DNA of 64,000 nt from Thermomicrobium sp. CFH 73360. Lineage in GTDB: Bacteria; Chloroflexota; Chloroflexia; Thermomicrobiales; Thermomicrobiaceae. Both the position numbers and the translations under genes were made by a program. Below are positions 1-64,000 of this stretch, in pieces. Numbering within the stretch: the stretch's first letter is position 1; each line of letters begins with the position of its first letter. The notes under the pieces were generated by a model. That model searched no databases. It saw only the letters and a list, made by a program, of their open reading frames with translations, and was not told the DNA's origin. The stretch is taken from contig NZ_JAMSLS010000001.1 of NCBI RefSeq assembly GCF_023806465.1, positions 686,636-750,635 on the forward strand, written 5' to 3'.

Positions 1-2
1 TC

Positions 3-929
3 GAGAAGGACCTGCCCTATCTTGACGGTATCGTCGGCCACCCGATGACTGATTGGAACGCAGTCGCTCAAGCATTCCTCGCTGGCCAGCTGCACCTCTA
101 CCGTTCGCTCACGACACCACCTCTGGATCTTTTCCAAGGCAGGCCCGACATCCAGGTCGTCGGGGTGCCGACGACCCTCGTGTGGCGTCTCATCCTCAAC
201 GCGAGAAACTTCGAACCATTCAAGGACGAGCGAGTTCGCCAGGCAATCACCCTCGCCCTTGATCGTGAGGCAATGATTCAAGCGATGACCGAAGGGCGTA
301 GCGTCCTCTCCGGCTGGATGCACCCCTACGGCGCCTGGGCACTACCCGAGGAACGGGTCCGGCAGGCGCGCGGGTTCGGGAAAGATAAGGAAGCAGATCG
401 CCAGCAGGCCAAACAACTCCTCGCAGAAGCCGGCTTCCCGAACGGTTTGGAGTTCGAACTCCTCGCCTTCAACTTGGATGTGACAACCCCCAGCCTCATT
501 GCCGACCAACTGGGGCAGGTGGGCATCAAAGCGAACGTGCAGCTGTTGCAACTCGGTGAGTATATCGGTCGGATCGTCGATCGCAACTTCCAGATGGCGC
601 TCGGCTTCAATGCGCCGTGGGTCGACGAACCCAAGTCGACGTTCGCTGGATGGATCACAGATAATGACAATGTGAGCCTCACAGGACTCTGGTCTGATGA
701 GCTGATCCAGCTCTACCGACAGATCGAGCTGGAACTCGATCTCGAGAAGCGCAAACAGATGACGCACGAGCTCGACTTTCGAACTCTGGACGAGATCTCC
801 TTCGGCATGATCTATGTCTACCGGCCAGTCATCTGGCATGTGTTCCGCCCGGGTATCCTGGCCAACTGGACACCCCAGCCGAACTACAACTTGACGGAGA
901 AACACGCAACGACCTGGTTGCGCTCGTGA
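3..929 (+). CDS. Peptide ABC transporter substrate-binding protein (family 5), C-terminal part
   Basis: The frame is open from the window edge to the stop at 929, so the true start lies upstream. The visible ~308 residues match the C-terminal lobe of family 5 (DppA/OppA) extracellular solute-binding proteins: a segment NFEPFKDERVRQAITLALDR near the start, followed by the AKQLLAEAGFPNG motif that is typical of this family. It would capture oligopeptides or a related solute outside the membrane and pass it to the two permeases that follow on the same strand. The signal peptide or lipobox cannot be seen because the N-terminus is missing. Substrate specificity cannot be read from this part. Confidence 0.9.
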   Translation, partial: EKDLPYLDGIVGHPMTDWNAVAQAFLAGQLHLYRSLTTPPLDLFQGRPDIQVVGVPTTLVWRLILNARNFEPFKDERVRQAITLALDREAMIQAMTEGRSVLSGWMHPYGAWALPEERVRQARGFGKDKEADRQQAKQLLAEAGFPNGLEFELLAFNLDVTTPSLIADQLGQVGIKANVQLLQLGEYIGRIVDRNFQMALGFNAPWVDEPKSTFAGWITDNDNVSLTGLWSDELIQLYRQIELELDLEKRKQMTHELDFRTLDEISFGMIYVYRPVIWHVFRPGILANWTPQPNYNLTEKHATTWLRS

Positions 930-985
930 GGTGACACGCGATTGGGGCAGCAGGAGCCGACGGCGATCTGGAGAGGCAGTTCGCG

Positions 986-1948
986 ATGTTCGTGCAGTAT
1001 CTCATCCGGCGAGCACTCGGTGGCTTTGCGGTCGTCCTCCTTGCAACGTTCTTCGTATTCATCTTCATCCGGATCGCCGGCGATCCTGCTGCCTTGATCG
1101 TGGGCGGGACCGGAGAGAACATCACGATCAACCCTCAGCGGGTCGAGCAAGTACGCCAGGAACTCGGGCTCGATAAGCCGCTGATCGTGCAATTCTTCAC
1201 CTTCCTGTCCGGACTAGTCACCGGTGGACTCGGAAACTCGTATGTCACTGGGCGACCGATCGCGGACGAACTCAGCGTTCGGCTGCCCCTCACCATCGAG
1301 ATCGCTTTCCTCTCCGAGTTCGTCGCGTGGATCATCGCTCTACCGCTCGGGCTCTTCAGTGCGCTCCGCCGGGGACGCTTTACAGAGGGGCTGACCCGCG
1401 TCTTCTTTTTCATCGCGTCAGCGATCCCCGCCTATTGGCTCGGCCTCCTCGTGCTCATCGCGGTCCTCCTCATCTTCGGATGGCGGCCACCGCTCGGGCT
1501 CGTGCCTCCGACGCAGAATCTCGCCGTACACCTTCAGCAGATCGCCCTGCCGGTCGTCGTGCTAGGCTTCGTGCTCGCTGCTGGACTGGTTCGCTTCATC
1601 CGCAACGCCGTTCTCGAAGTCCTTCAAGAACCCTTCATCCAGGTTGCACGAGCCAAAGGACTTGCCGAGTCCACGGTTGTCTTCCGGCACGTGCTGCGCA
1701 ACGCCTTCGCACCCACCCTCGCCTTTTCTGGCCTACGCGTCGGTTTCCTCCTCGGCGGTGTGGTGATCGTGGAAACAACCTTCAACTTGCCCGGCCTCGG
1801 ACTCTTCTTCGTCGATGCAGTCGCACGTCGCGACTTCCCGGTCATTCAGATTGCAGTCCTGATCCTTGGCACCTCATTCGTGATCATCAACCTGCTGACC
1901 GATATTGTCTGTTCGTTGCTCGATCCGCGGCTACGCGAGAGGGGCTGA
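986..1948 (+). CDS. Peptide ABC transporter permease, DppB/OppB type
   Basis: This 320-residue integral membrane protein has about six hydrophobic segments and begins with the FVQYLIRRALGGFAVVLLATFFVF type N-terminus of DppB-like permeases. The cytoplasmic EAA loop, which contacts the ATPase, is visible near residues 200-225 (QVARAKGLAESTVVFRHVLRNA). The ATG at 986 is preceded by a GGAGAGG ribosome site. It lies 57 bp after the substrate-binding protein and 4 bp before the second permease, so the three form one operon. No ATPase subunit follows within the window; it may lie upstream of the window or elsewhere. Confidence 0.93.
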   Translation: MFVQYLIRRALGGFAVVLLATFFVFIFIRIAGDPAALIVGGTGENITINPQRVEQVRQELGLDKPLIVQFFTFLSGLVTGGLGNSYVTGRPIADELSVRLPLTIEIAFLSEFVAWIIALPLGLFSALRRGRFTEGLTRVFFFIASAIPAYWLGLLVLIAVLLIFGWRPPLGLVPPTQNLAVHLQQIALPVVVLGFVLAAGLVRFIRNAVLEVLQEPFIQVARAKGLAESTVVFRHVLRNAFAPTLAFSGLRVGFLLGGVVIVETTFNLPGLGLFFVDAVARRDFPVIQIAVLILGTSFVIINLLTDIVCSLLDPRLRERG

Positions 1949-1952
1949 TGGT

Positions 1953-2831
1953 ATGGCAGAAGCGGTCGCCACACCGCTCGTCCGACAACGCTCGAGGGTG
2001 GTCAGGCGTAGGATTCCGTGGATTGCCATCATCATTTCGACCACCCTCATCCTGATGGCACTCGGTGGGATTCTGGGACCGAGCATCAATCCACGGTCAC
2101 CGACCGCGACCAACGCAGCGATTCGGTTGAGTCCCCCGTCAGCACAGTATCCGTTCGGCACCGATGAACTCGGACGAGATCTCTTCACGCGAGCCTTGTA
2201 CGGCCTTCGGACAACCTTGCTTATTGCCCTTCCGGGAGGACTCATCGGAACCGTCATCGGTAGCCTCCTCGGTCTCATCGGTGGCTATCGCCGTGGAATG
2301 GTCGACTTCCTTCTCCAACGCGGTGTCGAGATCATCACCGCCATTCCCTCCCTCGTCGTGGCGAGCGTCGTGGTTGCCGTCCTCGGCCCCGGCCGAATCC
2401 AGTTGATCGGAGCCGTCGCGCTGTCACTTACGCCGGTTGGTGTCCGGGTGATGCGGGCCGCTGCCCTGCGCGTATCGGAATCGCTCTTCTGCGAGGCAGC
2501 GCGCGCACTCGGCGCGAGTCACTGGCGCATCATGCTCCGGCATGTTTTGCCCAACTGTCTCGGGCCGGTTGCCGTCCTGGCATCACTCAATCTTGGGGCA
2601 GCAATCTTCGTGGAGACAGGCCTCAGCTTCCTCGGCCTCGGGGTCCAACCACCCAACCCCTCCCTCGGCAATATGTTGACGGGAGCCGCCTCGCTCTACT
2701 TCTCCCGCGCACCATGGCTGGTCATCTTCCCAGGACTTATCGTCACGCTGATGATACTCTGCTTCAACATCTTAGGAGACATGCTCGCCGACTACTTCGA
2801 TCCACGCCTCCGCAGCCAGACCAACGCGTAA
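1953..2831 (+). CDS. Peptide ABC transporter permease, DppC/OppC type
   Basis: This 292-residue permease is the partner of the DppB-like protein. It has an N-terminal anchor helix, the LSPPSAQYPFGTDELGRDLFTR motif characteristic of DppC N-terminal regions, and the EAA loop (CEAARALGASHWRIMLRHVLPN) near residue 190. The frame is open slightly further upstream, but the ATG at 1953, 4 bp after the dppB-like stop, gives a normal N-terminus. A hairpin terminator follows 26 bp after the stop, so this gene ends the operon. Confidence 0.93.
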   Translation: MAEAVATPLVRQRSRVVRRRIPWIAIIISTTLILMALGGILGPSINPRSPTATNAAIRLSPPSAQYPFGTDELGRDLFTRALYGLRTTLLIALPGGLIGTVIGSLLGLIGGYRRGMVDFLLQRGVEIITAIPSLVVASVVVAVLGPGRIQLIGAVALSLTPVGVRVMRAAALRVSESLFCEAARALGASHWRIMLRHVLPNCLGPVAVLASLNLGAAIFVETGLSFLGLGVQPPNPSLGNMLTGAASLYFSRAPWLVIFPGLIVTLMILCFNILGDMLADYFDPRLRSQTNA

Positions 2832-2857
2832 CCACGCTGCCCAAACGGCCCCCCGCG

Positions 2858-2891
2858 CCCGGGTTCCGCTGTTGTGGAACCCGGGTTTCCT
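2858..2891 (+). terminator. Intrinsic terminator of the peptide ABC operon
   Basis: A perfect 10-bp inverted repeat (CCCGGGTTCC / GGAACCCGGG, loop of 8) sits 26 bp after the permease stop and is followed by a short T-rich stretch. The rest of the gap to 3180 contains no recognisable gene. Confidence 0.8.
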
Positions 2892-3179
2892 CGTTCTGCC
2901 GTCTCAAAGAATGCATGCGAGAGTCGTGGTCACCTATCGGAGACTGGCACTCGGAGACCACCAGAGGCATCGCCAAGCGGTGCACACTCATCACCGGGCC
3001 CACCCACCTCGCATCATATTGAGGCTTCCTTACTCGCACCACGTCACACCGTGGTAACCGCGAGGCAGAGGCGTGGCAGGAAGGGCACTTCCTGATCGTT
3101 TCCCCCCCACGGCTTACCGACCTAGGAACCTCTTCTCAGCATAGAGTTCTCCGCGTCATCACGCGAGACGCTCAACTGA

Positions 3180-3662
3180 GACAATGCACCCAACATCTGC
3201 GTCAGTGGTACAACGGCGACCGAACAGGAGTACCGTTGTCTCGCGCTCGAAGGCCTATCGCGGACCCTTCAGACAGCGCTGGCGAGCGGACTCGTCCCCG
3301 GTGGCGGTGCAAGCTTCGCCGTCGCCGCACGCCGGCTCGCCGAACAGGAACTCTCCCTCCCCCTCGAGGAACGTGCGGCACTTCATGCGGTTCGGACAGC
3401 ATTGCTGGAACCACTGCGAACACTGGCGCACAATGCCGGAGTCGATCCCGCAGTGATTGCCCACCGGAGTCTGGAAGTTGCGCCCAACCTGGTCTACGAT
3501 GTTCTTGCTGAGCAGTGGATCGACCCATGGTCAGCGCCACTCCTTGATCCGCTCGGCGTCCTCGAAGCAGCGGTCGAGACTTCGCTCAGTCTTGGGCGCA
3601 CCTTCCTCACTACCGACGTGCTCGTGCACCGCACCTGGCCAGCTTCCAGTGCCGAGCCATGA
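3180..3662 (+). pseudogene. GroEL/Cpn60 C-terminal remnant
   Basis: The frame is open from just after a stop at 3177 to the stop at 3662 but has no good start codon near its beginning; the first ATG is at 3402. Its ~160 residues follow the C-terminal equatorial domain of GroEL. TATEQE corresponds to ATEVEM in GroEL. SGLVPGGGASF corresponds to the conserved GVVAGGG loop. LLEPLRTLAHNAGVDPAVIA corresponds to [20 protein letters not shown], and LLDPLGVLEAAVETSLSLGRTFLTTD to [26 protein letters not shown]. The N-terminal equatorial, intermediate and apical domains are absent; only ~350 bp lie between it and the ABC operon. It is probably a decayed paralogue, although the preserved frame leaves a short expressed fragment possible. 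It ends 18 bp before the next gene. Confidence 0.65.
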
Positions 3663-3680
3663 AGCGAGAGGATACGTTCG

Positions 3681-5504
3681 ATGGCTTTTCCTCAACTCGT
3701 GTGGCGCGAGCTCCTGCGCGAGACTGGCGGTGCCGTGCTTGCGCTCGCGACCGACGGCCGGAGCATCCTCGCGGGGACAGCGAGCGGTGCATTCTTGACG
3801 ACAATGGAAAGTGCCGTCTGGACACCGATCGAGTTCCCAGCGGACAAGACAAAACTGGAACTCGCTCAACCAGTTGCACTTGCTCCCTGGGGAGACCGCT
3901 ACATCGCCACGCCGAACGGTATTTTTCGGCAGCACGCGGACGGGGCGTCATGGGAGCACTGTTTGGGGGCTGGACTCACGGTCGCAATACGAACGGCGCA
4001 AGCCGACGGCCACTTCGTCGTCGTCGCCGATCGGCTAGACGGTGTTCTGGTCTCTCGTAACGGCGGCACCGACTGGCAACCAGCCAACGCTGGGCTCGCC
4101 GCTTTCTCTGAGATCATCGATCTGGTCCTTTCCCCGCGCTTCGCTCAAGACCACCTCGCGTTGCTCGTGACCGCAGATGCTACCTATATCAGCCGCTCGC
4201 GTCGCTTCACCTGGCGACCGGTAGCACACCCGCCCGGATCACCGGAGTGCGCAGCTATCCTTGCTGCAGAGCAAGGCACGACCCTTTTCATCGGTGGGGA
4301 ATTGGGGCTTTTCCGCTCTGACGACCTTGGTCGCACCTGGCACGCCGTCCCACTCCCTGTGAACGGCCCGTGCAACGTACTCGCAACCGATCCCGCGGCC
4401 AGCGTCCTTGTGGCAGCAATTGACCGAGCCATCGTACGCTCATGGGATGGTGCGGGGACGTGGGAACACCTCCCTGAGACGCCAAGTCATGTGTTGAGCC
4501 TGGCAGCCCCTGACCAGCAGCAGGTGATCGTTGGGACGCTCTCCCGTGGCTGTCTCCGTTGGGAAGCGCAGTCGGCTACCTGGCGAGCGTGGAACGCGGG
4601 ACTCTACGGACGACTTCCGGTTGGCTTGCTCGCCCGTCTAACCGAGGGTGGGATCAAACTGGTGATTGCTGACTACTCGGGAACGATTACCCACTCCGAC
4701 GACGGTGGACAAACGTGGACACACGTTGAACTCGACCTGGGACTCGCGCAACTTGTTGGGGGTAGAACCGGACCAATCTTCGCCCTGACGCTCGAGGGAA
4801 TCCTCCGATCGACGGATTGCGCGCAATGGCAGATGGTGCTTCAACTCGAGGATATCGCTGAGGCTGCCTGGCTCCTGGCAAGCGATGACGGCCAACGAGT
4901 CTTCTTCGTCGTTCAAGATGTCGAGAACACAGACGAACCAATCGTGCGGATTCAGTACTCGCTGGATCAAGGACTCACCTGGAACACGTTGCCGGGAACC
5001 GAACTCGCAGTGGTACGCGGAGCTACCCTCTCGCCCGACGGCGAGTTGCTCGCGCTTGTGACCATCCTGTCCGAGCATCCCCAACCGACACTTTCCCTCT
5101 GGGCTCGTCGAGAACAGCAGTGGATCCACCGTCGCTGGCCGGATGGCTTGGACGAGGCGAGCCTCTTGCGCCTGTCTTGGTCAGCGAGCGGTGATGCGAT
5201 CCTCACAGTCGCCGACGAAGACGTCTGGCTTATCCGCACCGTACACCAGCGACGTCCACGTATCGTCAAAATCGGTCGCCTTGAGTCTCCTGCCACGGCT
5301 CTCTCCCATGACGCACGCACCGGCTGGTTACTTGCGACTGGGACAACACTCTGGCAGTGCAACGCCCAAGGTCAGCTCCAACGTCTTGAGCCGGAGTGCC
5401 CCGGGCATACCATCGTTGCTCTGGCGAACGTACCGAGCTTGCCGCAGGTGATCGGTTATGCAGCGGATGCCGGCGGCAGCCTCTGGTCCTGTGTGCGACC
5501 TTGA
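3681..5504 (+). CDS. Asp-box (BNR-like) beta-propeller protein
   Basis: This 607-residue protein has no signal peptide or membrane segment. It is built of beta-propeller blades carrying Asp-box motifs (S-x-D-x-G-x-T-W): SRNGGTDWQ, SDDLGRTWH, SWDGAGTWE, SDDGGQTWT and SLDQGLTWN are spread along the chain. Such WD40/YVTN/sortilin-like folds occur in sialidases, photosystem assembly factors and many uncharacterised bacterial proteins; no catalytic residues can be assigned. The ATG at 3681 has an AGAGGA site. It lies 18 bp after the GroEL remnant and may share its transcript. It resembles in style, but is shorter than, the propeller protein at 44867. Confidence 0.8.
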   Translation: MAFPQLVWRELLRETGGAVLALATDGRSILAGTASGAFLTTMESAVWTPIEFPADKTKLELAQPVALAPWGDRYIATPNGIFRQHADGASWEHCLGAGLTVAIRTAQADGHFVVVADRLDGVLVSRNGGTDWQPANAGLAAFSEIIDLVLSPRFAQDHLALLVTADATYISRSRRFTWRPVAHPPGSPECAAILAAEQGTTLFIGGELGLFRSDDLGRTWHAVPLPVNGPCNVLATDPAASVLVAAIDRAIVRSWDGAGTWEHLPETPSHVLSLAAPDQQQVIVGTLSRGCLRWEAQSATWRAWNAGLYGRLPVGLLARLTEGGIKLVIADYSGTITHSDDGGQTWTHVELDLGLAQLVGGRTGPIFALTLEGILRSTDCAQWQMVLQLEDIAEAAWLLASDDGQRVFFVVQDVENTDEPIVRIQYSLDQGLTWNTLPGTELAVVRGATLSPDGELLALVTILSEHPQPTLSLWARREQQWIHRRWPDGLDEASLLRLSWSASGDAILTVADEDVWLIRTVHQRRPRIVKIGRLESPATALSHDARTGWLLATGTTLWQCNAQGQLQRLEPECPGHTIVALANVPSLPQVIGYAADAGGSLWSCVRP

Positions 5505-5624
5505 GTAGCAGCATGCCAGCATACAGGTCGCTCGTAGTGTCGAGCATCTCCCTCGCTGGCTTCCGGTAACCTGCCATCCGGGTAGCGAACTATGGCCTGC
5601 GAGCTTCTCGTCCGAGCTCGTCAT

Positions 5625-5678
5625 CGAGGTTCGTCCAACCCCAACCGAATCTGATCGGGGGTAGGCCCTGAAACCTCG
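5625..5678 (+). other. Extended hairpin in the queF leader
   Basis: An outer stem (5625-5631 with 5672-5678, CGAGGTT/AACCTCG) encloses a near-complementary middle stem (5635-5641 with 5659-5665) and an inner CCGA/TCGG stem at 5645-5658. It lies ~60 bp before the queF start. It does not fit the preQ1-I or preQ1-II patterns I know and lacks a T tract. It may be a leader element or the terminator of the upstream gene. Confidence 0.35.
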
Positions 5679-5740
5679 GGGGCAAATATCGCTCTTCGCT
5701 ACACTTGCAGAGAGACAGAGACATGACAAGGAGGACTGAC

Positions 5741-6124
5741 ATGCCAACGCAACCGAGTAAAGAGCTGGAGCCGATCCCGAACCCGAAGCCGGAACGCGAC
5801 TACGAGATCGAGATTACGACGAACGAGTTCACGTGCGTCTGCCCGAGAACCGGCCAACCGGACTTTGCAACGATTACAATCCGCTACGTTCCAGATCAGT
5901 GGATCGTTGAACTCAAGTCCTTGAAGCTATACCTCTGGTCGTTCCGGAACGAGGGACACTACCACGAAGAAGTCACAAACACTATTTTGGACGACCTCGT
6001 CCGCACACTCCAGCCGCGGCGCATGACGGTCATTGCCGACTTCAACATCCGTGGCGGGTTGCACACTGTGGTGACGGCACGCTACGAGCGGTCGGCTGGG
6101 GAGCTCCAGGCCGCCGCCGACTGA
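5741..6124 (+). CDS. queF: NADPH-dependent 7-cyano-7-deazaguanine reductase QueF
   Basis: QueF reduces preQ0 to preQ1 in queuosine tRNA-modification biosynthesis. The 127-residue protein is the short, single-domain (YkvM-type) form. The catalytic Cys34 lies in [13 protein letters not shown], the acid partner Asp41 follows, and the QueF motif ELKSLKLY spans about residues 57-64 before the conserved RNEGHYHEE. An upstream ATG is in frame, but AAGGAGG at 5728-5734 places the start at 5741. No other queuosine gene (queC, queD, queE, tgt) is in the window. Confidence 0.95.
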
Positions 6125-6645
6125 TGACCAGCTGGCTGGCCACCAGCGCGCTTCACCGATTCCGGCCTGAAGAGGCAATTTCCGCCGCGCGTCACGTTCG
6201 CTCGGCAGGCGGGAGAGGTAGGCGTCGTTGGTCTCGGTTGACATCGCTCCCTCTGTCGGAGGTTTGGCGAAAGCTTGCCACATTTCCATCCGTTTCGAGT
6301 AGGACCGCTACTTGAACATGAGGGAACTCGCGAACCGCACCTCCTCGGCTGGAAACAGCCCCTCGTCATTCTCTCTCACGATGTGCGGTCGAGAGCAGCC
6401 CTACAAGCAACGAGGCTGTTCTGGCCAGTCCTGGCAAGAATTCGGCCGAAATGCGGCGGGCATGGGACGCCTTTGTCTACGTTGTACCCTGCATGTTCCG
6501 AGCGCAACATCCACACTGAACACGTTCGTCACCCAGGAACGGGTGGGGGAGACACCCCGCACGGCGCAGGAAAGCGTCCCTCCACGCATTGCCACACCGA
6601 CCCGACCCGCTCCAGTCGTGACCACACCTCTTGGAGATTCTGTGC
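6125..6645. other. Gene-free stretch after queF
   Basis: About 520 bp with no ORF of coding character on either strand and no recognisable RNA. It ends at the promoter of the next cluster. Confidence 0.6.
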
Positions 6646-6674
6646 TTGACACGTTGGCTTATTCGCCTTAATCT
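6646..6674 (+). promoter_or_regulatory. Sigma-70-type promoter of the PEP-utilising/biotin cluster
   Basis: A perfect -35 box TTGACA (6646-6651) and a TAATCT -10 box (6669-6674) are separated by exactly 17 bp. Transcription would start near 6681, leaving a ~245-nt leader before the first gene. A hairpin in this leader pairs 6748-6753 (GTGAAT) with 6771-6776 (ATTCAC) around an inner GCCT/AGGC stem. Confidence 0.75.
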
Positions 6675-6925
6675 TCATCTCTGAAGCTCAGTGGACGGGA
6701 TACGAGCAGTCGAGGCCGAATCCGCACCGCGACGGACTCGAGTGAACGTGAATCAGGCGCCTTGAGAGGCATTCACTGAGCGCTCATGGCAAGCCTCCAG
6801 AATTTCTGCAGCAATGCCGTTGCGGCTCATCGAGCGCACCACTGGAGCAAGAGCGGTAGAGATCCGGCCGAGGCGATATCCCGAACATGGGCACTGTGCA
6901 GCCGTGAGGAGAGCGGAGGTTATGC

Positions 6926-8740
6926 ATGAGCGGAACACTGCGCTTTCCGAGCCCATTCGAAGTTGAAACTCCAGCCGGCTGCGAGGGCTGGGAGGAAATG
7001 TACCCTGCGTACATGCGCTTTTCCGAAGCCCGTCGCGAATCAGAGGAGTCACGGCTCTGGTTCTATAACGGAATGCACTTTCCTGAACCCATTTCACCCT
7101 TCGACGTGATTACCGCCGAGGCGTTTTACATTGCAATAGGTGAGATGAACGCCCGCTTCTTTTGCATTCCCCCAGCGATGGGGGTCGACTTCCGGGTCCT
7201 CAACGGGTACGTCTACATCAGCGGCATTCCCGTCCTCGATCCCCAGAAGATTCAGGAACGCGTGGAACTGTTCCAACGCCGTGCCGGCCATTACTATGAG
7301 AACTGGAGCACGATCTACGAAGACTGGAAGCAGCGCGTCATTCATGAGATTGAGGCGCTGAAAGCGATCCGCTTCCCCCACTTGCCGGAGATCGAGCCGG
7401 AGGAACTCGTCTTCGCACATCGCGGCATCGGCACCTCGATGACGGTCTTCGAGAGCTATAACCGCGTCATCGAAAGCCTCTTCCGCATTGCCCAGATCCA
7501 CTGCGAGATCGTGATGATCGGTTTTGCCGCATACCTCACCTTCTATGACTTCTGCAAGCGCTACTTCCCGGAGATCCCGGATCAGCAGATCACCCTGATG
7601 GTTTCTGGTATCGACGTCAGCATGATGCGCCCCGACAAGGAACTCCGCACCCTCGCGCAGCGCGCTGTGGAACTCGGTCTCGTTGAGAAGTTCCGTGAAG
7701 GACGATCCTGGCGGGAGGTCTTCACGGATCTCGAGCAGCACGAGAACGGGCGTACTTGGCTGCAAGAGTGGAATGAGCGCGGCGAACCATGGTTCTGGAT
7801 CAACGCCGGTGACGGCCTCCAGCACCAGTTCCGCGCTTGGCGTGACGATCCGAGCCCAATCTTCCCAATCCTCATCGAATACGTGAAGCGAGTCGCACGC
7901 GGTGAGTCGATCGAGCGGGATACCTCCCAGGTGCGTGAGGAGCGAGATCGCATCACCGCCGAATATCGCGCCCTCCTCCCAAGTGAGGCCGACCGCCAGG
8001 CCTTCGATCAGCTCCTGGCGCTCGTACGTCAGGTGTATTACGCGATCGAGGATCACAAGTTCTGGGTCGACCACTGGTTCATGAGCGTCTGGTGGAATAA
8101 GCTGCGGGAGTTGGGCGTGCTTTTCGTCGAGCATGGCTTCTTCCGCGAGGTCGACGATCTCTTTTACTTGCATTGGACTGAGGTCAGCCAAGCGCTCACC
8201 GATCTCCTGCTTGGGTGGTCGATCGGCACCGAGCCCTATGGGCCGAAGCATTGGCCAGCAGTTATCGAACGGCGTAAAGCCATCTTGGCCAAGCTGCGCG
8301 CGTTTAATCCGCCGCCAGCCCTCGGGATCGTTCCGGAGCAGATCGCCGATCCAGCCATCGTGATGCTGTGGGGTATTACACCGGAACGCCTGCGTGCCTG
8401 GATCACCAAGGACGAAGGCAATCTCTTGCGCGGCTTCGCGGCCTCTCCAGGCATTGTCGAGGGGCCGGCCCGTGTGATCTTCGATGTCGCAGAGCTCAAG
8501 TCTGTTGAGGACGGCGAGATCCTCGTCTGCTCCGTCACCGAGCCAAGCTGGGCACCCGTCTTCGCCAAGGTCCGCGGCATCGTCACCGATATCGGTGGGG
8601 TCATGTCCCACGCGGCGATCGTCGCCCGCGAGTACAGCGTCCCTGCCGTTCTCGGCACTGGTGTGGCAACGAAGCGAATTCGAACAGGTCAGCGACTGCG
8701 TGTGGATGGAAACGAGGGGACGGTAACGCTTCTCGACTGA
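6926..8740 (+). CDS. PEP-utilising protein resembling phenylphosphate synthase subunit 1 (PpsA type)
   Basis: This 604-residue protein ends in a PEP-utilising mobile (swivelling) domain with the phospho-histidine motif GGVMSHAAIVARE; the His is residue 562. The N-terminal ~480 residues lack an ATP-grasp domain. They contain GCEGWEEMYPAY, WFYNGMHFPEPISPFD and RAGHYYENW, which fit my recollection of the 70-kDa subunit of phenylphosphate synthase from anaerobic phenol degradation. In that enzyme a second subunit supplies the ATP-binding half; no such gene is in this window. The protein could transfer phosphate to a phenol, enol or other hydroxyl substrate. The ATG at 6926 lies just after a GGAGG-containing site. 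It is the first gene of the cluster up to 13131. The actual substrate is unknown. Confidence 0.75.
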   Translation: MSGTLRFPSPFEVETPAGCEGWEEMYPAYMRFSEARRESEESRLWFYNGMHFPEPISPFDVITAEAFYIAIGEMNARFFCIPPAMGVDFRVLNGYVYISGIPVLDPQKIQERVELFQRRAGHYYENWSTIYEDWKQRVIHEIEALKAIRFPHLPEIEPEELVFAHRGIGTSMTVFESYNRVIESLFRIAQIHCEIVMIGFAAYLTFYDFCKRYFPEIPDQQITLMVSGIDVSMMRPDKELRTLAQRAVELGLVEKFREGRSWREVFTDLEQHENGRTWLQEWNERGEPWFWINAGDGLQHQFRAWRDDPSPIFPILIEYVKRVARGESIERDTSQVREERDRITAEYRALLPSEADRQAFDQLLALVRQVYYAIEDHKFWVDHWFMSVWWNKLRELGVLFVEHGFFREVDDLFYLHWTEVSQALTDLLLGWSIGTEPYGPKHWPAVIERRKAILAKLRAFNPPPALGIVPEQIADPAIVMLWGITPERLRAWITKDEGNLLRGFAASPGIVEGPARVIFDVAELKSVEDGEILVCSVTEPSWAPVFAKVRGIVTDIGGVMSHAAIVAREYSVPAVLGTGVATKRIRTGQRLRVDGNEGTVTLLD

Positions 8741-8839
8741 CCAGTGAGACCGACGCTCTCAGCTCCGCCACGGGCCGTCTCACGACGACCCCGTGGTTGT
8801 TGGTGCAGTACGCTCGGAAAGGAAACACGGGAGGAGCAG

Positions 8840-9403
8840 ATGGAACTGACACCTGAGGACGTGCAAGAGATTCTTCGAATCCTCGAGCAGTCTTCGTTTG
8901 ATGAACTCTACCTCGAGACACCACAGCTGAAACTAATCGTGCGCCGCGGACAGGGAAGCAGCACGACAGTTCCAGCTCCACCGGAAAATCCGGTGCACAC
9001 AGCGGAGACACGCTCCGAGCCTCCACGAGCGGCACCGGTCAGTGAGGCAACTGCCCAAGCCACGCCACCGACCGCCAAGCCAGACAAGCCGCCCCCAGCA
9101 TCAAAAGCGGCAGATCGCCTCATCCCAATCTCCGCACCGCTCAAGGGCATCTTCTATCGCGCGCCACGTCCCGGCGCTCCACCTTTCGTCGATATCGGGA
9201 GTTCTGTGCAGGAGGACACGGTGGTGGGCATTATCGAAGTGATGAAGCTCATGCACTCTGTCCTGGCTGGAGTCCACGGCGAGATTGTCGAAGTCTGCGC
9301 CGAGAACGGCCAGGCAGTCGACCGCGGCCAGCCGCTCTTCCTCGTTCGCCCGAGCGAAGATGCCAGCCCGTCGTCGGCACCAGACGCCTCTGAGGGAGCT
9401 TAG
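8840..9403 (+). CDS. Biotin carboxyl carrier protein (AccB-like)
   Basis: This 187-residue protein has an N-terminal helical AccB-like segment (MELTPEDVQEILRILEQS), a Pro/Ala/Thr-rich linker at about residues 42-92 and a C-terminal biotinyl domain. Lys136 in VIEVMKLMHS is the expected biotinylation site. The ATG at 8840 follows GAGGAG; an in-frame upstream extension lacks coding character. It sits 2 bp before a carboxyltransferase that has no biotin domain of its own, so the two probably form a carboxylase or decarboxylase. A second, housekeeping-type carrier is at 27415. No biotin carboxylase is visible in the window. Confidence 0.92.
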   Translation: MELTPEDVQEILRILEQSSFDELYLETPQLKLIVRRGQGSSTTVPAPPENPVHTAETRSEPPRAAPVSEATAQATPPTAKPDKPPPASKAADRLIPISAPLKGIFYRAPRPGAPPFVDIGSSVQEDTVVGIIEVMKLMHSVLAGVHGEIVEVCAENGQAVDRGQPLFLVRPSEDASPSSAPDASEGA

Positions 9404-9405
9404 TC

Positions 9406-10950
9406 ATGGCACCACGCATCCAGTTGATCGACGTGACACTCCGTGACGGGAACCAGAGTCTCTGGAGCGCGATCGGGATCGATACGCGGACAATCGTCGA
9501 CGTCGCCCCTTGGCTTGATCGAGCGGGTTTCAAATGCATCGACTTCACGACCAGCACCCACATGGCAATCAGCGTGCGCTATCACCGAGAAGACCCCTAT
9601 GAGAAGATCCGACTTGCCCGCCAGCTTCTGCCGAACACCCCTCTCATCTTTATGACCACCGGCATGCGTTTCATCACTTGGGAACCTGCGCCACGGGCCA
9701 TCATCCGCTTAGCGATGCGCATCATGGTCCGCCACGGCATTCGCCGCATTCAGATCGTTGAACCGATGAACAACATGAGTGCGCTCCTCGAGGCTGCCAG
9801 GATCGCGCGCGAGGAAGGAGCAGAACAGGTCGTCGCCGGACTCGTCTACAGTATCAGCCCAGTTCATACGGACGAGTTCTACGTCCGCTGCGCCGAGGAA
9901 CTCGCTCGGGAACGCCAACTTCTCGATACGGTTTACATCAAAGATCCCTCCGGACTTCTCACGCCAGAGCGGGTTGAGACGATCGTACCGGCACTCCGAC
10001 GAGCACTCGGTGACGATATGCCGCTTGAGATCCATTCACACTGCACCATGGGTATGGCACCCTTGTGTTACCTCCGCGCCGTGCAGCTGGGTGTTCAGAC
10101 AGTGCACACGGCCATCCCACCACTCGCCGAAGGCACCTCACTACCATCGATTTACCGGACAGTGGCCAACCTGCGGGAACTCGGCTTTGAGGTCGATATC
10201 GAGCTCGAACCGCTCACCGAGGTCTCCGAGTATCTCCAGCGTTTGGCACGCCGCAAGAAATTCCCGGTCGGACGCCCACTGGAATACGATGTCTCCTATT
10301 ATCGTCACCAGGTTCCTGGCGGGATGATCACGACTCTCCAACGACATCTGAGAGAGGTAGGAGCAGAACACCGTTTCGATGCAGTGCTGGAGGAGATTGT
10401 CCGGGTACGAGCGGAGCTCGGCTACCCGATCATGGTCACACCCTACTCGCAGCTCGTCGCCACCCAGGCACTCTTGAATATCGAATCACGTGAGCGCTAT
10501 GAGAAGGTGCCAGACGAGGTGATCAAGTACGTCCTTGGCCGCTTCGGCCCACCTCCTGCACCGATCGACCCTTGGGTGAAGGAACGTGTCCTCTCTCTCC
10601 CACGTGCGCGGGAACTCGACGTTCCTCTCCCCGAGCCGACTCTTGAGGAACTGCGGCGCACGTTCGGTGCGACCATCTCAGATGAGGAGCTCCTCCTACG
10701 GTGGGCCCTCCCGGGAGACCAGGTCGATGCGGCACTGGCCCGCAAGATGGGCCACCCTGCGCCGACCGGGAACAGCCTCACGCATCCGATCGCACAGCTC
10801 ATCGCCGAAGTCGCCCGGAAACCATCGATCAGCTACTTCCACCTCGAGAAGGACGGTTTTCGTCTTACGCTTCGCCGGCAGAACGGGCTGCCCCTGAGCG
10901 TACCAGCGTCGACGGAGGGGAGTGTCCCGCATGACCGTCACCCCGCGTGA
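9406..10950 (+). CDS. Biotin-dependent carboxyltransferase (PycB/oxaloacetate decarboxylase alpha-like)
   Basis: This 514-residue protein starts with the HMGL-like TIM-barrel signature IDVTLRDGNQSLW and carries the metal-binding HSHCTMG motif near residue 208. A conserved carboxylase (PYC_OADA-type) region follows, including YRHQVPGGM, GYPIMVTPYSQ and ATQALLNIE. The usual C-terminal biotin domain is missing and is supplied by the separate carrier immediately upstream. Family members move CO2 between carboxybiotin and pyruvate, oxaloacetate or similar keto acids. The neighbours (PEP-utilising kinase-like protein, HAD phosphatase, CoA ligase) suggest a more specialised role, but the substrate cannot be read from sequence. 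It overlaps the next gene by about 20 bp. Confidence 0.9.
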   Translation: MAPRIQLIDVTLRDGNQSLWSAIGIDTRTIVDVAPWLDRAGFKCIDFTTSTHMAISVRYHREDPYEKIRLARQLLPNTPLIFMTTGMRFITWEPAPRAIIRLAMRIMVRHGIRRIQIVEPMNNMSALLEAARIAREEGAEQVVAGLVYSISPVHTDEFYVRCAEELARERQLLDTVYIKDPSGLLTPERVETIVPALRRALGDDMPLEIHSHCTMGMAPLCYLRAVQLGVQTVHTAIPPLAEGTSLPSIYRTVANLRELGFEVDIELEPLTEVSEYLQRLARRKKFPVGRPLEYDVSYYRHQVPGGMITTLQRHLREVGAEHRFDAVLEEIVRVRAELGYPIMVTPYSQLVATQALLNIESRERYEKVPDEVIKYVLGRFGPPPAPIDPWVKERVLSLPRARELDVPLPEPTLEELRRTFGATISDEELLLRWALPGDQVDAALARKMGHPAPTGNSLTHPIAQLIAEVARKPSISYFHLEKDGFRLTLRRQNGLPLSVPASTEGSVPHDRHPA

Positions 10951-11788
10951 CCTGCTCCGTGTCCGTGCATTCGTGTTCGATGTCGACGGTACCCTGATCA
11001 TATCGGAGAGCGCTGATTGGAGCGGCGCGATTCCCTTACCTGGTGCAGTCGAACTCCTCACCTGGCTCAACCAGAACGGGTACCCGTTCGCACTCTTCAC
11101 CAGCGGGAGCACCGAACTCCCGGGGACATACGCTGCACGTCTGCGAGCAGCTGGACTTCCGGTGGCGGACTGGCAAGTGGTCACAACCGGAGTCACCGCA
11201 GCCGAGATCATCGCGACAGATTATCCGGGCCGCGCCGTTTTCGTCCTCGGGGAAAGAGGCACGCGGGAGCCACTTCAGGCCCGCGGGATCCCGGTCGTCG
11301 AGGGAGAGGACGGCAAGCACGCTGGCGTTGTCCTGGTTGGATGGAGTCGCTCGCTGACGTATGATCAACTTGACATCGCGTGCCGAGCCGTCTGGAACGG
11401 GGCCGATCTTCTGGTCACCTCGGCTGCTCGGGTGTTTGTCTCGAAGCAGGGGCTGCGGCCTGGCTGGTCATGGTCGATCGCAGTAGCGATCGCCGAAACG
11501 ACGGGGAAAGCGCCGCGTGTCGTCGGCAAACCATCGGTTGAGGCGCTTCGCGCCGTCGCTCGGCTCCTTGGGACCGTTCCAGCCGATGTCGCGGTCGTCG
11601 GTGACGATCCGGATCTTGAACTTCGGATGGGCCGGGAAGCCGGCTCGGTGACGATCCAGGTTCGAACCGGTCGGGGCAGCGAACCAATCGAGACCCCAGA
11701 GATCGGTAACCTGGTGCTCCGCGGTGTCGACGAGCTACTGGTGTTGCTCCAGGCGATTGGTGCGAAGGAGGATGCCCCGGACGAGTGA
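10931..11788 (+). CDS. HAD-superfamily phosphatase (NagD-like)
   Basis: This 285-residue hydrolase has motif I FVFDVDGTLI (nucleophile and acid Asp), motif II TSGST, and the C-terminal motif IV VVGDDPDLELRMGREAG. A large cap lies between motifs II and III, as in HAD type IIA (NagD/4-nitrophenylphosphatase) enzymes. A GTG at 10922 is possible, but the ATG at 10931 is better spaced from GGAGGGG. The start overlaps the carboxyltransferase gene and the stop overlaps the next GTG/ATG region, so it is translationally coupled within the cluster. It may dephosphorylate a cluster intermediate; that is inference. Confidence 0.85.
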   Translation: MTVTPRDLLRVRAFVFDVDGTLIISESADWSGAIPLPGAVELLTWLNQNGYPFALFTSGSTELPGTYAARLRAAGLPVADWQVVTTGVTAAEIIATDYPGRAVFVLGERGTREPLQARGIPVVEGEDGKHAGVVLVGWSRSLTYDQLDIACRAVWNGADLLVTSAARVFVSKQGLRPGWSWSIAVAIAETTGKAPRVVGKPSVEALRAVARLLGTVPADVAVVGDDPDLELRMGREAGSVTIQVRTGRGSEPIETPEIGNLVLRGVDELLVLLQAIGAKEDAPDE

Positions 11789-11799
11789 GGAGCTGGGCC

Positions 11800-13131
11800 A
11801 TGGCCGAGCGACGGTACTGGAATGAGGTCATGGAGACCATTGATCCAGAACATCTCTGGCAGCTGGAAGACGAGCGGCTCCGTTGGCAGCTCCGTTGGGT
11901 GTGGGAACGCTCGCCGTTTTACCGACAGAAGCTCAGCGAGGCCGGAATTGATCCACTGACGATTGGACGCGACTCGTTACATCAACTTCCATTCACCATC
12001 AAAGATGAGGTGCGACGCACACAGCAAGATTACCCACCGCTTGGCGGACATGCCTGTGTCCCATTGCATGAGGTTGTCCGGATCCATGCGTCCTCGGGGA
12101 CAACGGGTCAACCAACGCTCGTCGGATTGACTGAGGCAGATGCCAGAGCATGGAATGAGGTTCTTGCCCGATTCTTCTGGACCACCGGCGTGAGACCAGG
12201 AACACGTGTTTGGCTTGCAGTGACCTTGGGCTGGTACATCGCCGGACTGAGCTTCTACGAGGCACTTCGCACGATTCAGGCGACGGTCTATCCGGCCGGC
12301 ACGATGGAAGCCACACGAACCTTCAACGTGATCCAGCGGGCCGGGGTCGACTACATGGTCTCAAGCCCCACCTTCGTCAACTTCCTCACTCATGTCGCCC
12401 GCGAGCGGCTCGGGATTGATCCGGCCTCGCTCGGCATCAAAGCGATGGCGTTGGGTGGCGAGCCTGGAGCTGGTGTCCCCCAAATCCGCCAGCAGATCGA
12501 GGAAACCTGGGGCTGCAAGGTCTACGACGCGATGGGAACTGCAGACTTCGCACCGATCCTTTGGACGGAGTGCGAAGCACAGGCCGGCATGCATTTCGTC
12601 GGACAAGGCTTCGTGATCGCCGAGTTCATCGAACCCGAGACCGGTCATCCGATCGAGCCGAAGGAAGGAATGCTGGCTGAACTCGTCTACACGGCAATCC
12701 AACGCGAGTGTGTCCCACTGATTCGCTTTCGAATTGGCGATCTCGTACGAATTGAGGGAACAGGGCGATGTGAATGCGGCCGTACTGGGATCCGGATCCG
12801 CTGCGTCGGCCGTGTCGATGACATGTTTATCGTCCGCGGCGTGAACGTCTTCCCCAGTGCGGTCGCTGACGTCATCGCCTCCTTCCGCCCGCGCGTCACC
12901 GGTGAATTCCAGATCCGGTTGCCAGCCCGCGGGCTGCCTATTGATCCCCCTGTCCCCATCGTCGTAGAGCTCGGCCCGGAGCCCGGTGACCTGCACAAGC
13001 TCAAGCGGGATCTCGAAGAGGCGATCCGTGCCCAGCTCATCTTCCGTGCTGCCGTCCAACTCGTTCCCAAAGGGGAACTCACACCAACTGGCACGATGAA
13101 GCGTCAAGTTATCGTCCGCAGTGAAGCATAA
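11800..13131 (+). CDS. Phenylacetate-CoA ligase-like adenylate-forming enzyme (PaaK family)
   Basis: This 443-residue protein has the PaaK-type layout. The N-terminal motif SPFYRQKLSEAGI is typical of the family. The P-loop ASSGTTGQPTLVGLT binds AMP, YDAMGTADFAPI precedes an ECEAQAGMH segment, and the C-terminal region CECGRTG...GRVDDMFIVRGVNVFPSAV belongs to the small domain. It would activate an aromatic or related carboxylic acid to its CoA thioester with ATP. The ATG at 11800 has a GAGGAG site 7 bp upstream; a GTG at 11785 is less likely. As the last gene of the cluster, it suggests that the product of the upstream enzymes is a carboxylic acid that is then CoA-activated. Confidence 0.88.
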   Translation: MAERRYWNEVMETIDPEHLWQLEDERLRWQLRWVWERSPFYRQKLSEAGIDPLTIGRDSLHQLPFTIKDEVRRTQQDYPPLGGHACVPLHEVVRIHASSGTTGQPTLVGLTEADARAWNEVLARFFWTTGVRPGTRVWLAVTLGWYIAGLSFYEALRTIQATVYPAGTMEATRTFNVIQRAGVDYMVSSPTFVNFLTHVARERLGIDPASLGIKAMALGGEPGAGVPQIRQQIEETWGCKVYDAMGTADFAPILWTECEAQAGMHFVGQGFVIAEFIEPETGHPIEPKEGMLAELVYTAIQRECVPLIRFRIGDLVRIEGTGRCECGRTGIRIRCVGRVDDMFIVRGVNVFPSAVADVIASFRPRVTGEFQIRLPARGLPIDPPVPIVVELGPEPGDLHKLKRDLEEAIRAQLIFRAAVQLVPKGELTPTGTMKRQVIVRSEA

Positions 13132-13529
13132 ATCGCTCCTTTCTCACTCTGTTTCCATTCCAAGGCCCACCCCCACTCCTGTCCTCGCAGAATCACAGCT
13201 CTACCTTCACTGTCCTCACACGTCTCTCGGAGTCTGACAGCCACGTCTCCTCGAAGAAGAGCGCCGACGAGCACACGCTCACACACCCCTCTGCCTGCGC
13301 GGTGGAACGTCAGCCGGGAAGCTTGTCCTTGCAGCAGAGAATCACCGCACGCTCTGATCTGGCACCGCTGCGCGATACGCGCGTGCTCCTGCGCCACGGC
13401 CGCTGAACACTGTTCTCTGCACCAAGAGGACGGGCCCGATTCACAGCGCTGCTTGCGCCAGCTACCAAGATCTTGAGCCATCTGCGGTGGATGGACGTCT
13501 CCTCTGTCAATCGATGACCGACTCGCTCC
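13132..13529. other. Gene-free convergent gap
   Basis: About 400 bp between the convergent acyl-CoA ligase and esterase genes. I see no coding frame, RNA or clear terminator here. Confidence 0.5.
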
Positions 13530-14498
13530 TCAGCCTGCCAATGCACGCTTCAGCACTGCCAAAACCTCCCCACTCGCTCTCTGGCTGATCCAGGCTGAAG
13601 GCGCAAAGGCATCGAAGCCATGAAACGCACCAGCATAGACGTGGAGTTCCGTTGGCACCCCCGCCTGCATCAACCGCTGCGCATAGACTATGTCTTCGTC
13701 GCGAAAGAGGTCGGCGGTCCCAACCATGATGTACGCGGGCGGCAATCCCGCCAGAATCTCCGCACGGGCTGGTGCCGCATAGGCCGGAATATCGGAACTC
13801 CCCGGCTCACAGCCCAAATAGGCTTGCCAACCGATCTGGTTCCACTCCCGCGTCCAGATCAGTCGTCGGTCGGTGATCTCACGGCTTGACGGAGTCTCAT
13901 TCCGGTCATCAAGCATTGGGTAGATCAGCAGTTGAAAACGTATCGTGAACTCACCCCGATCACGCACCAGAAGTGCGAGTGCTGCGGCGAGCCCACCGCC
14001 GGCACTCGCCCCAGCGATCGCGATTCGCTGGGGATCAACGCCAAGGTCCGCTGCCCGCCGAACAAGCCAATGCAGCGCTGCGTAGCAGTCCTCGAGTGGT
14101 GCCGGGTAGGGATGCTCCGGTGCAAGCCGGTAATCGACCGAGGCAACCAGAGCGGGCAACGTGTGGGCGAACCCCGCACACTGCAAATCGTTCATCTCCG
14201 GCGAGCCCATCACGTACCCACCACCATGGATCCAGAGGAGCGCCGGAAGCGGTCCGCGCAACCCTGCCGGACGATAGAGGCGCACACGGACGGCTGTACC
14301 GTCCTTTACATTTGACGCGAACTCATCTGTGATCGCAACGTCGGACGGTAGTGGTGGAGCGAGTTGGGCAAGCGTCTCGCGCAGGACCGCAAGTCGTTGA
14401 CGCGCCAGAGGAATGTCACGAAGATCCAGTAAGAACTCTTCCGGTACTGCCGCGAGCGCCTCAGCAAGTTCCGGATCGAGCCGGTCCAGGACAGACAT
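13530..14498 (-). CDS. Alpha/beta-hydrolase esterase, hormone-sensitive-lipase family
   Basis: The 322-residue enzyme has the HSL-family oxyanion motif HGGG (residues 91-94). The nucleophile is Ser165 in GASAGG, with the likely triad partners Asp263 (TADLFRDED) and His293 (AFHGF). Members hydrolyse short-chain esters, including aryl esters. The longer frame starts at 14597, but the ATG at 14498 has a GAGGTG site 6 bp upstream and gives the usual N-terminus. No signal peptide is seen, so it is cytoplasmic. Its natural substrate is unknown. Confidence 0.9.
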   Translation of the reverse strand: MSVLDRLDPELAEALAAVPEEFLLDLRDIPLARQRLAVLRETLAQLAPPLPSDVAITDEFASNVKDGTAVRVRLYRPAGLRGPLPALLWIHGGGYVMGSPEMNDLQCAGFAHTLPALVASVDYRLAPEHPYPAPLEDCYAALHWLVRRAADLGVDPQRIAIAGASAGGGLAAALALLVRDRGEFTIRFQLLIYPMLDDRNETPSSREITDRRLIWTREWNQIGWQAYLGCEPGSSDIPAYAAPARAEILAGLPPAYIMVGTADLFRDEDIVYAQRLMQAGVPTELHVYAGAFHGFDAFAPSAWISQRASGEVLAVLKRALAG

Positions 14499-14849
14499 CG
14501 CTGCACCTCGCTTCGCCTGAACATCACTGACGCCTGGAACCTCCTGCACCACCGGTTGGTCCGCAAGGAGTGCCCAGCTGTGTAGGTCATCCGGCACCGA
14601 TCACACGTCGCGTGCCAGTCATCCTGGGACCATCACGCGTTTCAGTAAATCCCCACACTTCTTCACCGGTTCGGCGTTCTGGAGTCGACTTTCTCCCATG
14701 TCGTCAGGGGTACCCAAGCACCTCATGTGGCTCGCGTCTACCTCTTCACCCACTGCTCCCCCGACGCTCCGTGCACGGCTCCGGCCAGGCGACAGCAACC
14801 AGGAGCATGAGCACATGTAGCCTGACCGTCCTACGCTATGGCTAACGCC
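14499..14849. other. Gene-free gap between esterase and dioxygenase
   Basis: About 350 bp upstream of the esterase start. Short frames here lack coding character. No promoter-quality match was found by eye. Confidence 0.5.
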
Positions 14850-15731
14850 TCAAGTGTGACTTGACTGAATCGGTTCAAAAGCTGCGACAATCATGCTGTA
14901 GTAGCTCGGTGCCTCGTAGCAGAGCACCTCACCACGCAGTGGCACTCGTCGCATGATCCCGGCGAGCATTAGTGTCTGCCACAAACCGTCAATGGCGGCA
15001 TTCGTCGCCTGCTCGTCCGGAAGATCGATTAGCCGACCAGGATCGTTTGCCCGAAGCGCTTCAACAACGAGCTGGTCGACCACTGCTGCATCCGGGTGGA
15101 AGCCATACGGGCCGTCTGCCCGATGTGTATGCGCCCAGTCGCAGCTCGCGATAAAGGCGATCCGTCGCCCGTCACGTTCGGCCGCCAACGCCACTGCCTC
15201 GCCGAACGTCACCAGGAGCTCCCGCGCGACACGTCGCGATGGCGTCACGATCACGACCGGCGGGCCGCTGTTCTCTTCGGGCGGCGGCGCAAGGACGTCC
15301 CCATACCCAACTAGATTGCGCCCGTGACCAAGAAACCAAAGTGGAGTCATGGTCCCCCAGTCGAGCGGAATCACTGATTGGTCCCAACGATTTCCGGCAA
15401 ATCCGGCCAGTGCGATCGGTACCCCGAGTTCACGCGCCGCAGCAGCGATCCCCTCCGTGGCCACACGATCCAGTGGCACATTCATCTCAATCTGCCGCCC
15501 ATGCCAGCGTAACGTTCCCGCACCGCGCGCTGTGTAGGCTAGGCAAACCATGCCGTCCACGCGGACTCCGTGCGGCGTGGCCACCACCAGGACATCTGGC
15601 CGGGCAGCGGCGCAACGCTCTCCCAGTTGGAACATCGCAGCGCGCGTTTGGAGACCACCCTCCGCATCCGCAGAGAGTTCCGGGATAATTGGAAAACCGT
15701 GGGGGGCAACCGCTCCGAAAACGATTCCCAT
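14850..15731 (-). CDS. Class III extradiol ring-cleavage dioxygenase, LigB-type subunit
   Basis: This 293-residue protein belongs to the LigB/DODA-like superfamily. Characteristic His-containing segments are APHGFP near residue 10, ATPHGVRVDG near 55, and the C-terminal ASCDWAHTHRADGPYGFHPDA, which supply the non-haem iron ligands and acid-base residues. Enzymes of this family cleave catechol-type rings next to the hydroxyls; some relatives have other roles. The ATG at 15731 is preceded by GAGAGGAG. It has no LigA-like partner here. Its nearness to the PaaK-like and phenylphosphate-synthase-like genes hints at aromatic metabolism, but they are on opposite strands and not one operon. Confidence 0.8.
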   Translation of the reverse strand: MGIVFGAVAPHGFPIIPELSADAEGGLQTRAAMFQLGERCAAARPDVLVVATPHGVRVDGMVCLAYTARGAGTLRWHGRQIEMNVPLDRVATEGIAAAARELGVPIALAGFAGNRWDQSVIPLDWGTMTPLWFLGHGRNLVGYGDVLAPPPEENSGPPVVIVTPSRRVARELLVTFGEAVALAAERDGRRIAFIASCDWAHTHRADGPYGFHPDAAVVDQLVVEALRANDPGRLIDLPDEQATNAAIDGLWQTLMLAGIMRRVPLRGEVLCYEAPSYYSMIVAAFEPIQSSHT

Positions 15732-16036
15732 CGTCCACTCCTCTCACTCGTCGGACGTAGTATCGACGGCACCAAGGAGGAGCGCAACGACCGCCCCACA
15801 GCGAAGCGGCGCAAGAGCCCCGTATTTCCAGGCGCGGAGGAAGCATACAGCACTGGTTCTCACTGGGCTGCGAGCTCAACAAAGAGCGGGTATTCCGTCT
15901 AGGCATTCTGGAACTTGGAAACTTTCCCTAACCCCCAAGCGTCGCCAACCAGTTACCCACCGTTTACATTCACAACCGATACTCGATTTCGACAAGTGAC
16001 CACTCATATGGTGGGGAAAAGGGTAAGGGGGTCGAG
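15732..16036. other. Divergent intergenic region
   Basis: About 300 bp between the divergent dioxygenase and haem-binding genes. It is AT-richer near 15960-16020 and probably holds both promoters, but I see no convincing -35/-10 pair. Confidence 0.4.
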
Positions 16037-16615
16037 ATGAGCAATTCGGTCACCACCGTCCGAGAGGCAAAGTCACGGTGGGTGCGGCGCATCGCACTGA
16101 TTCTTGGGGGCACGTTGGTCACTGTCTTCGTCATTCTCCAAGGAGTGGCCTTGGCACTACCGCGGAGCAACCCGCCGGTAGTCACAGAACCCCCGTGGGA
16201 CAGCCCGCAGACGCGCGAACTCTTCATGCGTGCCTGCGGTGACTGTCACTCGAATCAGACGAACTGGCGTTGGTACACCTATGTTGCGCCAGTGGCCTTT
16301 CTCGCCTACCGCGACGTCACCGAGGGGCGACAGAAATGCAACGTCTCCGAGTGGGGCGTTGGTGGCGAGCAGAAATGCGATGAATCCGCCGAAACGATTC
16401 AAAAGGGAACAATGCCGCCCTGGTTCTACTTACCGCTCCATCCAGAAGCACGATTCTCCCCACAAGAGCAACAGCAGCTGATCCAAGGTCTTCTTGCTAC
16501 TTTCGGCGAAGGCGGAGAAGGCCCAGGTCGGGAGGGCACCCCGGGTAGACAGAACGAGGAGAATGAAAGCGAAGAAAGTCTTATCCCTCGTGCAATTGCC
16601 CTTCGCCTGTCCTGA
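16037..16615 (+). CDS. Membrane-anchored haem-binding (cytochrome c-like) protein
   Basis: The 192-residue protein has a basic N-terminus and one hydrophobic helix (about residues 19-42), then the haem c motif C67-GD-C70-H71 followed by SNQTNWRWYTYVAPVAF. That pattern (CHSN...W.W...APV) and the later KGTMPPWFYLPLHPEA, with a candidate axial Met, fit the haem-binding domain family PF14376. The domain would face outside the membrane. The C-terminal ~40 residues are Gly/Glu-rich and unlikely to be folded. The ATG at 16037 has a GGGGG-type ribosome site. An electron-transfer role is inferred; no oxidase genes adjoin it. Confidence 0.8.
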   Translation: MSNSVTTVREAKSRWVRRIALILGGTLVTVFVILQGVALALPRSNPPVVTEPPWDSPQTRELFMRACGDCHSNQTNWRWYTYVAPVAFLAYRDVTEGRQKCNVSEWGVGGEQKCDESAETIQKGTMPPWFYLPLHPEARFSPQEQQQLIQGLLATFGEGGEGPGREGTPGRQNEENESEESLIPRAIALRLS

Positions 16616-17014
16616 CGATTAGCCAGTGAGCCGCCTATTGCCTTGGGAGGCACTCTTGCTCGAGACAGTGCAAGAGGGACGGGCAATGGGCCACCAACGA
16701 TCCGAGCAAGCGGGGATCGCCTCGGTTCACTATCGCCCGCCCCGTGTATCACTCCACACGGGCCAGCTAGGGAAGCAGCGCACCCCCTTCCCGAAGAGGC
16801 AATCCCTTCGGCTGACATTCGGCCAGGGAGGAGTGTGTCGCAATTTCCCTCGGCCAGAGCGGGGCGCTCACTAAGCGACCAGGGGATGTCACTCCGAGGA
16901 ACCCCAGCTTTGGGGGTAGCCCCGGACCGGGTATTTCACCGCCGCACGGCTTGCAGCACAGTACACGGAGCGTTGCAGCGCGCTGCGTGCAGGAATCAGC
17001 TGCGTCCAAAGGAG

Positions 17015-17044
17015 TTGACAAACACTGGACGGCTCTGCTAGGCT
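17015..17044 (+). promoter_or_regulatory. Promoter of the leu operon
   Basis: A perfect TTGACA -35 (17015-17020), an 18-bp spacer and a TAGGCT -10 (17039-17044) lie just ahead of the T-box leader. Transcription would start near 17051. The upstream stretch 16616-17014 holds no gene; it does contain a small hairpin at 16896-16918. Confidence 0.7.
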
Positions 17045-17049
17045 TTTGG

Positions 17050-17290
17050 ACAAAGGCGCGGAAGGGAAGCAGTAGCGCGCCGAATCCGGCCAGCGAGCCG
17101 GGGTGGGGTGGAAGCCCGGTCCGGAGTGGTGCGCGAACTCGTCCCGGAGCTGCACTCGCGAACCCAGGAAGTAGTGGGTGCCGGGTTGCGCCCGTTAACG
17201 CGCAACGAGTGGGCGTCGCTTCAATGAAGCGGCGGCCAAGTAGGGTGGTACCACGGGAACGGCCCGTCCCTTCGCGGACGGGCCGTGTTG
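17050..17290 (+). ncRNA. Leucine T-box riboswitch
   Basis: The leader carries the T-box core AGTAGGGTGGTACCACG near 17239-17254, which pairs with the uncharged tRNA acceptor end. Upstream is a stem I region with an AGTAG-containing segment near 17065. The 3' side contains GAA-CTC-G; CTC at 17138-17140 is the likely specifier and is a leucine codon. A terminator hairpin follows directly. The operon downstream makes leucine, which agrees with the specifier. Uncharged tRNA-Leu should therefore raise expression of leuACDB. The exact helix boundaries were not folded by computation. Confidence 0.9.
17259..17290 (+). terminator. T-box attenuator terminator hairpin
   Basis: An 11-bp perfect stem (17259-17269 with 17276-17286) and a 6-base loop follow the T-box sequence, then a GT-rich tail (TGTTGTG) rather than a clean T run. 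It is the terminator half of the T-box switch. Confidence 0.75.
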
Positions 17291-17470
17291 TGTCAGAGGG
17301 ACAGCAATGATCCACGGCATTTCGAGCTTGCTCCAACTCTCCCTTAGCCGGCCCCGCAGAGGGGCCATCGGAGACGCGGGACGGCTGTGACGGATGCAAT
17401 CAAGGATGAAGCGTCCGGCCTCCCGCCTGGGAGGCCAAATCCTTCTAGAAGGAGAAGCTGGAGGGAGACG

Positions 17471-19009
17471 ATGAGCGAGCGGATAATCATCTTTGATACG
17501 ACGTTGCGCGATGGCGAACAGTCACCAGGCGCAACGATGACGGAGGACGAGAAGGTAGAAGTTGCCCGGCAGCTTGTCAAACTGGGCGTCGACATTCTCG
17601 AGGCGGGATTTCCCGCTGCCTCACCTGGTGATCTCCGCGCCGTCCAGCGCATTAGTCGAGAAGTGAAGGGGGTCTCTGTCTGCGCGCTGGCCCGTGCCAA
17701 TCAGCAGGACATCGACGCAGCCTGGGAGGGCGTACGCCACGCAGAGCAGCCGCGCATCCACACCTTCATTGCCACGTCCCCTATCCATATGGAATACAAG
17801 CTGCGGAAGACGCCTGAGCAAGTTCTCGAGGCGGCTCGCTTTGCGGTTCGTGCCGCCAAGCGCTACGTGAGCGACGTTGAGTTCTCCGCCGAAGATGCGA
17901 CCCGCTCCGACTGGGACTTCCTCTGCCGCGTCTTCGCCGCCGCGATCGAGGAAGGGGCAACGACGATCAACATTCCTGACACGGTCGGTTACGCTGTCCC
18001 CCACGAATTCGCCGAACTCGTCCGCTACGTCATGGAGCACACGCCAGGCATCGAGAAGGTGACAGTGAGCATCCACTGTCACAACGACTTGGGCCTGGCC
18101 ACGGCCAACACGTTGGCAGCGATCCGCGTTGGTGCACGTCAGGCCGAGGTGACCATCAACGGGATCGGCGAACGGGCCGGAAACACCGCGCTGGAAGAGG
18201 TCGTGATGGCTCTGCATGTCCGACGCGATGTGTTCGGGGGGGTCCTTCCACGCGTCGTCACCGAGCAAATCGTCCCGACCTCCAAGTTGGTTCAGCGGAT
18301 CACCGGAATCCATGTCCAACCGAACAAGGCGATCGTCGGCGCCAATGCCTTCGCCCATGAGGCTGGCATCCACCAAGACGGAATGCTCAAACATCGCATG
18401 ACGTACGAGATCATGACCCCGCAGTCAGTCGGCTGGGAAGCAAGCCGTCTTGTCCTGGGTAAGCATTCCGGACGGGCCGGCTTTACCGCCCGACTCAAGG
18501 AACTTGGGTACGGGGATCTTTCACGCGAACGGATTGAGGAGCTCTATCAGCGGTTCATCGACCTCTGCGACCGGAAGAAGACGGTGACGGATGCTGACAT
18601 CGTCGCGATCGTCGAGGACCAGCTGGCCCAAGTACCACAGCGTTTCGTGCTCAAGGGTTGGCGCGCACACTCCGGCTCGGATGGCCGCGCCGAAGCGTGG
18701 GTCAAGTTGGAGGTCAACGGGATCGAACGCGAGGCGTCCGCGTCCGGGAATGGACAGATCGATGCACTCTTTAAGGCGATCGATCGGCTCGTTGGGCGTC
18801 ATTGTGAACTTGAGGCTTTCCATGTTGACGCAGTCAGCCCAGGAGAGGATGCCCAGGGACAGGTTACTGTCCATCTGCGCTGCGGAACGCAAGTCTATAA
18901 TGGCCGTGGCGTCGCGACGGACGTCATCGAGGCGAGCATCCGTGCGTATCTGATGGCCTTGAATCGTGCTGCCCTGACGGCACCTGTTTCGGTAAGTGGA
19001 GGTGAGTGA
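17471..19009 (+). CDS. leuA: 2-isopropylmalate synthase
   Basis: LeuA condenses acetyl-CoA with 2-oxoisovalerate, the first committed step of leucine synthesis. The 512-residue protein has the HMGL-like signature FDTTLRDGEQSPGATM near residue 8, the metal-site HCHNDLGLA, and GIGERAGN. A C-terminal regulatory LeuA-dimer domain (about residues 390-505) should carry leucine feedback. The frame opens at 17387, but the ATG at 17471 follows GGAGGG and gives the normal N-terminus. It is the first gene after the T-box. Confidence 0.96.
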   Translation: MSERIIIFDTTLRDGEQSPGATMTEDEKVEVARQLVKLGVDILEAGFPAASPGDLRAVQRISREVKGVSVCALARANQQDIDAAWEGVRHAEQPRIHTFIATSPIHMEYKLRKTPEQVLEAARFAVRAAKRYVSDVEFSAEDATRSDWDFLCRVFAAAIEEGATTINIPDTVGYAVPHEFAELVRYVMEHTPGIEKVTVSIHCHNDLGLATANTLAAIRVGARQAEVTINGIGERAGNTALEEVVMALHVRRDVFGGVLPRVVTEQIVPTSKLVQRITGIHVQPNKAIVGANAFAHEAGIHQDGMLKHRMTYEIMTPQSVGWEASRLVLGKHSGRAGFTARLKELGYGDLSRERIEELYQRFIDLCDRKKTVTDADIVAIVEDQLAQVPQRFVLKGWRAHSGSDGRAEAWVKLEVNGIEREASASGNGQIDALFKAIDRLVGRHCELEAFHVDAVSPGEDAQGQVTVHLRCGTQVYNGRGVATDVIEASIRAYLMALNRAALTAPVSVSGGE

Positions 19010-19015
19010 CGAGCC

Positions 19016-20275
19016 ATGGGCATGACGATGGCAGAGAAGATCCTGGCTCGCGCGGCCGGTCGTAGCCGCGTGGAGCCGGGGGAGATCGTCGAAGTTGCAG
19101 TTGACCTGGTGATGACAAACGACATCACCGCACCGCTGTCGATCGCCGAGTTCAAGAAGCTCGGCGTGGAGCGGGTCTTTGACCCGAAAAAGGTTGTTTT
19201 CGTCCCTGACCACTTCGTCCCAGCAAAGGACATCAAAGCAGCCGAGCAATCGAAGATCATGCGCGAGTTTGCGCTCGAGCAGAATGCCATCTACTTCGAG
19301 ATCGGGCGTGCCGGAATTGAGCATGTCGTCCTCCCAGAACACGGGCTCACCCGTCCTGGGATGGTCATCATCGGTGCAGACTCCCATACCTGCACCTACG
19401 GTGCCTTCAACGCCTTCGCGACCGGCATGGGCTCGACCGACATCGCCGCCGCGATGGCGACCGGGACAACCTGGATGCGCGTGCCACCGACGATCAAGTT
19501 CGTCTATACGGGAACGTTGCCCCCGTTCGTGACCGGCAAGGATCTCATCCTCTACACGATCGGGCAGATCGGCGTTGACGGTGCCCTCTATGCCTGCATG
19601 GAGTTCACCGGTCCAGTCATCGACGAGCTTCCGATGGACGACCGGATCACAATGGCGAACATGGCTATTGAGGCCGGCGCCAAAACGGGGATCTTCGCTT
19701 GCGACGACAAGACTCGCGAGTGGCTGGCCAAGGTCACAACCGAACCCTATGAACCTGTGGACAGCGATCCGGACGCACGCTATGCCCAGGTCATTGAGTT
19801 CGATGTCTCCAACTTGCGACCACTCGTTGCGTTGCCGCATCTTCCATCGAACGTGCAGCCAGCCGATGAAGTCCGTGATCTTCCTATCGACCAGGTGGTC
19901 ATCGGTTCCTGTACGAACGGGCGCCTGAGCGATCTCCGGATTGCAGCCGAGATCTTGAAGGGGCGGCAGGTTCATCCGCGCGTGCGTTGTATCGTGATTC
20001 CCGGCAGTCAAGAAGTTGCCAAGCAGGCGGCCAAGGAAGGCCTGGTCGATATCTTCCTCGAGGCCGGCGCGGTCTTTTCCGTGTCGACGTGTGGTCCCTG
20101 CCTGGGCGGCTATATGGGCGTCTTGGCCAAGGGCGAGCGCTGTGTCTCCACAACGAACCGTAACTTCCGCGGCCGTATGGGGCACCGGGAATCGGAGGTC
20201 ATTCTTGCCAGTCCGGCGGTCGCAGCGGCGAGCGCAGTTCTTGGACGTGTCGCTTCACCGTTCGAGCTAAACTGA
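19016..20275 (+). CDS. leuC: 3-isopropylmalate dehydratase large subunit
   Basis: LeuC with LeuD isomerises 2- to 3-isopropylmalate using a [4Fe-4S] cluster. The 419-residue length and the start MTMAEKILARAAG fit the HacA/LeuC type found in archaea and thermophiles. Cluster ligands are visible as Cys in GSCTNGR and in CGPCLGG, and the GADSHTCTYG active-site motif is present. The ATG at 19016 has GGAGGTGAG 7 bp upstream, overlapping the end of leuA; ATGs at 19022 and 19028 are alternatives. Confidence 0.96.
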   Translation: MGMTMAEKILARAAGRSRVEPGEIVEVAVDLVMTNDITAPLSIAEFKKLGVERVFDPKKVVFVPDHFVPAKDIKAAEQSKIMREFALEQNAIYFEIGRAGIEHVVLPEHGLTRPGMVIIGADSHTCTYGAFNAFATGMGSTDIAAAMATGTTWMRVPPTIKFVYTGTLPPFVTGKDLILYTIGQIGVDGALYACMEFTGPVIDELPMDDRITMANMAIEAGAKTGIFACDDKTREWLAKVTTEPYEPVDSDPDARYAQVIEFDVSNLRPLVALPHLPSNVQPADEVRDLPIDQVVIGSCTNGRLSDLRIAAEILKGRQVHPRVRCIVIPGSQEVAKQAAKEGLVDIFLEAGAVFSVSTCGPCLGGYMGVLAKGERCVSTTNRNFRGRMGHRESEVILASPAVAAASAVLGRVASPFELN

Positions 20276-20280
20276 CTGTC

Positions 20281-20308
20281 CGCGTGGCGAAGGTTCCCTC
20301 GCCACGCG
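20281..20308 (+). other. Intra-operon hairpin between leuC and leuD
   Basis: A perfect 10-bp stem (CGCGTGGCGA / TCGCCACGCG, loop of 8) starts 6 bp after the leuC stop. No T run follows, so it is more likely an mRNA-stabilising or processing hairpin than a terminator. Confidence 0.6.
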
Positions 20309-20351
20309 ATGCAACTTGCGGAGCACTGAGCAGACGAGGAGGGCAGTACCC

Positions 20352-20870
20352 GTGCCAATGCGCGGGCGTGTCTGGAAGTTTGGTGACAACATCGACACCG
20401 ACGTCATCATCCCCGCACGCTACCTGGTGACCATCGATCCCCAGGAACTGGCACAGCACGTCATGGAGGACATCGATCCTGAGTTCGCGGCGAAGGTGCG
20501 CCCTGGCGATATCATTGTAGCCGGGCGAAATTTCGGCTGTGGCTCCTCGCGCGAGCATGCTCCGATCGCGATCAAGGCGGCCGGCGTGCAAGCGGTCGTT
20601 GCTGAGTCATTTGCACGGATCTTTTTCCGCAATGCGATCAACATTGGACTCCCTGTTGTGGAAGCACCTGATGCGGTGCGCGAAACCGAGACTGGTGACG
20701 AGCTTGAGATCGACACGGAAAACGGGATCGTCCGCAACCTCCGCACCGGGAAGACGTATAAGGCGACGCAATATGACGAGTTCATCCAGCATATCATCCG
20801 GGCCGGCGGGCTCCTAAATGCCGTCCGCGAGCGTATCCAGGCACGCAAGGCAGCGGAGGCCGGCCAGTGA
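20352..20870 (+). CDS. leuD: 3-isopropylmalate dehydratase small subunit
   Basis: The 172-residue partner of LeuC has the small-subunit signature GDNIDTDVIIPARYL near the N-terminus and the GRNFGCGSSREHAP active-site loop near residue 60. The frame is open from 20316. GAGGAGGG at 20336-20343 favours the GTG at 20352; the ATG at 20358 is the alternative. Its stop overlaps the leuB start (GTGA), indicating translational coupling. Confidence 0.95.
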   Translation: MPMRGRVWKFGDNIDTDVIIPARYLVTIDPQELAQHVMEDIDPEFAAKVRPGDIIVAGRNFGCGSSREHAPIAIKAAGVQAVVAESFARIFFRNAINIGLPVVEAPDAVRETETGDELEIDTENGIVRNLRTGKTYKATQYDEFIQHIIRAGGLLNAVRERIQARKAAEAGQ

Positions 20871-21988
20871 GTGAGGTACGCCTACTGCTGCTCCCCGGTG
20901 ACGGAATTGGCCCGGAAGTCATTGCCGCGGCACGACAGGTGCTTGAAGCAGTCGGTACACGCCGTGGATACCACTTCTTGTTTGAGGAAGACCTCGTCGG
21001 AGGTTGCGCGATCGATGCCTATGGCACTCCGCTCGCCGACGAGACACTCGCGCGTGCTCGCGCGGTCGATGCTGTTCTCCTTGGCGCTGTTGGTGGCCCC
21101 AAATGGGACCACCTGCCGAAGGCGGCACGTCCTGAAGCTGGACTCTTACGGCTCCGCAAGGAGCTCGGTCTCTTCGCCAATCTCCGCCCAGTACGCGTCT
21201 TTGATGCGCTCGCTGACGCGACGCCGCTCAAGCCGGACGTCGTGCGTGGCGTCGACTTGATCGTCGTGCGCGAGCTGACCGGTGGCCTCTACTTTGGTCA
21301 GCCATCGGAGCTCCGGCGCGAACCAAGCGGGCGCTGGGCTGTCGATACTCTCCCCTATCGGGAAGAGGAGATCGCTCGCATTGTCGACCTCGCGTTTCAG
21401 CTCGCCCGAGCACGCCGCCGCAAGGTGACGAGCGTCGACAAGGCGAATGTGCTCAACACGTCGGCACTTTGGCGCGAGATCGCCAGCGAGATCAGCGCAC
21501 GTTACCCGGACGTCATGCTCGAGCATCAACTCGTTGATTCTTGCGCGATGCGCCTGATTGCACGTCCACGTGACTTCGATGTCCTGGTGATGGAGAACCT
21601 CTTTGGTGATATCTTGAGTGACGAAGCAGCAGTGCTCGCTGGTTCCCTCGGTATGCTTCCCTCTGCGAGTCTCCATGGGCGTCCTCCGGAGCGTCCCGGG
21701 TCATCGGCCATCCGCTTCGGGCTCTACGAGCCAGTGCATGGCTCAGCACCCGACATCGCAGGCAAAGGGATTGCCAACCCCATTGGCGCCATCCTCAGTG
21801 TCGCGATGCTCCTGCGTTGGACACTCGCCGACGAGCAGGCTGCAAGCGCCGTCGAGCAGGCAATTGACCGTGCGCTCGCTGCCGGTGCACGTACCGCCGA
21901 CTTGGCGCGCCCCGGCGAGAGTGCGCTCAAGACAGCACAGTTCACAGACCGCGTCCTTGAGCACCTGGAGGAAACCCTCTCCAGTTGA
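20867..21988 (+). CDS. leuB: 3-isopropylmalate dehydrogenase
   Basis: LeuB oxidises and decarboxylates 3-isopropylmalate with NAD. The 373-residue protein has LLPGDGIGPEV at the N-terminus, RELTGGLYFG, KANVLNTSALWRE, the substrate and metal site segment VLVMENLFGDILSDEAA, and the NAD-binding YEPVHGSAPDIAGKGIANP. The start is a GTG overlapping the leuD stop. It is the last gene of the operon; a hairpin terminator candidate follows. Confidence 0.97.
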   Translation: MSEVRLLLLPGDGIGPEVIAAARQVLEAVGTRRGYHFLFEEDLVGGCAIDAYGTPLADETLARARAVDAVLLGAVGGPKWDHLPKAARPEAGLLRLRKELGLFANLRPVRVFDALADATPLKPDVVRGVDLIVVRELTGGLYFGQPSELRREPSGRWAVDTLPYREEEIARIVDLAFQLARARRRKVTSVDKANVLNTSALWREIASEISARYPDVMLEHQLVDSCAMRLIARPRDFDVLVMENLFGDILSDEAAVLAGSLGMLPSASLHGRPPERPGSSAIRFGLYEPVHGSAPDIAGKGIANPIGAILSVAMLLRWTLADEQAASAVEQAIDRALAAGARTADLARPGESALKTAQFTDRVLEHLEETLSS

Positions 21989-22013
21989 CGAGACATACAA
22001 CGCGTGTCCGCGG

Positions 22014-22050
22014 GGAGCTGGCCAGGATGACGGTCAGCTCCTCGTTATTG
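22014..22050 (+). terminator. Probable terminator of the leu operon
   Basis: A stem pairing 22014-22023 with 22032-22041 (GGAGCTG/CAGCTCC core, extended through one G-T pair) begins 25 bp after the leuB stop and is followed by TCGTTATTGT. The rest of the gap to 22288 holds no clear feature. Confidence 0.6.
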
Positions 22051-22288
22051 TGAGACTCACCATTTCCGTGCAGTCAGTCACCAGTGCGTCTGCTGATCGT
22101 GCGGGCAGTGAATTTGCGGAGGCATCCCGTCACCCTGCCACTCTCTGAGGAGTGGCAGCCTGCTCTTCAGCGAGTACCGTGATCACGTCGAAACTGGCCG
22201 CGCCCGAGAGTGGCGATCCCTCGTCACTGAAATGCTCAACAGGCAGCAACAGTGGTACGCTCTGAAAACGAGCGGGAAGGGGAGGGGC

Positions 22289-23515
22289 GTGCCGAGAGGT
22301 ACGCAACGCAGACCAAACAGGAACCACTCTCGGAGACCGGCACCTCAAGCTGCGGGCGGCCAGTCGCGAGGCCCTCTTGTTTTCGGTGCACTCGCCCTGG
22401 TCGCAATGCTCCTCGTCGCCGCCTGGACGATTCGTGGCCTCCTGCGAGAACCCACCTCTGCACCGTCGCCGTCGCCCGTCGCAGTTGAACCGGGCTCACC
22501 GCTCCCCGTTGTCACACCGACAGCACTAGCTGCTGGTGCAGAAACGCCCATGTCCAATGAGGCTGTTACTCCCACTGCGTCGACGTCCCCCACGCCGACC
22601 CCGACGCCACCGCCTCCGGTCGTGGTTGGCGCTTTCGGCGAACTTCCGGCGCCGAATCTCCCGCAGCCTGCTTATCCGCCAGGCCAGTTGACGCTGCAGT
22701 ACGAGCTTGGTTTCGACCTCGCGACATTACCAGCAGAGGCACCGGTGTATCGGCTCGTCGCGCGCCGCTGGGACGAGACAAGCGTCACCGCCCTCGCGCG
22801 CGCGCTCGGAATTGAGGGCGAGGCAGTTGCCACGCCTGGTGGTGGCTTCCTGGTGCGCAGTAGCGCCGGCCAGTTGGTGGTTAGCGAGCTTACGATTCAG
22901 TACCAAGCGGCCACCCAAATGAGGCAAGAAACACCATCTGGAGAACAAATCCTGGCACTCACTCCGAGCCCGACCACACTCCGCTCTGACGAAGAGCTGG
23001 TCGCAGCAGCCGGTCGCTGGCTCGTGCAGTACGGGCTCGTGACAACGCCCCTCGGCGTGGGAAGCGTGCATGAGCGTCTCCCAGAGGCCGGGTTAGCGAT
23101 CGTCGTCTTTGGCCCAGCAGAACCGAATCCGGTTCTCTCAGCGCTGCCGGGTGCAACCGTGACGATCACCACTGACGGGACGATTCGTCAGGCATTCGTG
23201 GCCTGGCCAGTAGCGCTCGAACCCTCCACCTACAGTCTTCGCCCTGCCGAAGCACTTTGGCAAGACATCGTGAGTGGCCGCGGGACGATCGATGTGGACG
23301 AGACGATCTTTATCCAAGCAAGTCTCCCACTCCGCGGAACCGCCCGCATCGAGGGCGCGGAGCTCGCCTGGGTCGATGCTGGACAAGGCAGTACGCGCTA
23401 CCTCACACCAGTCGTCCGCTTCCGCGGAACCGCGATGTTCGAGGAATATGCGGAGCCAATTGAAATCACTGTCACAGTCCCGGCCGTTGCAGCGCAGGCC
23501 GCGCCACGCGGTTGA
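22289..23515 (+). CDS. Single-pass membrane-anchored extracytoplasmic protein of unknown function
   Basis: The ~408-residue protein has a basic N-terminal tail, one transmembrane helix (about residues 30-52), and a Pro/Ser/Thr-rich linker (about 57-110). A folded C-terminal region of about 270 residues lies outside the membrane. That region has two similar alpha/beta blocks rather reminiscent of PepSY or YycH/YycI-type domains, but I do not recognise the family. The frame is open from 22232; the GTG at 22289 follows GGGGAGGGG. The next gene, a secreted GH18 protein, starts 28 bp later, so the two may be co-transcribed. Confidence 0.6.
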   Translation: MPRGTQRRPNRNHSRRPAPQAAGGQSRGPLVFGALALVAMLLVAAWTIRGLLREPTSAPSPSPVAVEPGSPLPVVTPTALAAGAETPMSNEAVTPTASTSPTPTPTPPPPVVVGAFGELPAPNLPQPAYPPGQLTLQYELGFDLATLPAEAPVYRLVARRWDETSVTALARALGIEGEAVATPGGGFLVRSSAGQLVVSELTIQYQAATQMRQETPSGEQILALTPSPTTLRSDEELVAAAGRWLVQYGLVTTPLGVGSVHERLPEAGLAIVVFGPAEPNPVLSALPGATVTITTDGTIRQAFVAWPVALEPSTYSLRPAEALWQDIVSGRGTIDVDETIFIQASLPLRGTARIEGAELAWVDAGQGSTRYLTPVVRFRGTAMFEEYAEPIEITVTVPAVAAQAAPRG

Positions 23516-23543
23516 GCGCATTCAGGGTAGGAAAGGAGGAGCT

Positions 23544-25217
23544 TTGGGCCAGACATCTCGTCAAAGACCAGCACTCCACCTTGCTCTCGCCTTGATGATT
23601 GCGTTGAACGCCCTTTTCTCTCTTGCAGCAGGCTTGTCTGTCCGCGCAGCACCTTCCTTCCTGCGGTGGGGCTACTACGTTACCTACGATCGGACATCTT
23701 GGACAACGCTCCAGAACCATCTTGGTACGCTCGACATCGTTTCACCGTATTTTTTCCAACTGCGGGCCGATGGATCGATCGAAGAACTCAGCGATCCGAC
23801 CGCTGATCGCTTCTTACGCCAGAGCGGACTCACAATCGTGCCGATGATCAAGAACGTCCCGCGTTGGGACGAATTCACGCCGCTCATCGCTGATCCACAG
23901 CGCCGGGCTGCCATCATTGCTCGACTTGTTGCACTGGTTGAGCAGCGTGGCTACCACGGGATCCACATTGACTTTGAAGCAGTCAACGCCAGTGATGCAC
24001 CCCATCTCACGGCCTTCATGCGGGAACTCGCAGCCCAGCTCCATCCGCGTGGAAAGCTCGTGACGCAGGCTGTCGTTGCCCGCACCTCGGATACGCCGAC
24101 AACCTGGGGTGGTGCATATGACTATCGAGCACTCGCCGAAGTCAACGACTACATTGTGGTAATGGCCTATGATTTTCACTACGCTGGTGGTTCACCCGGC
24201 CCGGTGGCCCCGCTGACGTGGGTACAACGAGTCGTTGCCTATTTGACGACGCGCATCCCACCTGAGAAGCTTATCCTCGGTATCCCACTCTACGGGTACG
24301 ACTGGGACATCACGGCTGGTCCGCCAGCACGCTCCGTCCGCTTTGACCACGTCCAGGAACTCCGAAGACGTCCTGGCGCAACGAGTGGATACGACGAGAC
24401 AGAGCAAGAAGCCTGGATCCGCTACACCGACGATCAGGGGCACCAGCACGAAGTCTGGCATGCTGACGTCCGCAGTGTGACCGCGCGGCTCGAGCTGGCA
24501 TTGGACCGTGGCCTTGCTGGTGTAGCGCTCTGGCGACTCGGCCACGAGGACCCTGCCGTCTGGAACGAACTCGCCCGCCTGAACACACCTGCCACGCGTA
24601 TCCCCGCGTTTCCCTCCACTCCCGAGCGGCGCTACTTCGCAGAAACTGGACATTCTCTCGCCTATGGTTTCAAGGCCTTCTGGGAACGGAGTGGCGGCCT
24701 CCCGATCTTCGGCTATCCATTGACGGAGGAATTCACCGAAATGAATCCTGATCTCGGGCGGCCGTTTACTGTCCAATACTTCGAGCGACAGCGCTTCGAA
24801 TACCACCCCGAGCTCGCGGGGACACCCTATGAGGTTCAGCTTGGCCGCCTTGGGGCAGAAGACGCACAACGGCGGGGATTGCTGGGAAGTCAGCCGTTCC
24901 AGCCGGTACCTGCGAGTGCCGCAGCGTCGGACTGCCGCTTTTTCCCAGAGACCAGTCACACACTCTGTGAGCCCTTCCTCTCCTACTGGCAGTCGCACGG
25001 CCTGGAGTTTGGCGATCCGAGAATCTCTTTCCGAGAGTCGCTCGCCTTGTTCGGGTATCCGATTTCCGAGCCGTTCCGTGACCCCGCGACCGGGTTGACC
25101 GTGCAGTACTTCGAGCGCGCACGTTTCGAGTACCATCCGGACAACCCAGAGCCGTACCGGGTGCTCCTGGGGCTTCTCGGCACCGATCTCGTACGGGCGA
25201 AAGGATGGATCCGGTGA
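23544..25217 (+). CDS. Secreted GH18-family (spore-germination YaaH-like) protein with two C-terminal modules
   Basis: The ~557-residue protein has a signal peptide (about 1-37, ending near VRAA-PS) and a GH18 TIM-barrel. The catalytic-type motif [10 protein letters not shown] is near residue 140; the YaaH-like proteins cleave peptidoglycan-type glycans and use the same [14 protein letters not shown] and [10 protein letters not shown] mark later strands. After the barrel come two ~85-residue copies of a module that share FGYP and VQYFER(Q/A)RFEYHP. The frame is open from 23274, but the TTG at 23544 follows AAGGAGG and opens directly into the signal peptide. The stop overlaps the aroQ start. 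Confidence 0.82.
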
Positions 25218-25669
25218 GCACTCCCAAGCGGATCCTTGTGCTGCACGGACCAAACCTCAACTTGCTCGGCCGGCGCGAGCCTGGGATCTACGGGACGACA
25301 ACGTTGGCAGAGATCGACCAACGGCTCCGCGAACTCGCGGCAGCACACGGTTACGAGGTGATAACTGCCCAGTCGAACCACGAGGGAGAACTCATCGACC
25401 TGATCCAGCGCTACGGCTGGGAAGTTGCGGGGATTGTACTGAATCCCGGCGCACTTACGCACTACAGCATCGCGTTACGGGATGCAGTAGCAGCCGTACC
25501 GGCCCCAACGGTCGAGGTACACCTTTCCAACATCCACGCGCGGGAGCCGTTCCGGCACCATTCGGTCATCGCGCCGGTTGCAGTCGGGCAGATCTGTGGC
25601 TTCGGTCCGATGAGTTATGAACTTGCGCTTTCCTACCTGATACGACGTGCGGAAGGAGCAGAAAAGTGA
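25214..25669 (+). CDS. aroQ: 3-dehydroquinate dehydratase, type II
   Basis: AroQ dehydrates 3-dehydroquinate in the shikimate pathway. The 151-residue protein has the N-terminal [19 protein letters not shown], the catalytic Tyr in that loop, [10 protein letters not shown], the NPGALTHYS segment and a C-terminal [15 protein letters not shown]. The GTG at 25214 overlaps the upstream stop and is well spaced from AAGG; an ATG at 25205 is the alternative. It starts the run aroQ-M24 peptidase-efp-accB-xseA-xseB. Confidence 0.96.
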
Positions 25670-26769
25670 ACACCGAGACGCGGCTCGCGCGGCTTCGCGA
25701 GCGGCTCCGCGAGCAGGAACTCGATGCAATCGTCATCACGCACCCCTCGAACCGTTTCTGGCTGAGTGGCTTTACTGGTGAGGATATTCCCCCGAACGAA
25801 TCGGCGGGACACCTCGTGATCAGCCAGCACGAAGCGATCTTAGTGACCAGCCGCCTCAACAGCACCCTCGCGCAACAGGAAGCACATGGCTTCCGCATCT
25901 TCGATCGGGAGCGGGACTTCGCCCGCGGCGATGCGACAGTGCTGCAGGAACTGGGTGCCCGCCGCATCGGCTTTGAAGACCGTGCCATTCTCTACCGCGA
26001 CGTTCGCGTCCTGGAAGAAACGCTCGGCCAAGACGTTGAGCTGGTTCCCGTCGGCTCCCTCGTGGATGACTTGCGTGCGATCAAGACGGCAGACGAACTG
26101 GAACGGATCAGACAGGCGCAAGCAATCACCGACACCGCTCTTGAGGCCGTCCTTGCCGACCTCCGCCCCGGATTGACGGAGCGCGAGGTTGCCCTCCGGT
26201 TGGAACGAGCACTGATGGAGGCCGGTGCGGACGGCACAGCATTTCCCATTGCGGTGGCGTCTGGCCCACACGGTGCGTTGCCACACTATCGGCCCACGCA
26301 ACGGCCGATCGGGGTGGGGGAGCCGATCGTCATTGACATGGGCGCCGTCGTCGGCGGCTACTGCGCCGACCTCACCCGCACTGTCTGGCTCGGTACGGCG
26401 GATGACCAGTTAGAACAGATCTTCGCAATCGTTCTCGCGGCAATTGAGGCGGCTGAGGAGGGTATCCGACCCGGCATGACTGGTCGCGAGGCCGACGCGT
26501 TGGCCCGGGAAGTGATCGTGGGCGCGGGATACGGCGACGCGTTCACCCACTCGCTGGGTCACGGTGTTGGCGTCCGCGTCCACGAGGCACCGTCGCTCTC
26601 ACCGGCGGCAGATCACGTCCTCGAGCCAGGTCATGTCGTAACGATTGAGCCGGGCATTTACCTCCCCGGATGGGGTGGTGTCCGGATCGAAGACCTCGTG
26701 GTGATCCGTGAGCAGGGGATCGAGGTCTTGACGCGGACACCGAAGCGTCTCACTTTGCCAGGAGGATGA
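25666..26769 (+). CDS. Xaa-Pro peptidase, M24B family
   Basis: This 367-residue enzyme removes or cleaves peptides next to proline (aminopeptidase P/prolidase family). An N-terminal creatinase-like domain is followed by the pita-bread catalytic domain. Metal ligands are seen in [18 protein letters not shown] (two Asp), [13 protein letters not shown] (His), and [19 protein letters not shown] (two Glu). The GTG start overlaps the aroQ stop (GTGA). Placement directly before efp is common in bacteria, and the pair may act together in proline-rich translation and peptide turnover. Confidence 0.94.
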
Positions 26770-26851
26770 AGCCTCGTCCCTGATGGAGAGACGACCGTAT
26801 ACTGTTGCGATAAGGGATGGATCACAACAGACGCAGTAGGGGGAACTCTGC

Positions 26852-27412
26852 ATGATCGAGACGGGAGATCTGCGCAAAGGACTGACGTTGCTGATCGACG
26901 GAGACCTGGTACGCGTCCTGGATTACCAGCACGTCAAGATGGGACGCGGGAGCGCCTTCGTCCGCCTGACCCTTAAAAATCTGCGCACCGGTGCCACGAC
27001 CACTACCACGGTTCAAGCCGGCTCACGCTTTGAGCTGGCTCCACTTGAGCGGCACCGCGTCCAGTTCCTCTACGAGGACAGCGGCCAGTACCACTTCATG
27101 GACACTGAGACGTTCGAGCAGTTTGCAGTCGATCGCGAAGCGCTCGGCGATGCCGTCAACTACCTCAAGGAAGGGCTCCAACTTGACCTCCTCACCTACG
27201 AGGGGCAACCAGTCGAGGTGGAACTGCCCGTCACGGTTGACCTCAAGGTCATCGATACGCCACCGGGTGTGCGTGGGGACACGCAGTCAGGTGGCGGCAA
27301 GCCAGCAACGCTGGAGACGGGACTGGTCGTGACCGTCCCCTTCTTCGTCGAAGTCGGCGATGTCGTCCGTGTCGATACGCGCACTGGCGAGTACATTGAG
27401 CGAGTGAGCTAG
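26852..27412 (+). CDS. efp: Elongation factor P
   Basis: EF-P binds stalled ribosomes and relieves stalling at polyproline stretches. The 186-residue protein has the three-domain layout and the C-terminal signature [10 protein letters not shown]...[11 protein letters not shown]. The exposed loop tip reads KMGRGSAF, with Arg32 where E. coli has the modified Lys34; Thermus EF-P also has Arg there. A TATACT box at about 26801 may be part of its own promoter. It is followed 2 bp later by accB. Confidence 0.97.
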
Positions 27413-27414
27413 CA

Positions 27415-27894
27415 ATGGCCGAAAGCCCACAATTGGAGTCAGCCTCCAGTCAGAACTACACGGCGCTGACACGGGTGGTACGCGAACTTGTCGAGGTGAT
27501 GCGTCGCGCTGGACTCCAGCGACTCGAGGTGGTCCAGGGCGACCTCCGAATTACTCTTGAGTCGGCTCAAGTGACCTCGGCCGCCTTAACCACCACGAGC
27601 GTAGTTACCACCCCCGTCATAGCGCTGACGCCAGAAGTGCCCCCAACCGAGGAGCTTGAGACAATCACTGCACCGATGGTTGGCACCTTTTATGCTGCAC
27701 CACGCCCTGGCGCTGATCCATTCGTCCGGATCGGGGATCATGTGGAACCAGGGCAGGTCGTAGCGATCATCGAAGCGATGAAAGTGATGAACGAGATCGT
27801 CGCCGACCGTGCGGGTACCATCGTCGAGATTCTCGTCGAGAACGGGCAACCGGTAGAATACGGACAGCCACTCATGCGTCTACGACCGGACTGA
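27415..27894 (+). CDS. accB: Acetyl-CoA carboxylase biotin carboxyl carrier protein
   Basis: This 159-residue AccB has an N-terminal helical segment, a short variable linker and a C-terminal biotinyl domain with Lys123 in the canonical [10 protein letters not shown] motif. [18 protein letters not shown] (the AccB thumb region) is intact. It carries CO2 for fatty-acid synthesis. The efp-accB order is widespread in bacteria, which supports this one, rather than the carrier at 8840, as the housekeeping AccB. AccC does not follow here. Confidence 0.95.
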
Positions 27895-27909
27895 CGCCAG
27901 GAGGAGAGC

Positions 27910-29157
27910 GTGCTCGGGAGTGAGACAATTGGCGTCGCTGAGCTGACGCAGCGGATCAAAGACCTCCTTGAGGCTCAGCCCGAGCTCCAGTTTGTGCGCG
28001 TGCGTGGCGAAATCACCAACGCTCGAACCTATGCGAGCGGACATTGGTACTTCAGCTTACGCGAGGGAGAAGTACAACTCCGCTGCGTGCTCTTCCGTAG
28101 TGCTGCCCAGTGGCTTCCATATCTGCCGCATGACGGTGACGAGGTCATCGCCACCGGCTCGATAGGCGTCTACGAGCGTGATGGGGTGTACCAGCTCTAC
28201 GTCGACCACCTTGAACCACTGGGCGACGGTGCTTTGCGGCAGCAGTTGGAACTCTTAAAGCAAAAGCTGGAGCGTGAGGGGCTGTTTGACGAAGCACGCA
28301 AGCGCTCACTGCCACCGCTCCCGCGCTGTATCGCTGTGGTCACCTCACCGCACGGTGCAGTCTGGCACGACATCCAGAGTGTCCTCCGTCGTCGTTATCC
28401 CTACGTGCACCTGATCCTTGCCCCAGCGCGTGTCCAGGGTGACGGCGCAGTTGAGTCACTGGTTGCAGCACTCCAAGCCATCCAAGCCGATGGACGAGCA
28501 CAGGTGGTTATCATCGCGCGCGGAGGCGGATCGCTAGAGGATCTTTGGGCCTTTAATGACGAACGGCTCGCCCGGACCGTCTTCGCTTGCCGCATACCCG
28601 TCGTCTCGGCGGTGGGGCACCAAACTGACTGGACCATCTGTGACTACGTCGCTGACCTCCGTGCGCCGACCCCCTCGGCTGCCGCGGAGATCGTGACGCC
28701 ATACGACCGCGCGACACTCCTCAGTTGGTTACACGGCTTCTCAGAGCGGCTTAACGAACAGATCGCTCGACGAGTCGAGGCATCCCGCGAGCACGTGAAC
28801 CAGCTGGAACATCGGCTCCAGCGCGCCGCTCCGCGTCATCGCATGGACAACCTACGGCAACGTCTGGACCAGTCAGCACAGCGACTCGATCTCGCGATAA
28901 CACATCACTTGCTTCGGGCGCGTAACCAGGTTCGCACACTCGCCCGGGAACTGGAACTCCTGAGTCCCTACGGTCCCCTCGAGCGTGGCTATCTCCTGGC
29001 TGAGGACATGGCCAGCGGTAACCTCGTCCGGTCGGCAAACCACGTGACGATCGGGCAACGGCTTCGACTCCACTTCAGCGACGGCACTGCTGAAACATCT
29101 GTACAGGCGGTACAGCCAAAGGGAACGGGAGGGGGATCACATGGCCGAGCACCGTGA
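27910..29157 (+). CDS. xseA: Exodeoxyribonuclease VII large subunit
   Basis: XseA degrades single-stranded DNA together with XseB. The 415-residue protein has an N-terminal OB-fold (VRVRGEITNARTYASGHWYFSLRE), the catalytic-domain motif AVVTSPHGAVWHDI, and ARGGGSLEDLWAFNDERLAR, followed by a long helical region that binds XseB. The C-terminal GYLL...VTIGQRLRLHFSDG is typical. A GTG at 27910 follows CCAGGAGGAG. Its end overlaps xseB. Confidence 0.97.
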   Translation: MLGSETIGVAELTQRIKDLLEAQPELQFVRVRGEITNARTYASGHWYFSLREGEVQLRCVLFRSAAQWLPYLPHDGDEVIATGSIGVYERDGVYQLYVDHLEPLGDGALRQQLELLKQKLEREGLFDEARKRSLPPLPRCIAVVTSPHGAVWHDIQSVLRRRYPYVHLILAPARVQGDGAVESLVAALQAIQADGRAQVVIIARGGGSLEDLWAFNDERLARTVFACRIPVVSAVGHQTDWTICDYVADLRAPTPSAAAEIVTPYDRATLLSWLHGFSERLNEQIARRVEASREHVNQLEHRLQRAAPRHRMDNLRQRLDQSAQRLDLAITHHLLRARNQVRTLARELELLSPYGPLERGYLLAEDMASGNLVRSANHVTIGQRLRLHFSDGTAETSVQAVQPKGTGGGSHGRAP

Positions 29158-29434
29158 CGGCGCTGCTGTCCCGCCACATCCGATCGATCTCTTTGAAGCG
29201 ATGGTGAGTGAGGTGGAGTTAATTGTCCAAAAGCTCGAAGCCGGCGACCTCCCTCTGGCCGAAGCGATCCGCGAGTATCAGCGCGGGATTGAGCTCATTC
29301 GTCGCTGCAACGAAGTACTCGATCAGGCCGAGCTCCAGATCTCGCAATTGCGGACCGGTTTCGTCGGATACGAAGGATCAGCGAACACCTTCGGGTTCCT
29401 CAACGGAGAGGACGAGGACCTCCCATTCTCGTGA
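29141..29434 (+). CDS. xseB: Exodeoxyribonuclease VII small subunit
   Basis: The 97-residue protein contains the XseB core LFEAMVSEVELIVQKLEAGDLPLAEAIREYQRGIELIRRCNEVLDQAE-type helix-turn-helix, with Leu/Glu pattern across about residues 15-65, and a C-terminal extension. It starts inside the xseA 3' end (17-bp overlap), consistent with coupled, stoichiometric production. Confidence 0.93.
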   Translation: MAEHRDGAAVPPHPIDLFEAMVSEVELIVQKLEAGDLPLAEAIREYQRGIELIRRCNEVLDQAELQISQLRTGFVGYEGSANTFGFLNGEDEDLPFS

Positions 29435-31069
29435 AGGTTTCCCCCACCCTTTCCTCTCCACTACCACAATCCCGCCCCACCGGACTGAGTCGGCAGCGAT
29501 GTCACTCTGTGGCCGATAGAGATACGGTCGTTCAATCGGACGTTGATGCCACGAGTTCCAGACACGCACATCCGCCAGGCACGAGCACTACTCATCTCGA
29601 TCCAGTCCCAGAGGTGGCAAGACGGAACACATTCTGTCGCCCTCCTGGCTGGGCCGGCGTTCTTCAGGGAGAGGAACTCCTTACCACGATCTGCTCCCGT
29701 GGTGAGCGTGACGACACGGCGCGACATCACCACACCGCCACCCGGCCTTTCCTGACGTACCCCGGTTTCACAGAGCGAGGGTATGTCGGACAAGGCCAGC
29801 CATCGTCACCTCCTTGTCTGTTCACCGCAACCTCCGGACCTCCGACCTCGCCAGCACCCTCGGTGCAAGGTGCAGCACATCGCTCGCCCGCGTCCCAGCG
29901 ATTATCACGACGAATGTCGGCGGAGAGGCTCGGTATGCCAACGCACTCTGGCCGCTTTTTCGCCTGGTCATCGTGCCGGAATCGGCCACCACGACAACGC
30001 TCCTCACACTCCACCCTCCATGCCTACGCCATGACCAGCGAGACACGTCTCACTTCTCACCGGGAGGAACCCCACGCATTGGGGATGAAAATCGACGCCA
30101 GCACTGCGTCTCATCCCTGCCCGGAAGAACCCCAGGCCAGAGAATCCACCGTGACGCGCTGCGCCCAACACACCGCAATCGTTCGGGCGCTAGGCACACT
30201 CCCCTATGGGATGTGTCACGCGTGGTTCTGAGGTTGGGCGTTGACATCACACGCTGGTGTCCCTATTATCTTCTTTCCATTTCTTCCGCACAGTATGCAG
30301 AGCGCAAGAGGGAACAACGGAGCACGGTGCATGCCGTACCCGACCCTCCTTCAGACGTCGCGCAGGACGTCCGGCGGGAGCTTACCCTGGCTTCCGAGAA
30401 TCTGCAGTGATGGTGAAGACTCAACCGCTCTCCTTCACGCCCCAATGCGACGAACAACGTACGACTCACCCTGACGTGCACGAGCATCAGCGGTCTCGTA
30501 GCAAGAAGCGATCGATGAGCGCGATCGATCAAGCCCCGCATTACCCCATTCTCACGCCTGTAGCGAAACTAGACGGCCACGGCGTAGTCACCCGCTGCAG
30601 GGTCTCGCCCTACCGCAAGGAGCTCGCGACACAGAATGCTTGGGAGGCAGCAGAGGAAGCATCCTCGACCATTTCCCCAGTCCACACCTTCTGGTCTGGC
30701 GCTCCAAGGCTCCGTGCTCACTCCAGCGCGGACGAGCACTGACCACGCGTCGTCGCGCGTCTGACACTCCTTGGTTAGGCAACACCGGTCACGCTCGCGG
30801 GACGTGAAACATACCGCTCGGGCGGGCGGCAAAGCCCACTCGATGAAGCAGCCAGGACTCGGCAAAGGGAACCACACGGGTCGACTCCTCACGGTCCTGC
30901 ATCACCCCGGACATTTTGGTCAGTCATTCTGGCCTGAACCTTCATCCTCATACGGTCCCCCTCTCTTCACTCATCACTGCCCCCGACTACCCGCACATCT
31001 GCCTGCTCGGCACCGCGCCCGACATCCCTCCCTAGGGGCAGCAACGACCCTCCGCCGAGAGGAGGACTC
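29435..31069. other. Long gene-poor stretch between xseB and the subtilase gene
   Basis: About 1.6 kb with several overlapping frames of low-complexity, arginine-, serine- and histidine-rich composition but none that I believe is coding. It does hold a consensus promoter at 30241-30269, a CRISPR-repeat-like hairpin at 30063-30090, and a perfect 7-bp inverted repeat (GATCGAT/ATCGATC) at 30510-30530. Confidence 0.6.
30241..30269 (+). promoter_or_regulatory. Consensus promoter with no obvious gene
   Basis: TTGACA at 30241-30246, a 17-bp spacer and TATTAT at 30264-30269 make a near-consensus sigma-70-type promoter reading rightward. The nearest credible coding start is ~800 bp downstream (31070). 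A small RNA, a long leader or an unrecognised short gene could be produced. Confidence 0.6.
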
Positions 31070-32989
31070 ATGACAGCGTCTCGTTGGATCCGTTCGACCA
31101 TCGCACTTGCTCTTGCCCTGCAGCTCTTCGTCGCGGCCATCGCCGCGGCTCGTGCCGACGGGCCACCAGGCCGTTACATCGTCATGCTGGCCAGCAGTGA
31201 AACGAATGCGTTTGCCCCGCTCCGTCGCAGCCAGGTCCAGGAACTGGCTCGAGAAGTCGGTGCCCAGCCGGAACACGTCTACGACACTGTCCTGAACGGA
31301 TTCGCGGGCCATCTCACCCCACGGCAAGTGCAACGGCTTCTCCAGACTGGCCGCGTCGCTGCCGTCTTGCCAGATGCGGAGACACACCTCGCGGCACAGA
31401 CTATCCCTAGCGGTGTCCAACGGATCGGCACGCTGGCGAACGCAACTGCCAAAATCGACGGTATCGATGATCCGCTCCCAATCGACATTGCAGTGCTGGA
31501 TACTGGCATCGACCCCAGTCACCCCGATCTGAACGTCGTCGGGGGCTACGACTGCTCTGGCAGCGGCAGCTGGATCGATCGCCACGGGCACGGGACACAC
31601 GTCGCCGGGATCATCGGCGCGCGGGACAACGGCATTGGTGTCGTTGGCGTCGCACCGGGAGCTCGCCTCTGGGCCGTCAAGGTCTTTGGAGACAACGGGA
31701 CGGGCTATGTCTCTTGGCTGATCTGTGGACTCAATTGGGTCGCCAGCAACGCTAGCACGATCCGCGTCGCCAACTACAGCGGCGGTGCAAGTGGTACTGA
31801 CACCCCAAACTGCGGCGGGACGAGCGATCCATTGCATCAGGCGGTCTGCCGAGTGGTCCAGGCTGGTGTCACGCTTGTCGTCGCAGCCGGGAACGACGGG
31901 CGTGACGCCAGTAACACCATTCCGGCTGCCTATCCCGAATCGATCACGGTCGGCGCAATTGTGGATACAGACGGGCAACCCGGTGGACTCGGCCCAAGTA
32001 CAAGCTATGGGGCGGACGATACCCGCGCCTCATTCTCGAACTACGGAACCGCGGTTGATCTCTACGCCCCAGGTGTCTCAATCCTCTCCACCGTTCCCGG
32101 TGGCGGTTATCAGCGCTGGAGTGGCACCAGCATGGCCACACCGCACGTCACTGGAGCTGCGGCACTGTATCTCGTTCAGAACCCGGGCGCTTCTCCAGCA
32201 CAGGTACATAGCTTCCTCACCTCCGTCGGCGAAGCTGGTTCATGGGACAGCTTCGGACAGCGGCTCGTGCGTGTCGACTGGAGTGAAGGTGGCTCAAGTG
32301 ACAGTGGCTCCGGCGGCGGAACAACACCCAACACGCGTGACGTCGCCATCGCTGGATTGAGCGTACCCAGCACGGTCACACTTGGGAGCAGCGTAACGAT
32401 CCAGGTCACAGTACGCAACAAAGGAACGACGAGCGAGACAGTGACAGTGACCCTTTCAGCGAACGACAACATGGTTGAAACACCGCGCAGTCTCTCATTA
32501 GCTGCGGGCGCGAGCTCCACTGTGAGCTTTCGTTGGCAGCCAGCCAGTGCCGGCACCTATATCCTCCAGGCGACCGCCACAATTTCCGCCGAGGATGCCG
32601 ATCCAAGCGATAACCAGCGGAGCGCAACCGTCACCGTCACTCAACAGGTTCGCGATGTCGCGATCACAGAACTCAGTGCGCCCTCTAGCCTCACTCGCGG
32701 TCAAAGCGCGAGGGTCACTGTCACACTGGTGAATCTTGGGACGAGTAGCGTCAGCGTCACCGTTACCTTGACAGCTGATCCGCGCAATGCTGCGATGGGA
32801 ACCGTCAGCAGCAAGGTCAGCCTCAGCCCCGGTCAAACCCGCACGATCAGCTTCACTTGGCGCACGAACAGCCGTACCGCCCCTGGAACGTACACACTGA
32901 TCGCCTCCGCTCCGCTCAGCGACGACGCCAATCCAGCCGACAACACCCGGACAACAACGATTACGGTCACGTCCACGCTCCGCCGCTGA
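31070..32989 (+). CDS. Secreted subtilisin-like serine protease (S8) with two CARDB domains
   Basis: The 639-residue protein has a signal peptide (about 1-29), then an I9-type propeptide inhibitor (about 33-108; RYIVML...VLNGFAGHLT). The S8 catalytic domain has Asp144 (AVLDTGID), His174 (HGHGTHVAG) and Ser354 (SGTSMATPH). Two ~105-residue CARDB-type immunoglobulin-like domains follow, each starting RDVAI; both have the NKG/NLGT...VTVTL pattern. They may anchor the enzyme to the cell surface or to substrate. The ATG at 31070 has GAGGAG upstream. It is probably an extracellular protease feeding peptide import. Confidence 0.94.
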   Translation: MTASRWIRSTIALALALQLFVAAIAAARADGPPGRYIVMLASSETNAFAPLRRSQVQELAREVGAQPEHVYDTVLNGFAGHLTPRQVQRLLQTGRVAAVLPDAETHLAAQTIPSGVQRIGTLANATAKIDGIDDPLPIDIAVLDTGIDPSHPDLNVVGGYDCSGSGSWIDRHGHGTHVAGIIGARDNGIGVVGVAPGARLWAVKVFGDNGTGYVSWLICGLNWVASNASTIRVANYSGGASGTDTPNCGGTSDPLHQAVCRVVQAGVTLVVAAGNDGRDASNTIPAAYPESITVGAIVDTDGQPGGLGPSTSYGADDTRASFSNYGTAVDLYAPGVSILSTVPGGGYQRWSGTSMATPHVTGAAALYLVQNPGASPAQVHSFLTSVGEAGSWDSFGQRLVRVDWSEGGSSDSGSGGGTTPNTRDVAIAGLSVPSTVTLGSSVTIQVTVRNKGTTSETVTVTLSANDNMVETPRSLSLAAGASSTVSFRWQPASAGTYILQATATISAEDADPSDNQRSATVTVTQQVRDVAITELSAPSSLTRGQSARVTVTLVNLGTSSVSVTVTLTADPRNAAMGTVSSKVSLSPGQTRTISFTWRTNSRTAPGTYTLIASAPLSDDANPADNTRTTTITVTSTLRR

Positions 32990-33005
32990 ACCGCCGACAC
33001 GACCT

Positions 33006-33050
33006 CACAGCGGGGTGGTCAGGAGCTTTCCGGTCACCCCGCTGTGTTTC
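33006..33050 (+). terminator. Terminator of the subtilase gene
   Basis: A perfect 12-bp inverted repeat (CACAGCGGGGTG / CACCCCGCTGTG, loop of 17) starts 16 bp after the stop and is followed by TTTCG. Confidence 0.75.
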
Positions 33051-33896
33051 GCCTGGAACACTCCCGAGCGGTTCTTCTGTTCAAACGCTGCCATGTCGAT
33101 GCGAAGAACTTTGTGAAGCAAAGAAGCCGGAACCTTCGCTTGTCGCTTCTGAGGAGGCTGCGCCCAGATCTCACAGGTTGCTTGCATCGAACGTTGTGAT
33201 GATCACCTTTTGCCTTCTGGTGCTCCCTGTTGGCCATCAGACTTCACGAGAGGACGCGCACCTTGCCTCACCGAGTAGTGACACGGGCCAGTGCGCCCGG
33301 CTTCGCCAGATCGCGACACTTTTGCCTCGCCTACCGGCTCAAGCCACTGGAACTCGCCTCGAACATTCACACACTGGTTCACAAGTGCGTCCTTCGTCCA
33401 AAGTACATGATCCATTTTGTTCCATCTCAGTGCTCCTACACCTCCTTCCTTCCCCAAAGAATCAGGTAATTCACCCTCCTTATACTCTGCTCCGTCACAA
33501 CATTCGGTGACAAATTCTTTTACCTGTGTTCTCCTCGGAGTGCTTGAGAGAAGCACGGCGCACCCCCCAAACGCGTGCCCTGTTCGTCAGCCGCGAAACT
33601 CGATGCCGACCAAGAGTCATCGCACAGAACGTGCCGTTGTGTGAGAGAGCCCTATCGTGCGCTCGGTCGTCACTATGTCTCCTTGGCCCGCCTTCATTCC
33701 CTGACACAGGGGTTCTGTTGGAGAGAGCCTTCGAGGGTTGTTTCTGCTCTCTCAGCCATCCTTCACACGCTTGCTCCCGGATAGACCGGCCACTCCCGCC
33801 GCTCGACGTGCCGGGCAAGGCATCGCCCTCTTGCGCCATACCTGCCGATCCGGTACGCTCGCGGTGACGGTAACGCATGAGTCAGCGGAGTGACCC
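33051..33896. other. Gene-free gap
   Basis: About 850 bp between the subtilase terminator and the next gene. No frame shows coding character and I recognise no RNA. A TATACT hexamer near 33481 has no matching -35. Confidence 0.5.
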
Positions 33897-35777
33897 GTGA
33901 CTGGTCTCACCGGTCGGGCCGCACCGAAGTTATCTGGTCCGTCCTTTCCGGTTGCCGCACCGGACGTTGCCCTCTGGGCAATCGTCGCGGTAGCCCTTGC
34001 CCTGGTGCTCGGGCTGCAGGCAACACGCGTCTTTGTCTCCGACCTCGTCTTTGTCATCGACCAGAGCCGTCGAACGCTCCTACTCCTCCTTGTGACGGCG
34101 ATATTCGCTAGCCCTCTGCTTGCCCCACTCGTCGGTAAGCTCAGCGGGGGCCGCCTCCTCTTGGTCGCGATGGTGCTGCTCATTGCCGCACGGACTGGGC
34201 TTCAGCTTGTCGATTGGCCACCGGGCCGTGTCGCACTTGGTGCGCTTGGGGTCATCGCCTTTGGATGGGCACTTCTCCCGTTGCTTCGCTGGCGCGCTCG
34301 AGCGGGCTTGGGAATCCTGGCCGGGACAGCACTTGACATCGCACTCCGTACGACCCGCGACACGCTCGACCTTCCGTGGCAGGCAGGAATCGGGAGTCAT
34401 CTCGCCACTGCGGTGCTGGCCATCATCTTCCTTGTCGCCGTCGGGCTCATCGCGATTGACCGAGGGCCGGTCGAGCCACGAGGCGCGATCGGCTTCCTGG
34501 CACTGGGGCCGGCACTCGGCCTCCTGCACCTGGTGACCGGAAACCTCGGCTTTGCGATTGTGCATACCGGCTGGGACCTGCTGTTCGCGACTGCTCTTCT
34601 GGGACTTGCGCTCGTGCTTGGCCTCCTCGTCGCGCCACTCGCGGCGCACCACTGGAGCGGTTGGATCACAACCACCGGCGCAGGAGCCGTCGGACTCTGG
34701 CTGGCCTGGGGAACGGGTTGGCCCGCTGCGCTCGGATTAGCGCTGGCTGTTGCCAGCTGGGCAATCTTTACGCTGACGGCAGCAATGGGAGGGCGCCTCC
34801 TCCGCAGTCCGGCCAGCGTTGGTCGAGCCGGTTTGGCACTCGCGCTCGGTCAGCTCCTGCAGGTTGCACTCTTGTTCCGCTACTACACGGCGACCGGAGA
34901 CCGCTGGATACCATTCGTGCTGTGGGCACTCCTCGCTCTTATCGTCGCGCTCGACTGGCCAAGTGGCTGGCCATCCGGCGCGGTCGCGCTCCTTCCACAC
35001 GTGACCCTCGGCATGCTCCTCCCATTCGCTGCCGCCATCGCCTGGCAAGCACTCAGTAGACAAGCGCCACCCCCAGCATTCGCCCCGAGTTCCGAACTCG
35101 TCGTAATGACGTACAATATCCAATCTGGCTACGACCGCCACCAACGCTGGGACTTAGAAGCAACCGCTCGCGTTATTGAGACTGCTCACCCAGACATCGT
35201 CCTGCTACAGGAAGTCAGCCGCGGCTGGCTCGTCACTTCCAGTGCCGACCAGCTGACATGGCTGGCACGGCGGCTCGGCATGCACGCCAGTTGGGGTCCC
35301 GCAAGCACAGACGGACTCTGGGGAAACGCCGTGCTTACCCGCGCACAGCCGTTGGAAGAGCAAGTTGTACACTTCCGTACGACCCAGAACCTTCGCCGAG
35401 GGGCTATCATCGTCCGGCTGGCCACGCCAACCATATCCGTCTGGGCTGCCAGCACGCACCTCGACGATCCGCGGTCAGCATCTGCGGTGCGACTGGCCCA
35501 GATTGAGGAACTCCTTGTCTCTCTTCAGCCAGTACGCCCGCTTGTCCTCGGTGGCGACCTCAATGCCGATCCCGAAAGCACAGAACTCGCCCGGCTTCAG
35601 TCAGCCGGCCTCCGCGACGCTGCCGCAGCAGTCGGCGCCATCATGCCTACGTCTGCTGACGCGCGTCGTATCGACTACGTGCTCGTAACCGACGAGCTTG
35701 AACCGGTTGCTGGGAGTGTTCTCGACGTGACCGCCTCGGACCATCGCCCCGTTATCGTCCGGCTCGTGATGCGCTGA
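33897..35777 (+). CDS. Multi-pass membrane protein with C-terminal endonuclease/exonuclease/phosphatase domain
   Basis: The 626-residue protein has roughly ten to twelve hydrophobic helices in residues 1-390, then a soluble EEP (DNase I-like) domain in about 400-626. EEP motifs are seen: VMTYNIQSG, DIVLLQEVS (metal Glu), LGGDLNADPES (Asn), RIDYVLV and SDHRPVIV (catalytic His). Similar domains act as phosphodiesterases, sphingomyelinases or nucleases; the membrane part suggests a lipid or envelope substrate, but this is inference. The start is a GTG. No linked genes reveal its pathway. Confidence 0.8.
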   Translation: MTGLTGRAAPKLSGPSFPVAAPDVALWAIVAVALALVLGLQATRVFVSDLVFVIDQSRRTLLLLLVTAIFASPLLAPLVGKLSGGRLLLVAMVLLIAARTGLQLVDWPPGRVALGALGVIAFGWALLPLLRWRARAGLGILAGTALDIALRTTRDTLDLPWQAGIGSHLATAVLAIIFLVAVGLIAIDRGPVEPRGAIGFLALGPALGLLHLVTGNLGFAIVHTGWDLLFATALLGLALVLGLLVAPLAAHHWSGWITTTGAGAVGLWLAWGTGWPAALGLALAVASWAIFTLTAAMGGRLLRSPASVGRAGLALALGQLLQVALLFRYYTATGDRWIPFVLWALLALIVALDWPSGWPSGAVALLPHVTLGMLLPFAAAIAWQALSRQAPPPAFAPSSELVVMTYNIQSGYDRHQRWDLEATARVIETAHPDIVLLQEVSRGWLVTSSADQLTWLARRLGMHASWGPASTDGLWGNAVLTRAQPLEEQVVHFRTTQNLRRGAIIVRLATPTISVWAASTHLDDPRSASAVRLAQIEELLVSLQPVRPLVLGGDLNADPESTELARLQSAGLRDAAAAVGAIMPTSADARRIDYVLVTDELEPVAGSVLDVTASDHRPVIVRLVMR

Positions 35778-36316
35778 GCAGACGCTCTCTCCGGACAAGA
35801 GGGCCATCACCGAATGTTCCCGGTTCGTCTGACTTCTTCCCAGAGTTCCTCCGTTCCTCGGCCAGGTGCCCTCGCCACGATCGCACCAGCCGCCGCGAGA
35901 CCGAAGAGGATTCTTCTTATCTCCAAGGTGGTCGTCCCCGCGGCCCCCAAATAGGCCAGTCCAGAGTTTCTCCAAGACAGGGACACTTACCACTCCGTGA
36001 GTGCGTCTTCTCGCCCTGAGCCGCTCACCGGGGCACCACGCACCTCCCGCCGGATTGGCCGACGAGGTCACTGATAGCTCGCGTCGACACGAAAGGACGA
36101 CGACAAACCGGTATCTTCACGGTGCAGCGCAAAGGCTGAGATGGCAGCACGCCGCATGTCATTCTCGGTTGTGTGGCAGAGAGGAGATCCCTCTCAGGAC
36201 GAAATCCGTCATACGTTGCCGGCCGGATGCCCACTCCACAGGAGAAGCCGCACGCGCTCTTGCGAGACAAGCGGTATCCTGGAAAGCCGGTTCGTGACAG
36301 AGGCTCCAGAAGCGAC
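35778..36316. other. Intergenic gap
   Basis: About 540 bp. The next frame is open from 36173, but its first ~48 residues (very Arg/Ser/Pro-rich) look non-coding. No promoter or RNA is recognised. Confidence 0.45.
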
Positions 36317-37903
36317 ATGGGAAACAGACGGGAACGTCAGCCCGCAACGCAATCCCCTCCCTACCGGAAGCGACAGCAGAGTGCGAACGTAGCGTTCGCA
36401 GTCATTCTCCTGGGGCTCCTCGTGGAGACGCTCGTCCTCTACGGTCCCACGCTTCGCTTCAGTTTCTTGCTGGACGACAGTTATGACCTCATTGTTGTAC
36501 GGCAGACAAGCTACCAGGAGCTCCTCTTACGGCCACTTCCAGGCTTCAGCTACTACCGGCCGCTGACCTTCATACTTTACAAGTTCATCCACGATCTCTG
36601 GGACGGAACAGAACCCTCGCACTATCACCTCTTCTCGATCTTGCTCCACGCGTTGAACGCGCTCCTGCTCGCGCTGCTCGTTCGACGAGTCGCCGGAATC
36701 GTCGCTGCAGCGCTCTCGGCTTCGCTGTTCATCGCCTTTCCGTTCGCTTATCAGGCGGTGCAGATCGTCTGCTCCCTTCCTCATCTCCTCGTCACTACTG
36801 CACTGCTTGGCATGCTGGTTCTCTGGGAACTGGGAACGGAAGAACTTGGCCATACTGGGCGACTCTTGCGCTGCACAGCAATCACCGCGGCGCTCGCTGC
36901 ACCAGGTTTTCATGAAACGGGTGTCCTCAGTGGAACGTTGTTGGTTGCGTGGTCCATATGGAGATCACACGCGGGTTGGCGACGCGCCCTTCAAAGAAAC
37001 AGCGGTTGGCTCATCCCGGCCCTCTTTGGGAACGGCACGTATCTTGCCCTCTGGTTCTGGGGATTCGACAAGCCAGGGTCGAGGCCGGTCACGCTGCTGG
37101 ATCGCCTCGAGAATCTGGGTTTTTGGTCGCAGGCGGTGGCCTACCCTCTGACTCGGCAGTTGACGACACTTCTCGACACCGGCTGGCTCGCGCGGCATTC
37201 TTGGCAGGCCGTCATCGGCACCGCACTCGTCGGTGGGACTGTCGCGCTCATCTTCCACACACTCGGCACCCAACTCCGGCTTGCGCTTGGAACGCTCGGG
37301 TTGAGTCTCCTCACCTTCTTGCCCGCAATACTGTTCCTCCCATATCACGGGTACGTCGAGGATGGCCCACGCTTGCTCTATCCCGCGGCGCCAGGAATTG
37401 CCGCGTTCTGGGGCCTGCTTCCACGTGCCGGCTGGCACTGGCGGCAAGGGCGCTGGCTCGGTGCGATGTTGGGGATGTTAGTCATCGTCATCACATTGAC
37501 CCAGAGCATCGCTTTTCTCGAGCGGCGTACCGAACTCGGACTGTTGGCCAGCCACGCCCAAGAGGCGGTCGTTGCCACAGCACGTGCCAACCCACATTGG
37601 CCACTGGCCGTCGTTCATGCTCCAGCCTGGCTGGCACTGCACCACTACGAGTACCCGTTGGGCCATTTCGGGATGAATGCTCAGCCAGAATATCTCGGCT
37701 TCGATGCTCTCCTAGAGGCGCGCCTCGGCTGGCGACAACCAGTCCAGTCGCTGGTGATCGGGCCACCGCCCGACCAAGGGTGGTACACCATCGGCCCGCA
37801 CGGCCGCCCCGGAAACCAAGCCCAACTCGACGCGCTCCGCTTGAGCGGCTGGGTGATCTGCGACATCCAGCCACGCAAGCTCTCAGAGCGTCGTACTCTG
37901 TAG
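36317..37903 (+). CDS. Polytopic membrane protein resembling GT-C glycosyltransferases
   Basis: The ~528-residue protein has a short basic N-terminus and about ten to eleven membrane helices. The first external loop contains FLLDDSYDLI, an acidic pair in the place where GT-C enzymes bind metal and lipid-phosphate sugar, followed by YYRPLTFILYKFIHD, common in bacterial PMT/TPR-linked membrane glycosyltransferases. The C-terminal ~130 residues are soluble. The ATG at 36317 is chosen because it just precedes the first helix; the ribosome site is weak. A sugar-transfer role is probable but the substrate is not readable. Confidence 0.65.
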   Translation: MGNRRERQPATQSPPYRKRQQSANVAFAVILLGLLVETLVLYGPTLRFSFLLDDSYDLIVVRQTSYQELLLRPLPGFSYYRPLTFILYKFIHDLWDGTEPSHYHLFSILLHALNALLLALLVRRVAGIVAAALSASLFIAFPFAYQAVQIVCSLPHLLVTTALLGMLVLWELGTEELGHTGRLLRCTAITAALAAPGFHETGVLSGTLLVAWSIWRSHAGWRRALQRNSGWLIPALFGNGTYLALWFWGFDKPGSRPVTLLDRLENLGFWSQAVAYPLTRQLTTLLDTGWLARHSWQAVIGTALVGGTVALIFHTLGTQLRLALGTLGLSLLTFLPAILFLPYHGYVEDGPRLLYPAAPGIAAFWGLLPRAGWHWRQGRWLGAMLGMLVIVITLTQSIAFLERRTELGLLASHAQEAVVATARANPHWPLAVVHAPAWLALHHYEYPLGHFGMNAQPEYLGFDALLEARLGWRQPVQSLVIGPPPDQGWYTIGPHGRPGNQAQLDALRLSGWVICDIQPRKLSERRTL

Positions 37904-38098
37904 TGACCTCGTCCTCAGGCATCCTCCTTCATCGCTGACTGATGGAAGCGATAACGCACCCGTGAACAGGACGAAATGGTGGTGTTTTCTCGTTGATACA
38001 CCCACGATATCATCTCAGCAGCCGCGTTCTCAGCTGTGCTGAGCAGCGTTCATGGATCGATTGATGCCAATCCGACCGCGGGATACGGAGGATGGCGA

Positions 38099-40837
38099 GT
38101 GCAGGAAGCGCGCGAGAATGGTCATCCGTTGCAGGACTCAAGTGGTCCTCGGAGTCAGCCCATCATGGAGGAGCAAGCACAAGGAAAAGCACCTACTCCC
38201 CTGACCCTGATAACGAAGCTCGCCACGCTCTTGAACCGGGCAACCGATTTTCGGACGGCACTGCAGGAGATCTTGCCCTTAGTCCTCAACATAGTAGGCT
38301 CGACAGCCGGCTGGATCACACTCCGTCGGGAAGAGTCGTTCGAACTGGTTGCAGCACATGGCTTACCACCAGGGCTTGCCGCGAACAACATGAGTATGTT
38401 GCGCTGGTCTCCCTGCCGCTGTCAGCGCCTGGCATTGACCGGTGACCTTGCGACCACCGCTGAGATCATCAACTGCGAACGACTGGCACGGCTTCGTGAG
38501 CAGGCTGAAAACCCGGAAAAGGCAAGACAGCTCACGGGTGGGCTTCACTGGCACCTCTCCGTGCCGCTACGGACCCCAAGTGGGAACGTCATCGGAATTC
38601 TCAACCTCAATCGGCTGATCCCTGATCCACTCGACAGCGAGACCAAGCTTTTTCTGGATCTTTTGGGAGAACTCTTGGCAAGTGCCATCGAACGGGACGA
38701 ACTAGCCACGGAACTTCGACGGCTTCGATCCGAAGAACGGGAACGAGCAACGGCACTCGCCCATAGGCTTGTTGGACAGGAGCGATTGTCCGACGTTGCC
38801 GAGTCGATCTTTACGATGCTTGAGCCCGTTCTCCAGCCCGATGCAATGAGCCTGCTTGTTGTCGATCCCTCTGAGCAGTACCTCGTCCTGCGTGCTGGAC
38901 GCGGCTGGTCAGCTCAGTGGGTGGGGCGAATATGGCTTCCGCTCAATCCTCCAACGCACAACGCGCCAGCCTGGGCACTCCAGACGGGCCATCCCTTGAG
39001 TGTTCGACTTGACCAGCTTGGACACCCATTCCACGTCCCTCATCCCGTACTCGCAGCGGGTGTCCGCTTTTCAGCCTTCTTTCCGCTGCTCGCCAACGAA
39101 CGCCCGGTCGGCATTCTGGTAGCAAACTATTTCACTGCTCGGGAACTCAGTGAGGATCAGATTCGTTTCGCGAAGCTCCTCGCTGAGATCGGAGCAGTCG
39201 CCGTCGCGCGCGTGCGGGAACGAGAGCGGAATGATGAACTCCTGAGTGAACTTCCGATTGGCCTTTTCCAGCTCAATGCAGCGGGCCAGATCATTCAGGC
39301 CAACCGAGCATTCGCACGCCTTCTTGGTTGGACAAGCCCCGAGAATGTTGTTGGGCGGCCTCTAGCCGATTTCTTCCTAGAACGGGTCGAGGCGTCTCGT
39401 CTCTGGAGCGCGGTGCGACGCGGTGATGCGATCGCCGGCACAGAGTGTCGCTGGCGGAAACACGACGGTGCAGTCTTCTGGGTGCGTCTCTCGGCACGAA
39501 CCCAACGCACTCCTGATGGCCACGTAGTTCTGGTCGAAGGAACAGCCGAGGACATCAGTGAGCGCAAGCAAATCGAGGAGCATCTTGTCTACCTTGCACG
39601 CCACGACAGTCTCACCGGTATTGCGAATCGTTACGCGCTGATCGAGGCCTTGAGAGACGCACTGGCGCGCGCCTCGCGGAACCAGCGGAGCGGTGCTCTG
39701 CTGCTACTCGATCTCGACAAATTCAAGCTCGTCAACGACCAACTTGGCCACGCCAAAGGCGATGCTGTCCTGCGCTCCGTAGCCATGCGTTTGAGTCGGG
39801 CTGTGCGGACGAGCGAACTCGTCGCACGGCTTGGCGGTGACGAGTTCGCAGTCTTGCTCTTTCCTGTCACGCGCGAAGCTGCGGAAGGCGTGGCCCAGCG
39901 TCTGCTTACTGCAATTGGAGAAATCACAGTAGCGCTCCCAGAACGCGTAATGCGACTGAAGGCAAGCTGCGGCATCGCTCTCTTTCCGGAACACGGGACC
40001 ACTGTTGAAGAACTCCTCATCGCAGCCGATCGTGCACTCTACACGGCCAAATATCAGGGCGGCTCTCGGTTTGCGACCTATGCCATCAGGCATTCGCAGA
40101 CTGATCCGTCCTCAGTGACTGCCTATGCCGATCATCTCGAGGCAGCACTCGCGAACGACACCTTTTGCCTCTTGTCTCAACCGATCCTTGACCTCCGGAG
40201 CGGTTTGGTTTCCGGACACGAGTTATTGCTCCGCCTCCGCGAGGGCAATCGTCTCATCGATCCAAGCGGTTTCCTACCGATTGCGGAGCGGCTCGGATTG
40301 GTCCCGAGGATCGATCTGTGGGTTGTCGAGCGTGCCGCTCAGCTCGCACGGGCGTCGGGGCAGCGCATCCATGTCAATCTCTCAGCGCAGACGCTTCACG
40401 ATGCACAAGCGCTGCGCACTCTTGAGACAATCTTCGAGCAGCAGGCGACTCCTGCCGGCAAAGTGGTCCTTGAGTTGACGGAAACGGTCGCCATCGCCGA
40501 TTTCGCATGGATGCGCGAGCAACTGCAGCGACTACGGAACCACGGTTGCCTCTTGGCCATCGATGACTTTGGCGTTGGCTACTCGTCACTCTACCAACTT
40601 CGCTCATTCCCAGTGGACTTTTTGAAGATCGACGGAAGTTTTGTGGCGGATCTCCTCGATGATCCTGTCAACCAGAGCATCGTACATGCGATCGTCGAGC
40701 TGGCTCGGGCGTTAGGTGCCGAGACAATCGCCGAGTGGGTGGAGCGCGAGTCACTGCTCGACGAACTCCGTACTCTCGGCGTCGACTACGCCCAAGGCTA
40801 TGCTACCGGACGTCCCCAGCTGGTCGAAGAATTCTGA
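38099..40837 (+). CDS. Cyclic-di-GMP signalling protein: GAF-GAF-PAS-GGDEF-EAL
   Basis: The ~912-residue protein has two GAF domains (about 30-190 and 220-375), a PAS domain with PAC (about 380-490), a GGDEF domain (about 500-660) and an EAL domain (about 670-905). The diguanylate cyclase motif GGDEF is intact, but the inhibitory site five residues upstream reads RTSE instead of RxxD. EAL catalytic positions appear intact: HELLLR, HVNLS, LELTET, IDDFGVGYSS, KIDGSFV and AQGY. It may therefore both make and break c-di-GMP under sensory control. It has no membrane segment. A GTG at 38036 is possible; GGAGG favours the GTG at 38099. Confidence 0.93.
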   Translation: MQEARENGHPLQDSSGPRSQPIMEEQAQGKAPTPLTLITKLATLLNRATDFRTALQEILPLVLNIVGSTAGWITLRREESFELVAAHGLPPGLAANNMSMLRWSPCRCQRLALTGDLATTAEIINCERLARLREQAENPEKARQLTGGLHWHLSVPLRTPSGNVIGILNLNRLIPDPLDSETKLFLDLLGELLASAIERDELATELRRLRSEERERATALAHRLVGQERLSDVAESIFTMLEPVLQPDAMSLLVVDPSEQYLVLRAGRGWSAQWVGRIWLPLNPPTHNAPAWALQTGHPLSVRLDQLGHPFHVPHPVLAAGVRFSAFFPLLANERPVGILVANYFTARELSEDQIRFAKLLAEIGAVAVARVRERERNDELLSELPIGLFQLNAAGQIIQANRAFARLLGWTSPENVVGRPLADFFLERVEASRLWSAVRRGDAIAGTECRWRKHDGAVFWVRLSARTQRTPDGHVVLVEGTAEDISERKQIEEHLVYLARHDSLTGIANRYALIEALRDALARASRNQRSGALLLLDLDKFKLVNDQLGHAKGDAVLRSVAMRLSRAVRTSELVARLGGDEFAVLLFPVTREAAEGVAQRLLTAIGEITVALPERVMRLKASCGIALFPEHGTTVEELLIAADRALYTAKYQGGSRFATYAIRHSQTDPSSVTAYADHLEAALANDTFCLLSQPILDLRSGLVSGHELLLRLREGNRLIDPSGFLPIAERLGLVPRIDLWVVERAAQLARASGQRIHVNLSAQTLHDAQALRTLETIFEQQATPAGKVVLELTETVAIADFAWMREQLQRLRNHGCLLAIDDFGVGYSSLYQLRSFPVDFLKIDGSFVADLLDDPVNQSIVHAIVELARALGAETIAEWVERESLLDELRTLGVDYAQGYATGRPQLVEEF

Positions 40838-40893
40838 CTCGGTCAGACATACACTCTTGCAGAGCACTGTGTGGCACACAAGAGGGGGCGTCA

Positions 40894-41604
40894 ATGGCAG
40901 AGGAACGTCCGGTCGCGTTCGTGACAGGTGGCACGGGGCAGGTTGGCTCCGTTGTCGTGCGCTGGTTCGCTGAGCGTGGCGTACGGCTGTTCGTCCCGTA
41001 TCGTTCTTCCGAACGTTGGCAGCATCTCCGCGAGACACTTGGAGAACTCGCGAATGCCGTAGAGGGAATGCAGGTTGATCTGGCCACCCCTGCGGGAAGT
41101 GAGCAGGCCGTGACTGCTACGTTTGATCAGTACGGGCGCCTGGACTGGGTACTCTGCCTCGCTGGAGGATTCCAACCTGGCCGGATTGCCGACACGACTC
41201 CCGAACTCTGGCAGGAACTCCTGAGCCTCAACCTCTGGCCAACCGCTCATGTTCTGCGAGCTGTCGTGCCCCGCCTGCTCGCGCAAGGAACCGGACGAAT
41301 CGTGACTGTTGGGGCACGAGCCGCTCTCGATCCTGGAGCCGGGGCAGTTGCCTACGCCGTGGCGAAACATGCAGTGATCACACTCACGTTGGCAGTTGCG
41401 CGTGAACTCCGCGGCACCGGCGTCACGGCAAATTGCATTGCACCAGCGACGATCGACACACCGGCCAATCGTGCCGCTATGCCAACGGCTGACTACACGA
41501 AGTGGGTTCGTCCCGAACAAGTCGCTGCGCTGCTCTGGTACCTCTGCTCACCGGACGCGGCAGCACTGAATGGAGCCGTGATCCCGATCGTCGGCGGACA
41601 ATAA
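40894..41604 (+). CDS. Short-chain dehydrogenase/reductase
   Basis: This 236-residue SDR has the NAD(P)-binding TGGTGQVG motif at residues 11-18, the catalytic YxxxK (YAVAKHA), and the C-terminal GAVIPIVGG typical of classical SDRs. A Ser of the triad is replaced or shifted (VGARAAL). The ATG at 40894 follows AGAGGGGG. It ends 3 bp from the convergent protease gene. The substrate is unknown. Confidence 0.9.
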   Translation: MAEERPVAFVTGGTGQVGSVVVRWFAERGVRLFVPYRSSERWQHLRETLGELANAVEGMQVDLATPAGSEQAVTATFDQYGRLDWVLCLAGGFQPGRIADTTPELWQELLSLNLWPTAHVLRAVVPRLLAQGTGRIVTVGARAALDPGAGAVAYAVAKHAVITLTLAVARELRGTGVTANCIAPATIDTPANRAAMPTADYTKWVRPEQVAALLWYLCSPDAAALNGAVIPIVGGQ

Positions 41605-41607
41605 CGG

Positions 41608-43317
41608 CTACCACGCACTCCACGCATGCGTCGGCATGTCACCGCGTGGCTGACCATCCCATGTGGCACCGTAGAGATGCCAGCGGAAAGCTTCGACGAG
41701 CGAACGGAGGGTACGGGTAATCTCTTCGGGAACCGGCTGTCCCTCCGGTGAGAACCATGGGCCAACCGGCTCTGGCGGGAGCACAGTGGTGGCGTGTGTC
41801 GGCACCTCGGAGTGTGGCACACCATCCCAGCTGATCCCGTAGAGATGCCACCGGAAGGCCTCCACGAGTGCGCGGAGCGTCGCTTCGGTCGCCTGCCGAT
41901 CAAAACCGTTCTCGGTCACCAGCACCGGCACTGGCTCACCCGGTTGGAGTTCAGGAGCATGCGTCGGCAGATCGCCACGGTGATCGACACCGTCCCAACT
42001 CATGCCGTAGAGATGCCAGCGGAACGCCTCGACAAGGGCGCGAGCTGTGGCGTTAATCGCCTCGGCTCTCGGTCGCCCACGACTGTCGAACCACGGTCCA
42101 TCGGCCAGATCCCAGCTCGCAACCACGTCCCAGATGGTGCGGAGTTCGCGCCCATCCACGTCACGCGCAATCGCCTCGATGAGATGGTTCCCTGGATCAA
42201 GGTGTGCCGTGAATGTCACTGTCGGCCCCGTCCCGCGAGCCTCCTGCCCGGCGACCCGCACAATGAGTTCGGCGATCGGCCGGTCAGACACAACGGTTGC
42301 ACTGACCTGAACCGGTCCAGGCAAAACGGTTGACCAACGCGCTGGCTGCACCGCCACGAAGGCTAGCGAAACTGGTGTTCCCGGTGTCGGCGTCGGCCGT
42401 GGTGTCGGAGTCGGTTGCGGAGTAGGAGCAGGCAACGGAGTCACCTGCAGACGACAGCCTGCGTCGGCACAAAAGTCCTCGACAAAGCCGATGACGTCAG
42501 TGGTCACCCGACGAGCGACGTTGGCAAGCGTGGACTCAAACGAGATAACTCCGAAGACCGCGAGGTGGTCGGTCGTCAAAAGCGGCCCACCGCTCATCCC
42601 TTCGGTCAGGTCGGCTTGCAATGCCAAGAGATCTGCGCTGATGTCCAGGAAACCACTTGCCGATGCGTGCCACTGCGTCCCAAACGGCTTGTCACCAGGA
42701 TAGCCAGCGGCGACGAAAGAGAAGGACGGGTCGGTGAGTGCGGCATCACTCGGAGCCGCAAGGGCAAGCGATCCCGCTTCCGTTCCGAGAGGATCAGCGA
42801 GGAGCACCAGCCCAAAGTCAAACTCGGGCATCTCCCCCTGCTCTGCCCAACCGCGCGGGACGACAACATCGACGGCCTCGGTCATTCCGTAGGGAGTGAC
42901 AACCCTCCCACTCTGCCGGTCCGCACCGGGAACAACGATGAGGCTCTTAACCCACCCGCCGTATGCAGCTTGATACAGGCAGTGCGCAGCAGTCAGGACA
43001 ACGTTCGTGCTGATAAGAACTCCAGAGCAGGAAAACAGCGTGCCATCAACAAACTCGCCGACCAGGAGCGTCACAGCGGAGGCAGGTACGCTCGTCGTCG
43101 GTGTGACGCGTCTCCGCTCGTCTGGTGGAAAGATTCGTTGGTAAGTGAAGTCGTTGTTGGCCTGCTCGAGGAGATTGGCTGAGAACAGCTGCACTGGCGT
43201 CGTCAATTGATGGCGGATGTATGAGGCTGGGTCTGCAGCAACGGGGTGCGGGACCAGCAACACCCCTAACAACGAGAAGGCAAGGAGGAGCCCCGACCAG
43301 CCGACGCTTGACTTCAT
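41608..43317 (-). CDS. Secreted trypsin-like serine protease with three WHLYG repeats
   Basis: The 569-residue protein has a signal peptide (about 1-28). The trypsin-like domain carries His112 (TAAHC), Asp167 (EFDFGL) and Ser242 (GMSGGP). A Pro/Thr linker (about 294-314) and an Ig-like region (about 316-400) follow. Then come three tandem repeats, each holding LVEAFRWHLYG and (S/T)WDG...PTHA, at residues 428, 484 and 540, with a period of exactly 56 residues (168 bp). The first and third also share GPWF. I do not recognise the repeat family. The frame opens at 43632, but the ATG at 43317 follows AAGGGGG and begins the signal peptide. A palindrome (CATGTC-G-GACATG) lies upstream at 43358-43370. 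Confidence 0.88.
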   Translation of the reverse strand: MKSSVGWSGLLLAFSLLGVLLVPHPVAADPASYIRHQLTTPVQLFSANLLEQANNDFTYQRIFPPDERRRVTPTTSVPASAVTLLVGEFVDGTLFSCSGVLISTNVVLTAAHCLYQAAYGGWVKSLIVVPGADRQSGRVVTPYGMTEAVDVVVPRGWAEQGEMPEFDFGLVLLADPLGTEAGSLALAAPSDAALTDPSFSFVAAGYPGDKPFGTQWHASASGFLDISADLLALQADLTEGMSGGPLLTTDHLAVFGVISFESTLANVARRVTTDVIGFVEDFCADAGCRLQVTPLPAPTPQPTPTPRPTPTPGTPVSLAFVAVQPARWSTVLPGPVQVSATVVSDRPIAELIVRVAGQEARGTGPTVTFTAHLDPGNHLIEAIARDVDGRELRTIWDVVASWDLADGPWFDSRGRPRAEAINATARALVEAFRWHLYGMSWDGVDHRGDLPTHAPELQPGEPVPVLVTENGFDRQATEATLRALVEAFRWHLYGISWDGVPHSEVPTHATTVLPPEPVGPWFSPEGQPVPEEITRTLRSLVEAFRWHLYGATWDGQPRGDMPTHAWSAW

Positions 43318-43357
43318 GCCGATTCCCCCTTGACGCAGCGCCGTGCGCCTCACTGTA

Positions 43358-43370
43358 CATGTCGGACATG
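43358..43370. promoter_or_regulatory. Palindrome between divergent protease and deacetylase genes
   Basis: CATGTC and GACATG flank a single G. It sits ~40 bp upstream of the protease start and ~90 bp upstream of the deacetylase start, a plausible operator position; no regulator is known. Confidence 0.3.
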
Positions 43371-43457
43371 GTGAAGACAAGCAAGAGAGTATCCTAAGGC
43401 GGCGGTGTGGGGTGATTTGCGCACCGTTCCAACATCCTATTGGGAGGTGAGGCACTC

Positions 43458-44204
43458 GTGCAGGACGAGCGACGAGCGCTGGTGATCGTAGCCCATCCGG
43501 ATGACATGGAAATCGGCTGTGGCGGGACGGTTGCCTGGTGGGTCGATGAAGGCTGGACAGTTGACCTGGTTGTGGTGACCGAGGGTGGGAGTGGTGGCCC
43601 GGATGACGCCGAGGATGCCAGTCCCGAGGCACGGCGACGGATCAGTGAGATTCGGAAAGCGGAACAGCGCGAAGGAGCACGCATTCTCGGTGTGCGGACT
43701 GTCGAGTTTCTTGACTATCCTGATGGGTGCGTTGAGCCAACGTTAGGACTCCGCCGTGATCTTGTCCGCGTTCTTCGGAAGTATCGGCCACAGGTCCTGG
43801 TCATCCCTTCACCGGATCGAAGCTGGTCACCAGCGTACCAGGTTGGTCGTTATCACCCGGACCACCTAGCGGTGGGACAGGCAGCATTGGCGGCCGTCTA
43901 TCCAGCCGCGGGCAATGCCTGGGACTTTCCGGAACTTCTGGAGGAGAGATTGCGTCCTCATCAGGTACAGGAGATCTACGTCATCAATGCGCCAGTCCTC
44001 AACCATGCAGTGGACATTACAACTACGTTAGACCGCAAGCTGGCCGCACTGAAAGCACATCGGAGCCAGTTCGGCGATCGCTTCGCGCTGCTCGAGCGCT
44101 GGCTACGGCAAGCAGCGATGGAGCGAGGGGTTCGGCACGGCATGCAGTATGCAGAGGAGTTCCACCGCATCCGCGTACGCGAACCCTTTCCGTTCCGCCG
44201 GTGA
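43458..44204 (+). CDS. PIG-L/LmbE-family deacetylase
   Basis: The 248-residue protein has the zinc-binding AHPDDMEIGCGG motif (His13, Asp16) near the N-terminus and the third ligand in RYHPDHLAVG. Members remove N-acetyl groups from GlcNAc-containing molecules, for example in bacillithiol or mycothiol synthesis. No companion thiol-pathway gene is here, so the substrate is open. The frame starts at 43440; GGGAGGTGAG favours the GTG at 43458. Confidence 0.9.
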   Translation: MQDERRALVIVAHPDDMEIGCGGTVAWWVDEGWTVDLVVVTEGGSGGPDDAEDASPEARRRISEIRKAEQREGARILGVRTVEFLDYPDGCVEPTLGLRRDLVRVLRKYRPQVLVIPSPDRSWSPAYQVGRYHPDHLAVGQAALAAVYPAAGNAWDFPELLEERLRPHQVQEIYVINAPVLNHAVDITTTLDRKLAALKAHRSQFGDRFALLERWLRQAAMERGVRHGMQYAEEFHRIRVREPFPFRR

Positions 44205-44866
44205 GGCACAGTTCTGAAGAAATCGGAAAATGAGCAGCACACAGTCGACCAACCGTGCCATCTCCTTCACCTGAACGTAACCGCACGATGGCACGGTTCG
44301 TTTTCTCGGCGATCGATGCTCGGCGCTTGGCATCGGGCATGCTCACCAACTGGGTGAGGGAGGAGATGCATGGAAGCTGCAGTGATCGAGGCAAAAGATT
44401 ATCTTGTTGTCCCCTCTAGAATCGCACCAACTGCGGGATAGAAAATGGGATGGAAAGCAACATACTATTCAAACTGTGGAGTATTTAAGTAATATGATCT
44501 TTGCACCGTCGCATGCCCTTCCGCTATTCTCCTGAAGCGCCTTTTGCAACCCTTCATTGCCTGTACGTCGTCTCCTGGCACAACGGTGAAGGCGGGTAAA
44601 CAGTCTACTGTGCATGGCTCGTCTGCCCGCACAGCTGTCCTTCTCTGACTGCTGACTGCAGGAGCACTCAGGAAGCAGCAGCTTCAGCTCTGCCTTCACC
44701 TTTTGGTGAGTGGGCAAGGCACCTGCGCCTGACACGTCCTCTGGTTTGAGCAGGCACCGTCGTTGGAGTGTTGTTCTTCCCACACGTCTGCTACCGAAAT
44801 CAGCCGCAGTATGCGACACTGCTCGTGGCTTGAGGCTACCTCTTGTGGACAGGAGTGGGGGACAGA
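44205..44866. other. Gene-free gap with an AT-rich island
   Basis: About 660 bp. The part from about 44395 to 44500 is notably AT-rich for this window. No gene or RNA is recognised; a promoter for the following large gene is likely here but no consensus pair stands out. Confidence 0.5.
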
Positions 44867-47800
44867 ATGAATGCCGAGCGACATAGTGTGCATGATCTCA
44901 TGCGCGCTTTACGCTTCCGCTGCGTCGGCCCACATCGCGGAGGACGCGTCGTCGCGGTTGTTGGACACCCAGACAACCCGATGACGTTCTACTTCGGCGC
45001 CTGTGCCGGTGGGGTATGGAAGACCGAAGACGGCGGCACGACCTGGTGGAACATCTCGGACGGCTTCTTCGGTACAGCGGCGGTCGGTGCCATCGCCATT
45101 GCGGCCTCCGACCCGAATGTTCTCTATGTCGGCACGGGCGAGGCCTGTATCCGCGGCAATGTCTCGCACGGTGACGGTGTCTACAAATCGACCGATGGTG
45201 GGCGGACCTGGGTCAACGTTGGACTCCGTGACACACGGCACATCGCCAAGATCCGCGTCCATCCAACGAATCCCGACCTTGTCTACGTCGCTGCGCTCGG
45301 ACACGCCTTTGGGCCCAATGAGGAACGCGGTGTCTTTCGCAGCCGAGACGGCGGGCGCTCCTGGGAACGGGTTCTGTATCGGGACGCACAAACCGGCGCA
45401 ATCGATCTTGTCATGGCTCCCCACAATCCTCGCATCCTCTATGCTGCACTCTGGCAAGCGCGTCGCTGGCCTTGGAAGTTCGAGAGTGGGGGCCCTGGTT
45501 CCGGAATCTTCCGCTCCACCGACGGGGGTGAGACGTGGGAGGAACTCACCCGCAAACCTGGGCTTCCAAAGGGAATCATTGGACGAGTTGGACTCGCGGT
45601 TTCCGCCAAACCCGGTCGCCTCTGGGCACTTGTGGAAGCTGAGGACGGCGCTCTTTTCCGCTCTGAGGATTACGGTGAATCGTGGGAGCGCGTGAGTGAC
45701 AAGGGAGACCTCCGCTGGCGCGCCTGGTACTTCCACCACCTCTGCGCCGATCCGGTTGATCCGGATACGCTCTGGGTACTGGATCTCAGACTCTGGAAGT
45801 CGATCGATGGTGGACACACCTTTACCGAGGTACCCACACCACACGGGGACCACCACGACCACTGGATCGACCCGAAGAACCCGCTGCGAATGATCAACGG
45901 CAATGACGGCGGCGCCTGCATCAGCTTCGATGGCGGCCGCACCTGGTCAACCCAGTTCAATCAGCCGACGGCACAGCTTTACCACATCACTGTCGACAGC
46001 CGTTTCCCCTACTGGATCTACGGCTCCCAGCAAGACAACACGGCAATCGCGCTCCCGAGCCGCTCCGTGAACGGTGCGATTACCACCTGTGAATGGATTG
46101 AGCCCGGTGGTGGTGAGAGCGGGTATATTGCGGTCAAGCCAGATGATCCCGACATCGTGATCGGTGGAGCGATCGGCAGTGGTGAGGGAAATGGCCGCCT
46201 CATCCGGTACAACCGCCGGACCGGCGAGCAGCGCAATATCACCGTTTGGCCCTATGAGACCAGCATGGCTGAGGGCGCCGAGTCACTCCGCTATCGCTTC
46301 CAGTGGACGTTCCCCATCCTTTTCTCTCCCCACGACCCGAACACGCTGTATGTCTGCTCCCAGGTCGTCCATCGCTCCCGGGATCTTGGCTACACCTGGG
46401 AAGTGATCAGCCCTGACCTTACACGCAGCGACCCCGACAAGCTGAAGCCGTCGGGCGGGCCGATCACCCGCGATAACACCGGTGCTGAGGTCTATTGCAC
46501 GATCTTCTCTTTCGTCGAGTCACCACATCGCCCCGGTGTCTTCTGGGCAGGCACAGACGACGGCCTGGTGCACGTCTCACGTGACGGTGGTACCACCTGG
46601 GAGATGGTGACACCGCCGGAGCTCCCAGAATGGGCGACTGTTGCTTCGCTCGAAGTTTCGCCGCACGACCCAGAAACGGTCTATCTTGCAGCTCACCGTT
46701 ACCGGCTGGACGATCCAGCACCCTACCTGTTCAAGACAAGCGACGGTGGGCGAACCTGGCTTTCCCTGCGCGGCGACCTGCCGGGCGAGACAATTTGTCG
46801 CGTGCTTCGGGTCGATCCGGTGAAGCCAGGCCTTCTCTACCTCGGCACGGAGACAGGGCTCTGGATCTCCTTCGATGATGGTCACCACTGGCATCGCTGG
46901 CAAGGGAACCTCCCCACCTGCCCAATCTATGATCTGGTCATCAAGGAGGACGATCTGGTCATCGCGACACACGGCCGCAGCTTCTGGATTCTCGACGACG
47001 TGACGCCGCTCCGGCAGTTCGATTCCTCCTCACTCGCCGGGCCAGCGTATCTTTTCGCCCCGCGACCGACTGTCCGCCTCAAAACCTATCCAGGGTTCGG
47101 CAGTGAGGTACCGAATACGGTGAGCTACCGCTGGGCGGGCCCCATCGTCTACGCTGCCTGGGTCACGGAACGGCCAACCGGAGTGAAGGAAGCTCAACCA
47201 CTCGATGCGGGAGAGAATCCGCCCGACGGTGCCATCGTGACCTACTATCTCGCAGAGGAGCCAACCGAGGTGACACTCACGATCTTGGATGCCGAGGGGC
47301 GTGAGCTGCGACGCTTCTCGAGCGAAAAGCCTGTTGATCCCTACCCGGATATTCCCGAAGGAAAGAAGCCCTCGCTCCCGCCGCGTCTGGACAAAACACC
47401 GGGATTCCACCGCTTCGTCTGGGACTTGCGCGTGGAGGGAGCTCGACGCGCAATCGGCGACAAGCCATACGAGGGATATCTCGTCGGACCGCGCGTCGTG
47501 CCCAGTACGTACCAGGTACGCCTCACCGTCGGTGACCACAGTTGGACGCAGCCACTCGAGATCCGACCTGATCCGCGGCTCACCGTCACGCGAGAGGATC
47601 TCGAGCGGCAGTTCGACCTGCTCTTGCGTATCCGCGACAAAGTTTCAGAGGCGCACGACGCCATTAACCGCTTGCGCGATGCGCGCCACCAGCTCGACGA
47701 GTGGCAACGACGACTTGAGGCATCCAACGGAGCAGATGAACTCCTCGAAGCGGTACGCGCTCTTCGTGACCGACTTGGATCGCTTATCGACGAACTTCTG

Positions 47801-48061
47801 GAACCGCGGATGGATGACCCCCGTCAATTTCCCTGGCGTGCGCCGGCACGGTTGGCAGTGTTGCAGAGCTTTGTTGACAGTGCCGACGACCGGCCGACAG
47901 CTGCCGAGGAAGCGGTCTATCGCGAACTTGCTGCGGAAATCGACGCCATCCTCGCACGCGTGCGACAAGCGCTCGAGGAGGAACTCCCTACACTCGGCCA
48001 CCGACTGCTCGAGGCTGGAGCCAGCCCCATTTTGCCGCGACCAGTCCTGGCTCGCCCCTAA
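44867..48061 (+). CDS. Large Asp-box (BNR/sortilin-like) beta-propeller protein
   Basis: The 1064-residue protein has no signal peptide. Residues ~1-720 are propeller blades with many Asp-box motifs: TEDGGTTW, STDGGRTWV, SRDGGRSWE, STDGGETWE, SEDYGESWE, SIDGGHTF, SFDGGRTW, SRDGGTTWE, TSDGGRTW. The C-terminal ~330 residues contain a beta-sandwich (DGAIVTYYLAEE...VTLTILDAEG) and an Arg/Glu-rich helical region (about 900-1000). Such proteins are often labelled glycosyl hydrolase or VPS10-like, but I see no catalytic assignment. The ATG at 44867 follows AGGAGTGGGG. A hairpin terminator follows. Confidence 0.88.
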   Translation: MNAERHSVHDLMRALRFRCVGPHRGGRVVAVVGHPDNPMTFYFGACAGGVWKTEDGGTTWWNISDGFFGTAAVGAIAIAASDPNVLYVGTGEACIRGNVSHGDGVYKSTDGGRTWVNVGLRDTRHIAKIRVHPTNPDLVYVAALGHAFGPNEERGVFRSRDGGRSWERVLYRDAQTGAIDLVMAPHNPRILYAALWQARRWPWKFESGGPGSGIFRSTDGGETWEELTRKPGLPKGIIGRVGLAVSAKPGRLWALVEAEDGALFRSEDYGESWERVSDKGDLRWRAWYFHHLCADPVDPDTLWVLDLRLWKSIDGGHTFTEVPTPHGDHHDHWIDPKNPLRMINGNDGGACISFDGGRTWSTQFNQPTAQLYHITVDSRFPYWIYGSQQDNTAIALPSRSVNGAITTCEWIEPGGGESGYIAVKPDDPDIVIGGAIGSGEGNGRLIRYNRRTGEQRNITVWPYETSMAEGAESLRYRFQWTFPILFSPHDPNTLYVCSQVVHRSRDLGYTWEVISPDLTRSDPDKLKPSGGPITRDNTGAEVYCTIFSFVESPHRPGVFWAGTDDGLVHVSRDGGTTWEMVTPPELPEWATVASLEVSPHDPETVYLAAHRYRLDDPAPYLFKTSDGGRTWLSLRGDLPGETICRVLRVDPVKPGLLYLGTETGLWISFDDGHHWHRWQGNLPTCPIYDLVIKEDDLVIATHGRSFWILDDVTPLRQFDSSSLAGPAYLFAPRPTVRLKTYPGFGSEVPNTVSYRWAGPIVYAAWVTERPTGVKEAQPLDAGENPPDGAIVTYYLAEEPTEVTLTILDAEGRELRRFSSEKPVDPYPDIPEGKKPSLPPRLDKTPGFHRFVWDLRVEGARRAIGDKPYEGYLVGPRVVPSTYQVRLTVGDHSWTQPLEIRPDPRLTVTREDLERQFDLLLRIRDKVSEAHDAINRLRDARHQLDEWQRRLEASNGADELLEAVRALRDRLGSLIDELLEPRMDDPRQFPWRAPARLAVLQSFVDSADDRPTAAEEAVYRELAAEIDAILARVRQALEEELPTLGHRLLEAGASPILPRPVLARP

Positions 48062-48081
48062 CGGCGACTGCTCGCCTTGGT

Positions 48082-48114
48082 ACAGCGGGTGAGGAGTGTC
48101 AACCCACCCGCTGT
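48082..48114 (+). terminator. Hairpin after the large propeller gene
   Basis: A 10-bp perfect stem (ACAGCGGGTG / CACCCGCTGT) begins 20 bp after the stop. No T run follows. It resembles the terminator at 33006. Confidence 0.5.
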
Positions 48115-48988
48115 GCCAACGTCTGCCTCATCGAGACAGAGAACAAACTCTTCTGGAGCAATGCCGTATCTCCCGCTGGGCGATCCTCCAGCGACGGAGG
48201 CCAACTTGGGCAATGCAGGAATCGTCCCAAACGGGATGCGCCCATCAGCCACGTCACCAAGCCCCGAGCCACCGCATCACAGAGACGAGACACGGCGAGC
48301 AAGTGGTACCTCACCCACCCAGTTCCGCTCACCAAGGAGGCGACTTCTTGCACTTGGACCTACGACGTACGCTGAGAAGAACGTCTTTCAGTGGGGAGAA
48401 GGGACAAGAAAACGGGGGCGTGGCAACCCGTCCCCGAGCTGCCTGACGTCGGTGATAGACCGGTTCGCAGAGGCAAACGCCCACGAACCACAAGTGGCGC
48501 GTTGGTTCTCTACCCAACTCTGCTCCACTTTCGCCTTCTGTGGAGACATGCCACGCTCAGCCCGCGTGGACCAGTACAGATGCCCCCTGGCGCAACACGG
48601 TGTCCTGACTGGGAACCCTTCTTCACGCTGGTCACCCGCAGCGCCCTCTGAGTCCTACAGACCATGCCAACACGCCTCAGGTGGCTGGAAATGCAGTAGC
48701 GCTCCGTTGCGTCGCCAGATGTGTCACCTGACCGCCGCTGTGGTGGTGAAACTTCTCGCAGCGGTGCGCGCTGCCTGGGCCAACGCTGCATGAGCGGCTA
48801 CCCCGTTGAATCGGGCACAGACCGGCACCGCTGAACGGTCCGCACGACAAAGCATCGACAATCGGTGCACGCATCACTCTCTGAAAAGAGCAGACTATGC
48901 CACCTCTCAGAAGTGGTTCGACGTCCTCAACACTGACCCTGGATGCTTGCACAGCTCCGACGCGAACCCCACGGGACAGCAAGCCTGC
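48115..48988. other. Gene-free gap
   Basis: About 870 bp between a terminator hairpin and the convergent hint gene. Frames present here are Arg/Ser/Pro-rich and not credible; no RNA recognised. Confidence 0.5.
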
Positions 48989-49336
48989 TCAGCCCAGCGG
49001 CAGGCGGAGTGGATTACCCCCGAGCAAGTGGAAGTGCAGATGGAACACGCTCTGCCCCGCGTCGGGTCCGACGTTGGTGACGAGCCGGTAGCCACGCTCG
49101 GCAAGCCCCTGTTCCCGCGCCACCCGTGCAGCGACTTGAAGACACCGACCGAGGAGAACAGGATCGGCCGATTCTGCCTCAGCAAGTGAACGAATGTGTT
49201 GATTCGGAACGACCAGCAAGTGGACGCGCGCTTGCGGATGGATGTCCCAGAAGACCGTCACGGTGTCATCTTGATAGACTTTTCGCGCTGACTGGCGACC
49301 AGCGACAATCTCACAAAAGATGCAGAAATCGGTCAT
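48989..49336 (-). CDS. HIT-family (HINT-type) nucleotide hydrolase
   Basis: This 115-residue protein starts CIFCEIVAG, has the DIHPQARVHLLVVPNQHI segment, and carries the histidine triad H99-L-H101-F-H103 near the C-terminus. HINT proteins hydrolyse nucleoside phosphoramidates and acyl-adenylates. The start at 49336 is 29 bp from the divergent fpg start; the longer frame to 49405 overlaps fpg and is unlikely. Confidence 0.94.
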   Translation of the reverse strand: MTDFCIFCEIVAGRQSARKVYQDDTVTVFWDIHPQARVHLLVVPNQHIRSLAEAESADPVLLGRCLQVAARVAREQGLAERGYRLVTNVGPDAGQSVFHLHFHLLGGNPLRLPLG

Positions 49337-49365
49337 CCCATCCCTCCTCATCCGGTGAGGCCGAC

Positions 49366-50259
49366 GTGCCAGAACTGCCAGAAGTCGAAACAATTCGCCG
49401 GACACTCGCCCCGCTGCTCATCGGCGCAACCGTTCTGGCCGCGCTGCGCGGCGAGCGTCCCGAGGATATTCTGCTCGATCCGTGGTCCATGTTCGCACGT
49501 CGCGTGCGTGGCCGGCAGATTGTTGCGCTCGAGCGACGGGGGAAGTATCTCGCGTTCCGGTTGAGCGATGAAGGCCGATTACTCATCCACCTTGGAATGA
49601 CGGGGGAACTCCGCCTCAGTCGACCCGATGTTCCGCCACCCCGACACTGTCACCTTGGACTGGTACTCCGCTCTCCGTACCCGCTTCCGGTGACGTTCAT
49701 CGACCCACGTCGTCGCTTTGTGCTCCGCTATCGCGATATCCGCCGTTTCGGCCGCATAGGACTCCTTGCACCAGAGGACTGGGCAGCACTCTCGCAGCGG
49801 CTCGGGCCCGAACCACTCGACCCAGAACTGGACGCGCTCACACTCTGGCAGCGGCTCGTCCATCGTCACACGAGCGTGAAAGCAGCCTTGCTTCACCAAG
49901 CACTGATTGCTGGTATCGGCAACATTTACGCTGACGAGGCATTATTCCAGGCCGGCATTCATCCACTGCGCCGCTGTGACACACTCACACTGTCCGAAGT
50001 GGAGCGGCTCTTGACCGCCGTGCGGAGCGTGCTCACCGCGGCCATTGAGAGTCAGGGGACAACCATCCGTGATTACCGCGATCCGCACGGTCGCACGGGC
50101 CGCTACCAATTCCAGCTGCAGATCTATGGTCAGCGGCCAGGCACTCCTTGCCCGAAATGCGGAACACCGCTTGAGCGGGTGCGCGTCGCCGGCCGTAGCA
50201 GCACCGCTTGCCCACGGTGTCAGCCACTTGTCTGCAACACCCCTTGTTCGAGCTCGTAA
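49366..50259 (+). CDS. mutM: Formamidopyrimidine-DNA glycosylase
   Basis: Fpg removes 8-oxoguanine and formamidopyrimidines and nicks the DNA. The 297-residue protein begins (M)PELPEVETIRR, placing the catalytic Pro2 and Glu3 correctly if the GTG at 49366 is used. The helix-two-turn-helix ALIAGIGNIYADEALF and a C-terminal four-Cys zinc finger (CPKCG...CPRCQ) complete it. The long upstream extension of the frame overlaps hint antisense and is a shadow. The stop is followed 35 bp later by convergent threonine synthase. Confidence 0.96.
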   Translation: MPELPEVETIRRTLAPLLIGATVLAALRGERPEDILLDPWSMFARRVRGRQIVALERRGKYLAFRLSDEGRLLIHLGMTGELRLSRPDVPPPRHCHLGLVLRSPYPLPVTFIDPRRRFVLRYRDIRRFGRIGLLAPEDWAALSQRLGPEPLDPELDALTLWQRLVHRHTSVKAALLHQALIAGIGNIYADEALFQAGIHPLRRCDTLTLSEVERLLTAVRSVLTAAIESQGTTIRDYRDPHGRTGRYQFQLQIYGQRPGTPCPKCGTPLERVRVAGRSSTACPRCQPLVCNTPCSSS

Positions 50260-50294
50260 GGTCACTGAAACAGCCGACGGCAAGGCAACAGATG

Positions 50295-51533
50295 TCAACG
50301 CCGCTCTTCGTTCAGGGTCGTGAACTCCTGTGCATCCGGGTCGAGTACTGGACAGTTATCGCCATCCGGGAGAAGCTCAGGATGCTTGAGACCACTGCCA
50401 GTGAGGAAAAGCGCGACTTCGTCTGCAGGAGTGAGCCAGCCGCTGTCGCGAAGCGTGAGCAGCGCCGCAAGCGTCGCACCGGCTTCGGGGGACACAAGGA
50501 TACCTTCGGTACGAGCGAGGAGCCGCATTCCTTCGAGCAACGCCGCATCACTTACAGTGACAGCAGTGCCGCCACTCCGCCGAACCGCATCGAGCACCAA
50601 GCGGTCTCCGATCGTCATTGGAACACGCAGCCCTGGAGCGACTGTCGTGGCATGCTCCCATCGTGCAGCGGTCGATACCCCTTCATGGAACGCACGGACA
50701 AGCGGTGCGCACCCTTCGGGCTGCACCAGCACCAGGCGCGGCCGTTCTGGGCCGAGGAGGCCGAGCACCTCGAGTTCGCTGAACGCTTTCCACATTCCCA
50801 CGATGCCGGTACCACCCCCGGTGGGATAGATGATCACGTCAGGAATCCGCCAACCGAGTTGCTCAACCAGCTCTATCCCCATCGTCTTCTTTCCCTCAGC
50901 CCGATACGGCTCACGGAGCGTCGAGAGATCGACCCAACCACGCTCGCCAGCAAGGCGCCGGACGAGCCGCCCACAGTCGGTGATGAGACCGCGCACCCGA
51001 TAGACGTGGGCACCGTACGCCAGGCACTCAGCGAGGATCGTCCGTGGTGTGTCGACCGGGATGAAGACGTAGGCCGGGATACCCGCTCGCGCAGCATAAG
51101 CGCTCAGCGCCGCAGCAGCATTCCCCGCCGAGGGCAACGCAACTGCCTGCGCACCCAGCTCCACTGCACGACTCACAGCAACTGCTAAGCCGCGCGCCTT
51201 GAAGCTACCGGTCGGGTTGCGACTCTCATCCTTGAGCCAAAGCTGCCGGATGCCGAGATTATGCGCGAGGCGCTGCGCCGCAAGTAGTGGAGTGCCGCCT
51301 TCGCCCAATGTCAGGCGAAAGCGCGGATCACGCACTGGTAGTAACTCCGCGTAGCGCCACAGGTTCCATGGACGCTCGCTTAGCCGAGCAGGATGGAACG
51401 TTCGGCGTGCACGCTCAAGATCGTAGTGCGCTGCAAGCACACCGCCACAGCACGGGCACGTACCGTGGAGCTCGTCGGCAGCAAGTTCCGTTCCACAGGC
51501 CGTACAGCTGAGGTGTGTCAGGGCACTCTCCAC
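50295..51533 (-). CDS. thrC: Threonine synthase-like PLP enzyme
   Basis: The ~412-residue protein has an N-terminal zinc-ribbon-like pair CTACG...CPCCG, then a fold-type II PLP domain. The PLP lysine is in NPTGSFKARG, the phosphate-binding loop in PSAGNAAAALSAYAA, and the GGGTG segment in YPTGGGTGIVG. It would convert O-phosphohomoserine to threonine. The frame opens at 51722; the GTG at 51533, following GGGGAA, gives the usual start, and a TACAAT box lies ~20 bp upstream at 51554-51559. A cystathionine-synthase-like paralogue is a less likely reading. Confidence 0.88.
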   Translation of the reverse strand: MESALTHLSCTACGTELAADELHGTCPCCGGVLAAHYDLERARRTFHPARLSERPWNLWRYAELLPVRDPRFRLTLGEGGTPLLAAQRLAHNLGIRQLWLKDESRNPTGSFKARGLAVAVSRAVELGAQAVALPSAGNAAAALSAYAARAGIPAYVFIPVDTPRTILAECLAYGAHVYRVRGLITDCGRLVRRLAGERGWVDLSTLREPYRAEGKKTMGIELVEQLGWRIPDVIIYPTGGGTGIVGMWKAFSELEVLGLLGPERPRLVLVQPEGCAPLVRAFHEGVSTAARWEHATTVAPGLRVPMTIGDRLVLDAVRRSGGTAVTVSDAALLEGMRLLARTEGILVSPEAGATLAALLTLRDSGWLTPADEVALFLTGSGLKHPELLPDGDNCPVLDPDAQEFTTLNEERR

Positions 51534-52142
51534 GACAACCCGTTCCCCGGCGCATTGTATCCCACCTTCGGGAGGAGGGACGCGACCATCCACAGGTCGC
51601 AAAGCTGTATCCTTGCCCTGCCGTTGGTCAGGACAAACAGCCCGCTTCGTCAGCGTTCGCCATTTGTCAAATGCGGTCTTGCCCTCGGAGTCTGGTCCGG
51701 TGAGGCGCAGTCGGCAACGCACGAGCGGTTCTCGGCGTAGAGGCGAGTAGACTTTCCGTCCCGCTGGTGATCCTGTGTCTGGGTCATGGTGTAAGGATGG
51801 TAGTCGCAGGAGACAACGAGCCTGCGATTGTCCTTGAGCATGCGACCCTCGACGACCCTGGCAACACGACCGGAAGACTTTTGTTGTCCCTTACCGGTTT
51901 TCTCATCAAAGGGCCACACTCCCAGATGGATCTCTCACGACAGACCACGCTGTGACGCACGGTGATGAAATCAAGTCCACAGCCTCACTGCCGAACAGAG
52001 GTTGTCCCGCAGCCAGGATCCCAGAGAACCTGCAACGAGCCACTGATGACGATCTCTTATCCCGCTTCGATCTTGTCGCTTTTCTCCCCCGGCGGTTCAA
52101 ACCCCTGAACCGCCAGACATAGCGTCGCCTCGTCTGCATACC
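51534..52142. other. Gene-free divergent region with a hairpin
   Basis: About 600 bp between threonine synthase and the glycosyltransferase. It holds a perfect 9-bp inverted repeat (GGCGGTTCA / TGAACCGCC) at 52091-52114. A minus-strand frame at 51650-51919 is not recognised and has no good start. Confidence 0.5.
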
Positions 52143-52172
52143 TTGACACGAGGCCACTCAATGCGTTATGTT
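52143..52172 (+). promoter_or_regulatory. Promoter of the GT4 glycosyltransferase gene
   Basis: TTGACA at 52143-52148, an 18-bp spacer and TATGTT at 52167-52172. It would give a leader of about 80 nt. Confidence 0.55.
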
Positions 52173-52261
52173 CCGTTGGTTGGCAGACTTCGCAGGCCGG
52201 CGCGAGCCGTCGCCGGCATCCCGAGCGTCCAAAGGACAGGTGAGGGACGGGAGGTGGTGCC

Positions 52262-53443
52262 ATGCGGATCGCGCAGATCGCACCGCTCATCGAAGCGGTG
52301 CCCCCCAAGCTGTACGGGGGGACGGAGCGAGTGGTCTCTGCGCTCGTCGAGGAACTTGTGCGCCGTGGGCACGACGTGACGCTCTTTGCGACCGCTGACT
52401 CGCAGACGAGCGCACGCTTAGTGCCCATGGCCGAAGGGGGGTTGCGACTCCTCGGTCTCAAGGACCCGATTGCCTTGCACGTCGCGATGCTTGAGGAGGT
52501 TTATGCCCAGGCCGATGAGTTCGATATTATCCACTCCCATGTCGACTACCTGACATTTCCTTTCGCCCGTGGAGTGACGACACCGACGGTGACAACCCTC
52601 CACGGTCGACTCGATCTGCCCGAGACACGCCGAGTGCTCTCTCGCTTCACCGACCAGCGGTTGATCAGTATTAGCTGGAGCCAACGAGCGCCGGTCGCCG
52701 ATTTGCCCTTGCGCTGGGTCGGTACTGTCTACAACGGTGTCTGTTTGGAACGCTTTCCCTTCCGCCCCAAGCCAGACGATCCACCGTATCTTGCCTTTGT
52801 CGGCCGTATCTCCCCCGAAAAGCGACCAGACTGGGCGATCGAAGTTGCACGTCGCGCTGGACTCCCGCTCAAGATCGGCGCAAAGATCGATCCAGCTGAC
52901 CGCGACTGGGCGGAAGAGCACTTCCTGCCGCTGCTCGGAACGCCAGGTGTTGAGTATCTCGGTGAAGTCGACGACCGCCAGAAAGCTGAACTTCTTGGTG
53001 GAGCACTCGCGCTTCTATTCCCGATCGATTGGCCAGAGCCATTCGGCCTGGTGCTCATCGAGTCGATGGCCTGCGGAACGCCGGTCATTGCCTTCCCCGG
53101 TGGAGCAGTGAACGAAATTGTTCTCGATGGCGTGACGGGCTTCGTTTGCCGGAGCCGGACGTTCGACGAGATGGTCCAGGCAGTGCATCGCATTGAACAG
53201 CTCGATCGTGCAGCCTGCCGATGGCATGCCGAGCAGCACTTCTCGAGCGCGGCCATGACCGATGCCTATGAGGCGATCTATCACCAGCTCTTGCTCGAGC
53301 AGGCGACGCCACTCGTTGTCAGTGCAGACGGCTATTTCACCTCGGTGACGATTGATGACGTGCGGAGGCTCCCACCTGTTGGTAGTGAGATTGGGCGAAC
53401 TGCCAGCGGTAAATTCACGACTCCGGCTCCGCGAGAGCACTGA
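52262..53443 (+). CDS. GT4-family glycosyltransferase
   Basis: The 393-residue protein starts with PPKLYGGTERVVSALVEELVRRGHDVTLF, the Rossmann beginning of GT-B enzymes. The C-terminal donor-binding domain contains FVGRISPEKRPDWAIE and the EX7E-type segment EPFGLVLIESMACGTPVIAF. It would transfer a sugar from a nucleotide donor to a glycan, lipid or small molecule. No signal or membrane helix. GGGAGGTGG precedes the ATG. The 3' end overlaps the convergent oxidoreductase by 29 bp. The acceptor is unknown. Confidence 0.92.
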   Translation: MRIAQIAPLIEAVPPKLYGGTERVVSALVEELVRRGHDVTLFATADSQTSARLVPMAEGGLRLLGLKDPIALHVAMLEEVYAQADEFDIIHSHVDYLTFPFARGVTTPTVTTLHGRLDLPETRRVLSRFTDQRLISISWSQRAPVADLPLRWVGTVYNGVCLERFPFRPKPDDPPYLAFVGRISPEKRPDWAIEVARRAGLPLKIGAKIDPADRDWAEEHFLPLLGTPGVEYLGEVDDRQKAELLGGALALLFPIDWPEPFGLVLIESMACGTPVIAFPGGAVNEIVLDGVTGFVCRSRTFDEMVQAVHRIEQLDRAACRWHAEQHFSSAAMTDAYEAIYHQLLLEQATPLVVSADGYFTSVTIDDVRRLPPVGSEIGRTASGKFTTPAPREH

Positions 53444-54506
53444 CGAGCTCCACGACAAGCTGCCGGTAGCCCTCGGGATCCGGTTGAGGCAACGCGCGGG
53501 CGAAGACGTGTGTCACTCCGAGCGCGGCAAGACGCGCCAGTCGCGCTCGGAGTTCTTTTGCTGACCCGATCAAGCACAGCTGGGCGAGGAGTTCTGTCGG
53601 GACGAGTTGACGGATCACTGTTGGATCAACGCGTCTCCGGATATCGTGCCAGGGACGTCCGGCACGCAGGAGATCTTCCGTACCGAGGAGCCGGCGGAGA
53701 TCACGAATGAGGCGCTCCGTGTCGAAGCCCGGGACAACGACCTGCTGAGCCATTCCTGGAAGCGTGCAGAGTAAGGCAAAGGGGACTTTGCGCTCCTCCA
53801 GTTCTGGCTCAGGATCGTCTGTCAGGACGAGGTTGCCCCGCAGAAAGATAGGGAAGGCGCTGGGATCGCGTCCCGCCGCGGCGACAGCTGCACGGAGCTC
53901 GGGAAGAATCTGCGAGAGGAAGAGTTCGCTGGCAAAATCAGCAATCAGGATGCCATCGGCCAACCGCGCTGCGAGCTCGCGCGCTCGCGGCCCCAGCGCC
54001 GCCAGATAGATCGGAACCCGCTGCTGCAGCGGCGCGATGCTCAGCGGCCAATCTCGAATCCGAAAATGCTGCCCGTCCAACGAGGCACGGTATGGCGGCT
54101 GCCACCATTGGCGAAGCAGTTGGATCGTCTCAGTAAGTGCGACGAGCGGATCCCTGGTTTCCATCCCAAGGCCGAAGCGATAGAACTCTGGCTGTCCACG
54201 GCCGAGACCAAGGAAAGCCCGACCACCAGTGAGGCGATCGAGCGTGGCAAGCGCCATGGCTATCTGCACCGGATGACGCAGGAACGGGCTCGTGACACCG
54301 GTTCCGAGGCGGATCCGATCGGTGCGCGGCGCAGCCGCGGCTGCAACGGCAATTGCATCCCAGCCGTCCGGATCCTCACTGAGCCAGACCGAGTGGAAGC
54401 CACCACGATCAGCGGCCAGGATCGTCTCGAGCGTCCACGCAACTGCTGTGCGCGGATCAGGTGTACGAGCCCAGCGATAGTGTGAAAGATCAAGACAGAG
54501 CTCCAC
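53415..54506 (-). CDS. Luciferase-like (LLM) flavin/F420-dependent oxidoreductase
   Basis: The 363-residue protein has the LLM TIM-barrel: ETILAADRGGFHSVWLSED, RLGTGVTSPFLRHPVQIAMALATLDRLTGGRAFLGLGRG, and LAALGPRARELAA. These segments match the F420-dependent LLM group more than FMN luciferases. The start is a GTG 9 bp after the amidase stop, so the two form one operon. It may oxidise or reduce an amide-derived or xenobiotic product; that is inference from context. Confidence 0.88.
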   Translation of the reverse strand: MELCLDLSHYRWARTPDPRTAVAWTLETILAADRGGFHSVWLSEDPDGWDAIAVAAAAAPRTDRIRLGTGVTSPFLRHPVQIAMALATLDRLTGGRAFLGLGRGQPEFYRFGLGMETRDPLVALTETIQLLRQWWQPPYRASLDGQHFRIRDWPLSIAPLQQRVPIYLAALGPRARELAARLADGILIADFASELFLSQILPELRAAVAAAGRDPSAFPIFLRGNLVLTDDPEPELEERKVPFALLCTLPGMAQQVVVPGFDTERLIRDLRRLLGTEDLLRAGRPWHDIRRRVDPTVIRQLVPTELLAQLCLIGSAKELRARLARLAALGVTHVFARALPQPDPEGYRQLVVELVSALAEPES

Positions 54507-54515
54507 GGGAGTCCC

Positions 54516-55922
54516 TCAGGCAAAGGCAAGCGGTGGCCGACGGCAATGCCAGTCGGTGCGTGCTTGGTAGGAGCGAGCGAGAGCAAGCAAGGTGCTCTCG
54601 TCACCAGCCCGCCCCACGAACTGTAGCCCGGTTGGCAGGCCGCGCTCACCAAACCCGTTGGGCACGCTGATCGCTGGGAATCCTGCGAGATTACTCGCCG
54701 CGCTCAGGGGAGTACGCCGCGCCGGTCCCGCATAGTCGTCAAAGCGACTTGTCAGCGGACTTGCAACAACTAGCGTGCTCGGAGCTACGATCGCATCGTA
54801 CGGGGCAAGCAGCGACGTGAGTTCCTCCCGCAACTGGCGGCGGATTCGCTGGGCGCGAAGGTAGTCGACCGCGGGAATCGTGAGGCCAGCGATGCCACCG
54901 ACTCGATCCTCAGGTGCTGTCAGGGTGCGCGTTGCGCCGCTCGCCACGAGTTCCTCGAAAGCACTTGCGGCCTCGGCGCTGAGCACAATACGGATGACCT
55001 CGCCGTATGGGCGGTCAGGGAGGACAATTGGTTCGAGCGTTGCAAACTCGCTCAAGAGCACTAGCGCCGCGCGGAAATTCGCCACCACTTCTGGCTGAGC
55101 GAACTCCAGACCCGTTTCGAGGACGCCGATTCGGAAGATTTGCTTCTGCCCGGACACGAGTGCCTCAGACCATGGGTGCGGAATGGTCGCTGGATCGCGG
55201 GGATCAGGACCAGCGACAGCGGCAAGCACAAGCGCACAATCCTCTGCACTCCGTGCAAGCGGGCCAATCTTGTCCAGCGTCCAGCTTAAAGTCATCGCGC
55301 CGAAGCGACTCACCCGACCAGAGGTCGGGCGCAGCCCGGTCACGCCGCAATAGCTGGCAGGAACGATAATTGACCCCCAAGTCTCGGTACCAAGCGCGAA
55401 GGGAACGAAGTCTGCTGCGACCGCTGCTGCTGGACCAGTCGAAGAGCCCCCGCTCCATGCATCGACATTCCAGGGATTGATCCCCGGCCCAGTGAAGGAC
55501 GCATGCGGTTGCTCGTACCCCATCCCTCCGGCCAGTTCGACTGTCGCGAGCTTGGCCACAAGGACCGCACCGGCCTCGCGCAAGCGAGCAATCGCCGTCG
55601 CGTCCTCTGGGAAGTGCTGCTGGCGGAGAGACACAGCCCCCCAGGTCGTCGGGTACCCAGCGGCAGCGAGAAGATCTTTGGCACCATATGGAATTCCATG
55701 GAGCGGGCCACGGTCGATACCCGCCACCAGTTCCGCTTCCGCACGACGGGCCTCGTCCAAGGCGCGCTCCGCAGTCAGCGTGACGACAGCGTTCAGCCAT
55801 TTGCCAATCCGCTCGAGCCGTCGGAGTACAAGCTCAGCGAGTTCGACCGGACTCGTCTCCCGACGGCGAAGCAACACTGCTAACTCGCGGAGAGAACAAT
55901 GAGCAAAATCGTCCTGAGTCAT
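54516..55922 (-). CDS. Amidase, amidase-signature family
   Basis: The 468-residue enzyme has the Ser-cisSer-Lys triad: Lys in GIPYGAKDLL, the cis-Ser in the signature WSGGSSTGPAAAVAA, and the nucleophile in TETWGSIIVPASYCG. It hydrolyses amides; the closest functional styles are GatA and AtzE-type amidases. It overlaps the preceding small gene (ATGA) and is followed closely by an LLM oxidoreductase. No other gatABC genes are near, so a catabolic amidase is more likely than the tRNA amidotransferase. Confidence 0.92.
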   Translation of the reverse strand: MTQDDFAHCSLRELAVLLRRRETSPVELAELVLRRLERIGKWLNAVVTLTAERALDEARRAEAELVAGIDRGPLHGIPYGAKDLLAAAGYPTTWGAVSLRQQHFPEDATAIARLREAGAVLVAKLATVELAGGMGYEQPHASFTGPGINPWNVDAWSGGSSTGPAAAVAADFVPFALGTETWGSIIVPASYCGVTGLRPTSGRVSRFGAMTLSWTLDKIGPLARSAEDCALVLAAVAGPDPRDPATIPHPWSEALVSGQKQIFRIGVLETGLEFAQPEVVANFRAALVLLSEFATLEPIVLPDRPYGEVIRIVLSAEAASAFEELVASGATRTLTAPEDRVGGIAGLTIPAVDYLRAQRIRRQLREELTSLLAPYDAIVAPSTLVVASPLTSRFDDYAGPARRTPLSAASNLAGFPAISVPNGFGERGLPTGLQFVGRAGDESTLLALARSYQARTDWHCRRPPLAFA

Positions 55923-56122
55923 TGCCTTGTTCCCATTTGAACGAGAAAGTCAGGTTCGTCGGCGTTCGTGAGCGGGAACGTACCGAGTTTTCGGCTCGCT
56001 TCTACGAGCTCCCGAATCTGCGCGCGGAGACGCGCCAGCTCGTCTTCGTCGAACCAGCCCGGCAAACGCGCCAGAACAAATGTGAGCCGCTGCTCAACTT
56101 CGACATCGAGTTCGTCCGACAT
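55919..56122 (-). CDS. Small GatC/AtzG-like amidase partner
   Basis: This 67-residue protein has an N-terminal helix pair (DVEVEQRLTFVLARLPGWFDEDELARLR) and a C-terminal PLTNADEPDFLV, the layout of GatC and of the small AtzG-like subunits that wrap their amidases. Its stop overlaps the amidase start (ATGA), so the two are translationally coupled and probably form a complex. The longer frame to 56302 is unlikely. The assignment is from size, pattern and context. Confidence 0.7.
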   Translation of the reverse strand: MSDELDVEVEQRLTFVLARLPGWFDEDELARLRAQIRELVEASRKLGTFPLTNADEPDFLVQMGTRQ

Positions 56123-56356
56123 TGCTCGACTTTGTCCCCAGTGGACTCTACCACGAAAAAGGCGATAGGAGAATTCGACGACGGTTTTCCGATCGCCAAC
56201 CGCATCCGAGACGGCCCGACAGGACACCGCACCCGAGACCAGCTGAAGCGATAGGAAGCGGCATCTCCCCGAGCTGAGGAATAAAAGCTGGTCGCACCAC
56301 AATTCGGACGCTCGGAGTCAGAGGAGTCCAACATAGATCCTGAGATCGGCAAGAAC

Positions 56357-56385
56357 TTGTGTGAGGGGTCACGATGCGATACACT
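56357..56385 (+). promoter_or_regulatory. Promoter of the yybP-ykoY/terC unit
   Basis: TTGTGT (56357-56362), a 17-bp spacer and TACACT (56380-56385). The predicted transcript would begin just at the riboswitch aptamer. Confidence 0.55.
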
Positions 56386-56525
56386 CCTGCCCGCGTGGGG
56401 AGTAGCCTCCCAGCGGGAAGTGCTGGTGCGCCTGGTCGTCAACACAGGGTTAACCCCTCGGCTAGGCGAGGCGGAGAGGCGAGACCACGACGGATGATTG
56501 GATCCGTCTGGCTCGCCTCTCCGCT
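56386..56525 (+). ncRNA. yybP-ykoY (manganese) riboswitch
   Basis: The leader contains the conserved GGGGAGTAGC near 56397-56406, GGTCGTCAACA near 56434-56444, and the 3' GGCGAGACC near 56478-56486, in the order expected for the Mn2+-sensing yybP-ykoY aptamer. The 3' part can alternatively pair perfectly over 13 bp (56471-56483 with 56512-56524), and an inner 7-bp stem (56489-56495 with 56502-56508) lies between them. This gives a clear switch between aptamer and hairpin. No T run follows, so control may be at translation or by another terminator. The gene downstream, terC, is a classic member of this regulon. Confidence 0.85.
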
Positions 56526-56571
56526 CATCTCTGGGGAGGGTCAGAGGGCCTCAAGGAGGTAAGGGGTCACA

Positions 56572-57531
56572 ATGGTCGAGGTGCCGCTTTGGGGCTGGTT
56601 TGCGTTCATTGGACTCATCCTCGCTCTGCTTGCGCTTGACCTCGGGGTCTTCCACCGCAAAGCTCACGTCGTTGAAATGAAGGAGGCAGGCCTCTGGGTC
56701 TCCTTCTGGGTCTCGCTCTCACTGTTATTCGGCGTGTTCCTTTGGTATTTCGAGGGACATGAGGCTGGACTGCAGTATTTCACCGGATACTTGATAGAAC
56801 TTTCCCTTTCCGCCGATAACATGTTTGTGTTCGTTCTCATCTTTACCGCATTTGTAGTTCCTGCACAGTACCAACATCGGGTACTCTATTATGGAATCCT
56901 CGGCGCACTGATCATGCGCGGTGCAATGATTCTTGGTGGTGCTTGGCTCATCGCGCGCTTTCACTGGATCCTCTACTTGTTCGGCGCCTTCCTCGTCTTT
57001 ACTGGTCTACGCATGCTTTTGGAACGTGAAGAACGCCAGGTAGATGTGGAGAACAATATCGCTATTCGTATCGTCTCGCGCTTCGCACCGATCGTCCCAC
57101 GATACTATGAGCAACGGTTCTTTGTCCGCATCGACGGTAAACGCTACGCAACGCCGCTGATTGTTGTCCTCGTCTTAGTGGAACTGACTGACCTGATGTT
57201 CGCCATTGACTCGATTCCAGCCATTTTCGCTGTGACGCGCGATCCATTCATCGTTTTCTCATCGAACGTCTTCGCTATCCTTGGCCTCCGCTCCATGTAC
57301 TTTCTCCTCGCTGGACTCGTCCGGCGCTTGGCCTACTTGCGCTATGGCCTCGCTTTCATCTTGAGCTACATTGGTGTGAAGATGCTCGTTCAGGATTTCT
57401 ACAAGATCCCGACAGCCGTTTCGCTGGGTATCGTGATCGTGACACTGGCAATCAGCATAGTCGTCTCCTTGCTTCTCGCCGAGCGACGGCTGGTTCGCCA
57501 CCATGCCGAAGTGACGCAAGCCAATGAGTAG
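56572..57531 (+). CDS. TerC-family membrane protein (Alx/manganese export type)
   Basis: The 319-residue protein has about nine membrane helices. The two TerC acidic signatures are present: ELSLSADNMFVFVLIF in helix 3 and ELTDLMFAIDSIPAIFAV in helix 6, with conserved Asp and Asn. TerC proteins export Mn2+ and related metals. AAGGAGG at 56553-56559 and the ATG at 56572 are clear. Control by the yybP-ykoY riboswitch agrees with a manganese role. A universal stress protein gene follows 51 bp later on the same strand. Confidence 0.94.
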   Translation: MVEVPLWGWFAFIGLILALLALDLGVFHRKAHVVEMKEAGLWVSFWVSLSLLFGVFLWYFEGHEAGLQYFTGYLIELSLSADNMFVFVLIFTAFVVPAQYQHRVLYYGILGALIMRGAMILGGAWLIARFHWILYLFGAFLVFTGLRMLLEREERQVDVENNIAIRIVSRFAPIVPRYYEQRFFVRIDGKRYATPLIVVLVLVELTDLMFAIDSIPAIFAVTRDPFIVFSSNVFAILGLRSMYFLLAGLVRRLAYLRYGLAFILSYIGVKMLVQDFYKIPTAVSLGIVIVTLAISIVVSLLLAERRLVRHHAEVTQANE

Positions 57532-57582
57532 TGGACCACGCAGTGACAGGCCTACTTGTGAAGCCAGGGGAGGGAGAAAACT

Positions 57583-58491
57583 GTGCCCACACTCATCGTT
57601 CCGCTGGAATATGACCGCACCAAGCCACATCCCCACGGGGTGAGTGAGCGTGTCTTGCCCTGGGCACGCGCCCTGGCGCGGCGCCTTGCAGCTCCAGTCG
57701 TCTTCGTAGCTGTTCTCGACGTTCCAGTTGGGCTTCGTTCGGTGAAAGAGCAAGAACTGCTGCGAACCCTGCTCGAAGACTGGCGCGCAGAGTGCCGTGC
57801 CTACCTGGAAGAAGTCGCTCGCACGTTCCCTCAGGAGGCTCGCACCCGCATCGTCATCGAAGAGGGAGATCCAGCACTCGTCCTCACACGCCTGGCTGAA
57901 GAGACCGTTGATCCGCTTGTTGTCATGGCAGCGCATGCCCGTGCCGGATGGCGCCGTGTGGTACTCGGTTCAGTCACCGCACAGGTCATCGCGAGCGGGG
58001 TCACTCCTGTCTTTGTTGTTCCTGCACACGTGCCGCCACCAGACGAGACGAAGCTTGTTCTCGACCGGGCACTCGTCCCACTCGACGGTTCGCGACTAGC
58101 GGAAGGAGCACTGGATCTTCTGCCGCTCCTCGGGCTCAAGAGCTGGGAAGTTGTGCTCCTCCATGTCCGCGAAGGGCGTCCCCGCCGTATCGAAGCGGAC
58201 ATCGCTGGCGATGATCCATCCACCTATCTTCGTCAACTTGCCGAACGCCTCGGTGCGCGGGGTTATCGTGTTGAGTGGCTGGTCGCCGATGGACGGCCTG
58301 CCCAGGTGATCGTCGAGGTCGCGCGCGAGCGGGCAGCAGATCTCATCGTCATGGTCACTCACGGGTGGAGCGGGCTGCGTGACGTGGTGATGGGCTCAAC
58401 CGCCGAACAGGTGCTCGCCCAGGCACCCGTGCCAGTCCTGGTACGGCGGCCAGCACCACTTACTCCTGGAGATGGTACGGAACGGTCGTGA
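57583..58491 (+). CDS. Tandem universal stress protein
   Basis: The 302-residue protein has two USP domains (about 1-145 and 160-295). Each ends with the ATP-binding type motif G-S-(x)n-V: GSVTAQVIASGVTPVFVV and GSTAEQVLAQAPVPVLV. The second also has the GWSG segment. The GTG at 57583 follows GGGAGGG. It lies in the terC transcript and overlaps the convergent kimA-like gene by 32 bp. A stress-linked or nucleotide-sensing role is likely; the ligand is not readable. Confidence 0.9.
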   Translation: MPTLIVPLEYDRTKPHPHGVSERVLPWARALARRLAAPVVFVAVLDVPVGLRSVKEQELLRTLLEDWRAECRAYLEEVARTFPQEARTRIVIEEGDPALVLTRLAEETVDPLVVMAAHARAGWRRVVLGSVTAQVIASGVTPVFVVPAHVPPPDETKLVLDRALVPLDGSRLAEGALDLLPLLGLKSWEVVLLHVREGRPRRIEADIAGDDPSTYLRQLAERLGARGYRVEWLVADGRPAQVIVEVARERAADLIVMVTHGWSGLRDVVMGSTAEQVLAQAPVPVLVRRPAPLTPGDGTERS

Positions 58492-60478
58492 TGACAATGT
58501 CTGGAATATCGGCAAGAGCGCGTCGTAATCGCCAGGCGGTTTGGGTGTGCAGCAGACGCTCCCACCAGTGCGCCGTCACAAACTCTGGGATGACGACCGT
58601 AATGAGTGGGGCACCCTTCTCACGGTGAAGCTTCTCGATGACGGCAACCAAAGGGCCAAGGAGTTCGCGATACGGGGAATCCACAATCACAAGAGGAATC
58701 GTGAGGCCAGTCTCACGCCAGCGCTCTTGAAGTAGTTCACCCGATTCCGGCTCAGTGGCAACATGCACGGCTGTTACGTCGTCAGCCACAGCTCGCGCAT
58801 AGTTCAGGGCGAGCAGTGACGCGCGGTTGAGCGAGAACACCGGCACAATTGCGACGATGCGTCGTGGCACTATTCGGAGCCGCCGCCGAGCTTCCTCTGG
58901 GCTCACCCGAAGCTGCTCGGCAACTGACACATAATGCCGGTGGGTTCCCACCATCATGGCAATCAGCAGTGGCATCACAACCACAACTATCCAAGCCCCG
59001 TGGATGAACTTCGTCACGAGGATCACGGCGGTCACGATCCCAGTCGTAATGGCTCCCAACCCATTCATCAGCAAGCTGTGCCACTGCAGTCGCCGCAAGT
59101 CGCCACGTGCTTTGCGCCACCAGTGCACCACCATTCCACTCTGGGAGAGCGTGAACGCAGTAAAGACCCCGACCGCATAGAGAGGAATCAGTGCCGAGAC
59201 GTCGGCACGCCGTAGAATGACCAGGAGACAGGACACGAGGCCTAACGTTACGATCCCTGTCGAGAAGGCCAATCGCTCACCCTGAAAGCGGAACTGTCGT
59301 GGTAGGTAACGGTCACGCGCGAGGAAATACGCGAGACGTGGGAAATCTGCGAACGCCGTATTGGCTGCGAGGAAGAGGATCAATGCGGTCGCAGCCTGGA
59401 TCACGTAGTAGAACGGAGAATCATCCACCAAGGTCCGTGCCAACTGCGAGACAATTGTCTCCCGGTCACTCGGCATCAGATGAGAGTGATAGCTCAAGAG
59501 TGTCACGCCGCTGAAGAGCCCAACAAGCAAAAGCCCCATTGCCAGGAGCGTCGTTCGTGCATTCTCCGGTTGCGGATCTTTGAACGCTGGCAGCCCGTTC
59601 GAGATCGCCTCAATCCCGGTGAGCGTCGTACTTCCGGCCGCGAAAGCGCGGAGCACGAGAAAGAGCGTCAACGGGCTGCTTGGCGGAGGTGGCTCGTAAC
59701 GAACCGGATGTGCTTCCGGCCCGATACCGGCGAGCGACGCAACCCCGAGCACAATGAGGAGGCCGAGACACACAATGTAGGCATAGGTCGGGACGGTGAA
59801 AATAGTCGCACTCTCCCGAATGCCACGCAGATTGGCAATGGTGAGGAAAAGGATCGCCGCAACTGCCAGTTCAACGCGAACCGGAAAAAGGCTGGGCAGC
59901 GCGGAAGTTATCGCCGCAACTCCTGCAGAAATGCTAACGGCGACAGTCAGGATGTAATCGCTCAGCAGCGCAGCAGCCGCAACCAGTCCCGCACCGACCC
60001 CAAGATTTTCGCGCGAGACGATATACGTCCCACCACCGTGCGGATAGGCCCGGATCGTCTGACGGTAAGAGAACACGACGATCATGATCAGGAGGACAAT
60101 CGCCAACCAGATCGGCAATGTGTAGGCGTAGGCGGCACTACCCGCAAGAATCAGAATCCGCAGAATCTCCTCGGGACCGTACGCCGTCGAGGAGAGTGCA
60201 TCCGACGAGAAGACCGCGAGCGCCTTGACCTTTCCGATTCGCTGGTGCGGTGCTTCTGCGGTATGTAAGGGCCGCCCAATAATGGCCCGGCGAAGGCGGA
60301 ACCATGCCTTACCGAAAATACTGACCGGCTCAGCTGGTTCCGCGACGAACCGGCCAGGAGCGATCTCCCGAATGGGAAGATCACCTGAAGCGACATGACG
60401 AATGTACCGGTCTCCCGGGTGCGTGCCCGGGATCTTCGTCCCGTTGCGAATCGGCGAGCTCGGTTCGCCGCTTTCCAT
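58460..60478 (-). CDS. kimA: KimA-like potassium transporter of the APC superfamily
   Basis: The 672-residue protein follows B. subtilis KimA closely as I recall that sequence: KVKALAVFSSDALSSTAYG, SYRQTIRAYPHGGGTYIV, DYILTVAVSISAG, ISNGLPAFKDPQPENA, YYVIQAATALILFLAANTAF, and a C-terminal cytoplasmic USP-like domain ending in VTTVPYH. KimA takes up K+ with protons and is inhibited by c-di-AMP at the C-terminal domain. An N-terminal extension of ~70 residues (MESGEPSSPIRNG...) is unusual. The ATG at 60478 is ~50 bp downstream of a TATACT box; the longer frame to 60676 is unlikely. Confidence 0.9.
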   Translation of the reverse strand: MESGEPSSPIRNGTKIPGTHPGDRYIRHVASGDLPIREIAPGRFVAEPAEPVSIFGKAWFRLRRAIIGRPLHTAEAPHQRIGKVKALAVFSSDALSSTAYGPEEILRILILAGSAAYAYTLPIWLAIVLLIMIVVFSYRQTIRAYPHGGGTYIVSRENLGVGAGLVAAAALLSDYILTVAVSISAGVAAITSALPSLFPVRVELAVAAILFLTIANLRGIRESATIFTVPTYAYIVCLGLLIVLGVASLAGIGPEAHPVRYEPPPPSSPLTLFLVLRAFAAGSTTLTGIEAISNGLPAFKDPQPENARTTLLAMGLLLVGLFSGVTLLSYHSHLMPSDRETIVSQLARTLVDDSPFYYVIQAATALILFLAANTAFADFPRLAYFLARDRYLPRQFRFQGERLAFSTGIVTLGLVSCLLVILRRADVSALIPLYAVGVFTAFTLSQSGMVVHWWRKARGDLRRLQWHSLLMNGLGAITTGIVTAVILVTKFIHGAWIVVVVMPLLIAMMVGTHRHYVSVAEQLRVSPEEARRRLRIVPRRIVAIVPVFSLNRASLLALNYARAVADDVTAVHVATEPESGELLQERWRETGLTIPLVIVDSPYRELLGPLVAVIEKLHREKGAPLITVVIPEFVTAHWWERLLHTQTAWRLRRALADIPDIVITTVPYHLQE

Positions 60479-60515
60479 CTCCCACCTGCCGGAGCGAGGG
60501 CAACCGCCCTGCTCC

Positions 60516-60544
60516 GTGCCGGTGCAGGAGTATACGCCCGGCAC
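60516..60544 (-). promoter_or_regulatory. Promoter -10 box inside an inverted repeat, kimA-like gene
   Basis: On the minus strand TATACT (60534-60529) is the -10 box; no good -35 at 17 bp is seen. A perfect 7-bp inverted repeat (GTGCCGG 60516-60522 / CCGGCAC 60538-60544) flanks it symmetrically, a likely repressor or activator site. Confidence 0.5.
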
Positions 60545-61360
60545 AGGTCCCAAGGGAGGGGAATGACCGGATGAGCACACCCCGGCCCGCTCCTGCCGGT
60601 GGAGTCTTGCGACCAGACTGTCACCCTCTCCTCGCCCACGGTCACGCGCGCCAAAGCTCCTGCAGGAACACCCCACGCACCTGCGTCAGCTGACTCAGCT
60701 CCTGGAACTCGACAGGGATCTCCCGGTGTTGCGCACACCACCGTGCATGATTTTCATGACACTCATCGTGCTCGCAGCGCTGCACAACCCGTCAAGACAT
60801 GCGAACCGGACAATAGCTTCCCCTCCGCCCGCCATCTCAGTATCAGGGACACCCCGAACTCGCCTCTGACCAAACTGCTGACGTCACGCGACCGTCAGCA
60901 CGTCCAGCAGCCCACAGGAGGTACCTGGTGGATACCAGAGGCTGTTGGTCACATCCGGCAATCAAACTGCAAGTGCTGGTAGGAGCGAATTCTGCCCATA
61001 CGGAGAAGTACCCTCCGACGAGTACGACTGACGAGCTTCTTTTTCGCAGATTTGGATCCATAGCTATAGAAGTCCGTTGACAGAGCCTCCTTGCATCGTG
61101 CTCTCGTTCGAGCTGGTGTGCCGCAACACCACGGATGCCTCCTCTATCATCTGCCCGACCCCGGAGCAATGCTCTACCAGCTGGGAGGGTGAAATTTCTG
61201 CTCCTTTCCTCGTCACAAGGGGGATTCCTTAGCGCGTTACCACGAACACACGCCACAGACAAACGTGGCAATACGTTCACGGCTCCGATGGGACAGATAC
61301 GGACTCGGCCGAGTGGTACCCTTATGCCGAGTTAAACGGGACGGCGCACGAGGTGGCGCA
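60545..61360. other. Intergenic region between kimA-like and ctaG-like genes
   Basis: About 800 bp between divergent genes. A TTGACA at 61077 has no matching -10. No coding frame or RNA is recognised. Confidence 0.45.
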
Positions 61361-62221
61361 ATGCTCATACCAGTACTCCATAGCTGTCCAACCTGCCCAA
61401 GTGTGTTGGGTATTACCCTCTATCCACCAGCACTCGCCCTCGTCATTTTGCCCACCCTTCTCTATAGCCTCGCCCTTTGGCGGTTGCGCCAGATCGGTCG
61501 GTCAGTTCCATCGAGCTGGCCGGCAGCGTTCTATGTCGGTATGTTCACGGCGCTCATTGCCCTGGCCGGTCCACTCGATACCTGGAACGATGAACTCCTC
61601 ACGATGCACATGGCCCAGCACCTCGTTCTCATCCAGATCACAGCCCCCTTACTGCTCCTGGGGCGCCCGGTGCAGGTCATCCTCCGCGCGTTGCCACCAC
61701 ACCGTGCAGGCACCGTGACACGTCTTTTGCTCCGACCGGTCTGGTCACGCCGCATCTTGAGCATCTTGACAGCCCCACTTGTCGCAACAGCCCTGGCAAG
61801 CATCGCGCTCGTCGTCTGGCACTTCCCGGTGCTCTACGAACAGGCTGTCCTCCGTCAGCCAATACATGACCTCCAGCACTTGAGTTTCTTCGGTACTGCA
61901 CTCTTGTTCTGGTGGCCAATTATTGATCCGGTTCCGCGACACCATCGGATGAACGGACTCTGGGCCAGTTTGATGGTTTTCATCACGGCGGTCGTCAGCA
62001 CGGTGCTCGGTGCCATCATCACTCTTGCTGACGATGTGATCTACTCCCCGTATCGCTACGCAGCAATGCCTTGGGGCTTCACGCCAATGGTCGACCAGCA
62101 GGTCGCTGGCCTTCTCATGTGGATCGGCGGCGGCACACTGTACATCGTGATCATTCTTATCCTCCTTGCTCGCTGGCTCCTCCACGAGGAAGGCCGCCGT
62201 ATGGCCAGTGAGCCCGTGTGA
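61361..62221 (+). CDS. caa3-type cytochrome oxidase assembly protein CtaG-like
   Basis: The ~286-residue protein has seven or eight membrane helices. Family features include HMAQHLVLIQITAPLLLLG, WHFPVLYEQAVLRQPIHDLQHLSFF, GALLFWWPI-like FGTALLFWWPIIDP, and SPYRYAAMPWGFTPMVDQQVAGLLMW, which fit the caa3_CtaG family. It probably helps copper insertion or assembly of cytochrome oxidase. The ATG at 61361 follows GAGGTGG. No oxidase genes adjoin it in this window. Confidence 0.9.
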   Translation: MLIPVLHSCPTCPSVLGITLYPPALALVILPTLLYSLALWRLRQIGRSVPSSWPAAFYVGMFTALIALAGPLDTWNDELLTMHMAQHLVLIQITAPLLLLGRPVQVILRALPPHRAGTVTRLLLRPVWSRRILSILTAPLVATALASIALVVWHFPVLYEQAVLRQPIHDLQHLSFFGTALLFWWPIIDPVPRHHRMNGLWASLMVFITAVVSTVLGAIITLADDVIYSPYRYAAMPWGFTPMVDQQVAGLLMWIGGGTLYIVIILILLARWLLHEEGRRMASEPV

Positions 62222-62321
62222 GAAGTGCAGTCGCACCGTATACCACCAGCTGTTCGAGACCACGCAGCCACTGTTCCCCACGGAGAGGAACCGTCTTCGA
62301 GCGAGTTCCCACAACTTGGCA

Positions 62322-63740
62322 TCAGGGAGAACCACAGCAGGATCCGGGTCGGGACACGCGGGAACTCGTCGAAGGAGCTCCTTCTCTCCTGCTGTGTTCC
62401 AGCGCAAGAGGGAGAGCATCCGCGTTACGCACCGGTTCCAATCCAGGCGACATCGTTCCGGTGTGTTGATTCGCTTCTCCAGACTCGCAGCATGCCGCGA
62501 CATCTGCACCGTTGCAGACGCCGGTCGCCGGGAGTTCAAGTTGGACGCGATGCGCAGCCTCCCAATCGCCAGCCAGCGCTGCGACCACCGAACGGACCTG
62601 CTCGTAACCCGTCCGAAGCAAAAACGTTGGCGCGCGCCCATAGCTTTTCAGGCCTACAAGAAAGAAACCCGGTTCTTGAGGGTGCGCAAGCTCCCGGACT
62701 CCGTGTGGAGGGACAGTCCCACAACTATGAACGTTCGGATCGATCAGGGGCGCGAGGGCTACCGGCGCCTCAACGGCCGGATCGAGCGCCAGCCGAAGCT
62801 CACGGAGCGGCGTGAGGTCCGGCCGATACCCGGTTGCACAGACAATCCGATCAACTGGGGGTAGGACCCGCTCGCCGCTATGGATCACGATACCCTGCGA
62901 GCTCCGTTCGACTCGATCCACAAGAACTCCGGTGTGCAGGGTCACAAGGCCTTGACCCACAGCCTCCGCGACACGGAGACCAAGCCGGCCACGCTCGGGA
63001 AGTTCATCGCTCGGACTGCCGAGTCGCCCCGTGAGCGAGCGACGCCGAATCGCCCAATGGATCCGGGTATCAGGCTCCTGCGCTGCCAACTCGACGAGGT
63101 CAAGAAGGACACCAAAAGCGGAATGCCCAGCCCCAACCACGAGCGTCCGCCTTCCGGCGTATGCTGCCCGGTCGCGGCCGAGCACATCTGGCATGCTGTA
63201 GGCAATACAATCGGCCAGAACCGCTTCGCCGAGTGCAGGAAGACCACACGCACCCAGCGGATTCGGAACAGCGCCAGAGGCATCAATCACTGCGCGGGCG
63301 AGGATTTCCTCCTCACCGTTCGGTGTCGCCACGCGGACCACGAATGGACGCCCGCCCCGATCATACCCCGCCAGCTTCTCGCGGCCGAGTCGGGCGACAG
63401 CGATGACACGATGCCCCACACGGAGGAAGGGATGGATTGCTGGGTGGACAGCGAGTGGTTCGAGCCAGCGTGCGACGAGCTCGCCGCCGGTCGGGTAAGC
63501 CTCCGAGGCAGGGGTATGCCAGCCGTTGGCAGCGAGCAGTTGTGCCGCAAGCGGATCCAGGTTGAAGCGCCAGGGAGAAAACATCCGGACATGCGCCCAG
63601 CGCCAGATCGCCGTCCCGACGGTGGGACCAGCCTCCAGTACCAAGAACGGCAGGCCCCGCTGGGACAAATGGGCAGCCGCGACAAGCCCGATCGGCCCGG
63701 CACCGATCACAACGACAGGAAGATCCCGCACTGACGACAT
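62322..63740 (-). CDS. FAD-dependent flavoprotein monooxygenase-like enzyme, Cys-rich C-terminus
   Basis: The ~472-residue protein has an N-terminal FAD fold (VVVIGAGPIGLVAAAHL), a second NAD(P)-binding site near residue 200 (LVVGAGHSAFGVLLDL), and ATGYRPD, the class B flavoprotein monooxygenase-like pattern. The tail has GVCNGADVAACCESG and ends GSCCGSP. Cys pairs of this kind are common in ars-linked flavoproteins, and the partial regulator upstream is ArsR-like. An arsenic- or metal-related oxidation is a reasonable guess, not shown. The ATG at 63740 has GGAGCA upstream. Confidence 0.8.
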   Translation of the reverse strand: MSSVRDLPVVVIGAGPIGLVAAAHLSQRGLPFLVLEAGPTVGTAIWRWAHVRMFSPWRFNLDPLAAQLLAANGWHTPASEAYPTGGELVARWLEPLAVHPAIHPFLRVGHRVIAVARLGREKLAGYDRGGRPFVVRVATPNGEEEILARAVIDASGAVPNPLGACGLPALGEAVLADCIAYSMPDVLGRDRAAYAGRRTLVVGAGHSAFGVLLDLVELAAQEPDTRIHWAIRRRSLTGRLGSPSDELPERGRLGLRVAEAVGQGLVTLHTGVLVDRVERSSQGIVIHSGERVLPPVDRIVCATGYRPDLTPLRELRLALDPAVEAPVALAPLIDPNVHSCGTVPPHGVRELAHPQEPGFFLVGLKSYGRAPTFLLRTGYEQVRSVVAALAGDWEAAHRVQLELPATGVCNGADVAACCESGEANQHTGTMSPGLEPVRNADALPLALEHSRREGAPSTSSRVSRPGSCCGSP

Positions 63741-63828
63741 TCCTGTGCTCCTGTCATGTTTCTTCCGCGTACCATCCACTCAGCGCCGCTCCGCTCAACG
63801 AACCACACTCCAATGCAGACCGCCCTAT

Positions 63829-63844
63829 ATCGATGACTATCGAT
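63829..63844. promoter_or_regulatory. Candidate operator between ArsR-like gene and flavoprotein
   Basis: Two ATCGAT palindromes (63829-63834 and 63839-63844) four bases apart lie between the regulator stop and the flavoprotein start. A regulator binding site is possible. Confidence 0.3.
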
Positions 63845-63887
63845 TCAGGCGCGACACCATATCTCCCTCATGCACCCGGCTCCACGC

Positions 63888-64000
63888 TCAAGTCGCGACC
63901 TGTTCAGTCAGAACCTGCTCGAGTGCTGCCAATGCGGCACGCGCAAGCGGCGTAACTTGGTAGTAGGCCCAGGTACCACGGCGCTCGACCGTGACAAGAT
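63888..64000 (-). CDS. ArsR-type winged-helix regulator, C-terminal end
   Basis: The minus-strand frame enters from the window edge and ends at the TGA 63888-63890. The last ~36 residues read LVTVERRGTWAYYQVTPLARAALAALEQVL, matching the beta-wing and final helix of ArsR/SmtB regulators (L..ERRG.W.YY.). The metal-sensing N-terminal part is outside the window. It is upstream of, and probably controls, the flavoprotein gene. Confidence 0.75.
   Translation of the reverse strand, partial: LVTVERRGTWAYYQVTPLARAALAALEQVLTEQVAT

Follow-up and report, generated by a model that had tools for sequence, protein, structure and literature searches.

Within the 64,000-nucleotide stretch of Thermomicrobium sp. 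CFH 73360 DNA analysed here (the window), five plus-strand genes at 6926-13131 raise the question of which pathway would combine a phenylphosphate-synthase-like protein with a biotin-dependent carboxylase, a phosphatase and a CoA ligase. A sequence-only reading of the locus knew of no described pathway with this set. Apart from the type of ligase, the set is that of the Hpe/Acv pathway (PMC9618137), and we consider it highly probable, judging from the sequences, that these genes form the core operon of a pathway of Hpe type acting on 4-hydroxyaryl methyl ketones. The features of the locus are:

6646-6674, plus strand: putative promoter, TTGACA (6646-6651), 17 nt, TAATCT (6669-6674)
6673-6686, plus strand: putative operator, a perfect dyad (CTTCA-N4-TGAAG) in the -10/+1 region
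6926-8740, plus strand: HpeH1, 604 aa, PF00391, NF006151 at 1221 bits
8840-9403, plus strand: HpeC, biotin carboxyl carrier protein (BCCP), PF00364, EVMKLM biotinylation motif
9406-10950, plus strand: HpeB, carboxyltransferase, HMGL-like and PYC_OADA domains
10931-11788, plus strand: HpeD, HAD-IIA (NagD-type) phosphatase, PF13344/PF13242
11800-13131, plus strand: PaaK-type AMP-forming CoA ligase, PF00501/PF14535

All five open reading frames are present, the promoter region beginning at 6646, and their domain matches fit the identities that the sequence-only reading had given them. Successive genes from HpeH1 to the ligase are separated by 99, 2, -20 and 11 nt, and the ATG start of HpeC at 8840 is backed by orthologues. 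The same gene order recurs in five further genomes of the family (G006, G001, G002, G007 and G012), with carboxyltransferase identities of 74-97% across the conserved-order genomes. Given this conservation the arrangement is not due to chance, and the earlier concern that the five genes might lack synteny in relatives is answered.

HpeH1 is, on homology and predicted domains, the alpha subunit of a two-part aromatic kinase of the PpsA/CreH/HpeH family, with a predicted phosphohistidine and substrate domain. The chain carries only the mobile His domain PF00391 and lacks PF01326, in agreement with its earlier description as a phenylphosphate-synthase-like protein without its ATP-binding partner. 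Its His562, within GGVMSHAAIVARE, is invariant in 31 relatives, and the protein shares 45% identity with the HpeH encoded in the hpe cluster of Rhodococcus JS3073. The PpsB-like subunit and the biotin carboxylase, which had been expected to come from elsewhere, lie side by side on contig C23 of the same genome together with a second alpha subunit, HpeH2; the PpsB-like protein, HpeI, carries the ATP-binding PPDK_N domain. The two components that such a kinase requires are thus present, HpeH1 in the window and HpeI/HpeH2 on C23, and in G007 and G012 their genes lie next to one another. Every one of the six high-quality relatives with the carboxyltransferase also has HpeI, and the 13 high-quality genomes that lack this enzyme all lack HpeI too. 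The two alpha subunits, HpeH1 and HpeH2, predate the split between Sphaerobacter and Thermomicrobium.

Rifampin phosphotransferase (Rph) had been named as a family to which the PEP-utilising protein might instead belong. HpeH1 scores 133 bits against the rifamycin phosphotransferase model NF041857 (cut-off 999), compared with 1221 bits for its own family, NF006151, and Rph is one chain that includes its own ATP domain, which the HpeH1 chain lacks. Score and architecture therefore rule out this assignment, and Rph is retained as a structural analogue. The predicted fold of HpeH1 corresponds to the rifampin-binding and His domains of Rph-Lm (residues 313-867), and residues 14-604 of the model align to Rph (5fbt) 316-867 with a Z score of 23.0 over 479 residues at 20% identity. 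Among the VIA-align rows for this model, Rph is essentially alone in covering the N-terminal 490 residues; most other rows match the His domain alone, and further relatives are possible. On these models, HpeH plus HpeI would resemble a split Rph.

HpeD is 36-37% identical to HpeD of the JS3073 and Rhizobium clusters and keeps the FDVDGT and GDD motifs; an alternative GTG start lies at 10922. The ligase, which also has an alternative GTG start (at 11785), groups with phenylacetate-CoA ligase relatives. A search of the Thermomicrobium genome for an orthologue of the AcsA-type ligase HpeE found none (best match 28%), and we propose from this and from its position in the cluster that the PaaK-type enzyme replaces HpeE. 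Sphingobium lignivorans SYK-6 likewise has no HpeE (PMC9618137), so HpeE does not define the Hpe/Acv pathway as a whole. An amidohydrolase encoded directly downstream of PaaK in Sphaerobacter is 44% identical to the product of the gene that occupies the hpeF position in JS3073, and the HpeF-like amidohydrolase on contig C35 of our genome shares 81% identity with its Sphaerobacter counterpart; no HpeF turned up in the draft genome G002.

The fold of HpeB resembles those of transcarboxylase 5S, OadA and pyruvate carboxylase, and its Pfam domains (PYC_OADA and HMGL-like) would also suit an enzyme like pyruvate carboxylase or oxaloacetate decarboxylase, with an anaplerotic or decarboxylating role and unrelated neighbours. 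We regard this as very improbable. HpeB falls below the NCBIfam cut-offs for pyruvate carboxylase B (330 against 402) and OadA (287 against 756.5), and the Hpe signature RDGNQSLW, TTGMRF and KDPSGLL replaces the GGATFD, RGQN and KDMAG of pyruvate carboxylase. It is 46-48% identical to carboxyltransferases of hpe/acv clusters and 31% to a pyruvate-type one, and in the tree it lies inside the kinase-linked Hpe/Acv clade (supports 95-99), apart from pyruvate carboxylase. On scores, motifs and tree together we reject assignment as pyruvate carboxylase, OadA or transcarboxylase 5S. Genome_contigs holds 430 relatives, and of the 77 loci from outside Thermomicrobia that were kept, 60 also have an HpeD-like HAD phosphatase and 59 a kinase of HpeHI or Tm-1 type. 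HpeC is 55% identical to JS3073 HpeC over the biotinyl domain. A biotin carboxylase gene adjoins HpeI on C23, and another lies about 2.5 kb upstream of the Sphaerobacter cluster. Orthologues of the C23 copy also occur in relatives without the carboxyltransferase (G004 and G008), so that it may serve another carboxylase rather than be a dedicated HpeA. A biotin carboxylase on contig C12 is a further candidate.

HpeH and HpeI are homologous to the phenol- and cresol-activating PpsAB and CreHI (PMC9618137), and the alpha subunits alone, at about 45-50% identity throughout, do not separate substrates. Activation of phenol or cresol, with the carboxylase, phosphatase and ligase working in an unrelated pathway, is nevertheless improbable, given that HpeH1 adjoins the BCCP, carboxyltransferase, HAD and PaaK genes in six of six genomes and that HpeI tracks the carboxyltransferase across genomes. 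PpsA and PpsB homologues are present in the genome, but this homology is common to HpeHI and CreHI and hence does not discriminate. Some weight, clearly the minor share, goes to the same chemistry acting on another phenolic ketone (longer aryl ketones, acetosyringone, or bisphenol-type or plant polyphenol ketones), with HpeH1 and HpeH2 specialised by substrate. This would fit the separate deep clade, on a long stem, that the Thermomicrobia carboxyltransferases form in the tree, the age of the two alpha subunits, and the related plasmid-borne carboxylases of Sphingomonas bisphenolicum AO1 and P. putida YC-AE1, where a Tm-1-like protein replaces HpeHI. No evidence, however, favours any one particular alternative substrate, and the published Hpe enzymes accept 4-hydroxyacetophenone and acetovanillone (PMC9618137), one of which we infer to be the substrate here.

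In the Hpe-type route that we favour, HpeI would take phosphate from ATP and hand it to His562 of HpeH1, which would phosphorylate the phenolic hydroxyl of a 4-hydroxyacetophenone-type ketone. A biotin carboxylase, probably the C23 copy, would charge biotin on HpeC, and HpeB would use it to carboxylate the phospho-ketone at its methyl carbon, giving a phospho-aroylacetate. HpeD would then take off the phosphate, the PaaK-type ligase would form aroylacetyl-CoA, and the HpeF-type amidohydrolase would cleave this to 4-hydroxybenzoate (or vanillate) and acetyl-CoA. For Rhodococcus GD02, enzyme assays have demonstrated the first three steps, up to dephosphorylation (PMC9618137); in Thermomicrobium we infer every step from homology, gene order and co-occurrence. 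The order of phosphorylation, biotin-dependent carboxylation, dephosphorylation and thioester formation is the one originally suggested, and the HpeI and biotin carboxylase genes on C23 lend it support. In Sphaerobacter the setting is aromatic, HpaB and HpaD genes being located upstream of the biotin carboxylase at a distance of about 10 kb. Against the route, a search of our genome for PobA, which bears on the fate of 4-hydroxybenzoate, found none; DesA/LigM-like and HpaB-like genes are present there.

The strong promoter once proposed ahead of HpeH1 was not called at 6646 by a sigma-70 consensus scan, and its support comes solely from genome comparison: TTGACA-N17-TAATCT and the dyad are kept upstream of the HpeH1 orthologues in three other genomes (G006, G001 and G002) while the flanks diverge. 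Across the four genomes compared the dyad arms are kept and the spacer varies, and the window contains one match to the dyad against 0.05 expected. Within the Thermomicrobium genome the pathway genes are spread over three places, the window, C23 and C35. A shared operator joining scattered loci was rejected, since the HpeH1 dyad was looked for and not found at the HpeH2-HpeI, HpeF and HpeH3 loci. This absence and the split over three contigs count against the Hpe-type route, and co-expression is putative. In two family relatives (Sphaerobacter), nearly all the genes form one contiguous run, HpeH2-HpeI-HpeH1-C-B-D-PaaK-F.

The hydroxyphenylethanone (Hpe) pathway, which degrades lignin-type hydroxyacetophenones in bacteria, was published in 2022 for Rhodococcus rhodochrous GD02, in which hpeHICBADEF encode a two-part kinase (HpeHI), a carboxylase acting on the phosphorylated ketone (HpeCBA), HpeD, a CoA ligase and HpeF (PMC9618137). 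As sequence references we used clusters of Rhodococcus sp. JS3073 and Rhizobium, standing in for GD02, SYK-6 and EbN1. The JS3073 cluster, located by tblastn, has the eight gene kinds published for GD02, and Rhizobium leguminosarum pRlBT01c carries the same set as HpeH-I-C-A-B-D-ligase-F. The Thermomicrobium proteins are 36-55% identical to those of JS3073, and share with GD02 a two-part PEP-synthase-like kinase, a putatively three-part biotin carboxylase, a NagD-type phosphatase, a CoA ligase and an HpeF-type hydrolase. By description, Acv of SYK-6 (acvABCDEF) has a homologous and syntenous Hpe-type kinase, carboxylase and phosphatase, but its final steps use VceA/VceB; the XccABC carboxylase of Aromatoleum aromaticum EbN1 is a homologue of HpeCBA whose genes lie in a cluster with counterparts of hpeHI, but serves 4-hydroxyacetophenone in an anaerobic p-ethylphenol pathway (PMC9618137). 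PpsAB of Thauera and CreHI of Corynebacterium share the catalytic-His alpha subunit and separate ATP-binding subunit, but have no linked biotin carboxylase, NagD-type phosphatase or PaaK; in the phenylphosphate synthase system an unrelated enzyme carboxylates phenylphosphate (PMC9618137).

The pathway itself is therefore known. What is new is its probable occurrence in a Chloroflexota lineage, here a thermophilic host, and, compared with the single operon of GD02, a layout split over three contigs, a second kinase alpha subunit alongside a single beta subunit and a PaaK-type ligase proposed to stand in for the AcsA-type HpeE. The conserved putative promoter with its dyad is also new, as is a third HpeH (HpeH3), which adjoins a HAD phosphatase gene and a DesA/LigM-like O-demethylase gene. 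This neighbourhood suggests that phosphorylation may prime folate-dependent O-demethylation of methoxyphenols, of which we know no description. Tentatively, single-copy HpeI might even serve HpeH1, HpeH2 and HpeH3 as interchangeable phosphohistidine subunits of a modular phospho-aromatic hub that includes this HpeH3-linked priming; we think this possible but rather doubtful.

A search of one literature library found no earlier paper that connects Thermomicrobia to acetovanillone, or Sphaerobacter to phenylphosphate. The pathway is recognisable even when its genes are scattered, and PaaK suggests a second solution to the ligase step. The lineage may yield a heat-stable kinase and carboxylase for acetovanillone-rich lignin streams, and it is a ready-made system for asking if a single kinase beta subunit can function with more than one alpha subunit. 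An aerobic carboxylating pathway for aromatic compounds, earlier tested in mesophilic Rhodococcus and Sphingobium, would thereby extend to thermophilic Chloroflexota.

The cluster occupies positions 6926-13131 (+) of the window, in five tightly packed genes:

Gene 1 (HpeH1), +, 604 aa, with a PEP-utiliser mobile domain only, at the C-terminus, containing His562
Gene 2 (HpeC), from 8840, +, biotin carrier
Gene 3 (HpeB), +, carboxyltransferase with HMGL-like and PYC_OADA domains
Gene 4 (HpeD), +, NagD-type HAD phosphatase
Gene 5, +, PaaK-type AMP-forming ligase

Synteny of these genes in relatives, which the sequence-only reading made one of its tests, was borne out: the order is kept in five further genomes of the same family, the nearest named bearers being Bacterium HR28, Thermomicrobium sp. 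SKW109 and Sphaerobacter sp. HOG56, and across the class the cluster is patchily distributed, being present in 6 of 158 genomes. Upstream of HpeH1, TTGACA-N17-TAATCT and a dyad, CTTCA-N4-TGAAG, are kept in four Thermomicrobium-group genomes, with differing spacer letters and a TATCTT -10 element in two of the four; no copy of the dyad turned up at the other pathway loci, so it does not link them. An alpha/beta hydrolase (LipP1-like) and a LigB-family protein (TK2203-like) lie just downstream at 13530-15731 (-), and are probably outside the operon because genes are similarly placed in one cluster-bearing relative (G006) but apparently not in another (G001).

Gene 1 falls in the uncharacterised NCBIfam family PRK08296.1-3 (1221 bits). 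In its AlphaFold model (pLDDT 84, pTM 0.89), residues 14-604 align with rifampin phosphotransferase 316-867 (Z 23.0, rmsd 3.9, 479 residues, 20% identity), such that the substrate and His domains are matched whereas the N-terminal ATP domain is missing from gene 1; this domain would be supplied by HpeI, the PpsB-like ATP-binding subunit. PF01326 and biotin-carboxylase searches of the genome converged on one site:

Contig C23, about 40-44.6 kb, biotin carboxylase, PpsB-like protein and second gene-1 paralogue (HpeH2, 64.6% identical to gene 1)

The ATP-binding subunit and biotin carboxylase that had been expected to come from elsewhere thus stand side by side in the same genome. In two Sphaerobacter relatives (G007 and G012) the genes form a single run: the paralogue and the PpsB-like gene come first, counterparts of genes 1 to 5 follow in order, and an amidohydrolase comes last. 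A biotin carboxylase lies about 2.5 kb upstream of this run and in G007 is 66% identical to the C23 enzyme. Of 25 genomes compared, the six that carry the carboxyltransferase all have a true PpsB-like gene (at least 53% identity, >370 bits), as does one genome, 62% complete, in which no carboxyltransferase was detected; the 13 remaining high-quality genomes lack it and have at best distant homologues (<230 bits). Orthologues of the biotin carboxylase are not confined to carboxyltransferase-bearing genomes, making HpeA the least certain assignment; the pathway presumably uses the C23 enzyme.

This gene set is that of the Hpe pathway for hydroxyaryl methyl ketones. In Rhodococcus rhodochrous GD02, HpeHI puts a phosphate on acetovanillone and 4-hydroxyacetophenone, the carboxylase HpeCBA accepts these ketones only in phosphorylated form, and HpeD takes the phosphate off; formation of a CoA ester and release of acetyl-CoA are the roles proposed for HpeE and HpeF (PMC9618137). 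The same paper describes XccABC of Aromatoleum and AcvA-F of Sphingobium SYK-6 as homologous, and says that hpe genes occur in mixed sets across diverse bacteria. According to a 2026 paper, only 52 of 836 cases had the kinase and carboxylase genes in a cluster (PMC13101465). Table 1 and the text of PMC9618137 give HpeA (biotin carboxylase) as 57.4 kDa and HpeB (carboxyltransferase) as 49.3 kDa, the opposite of the usual sizes, and the labels may have been exchanged. Clusters of Rhizobium leguminosarum pRlBT01c and Rhodococcus sp. JS3073, with the same gene set, served as stand-ins for GD02. Identities of the window and C23 proteins to their JS3073 counterparts are 36-55% (HpeH 45%, HpeI 43%, biotinyl domain 55%, biotin carboxylase 47%, carboxyltransferase 46%, phosphatase 36%).

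A profile search of genome contigs with the carboxyltransferase gave 430 relatives, 80 of which were retained. Around the 77 retained loci outside Thermomicrobia, neighbour counts are lower bounds, as many loci end at contig ends: an HpeD-like phosphatase in at least 60, both kinase subunits in at least 37, a Tm-1-like protein in their place in at least 22, and, on the same strand, an AcsA-type ligase in at least 31 and a PaaK-type ligase in at least one (L126). The Tm-1-like ATP-binding protein, possibly a MarK-like one-piece kinase, stands at the expected HpeHI place in many Hpe-like carboxylase clusters (L040, L041, L051, L053 and others), including plasmids of Sphingomonas bisphenolicum AO1 and P. 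putida YC-AE1. In a quick-method tree with SH-aLRT supports only, the Thermomicrobia carboxyltransferases form one clade (100) within the kinase-linked group (95, 99), separate from pyruvate-type enzymes and from kinase-free Caballeronia and Cnuibacter relatives. The carboxyltransferase is predicted (pLDDT 89) to fold like transcarboxylase 5S and OadA; metal/lysine residues D14, K179, H210 and H212 are retained, and invariant in 35 sequences, while the pyruvate-site motifs are replaced. The Caballeronia and Cnuibacter loci (L045, L046) pair the carboxyltransferase relative with a biotin carrier and biotin carboxylase, with neither kinase nor phosphatase nearby, and that of Cnuibacter also has a CoA transferase and thiolase; these enzymes may be biotin-dependent ketone carboxylases that act on non-phenolic substrates.

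HpeH1 and HpeH2 form a sister pair whose split predates the Sphaerobacter-Thermomicrobium divergence. In G001 (C6:315005-316815) HpeH2 is broken across two overlapping frames, by a frameshift or an assembly error. Downstream of a third paralogue, HpeH3, come a second HpeD-like HAD and a folate-dependent aryl O-demethylase that resembles DesA/LigM (575 bits to SyrngDmethDesA against a cut-off of 800; 511 to LigM against 580):

L028, 7994-12257 (own genome, C34, about 88.0-92.3 kb), HpeH3, HAD and O-demethylase
L151, 4448-8781, HpeH3 locus
L154, 7374-11649, HpeH3 locus

The full trio is present in two genomes; in the third (L154) the genes called were HpeH3 and the O-demethylase, separated by a gap. 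The trio suggests phosphorylation linked to O-demethylation. The HpeH3 loci have no HpeI of their own. A bolder and less likely reading is that one kinase beta subunit serves three alpha subunits, HpeH3 being the one connected with O-demethylation. A second, distant PPDK_N and PEP-utiliser pair (L027 6457-14872; own genome, C23, about 88.5-97 kb) clusters with an FAA hydrolase, CoxM/CoxL-type molybdenum hydroxylase genes, an ABM monooxygenase and a DUF4202-like protein, and is possibly another aromatic kinase system.

Whereas the known pathway has HpeE as its proposed ligase, a PaaK-type ligase stands here at the hpeE position; since the cluster-bearing genomes hold no HpeE orthologue (best 28-30%), it is the natural candidate for that role. 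The Sphaerobacter amidohydrolase shares 44% identity with the JS3073 gene at the hpeF position, and HpeF of the window genome, on contig C35, is 81% identical to the Sphaerobacter gene. The genome also carries HpaB-like enzymes and a DesA/LigM-like O-demethylase, and no PobA was found in it. Gene content, synteny, co-occurrence, family placement and fold are documented here, while the substrate and reaction order in Thermomicrobium sp. CFH 73360, the role of the PaaK-type ligase and the use of the C23 biotin carboxylase are inferences; the cluster is a new, dispersed, thermophilic version of the already known Hpe pathway.
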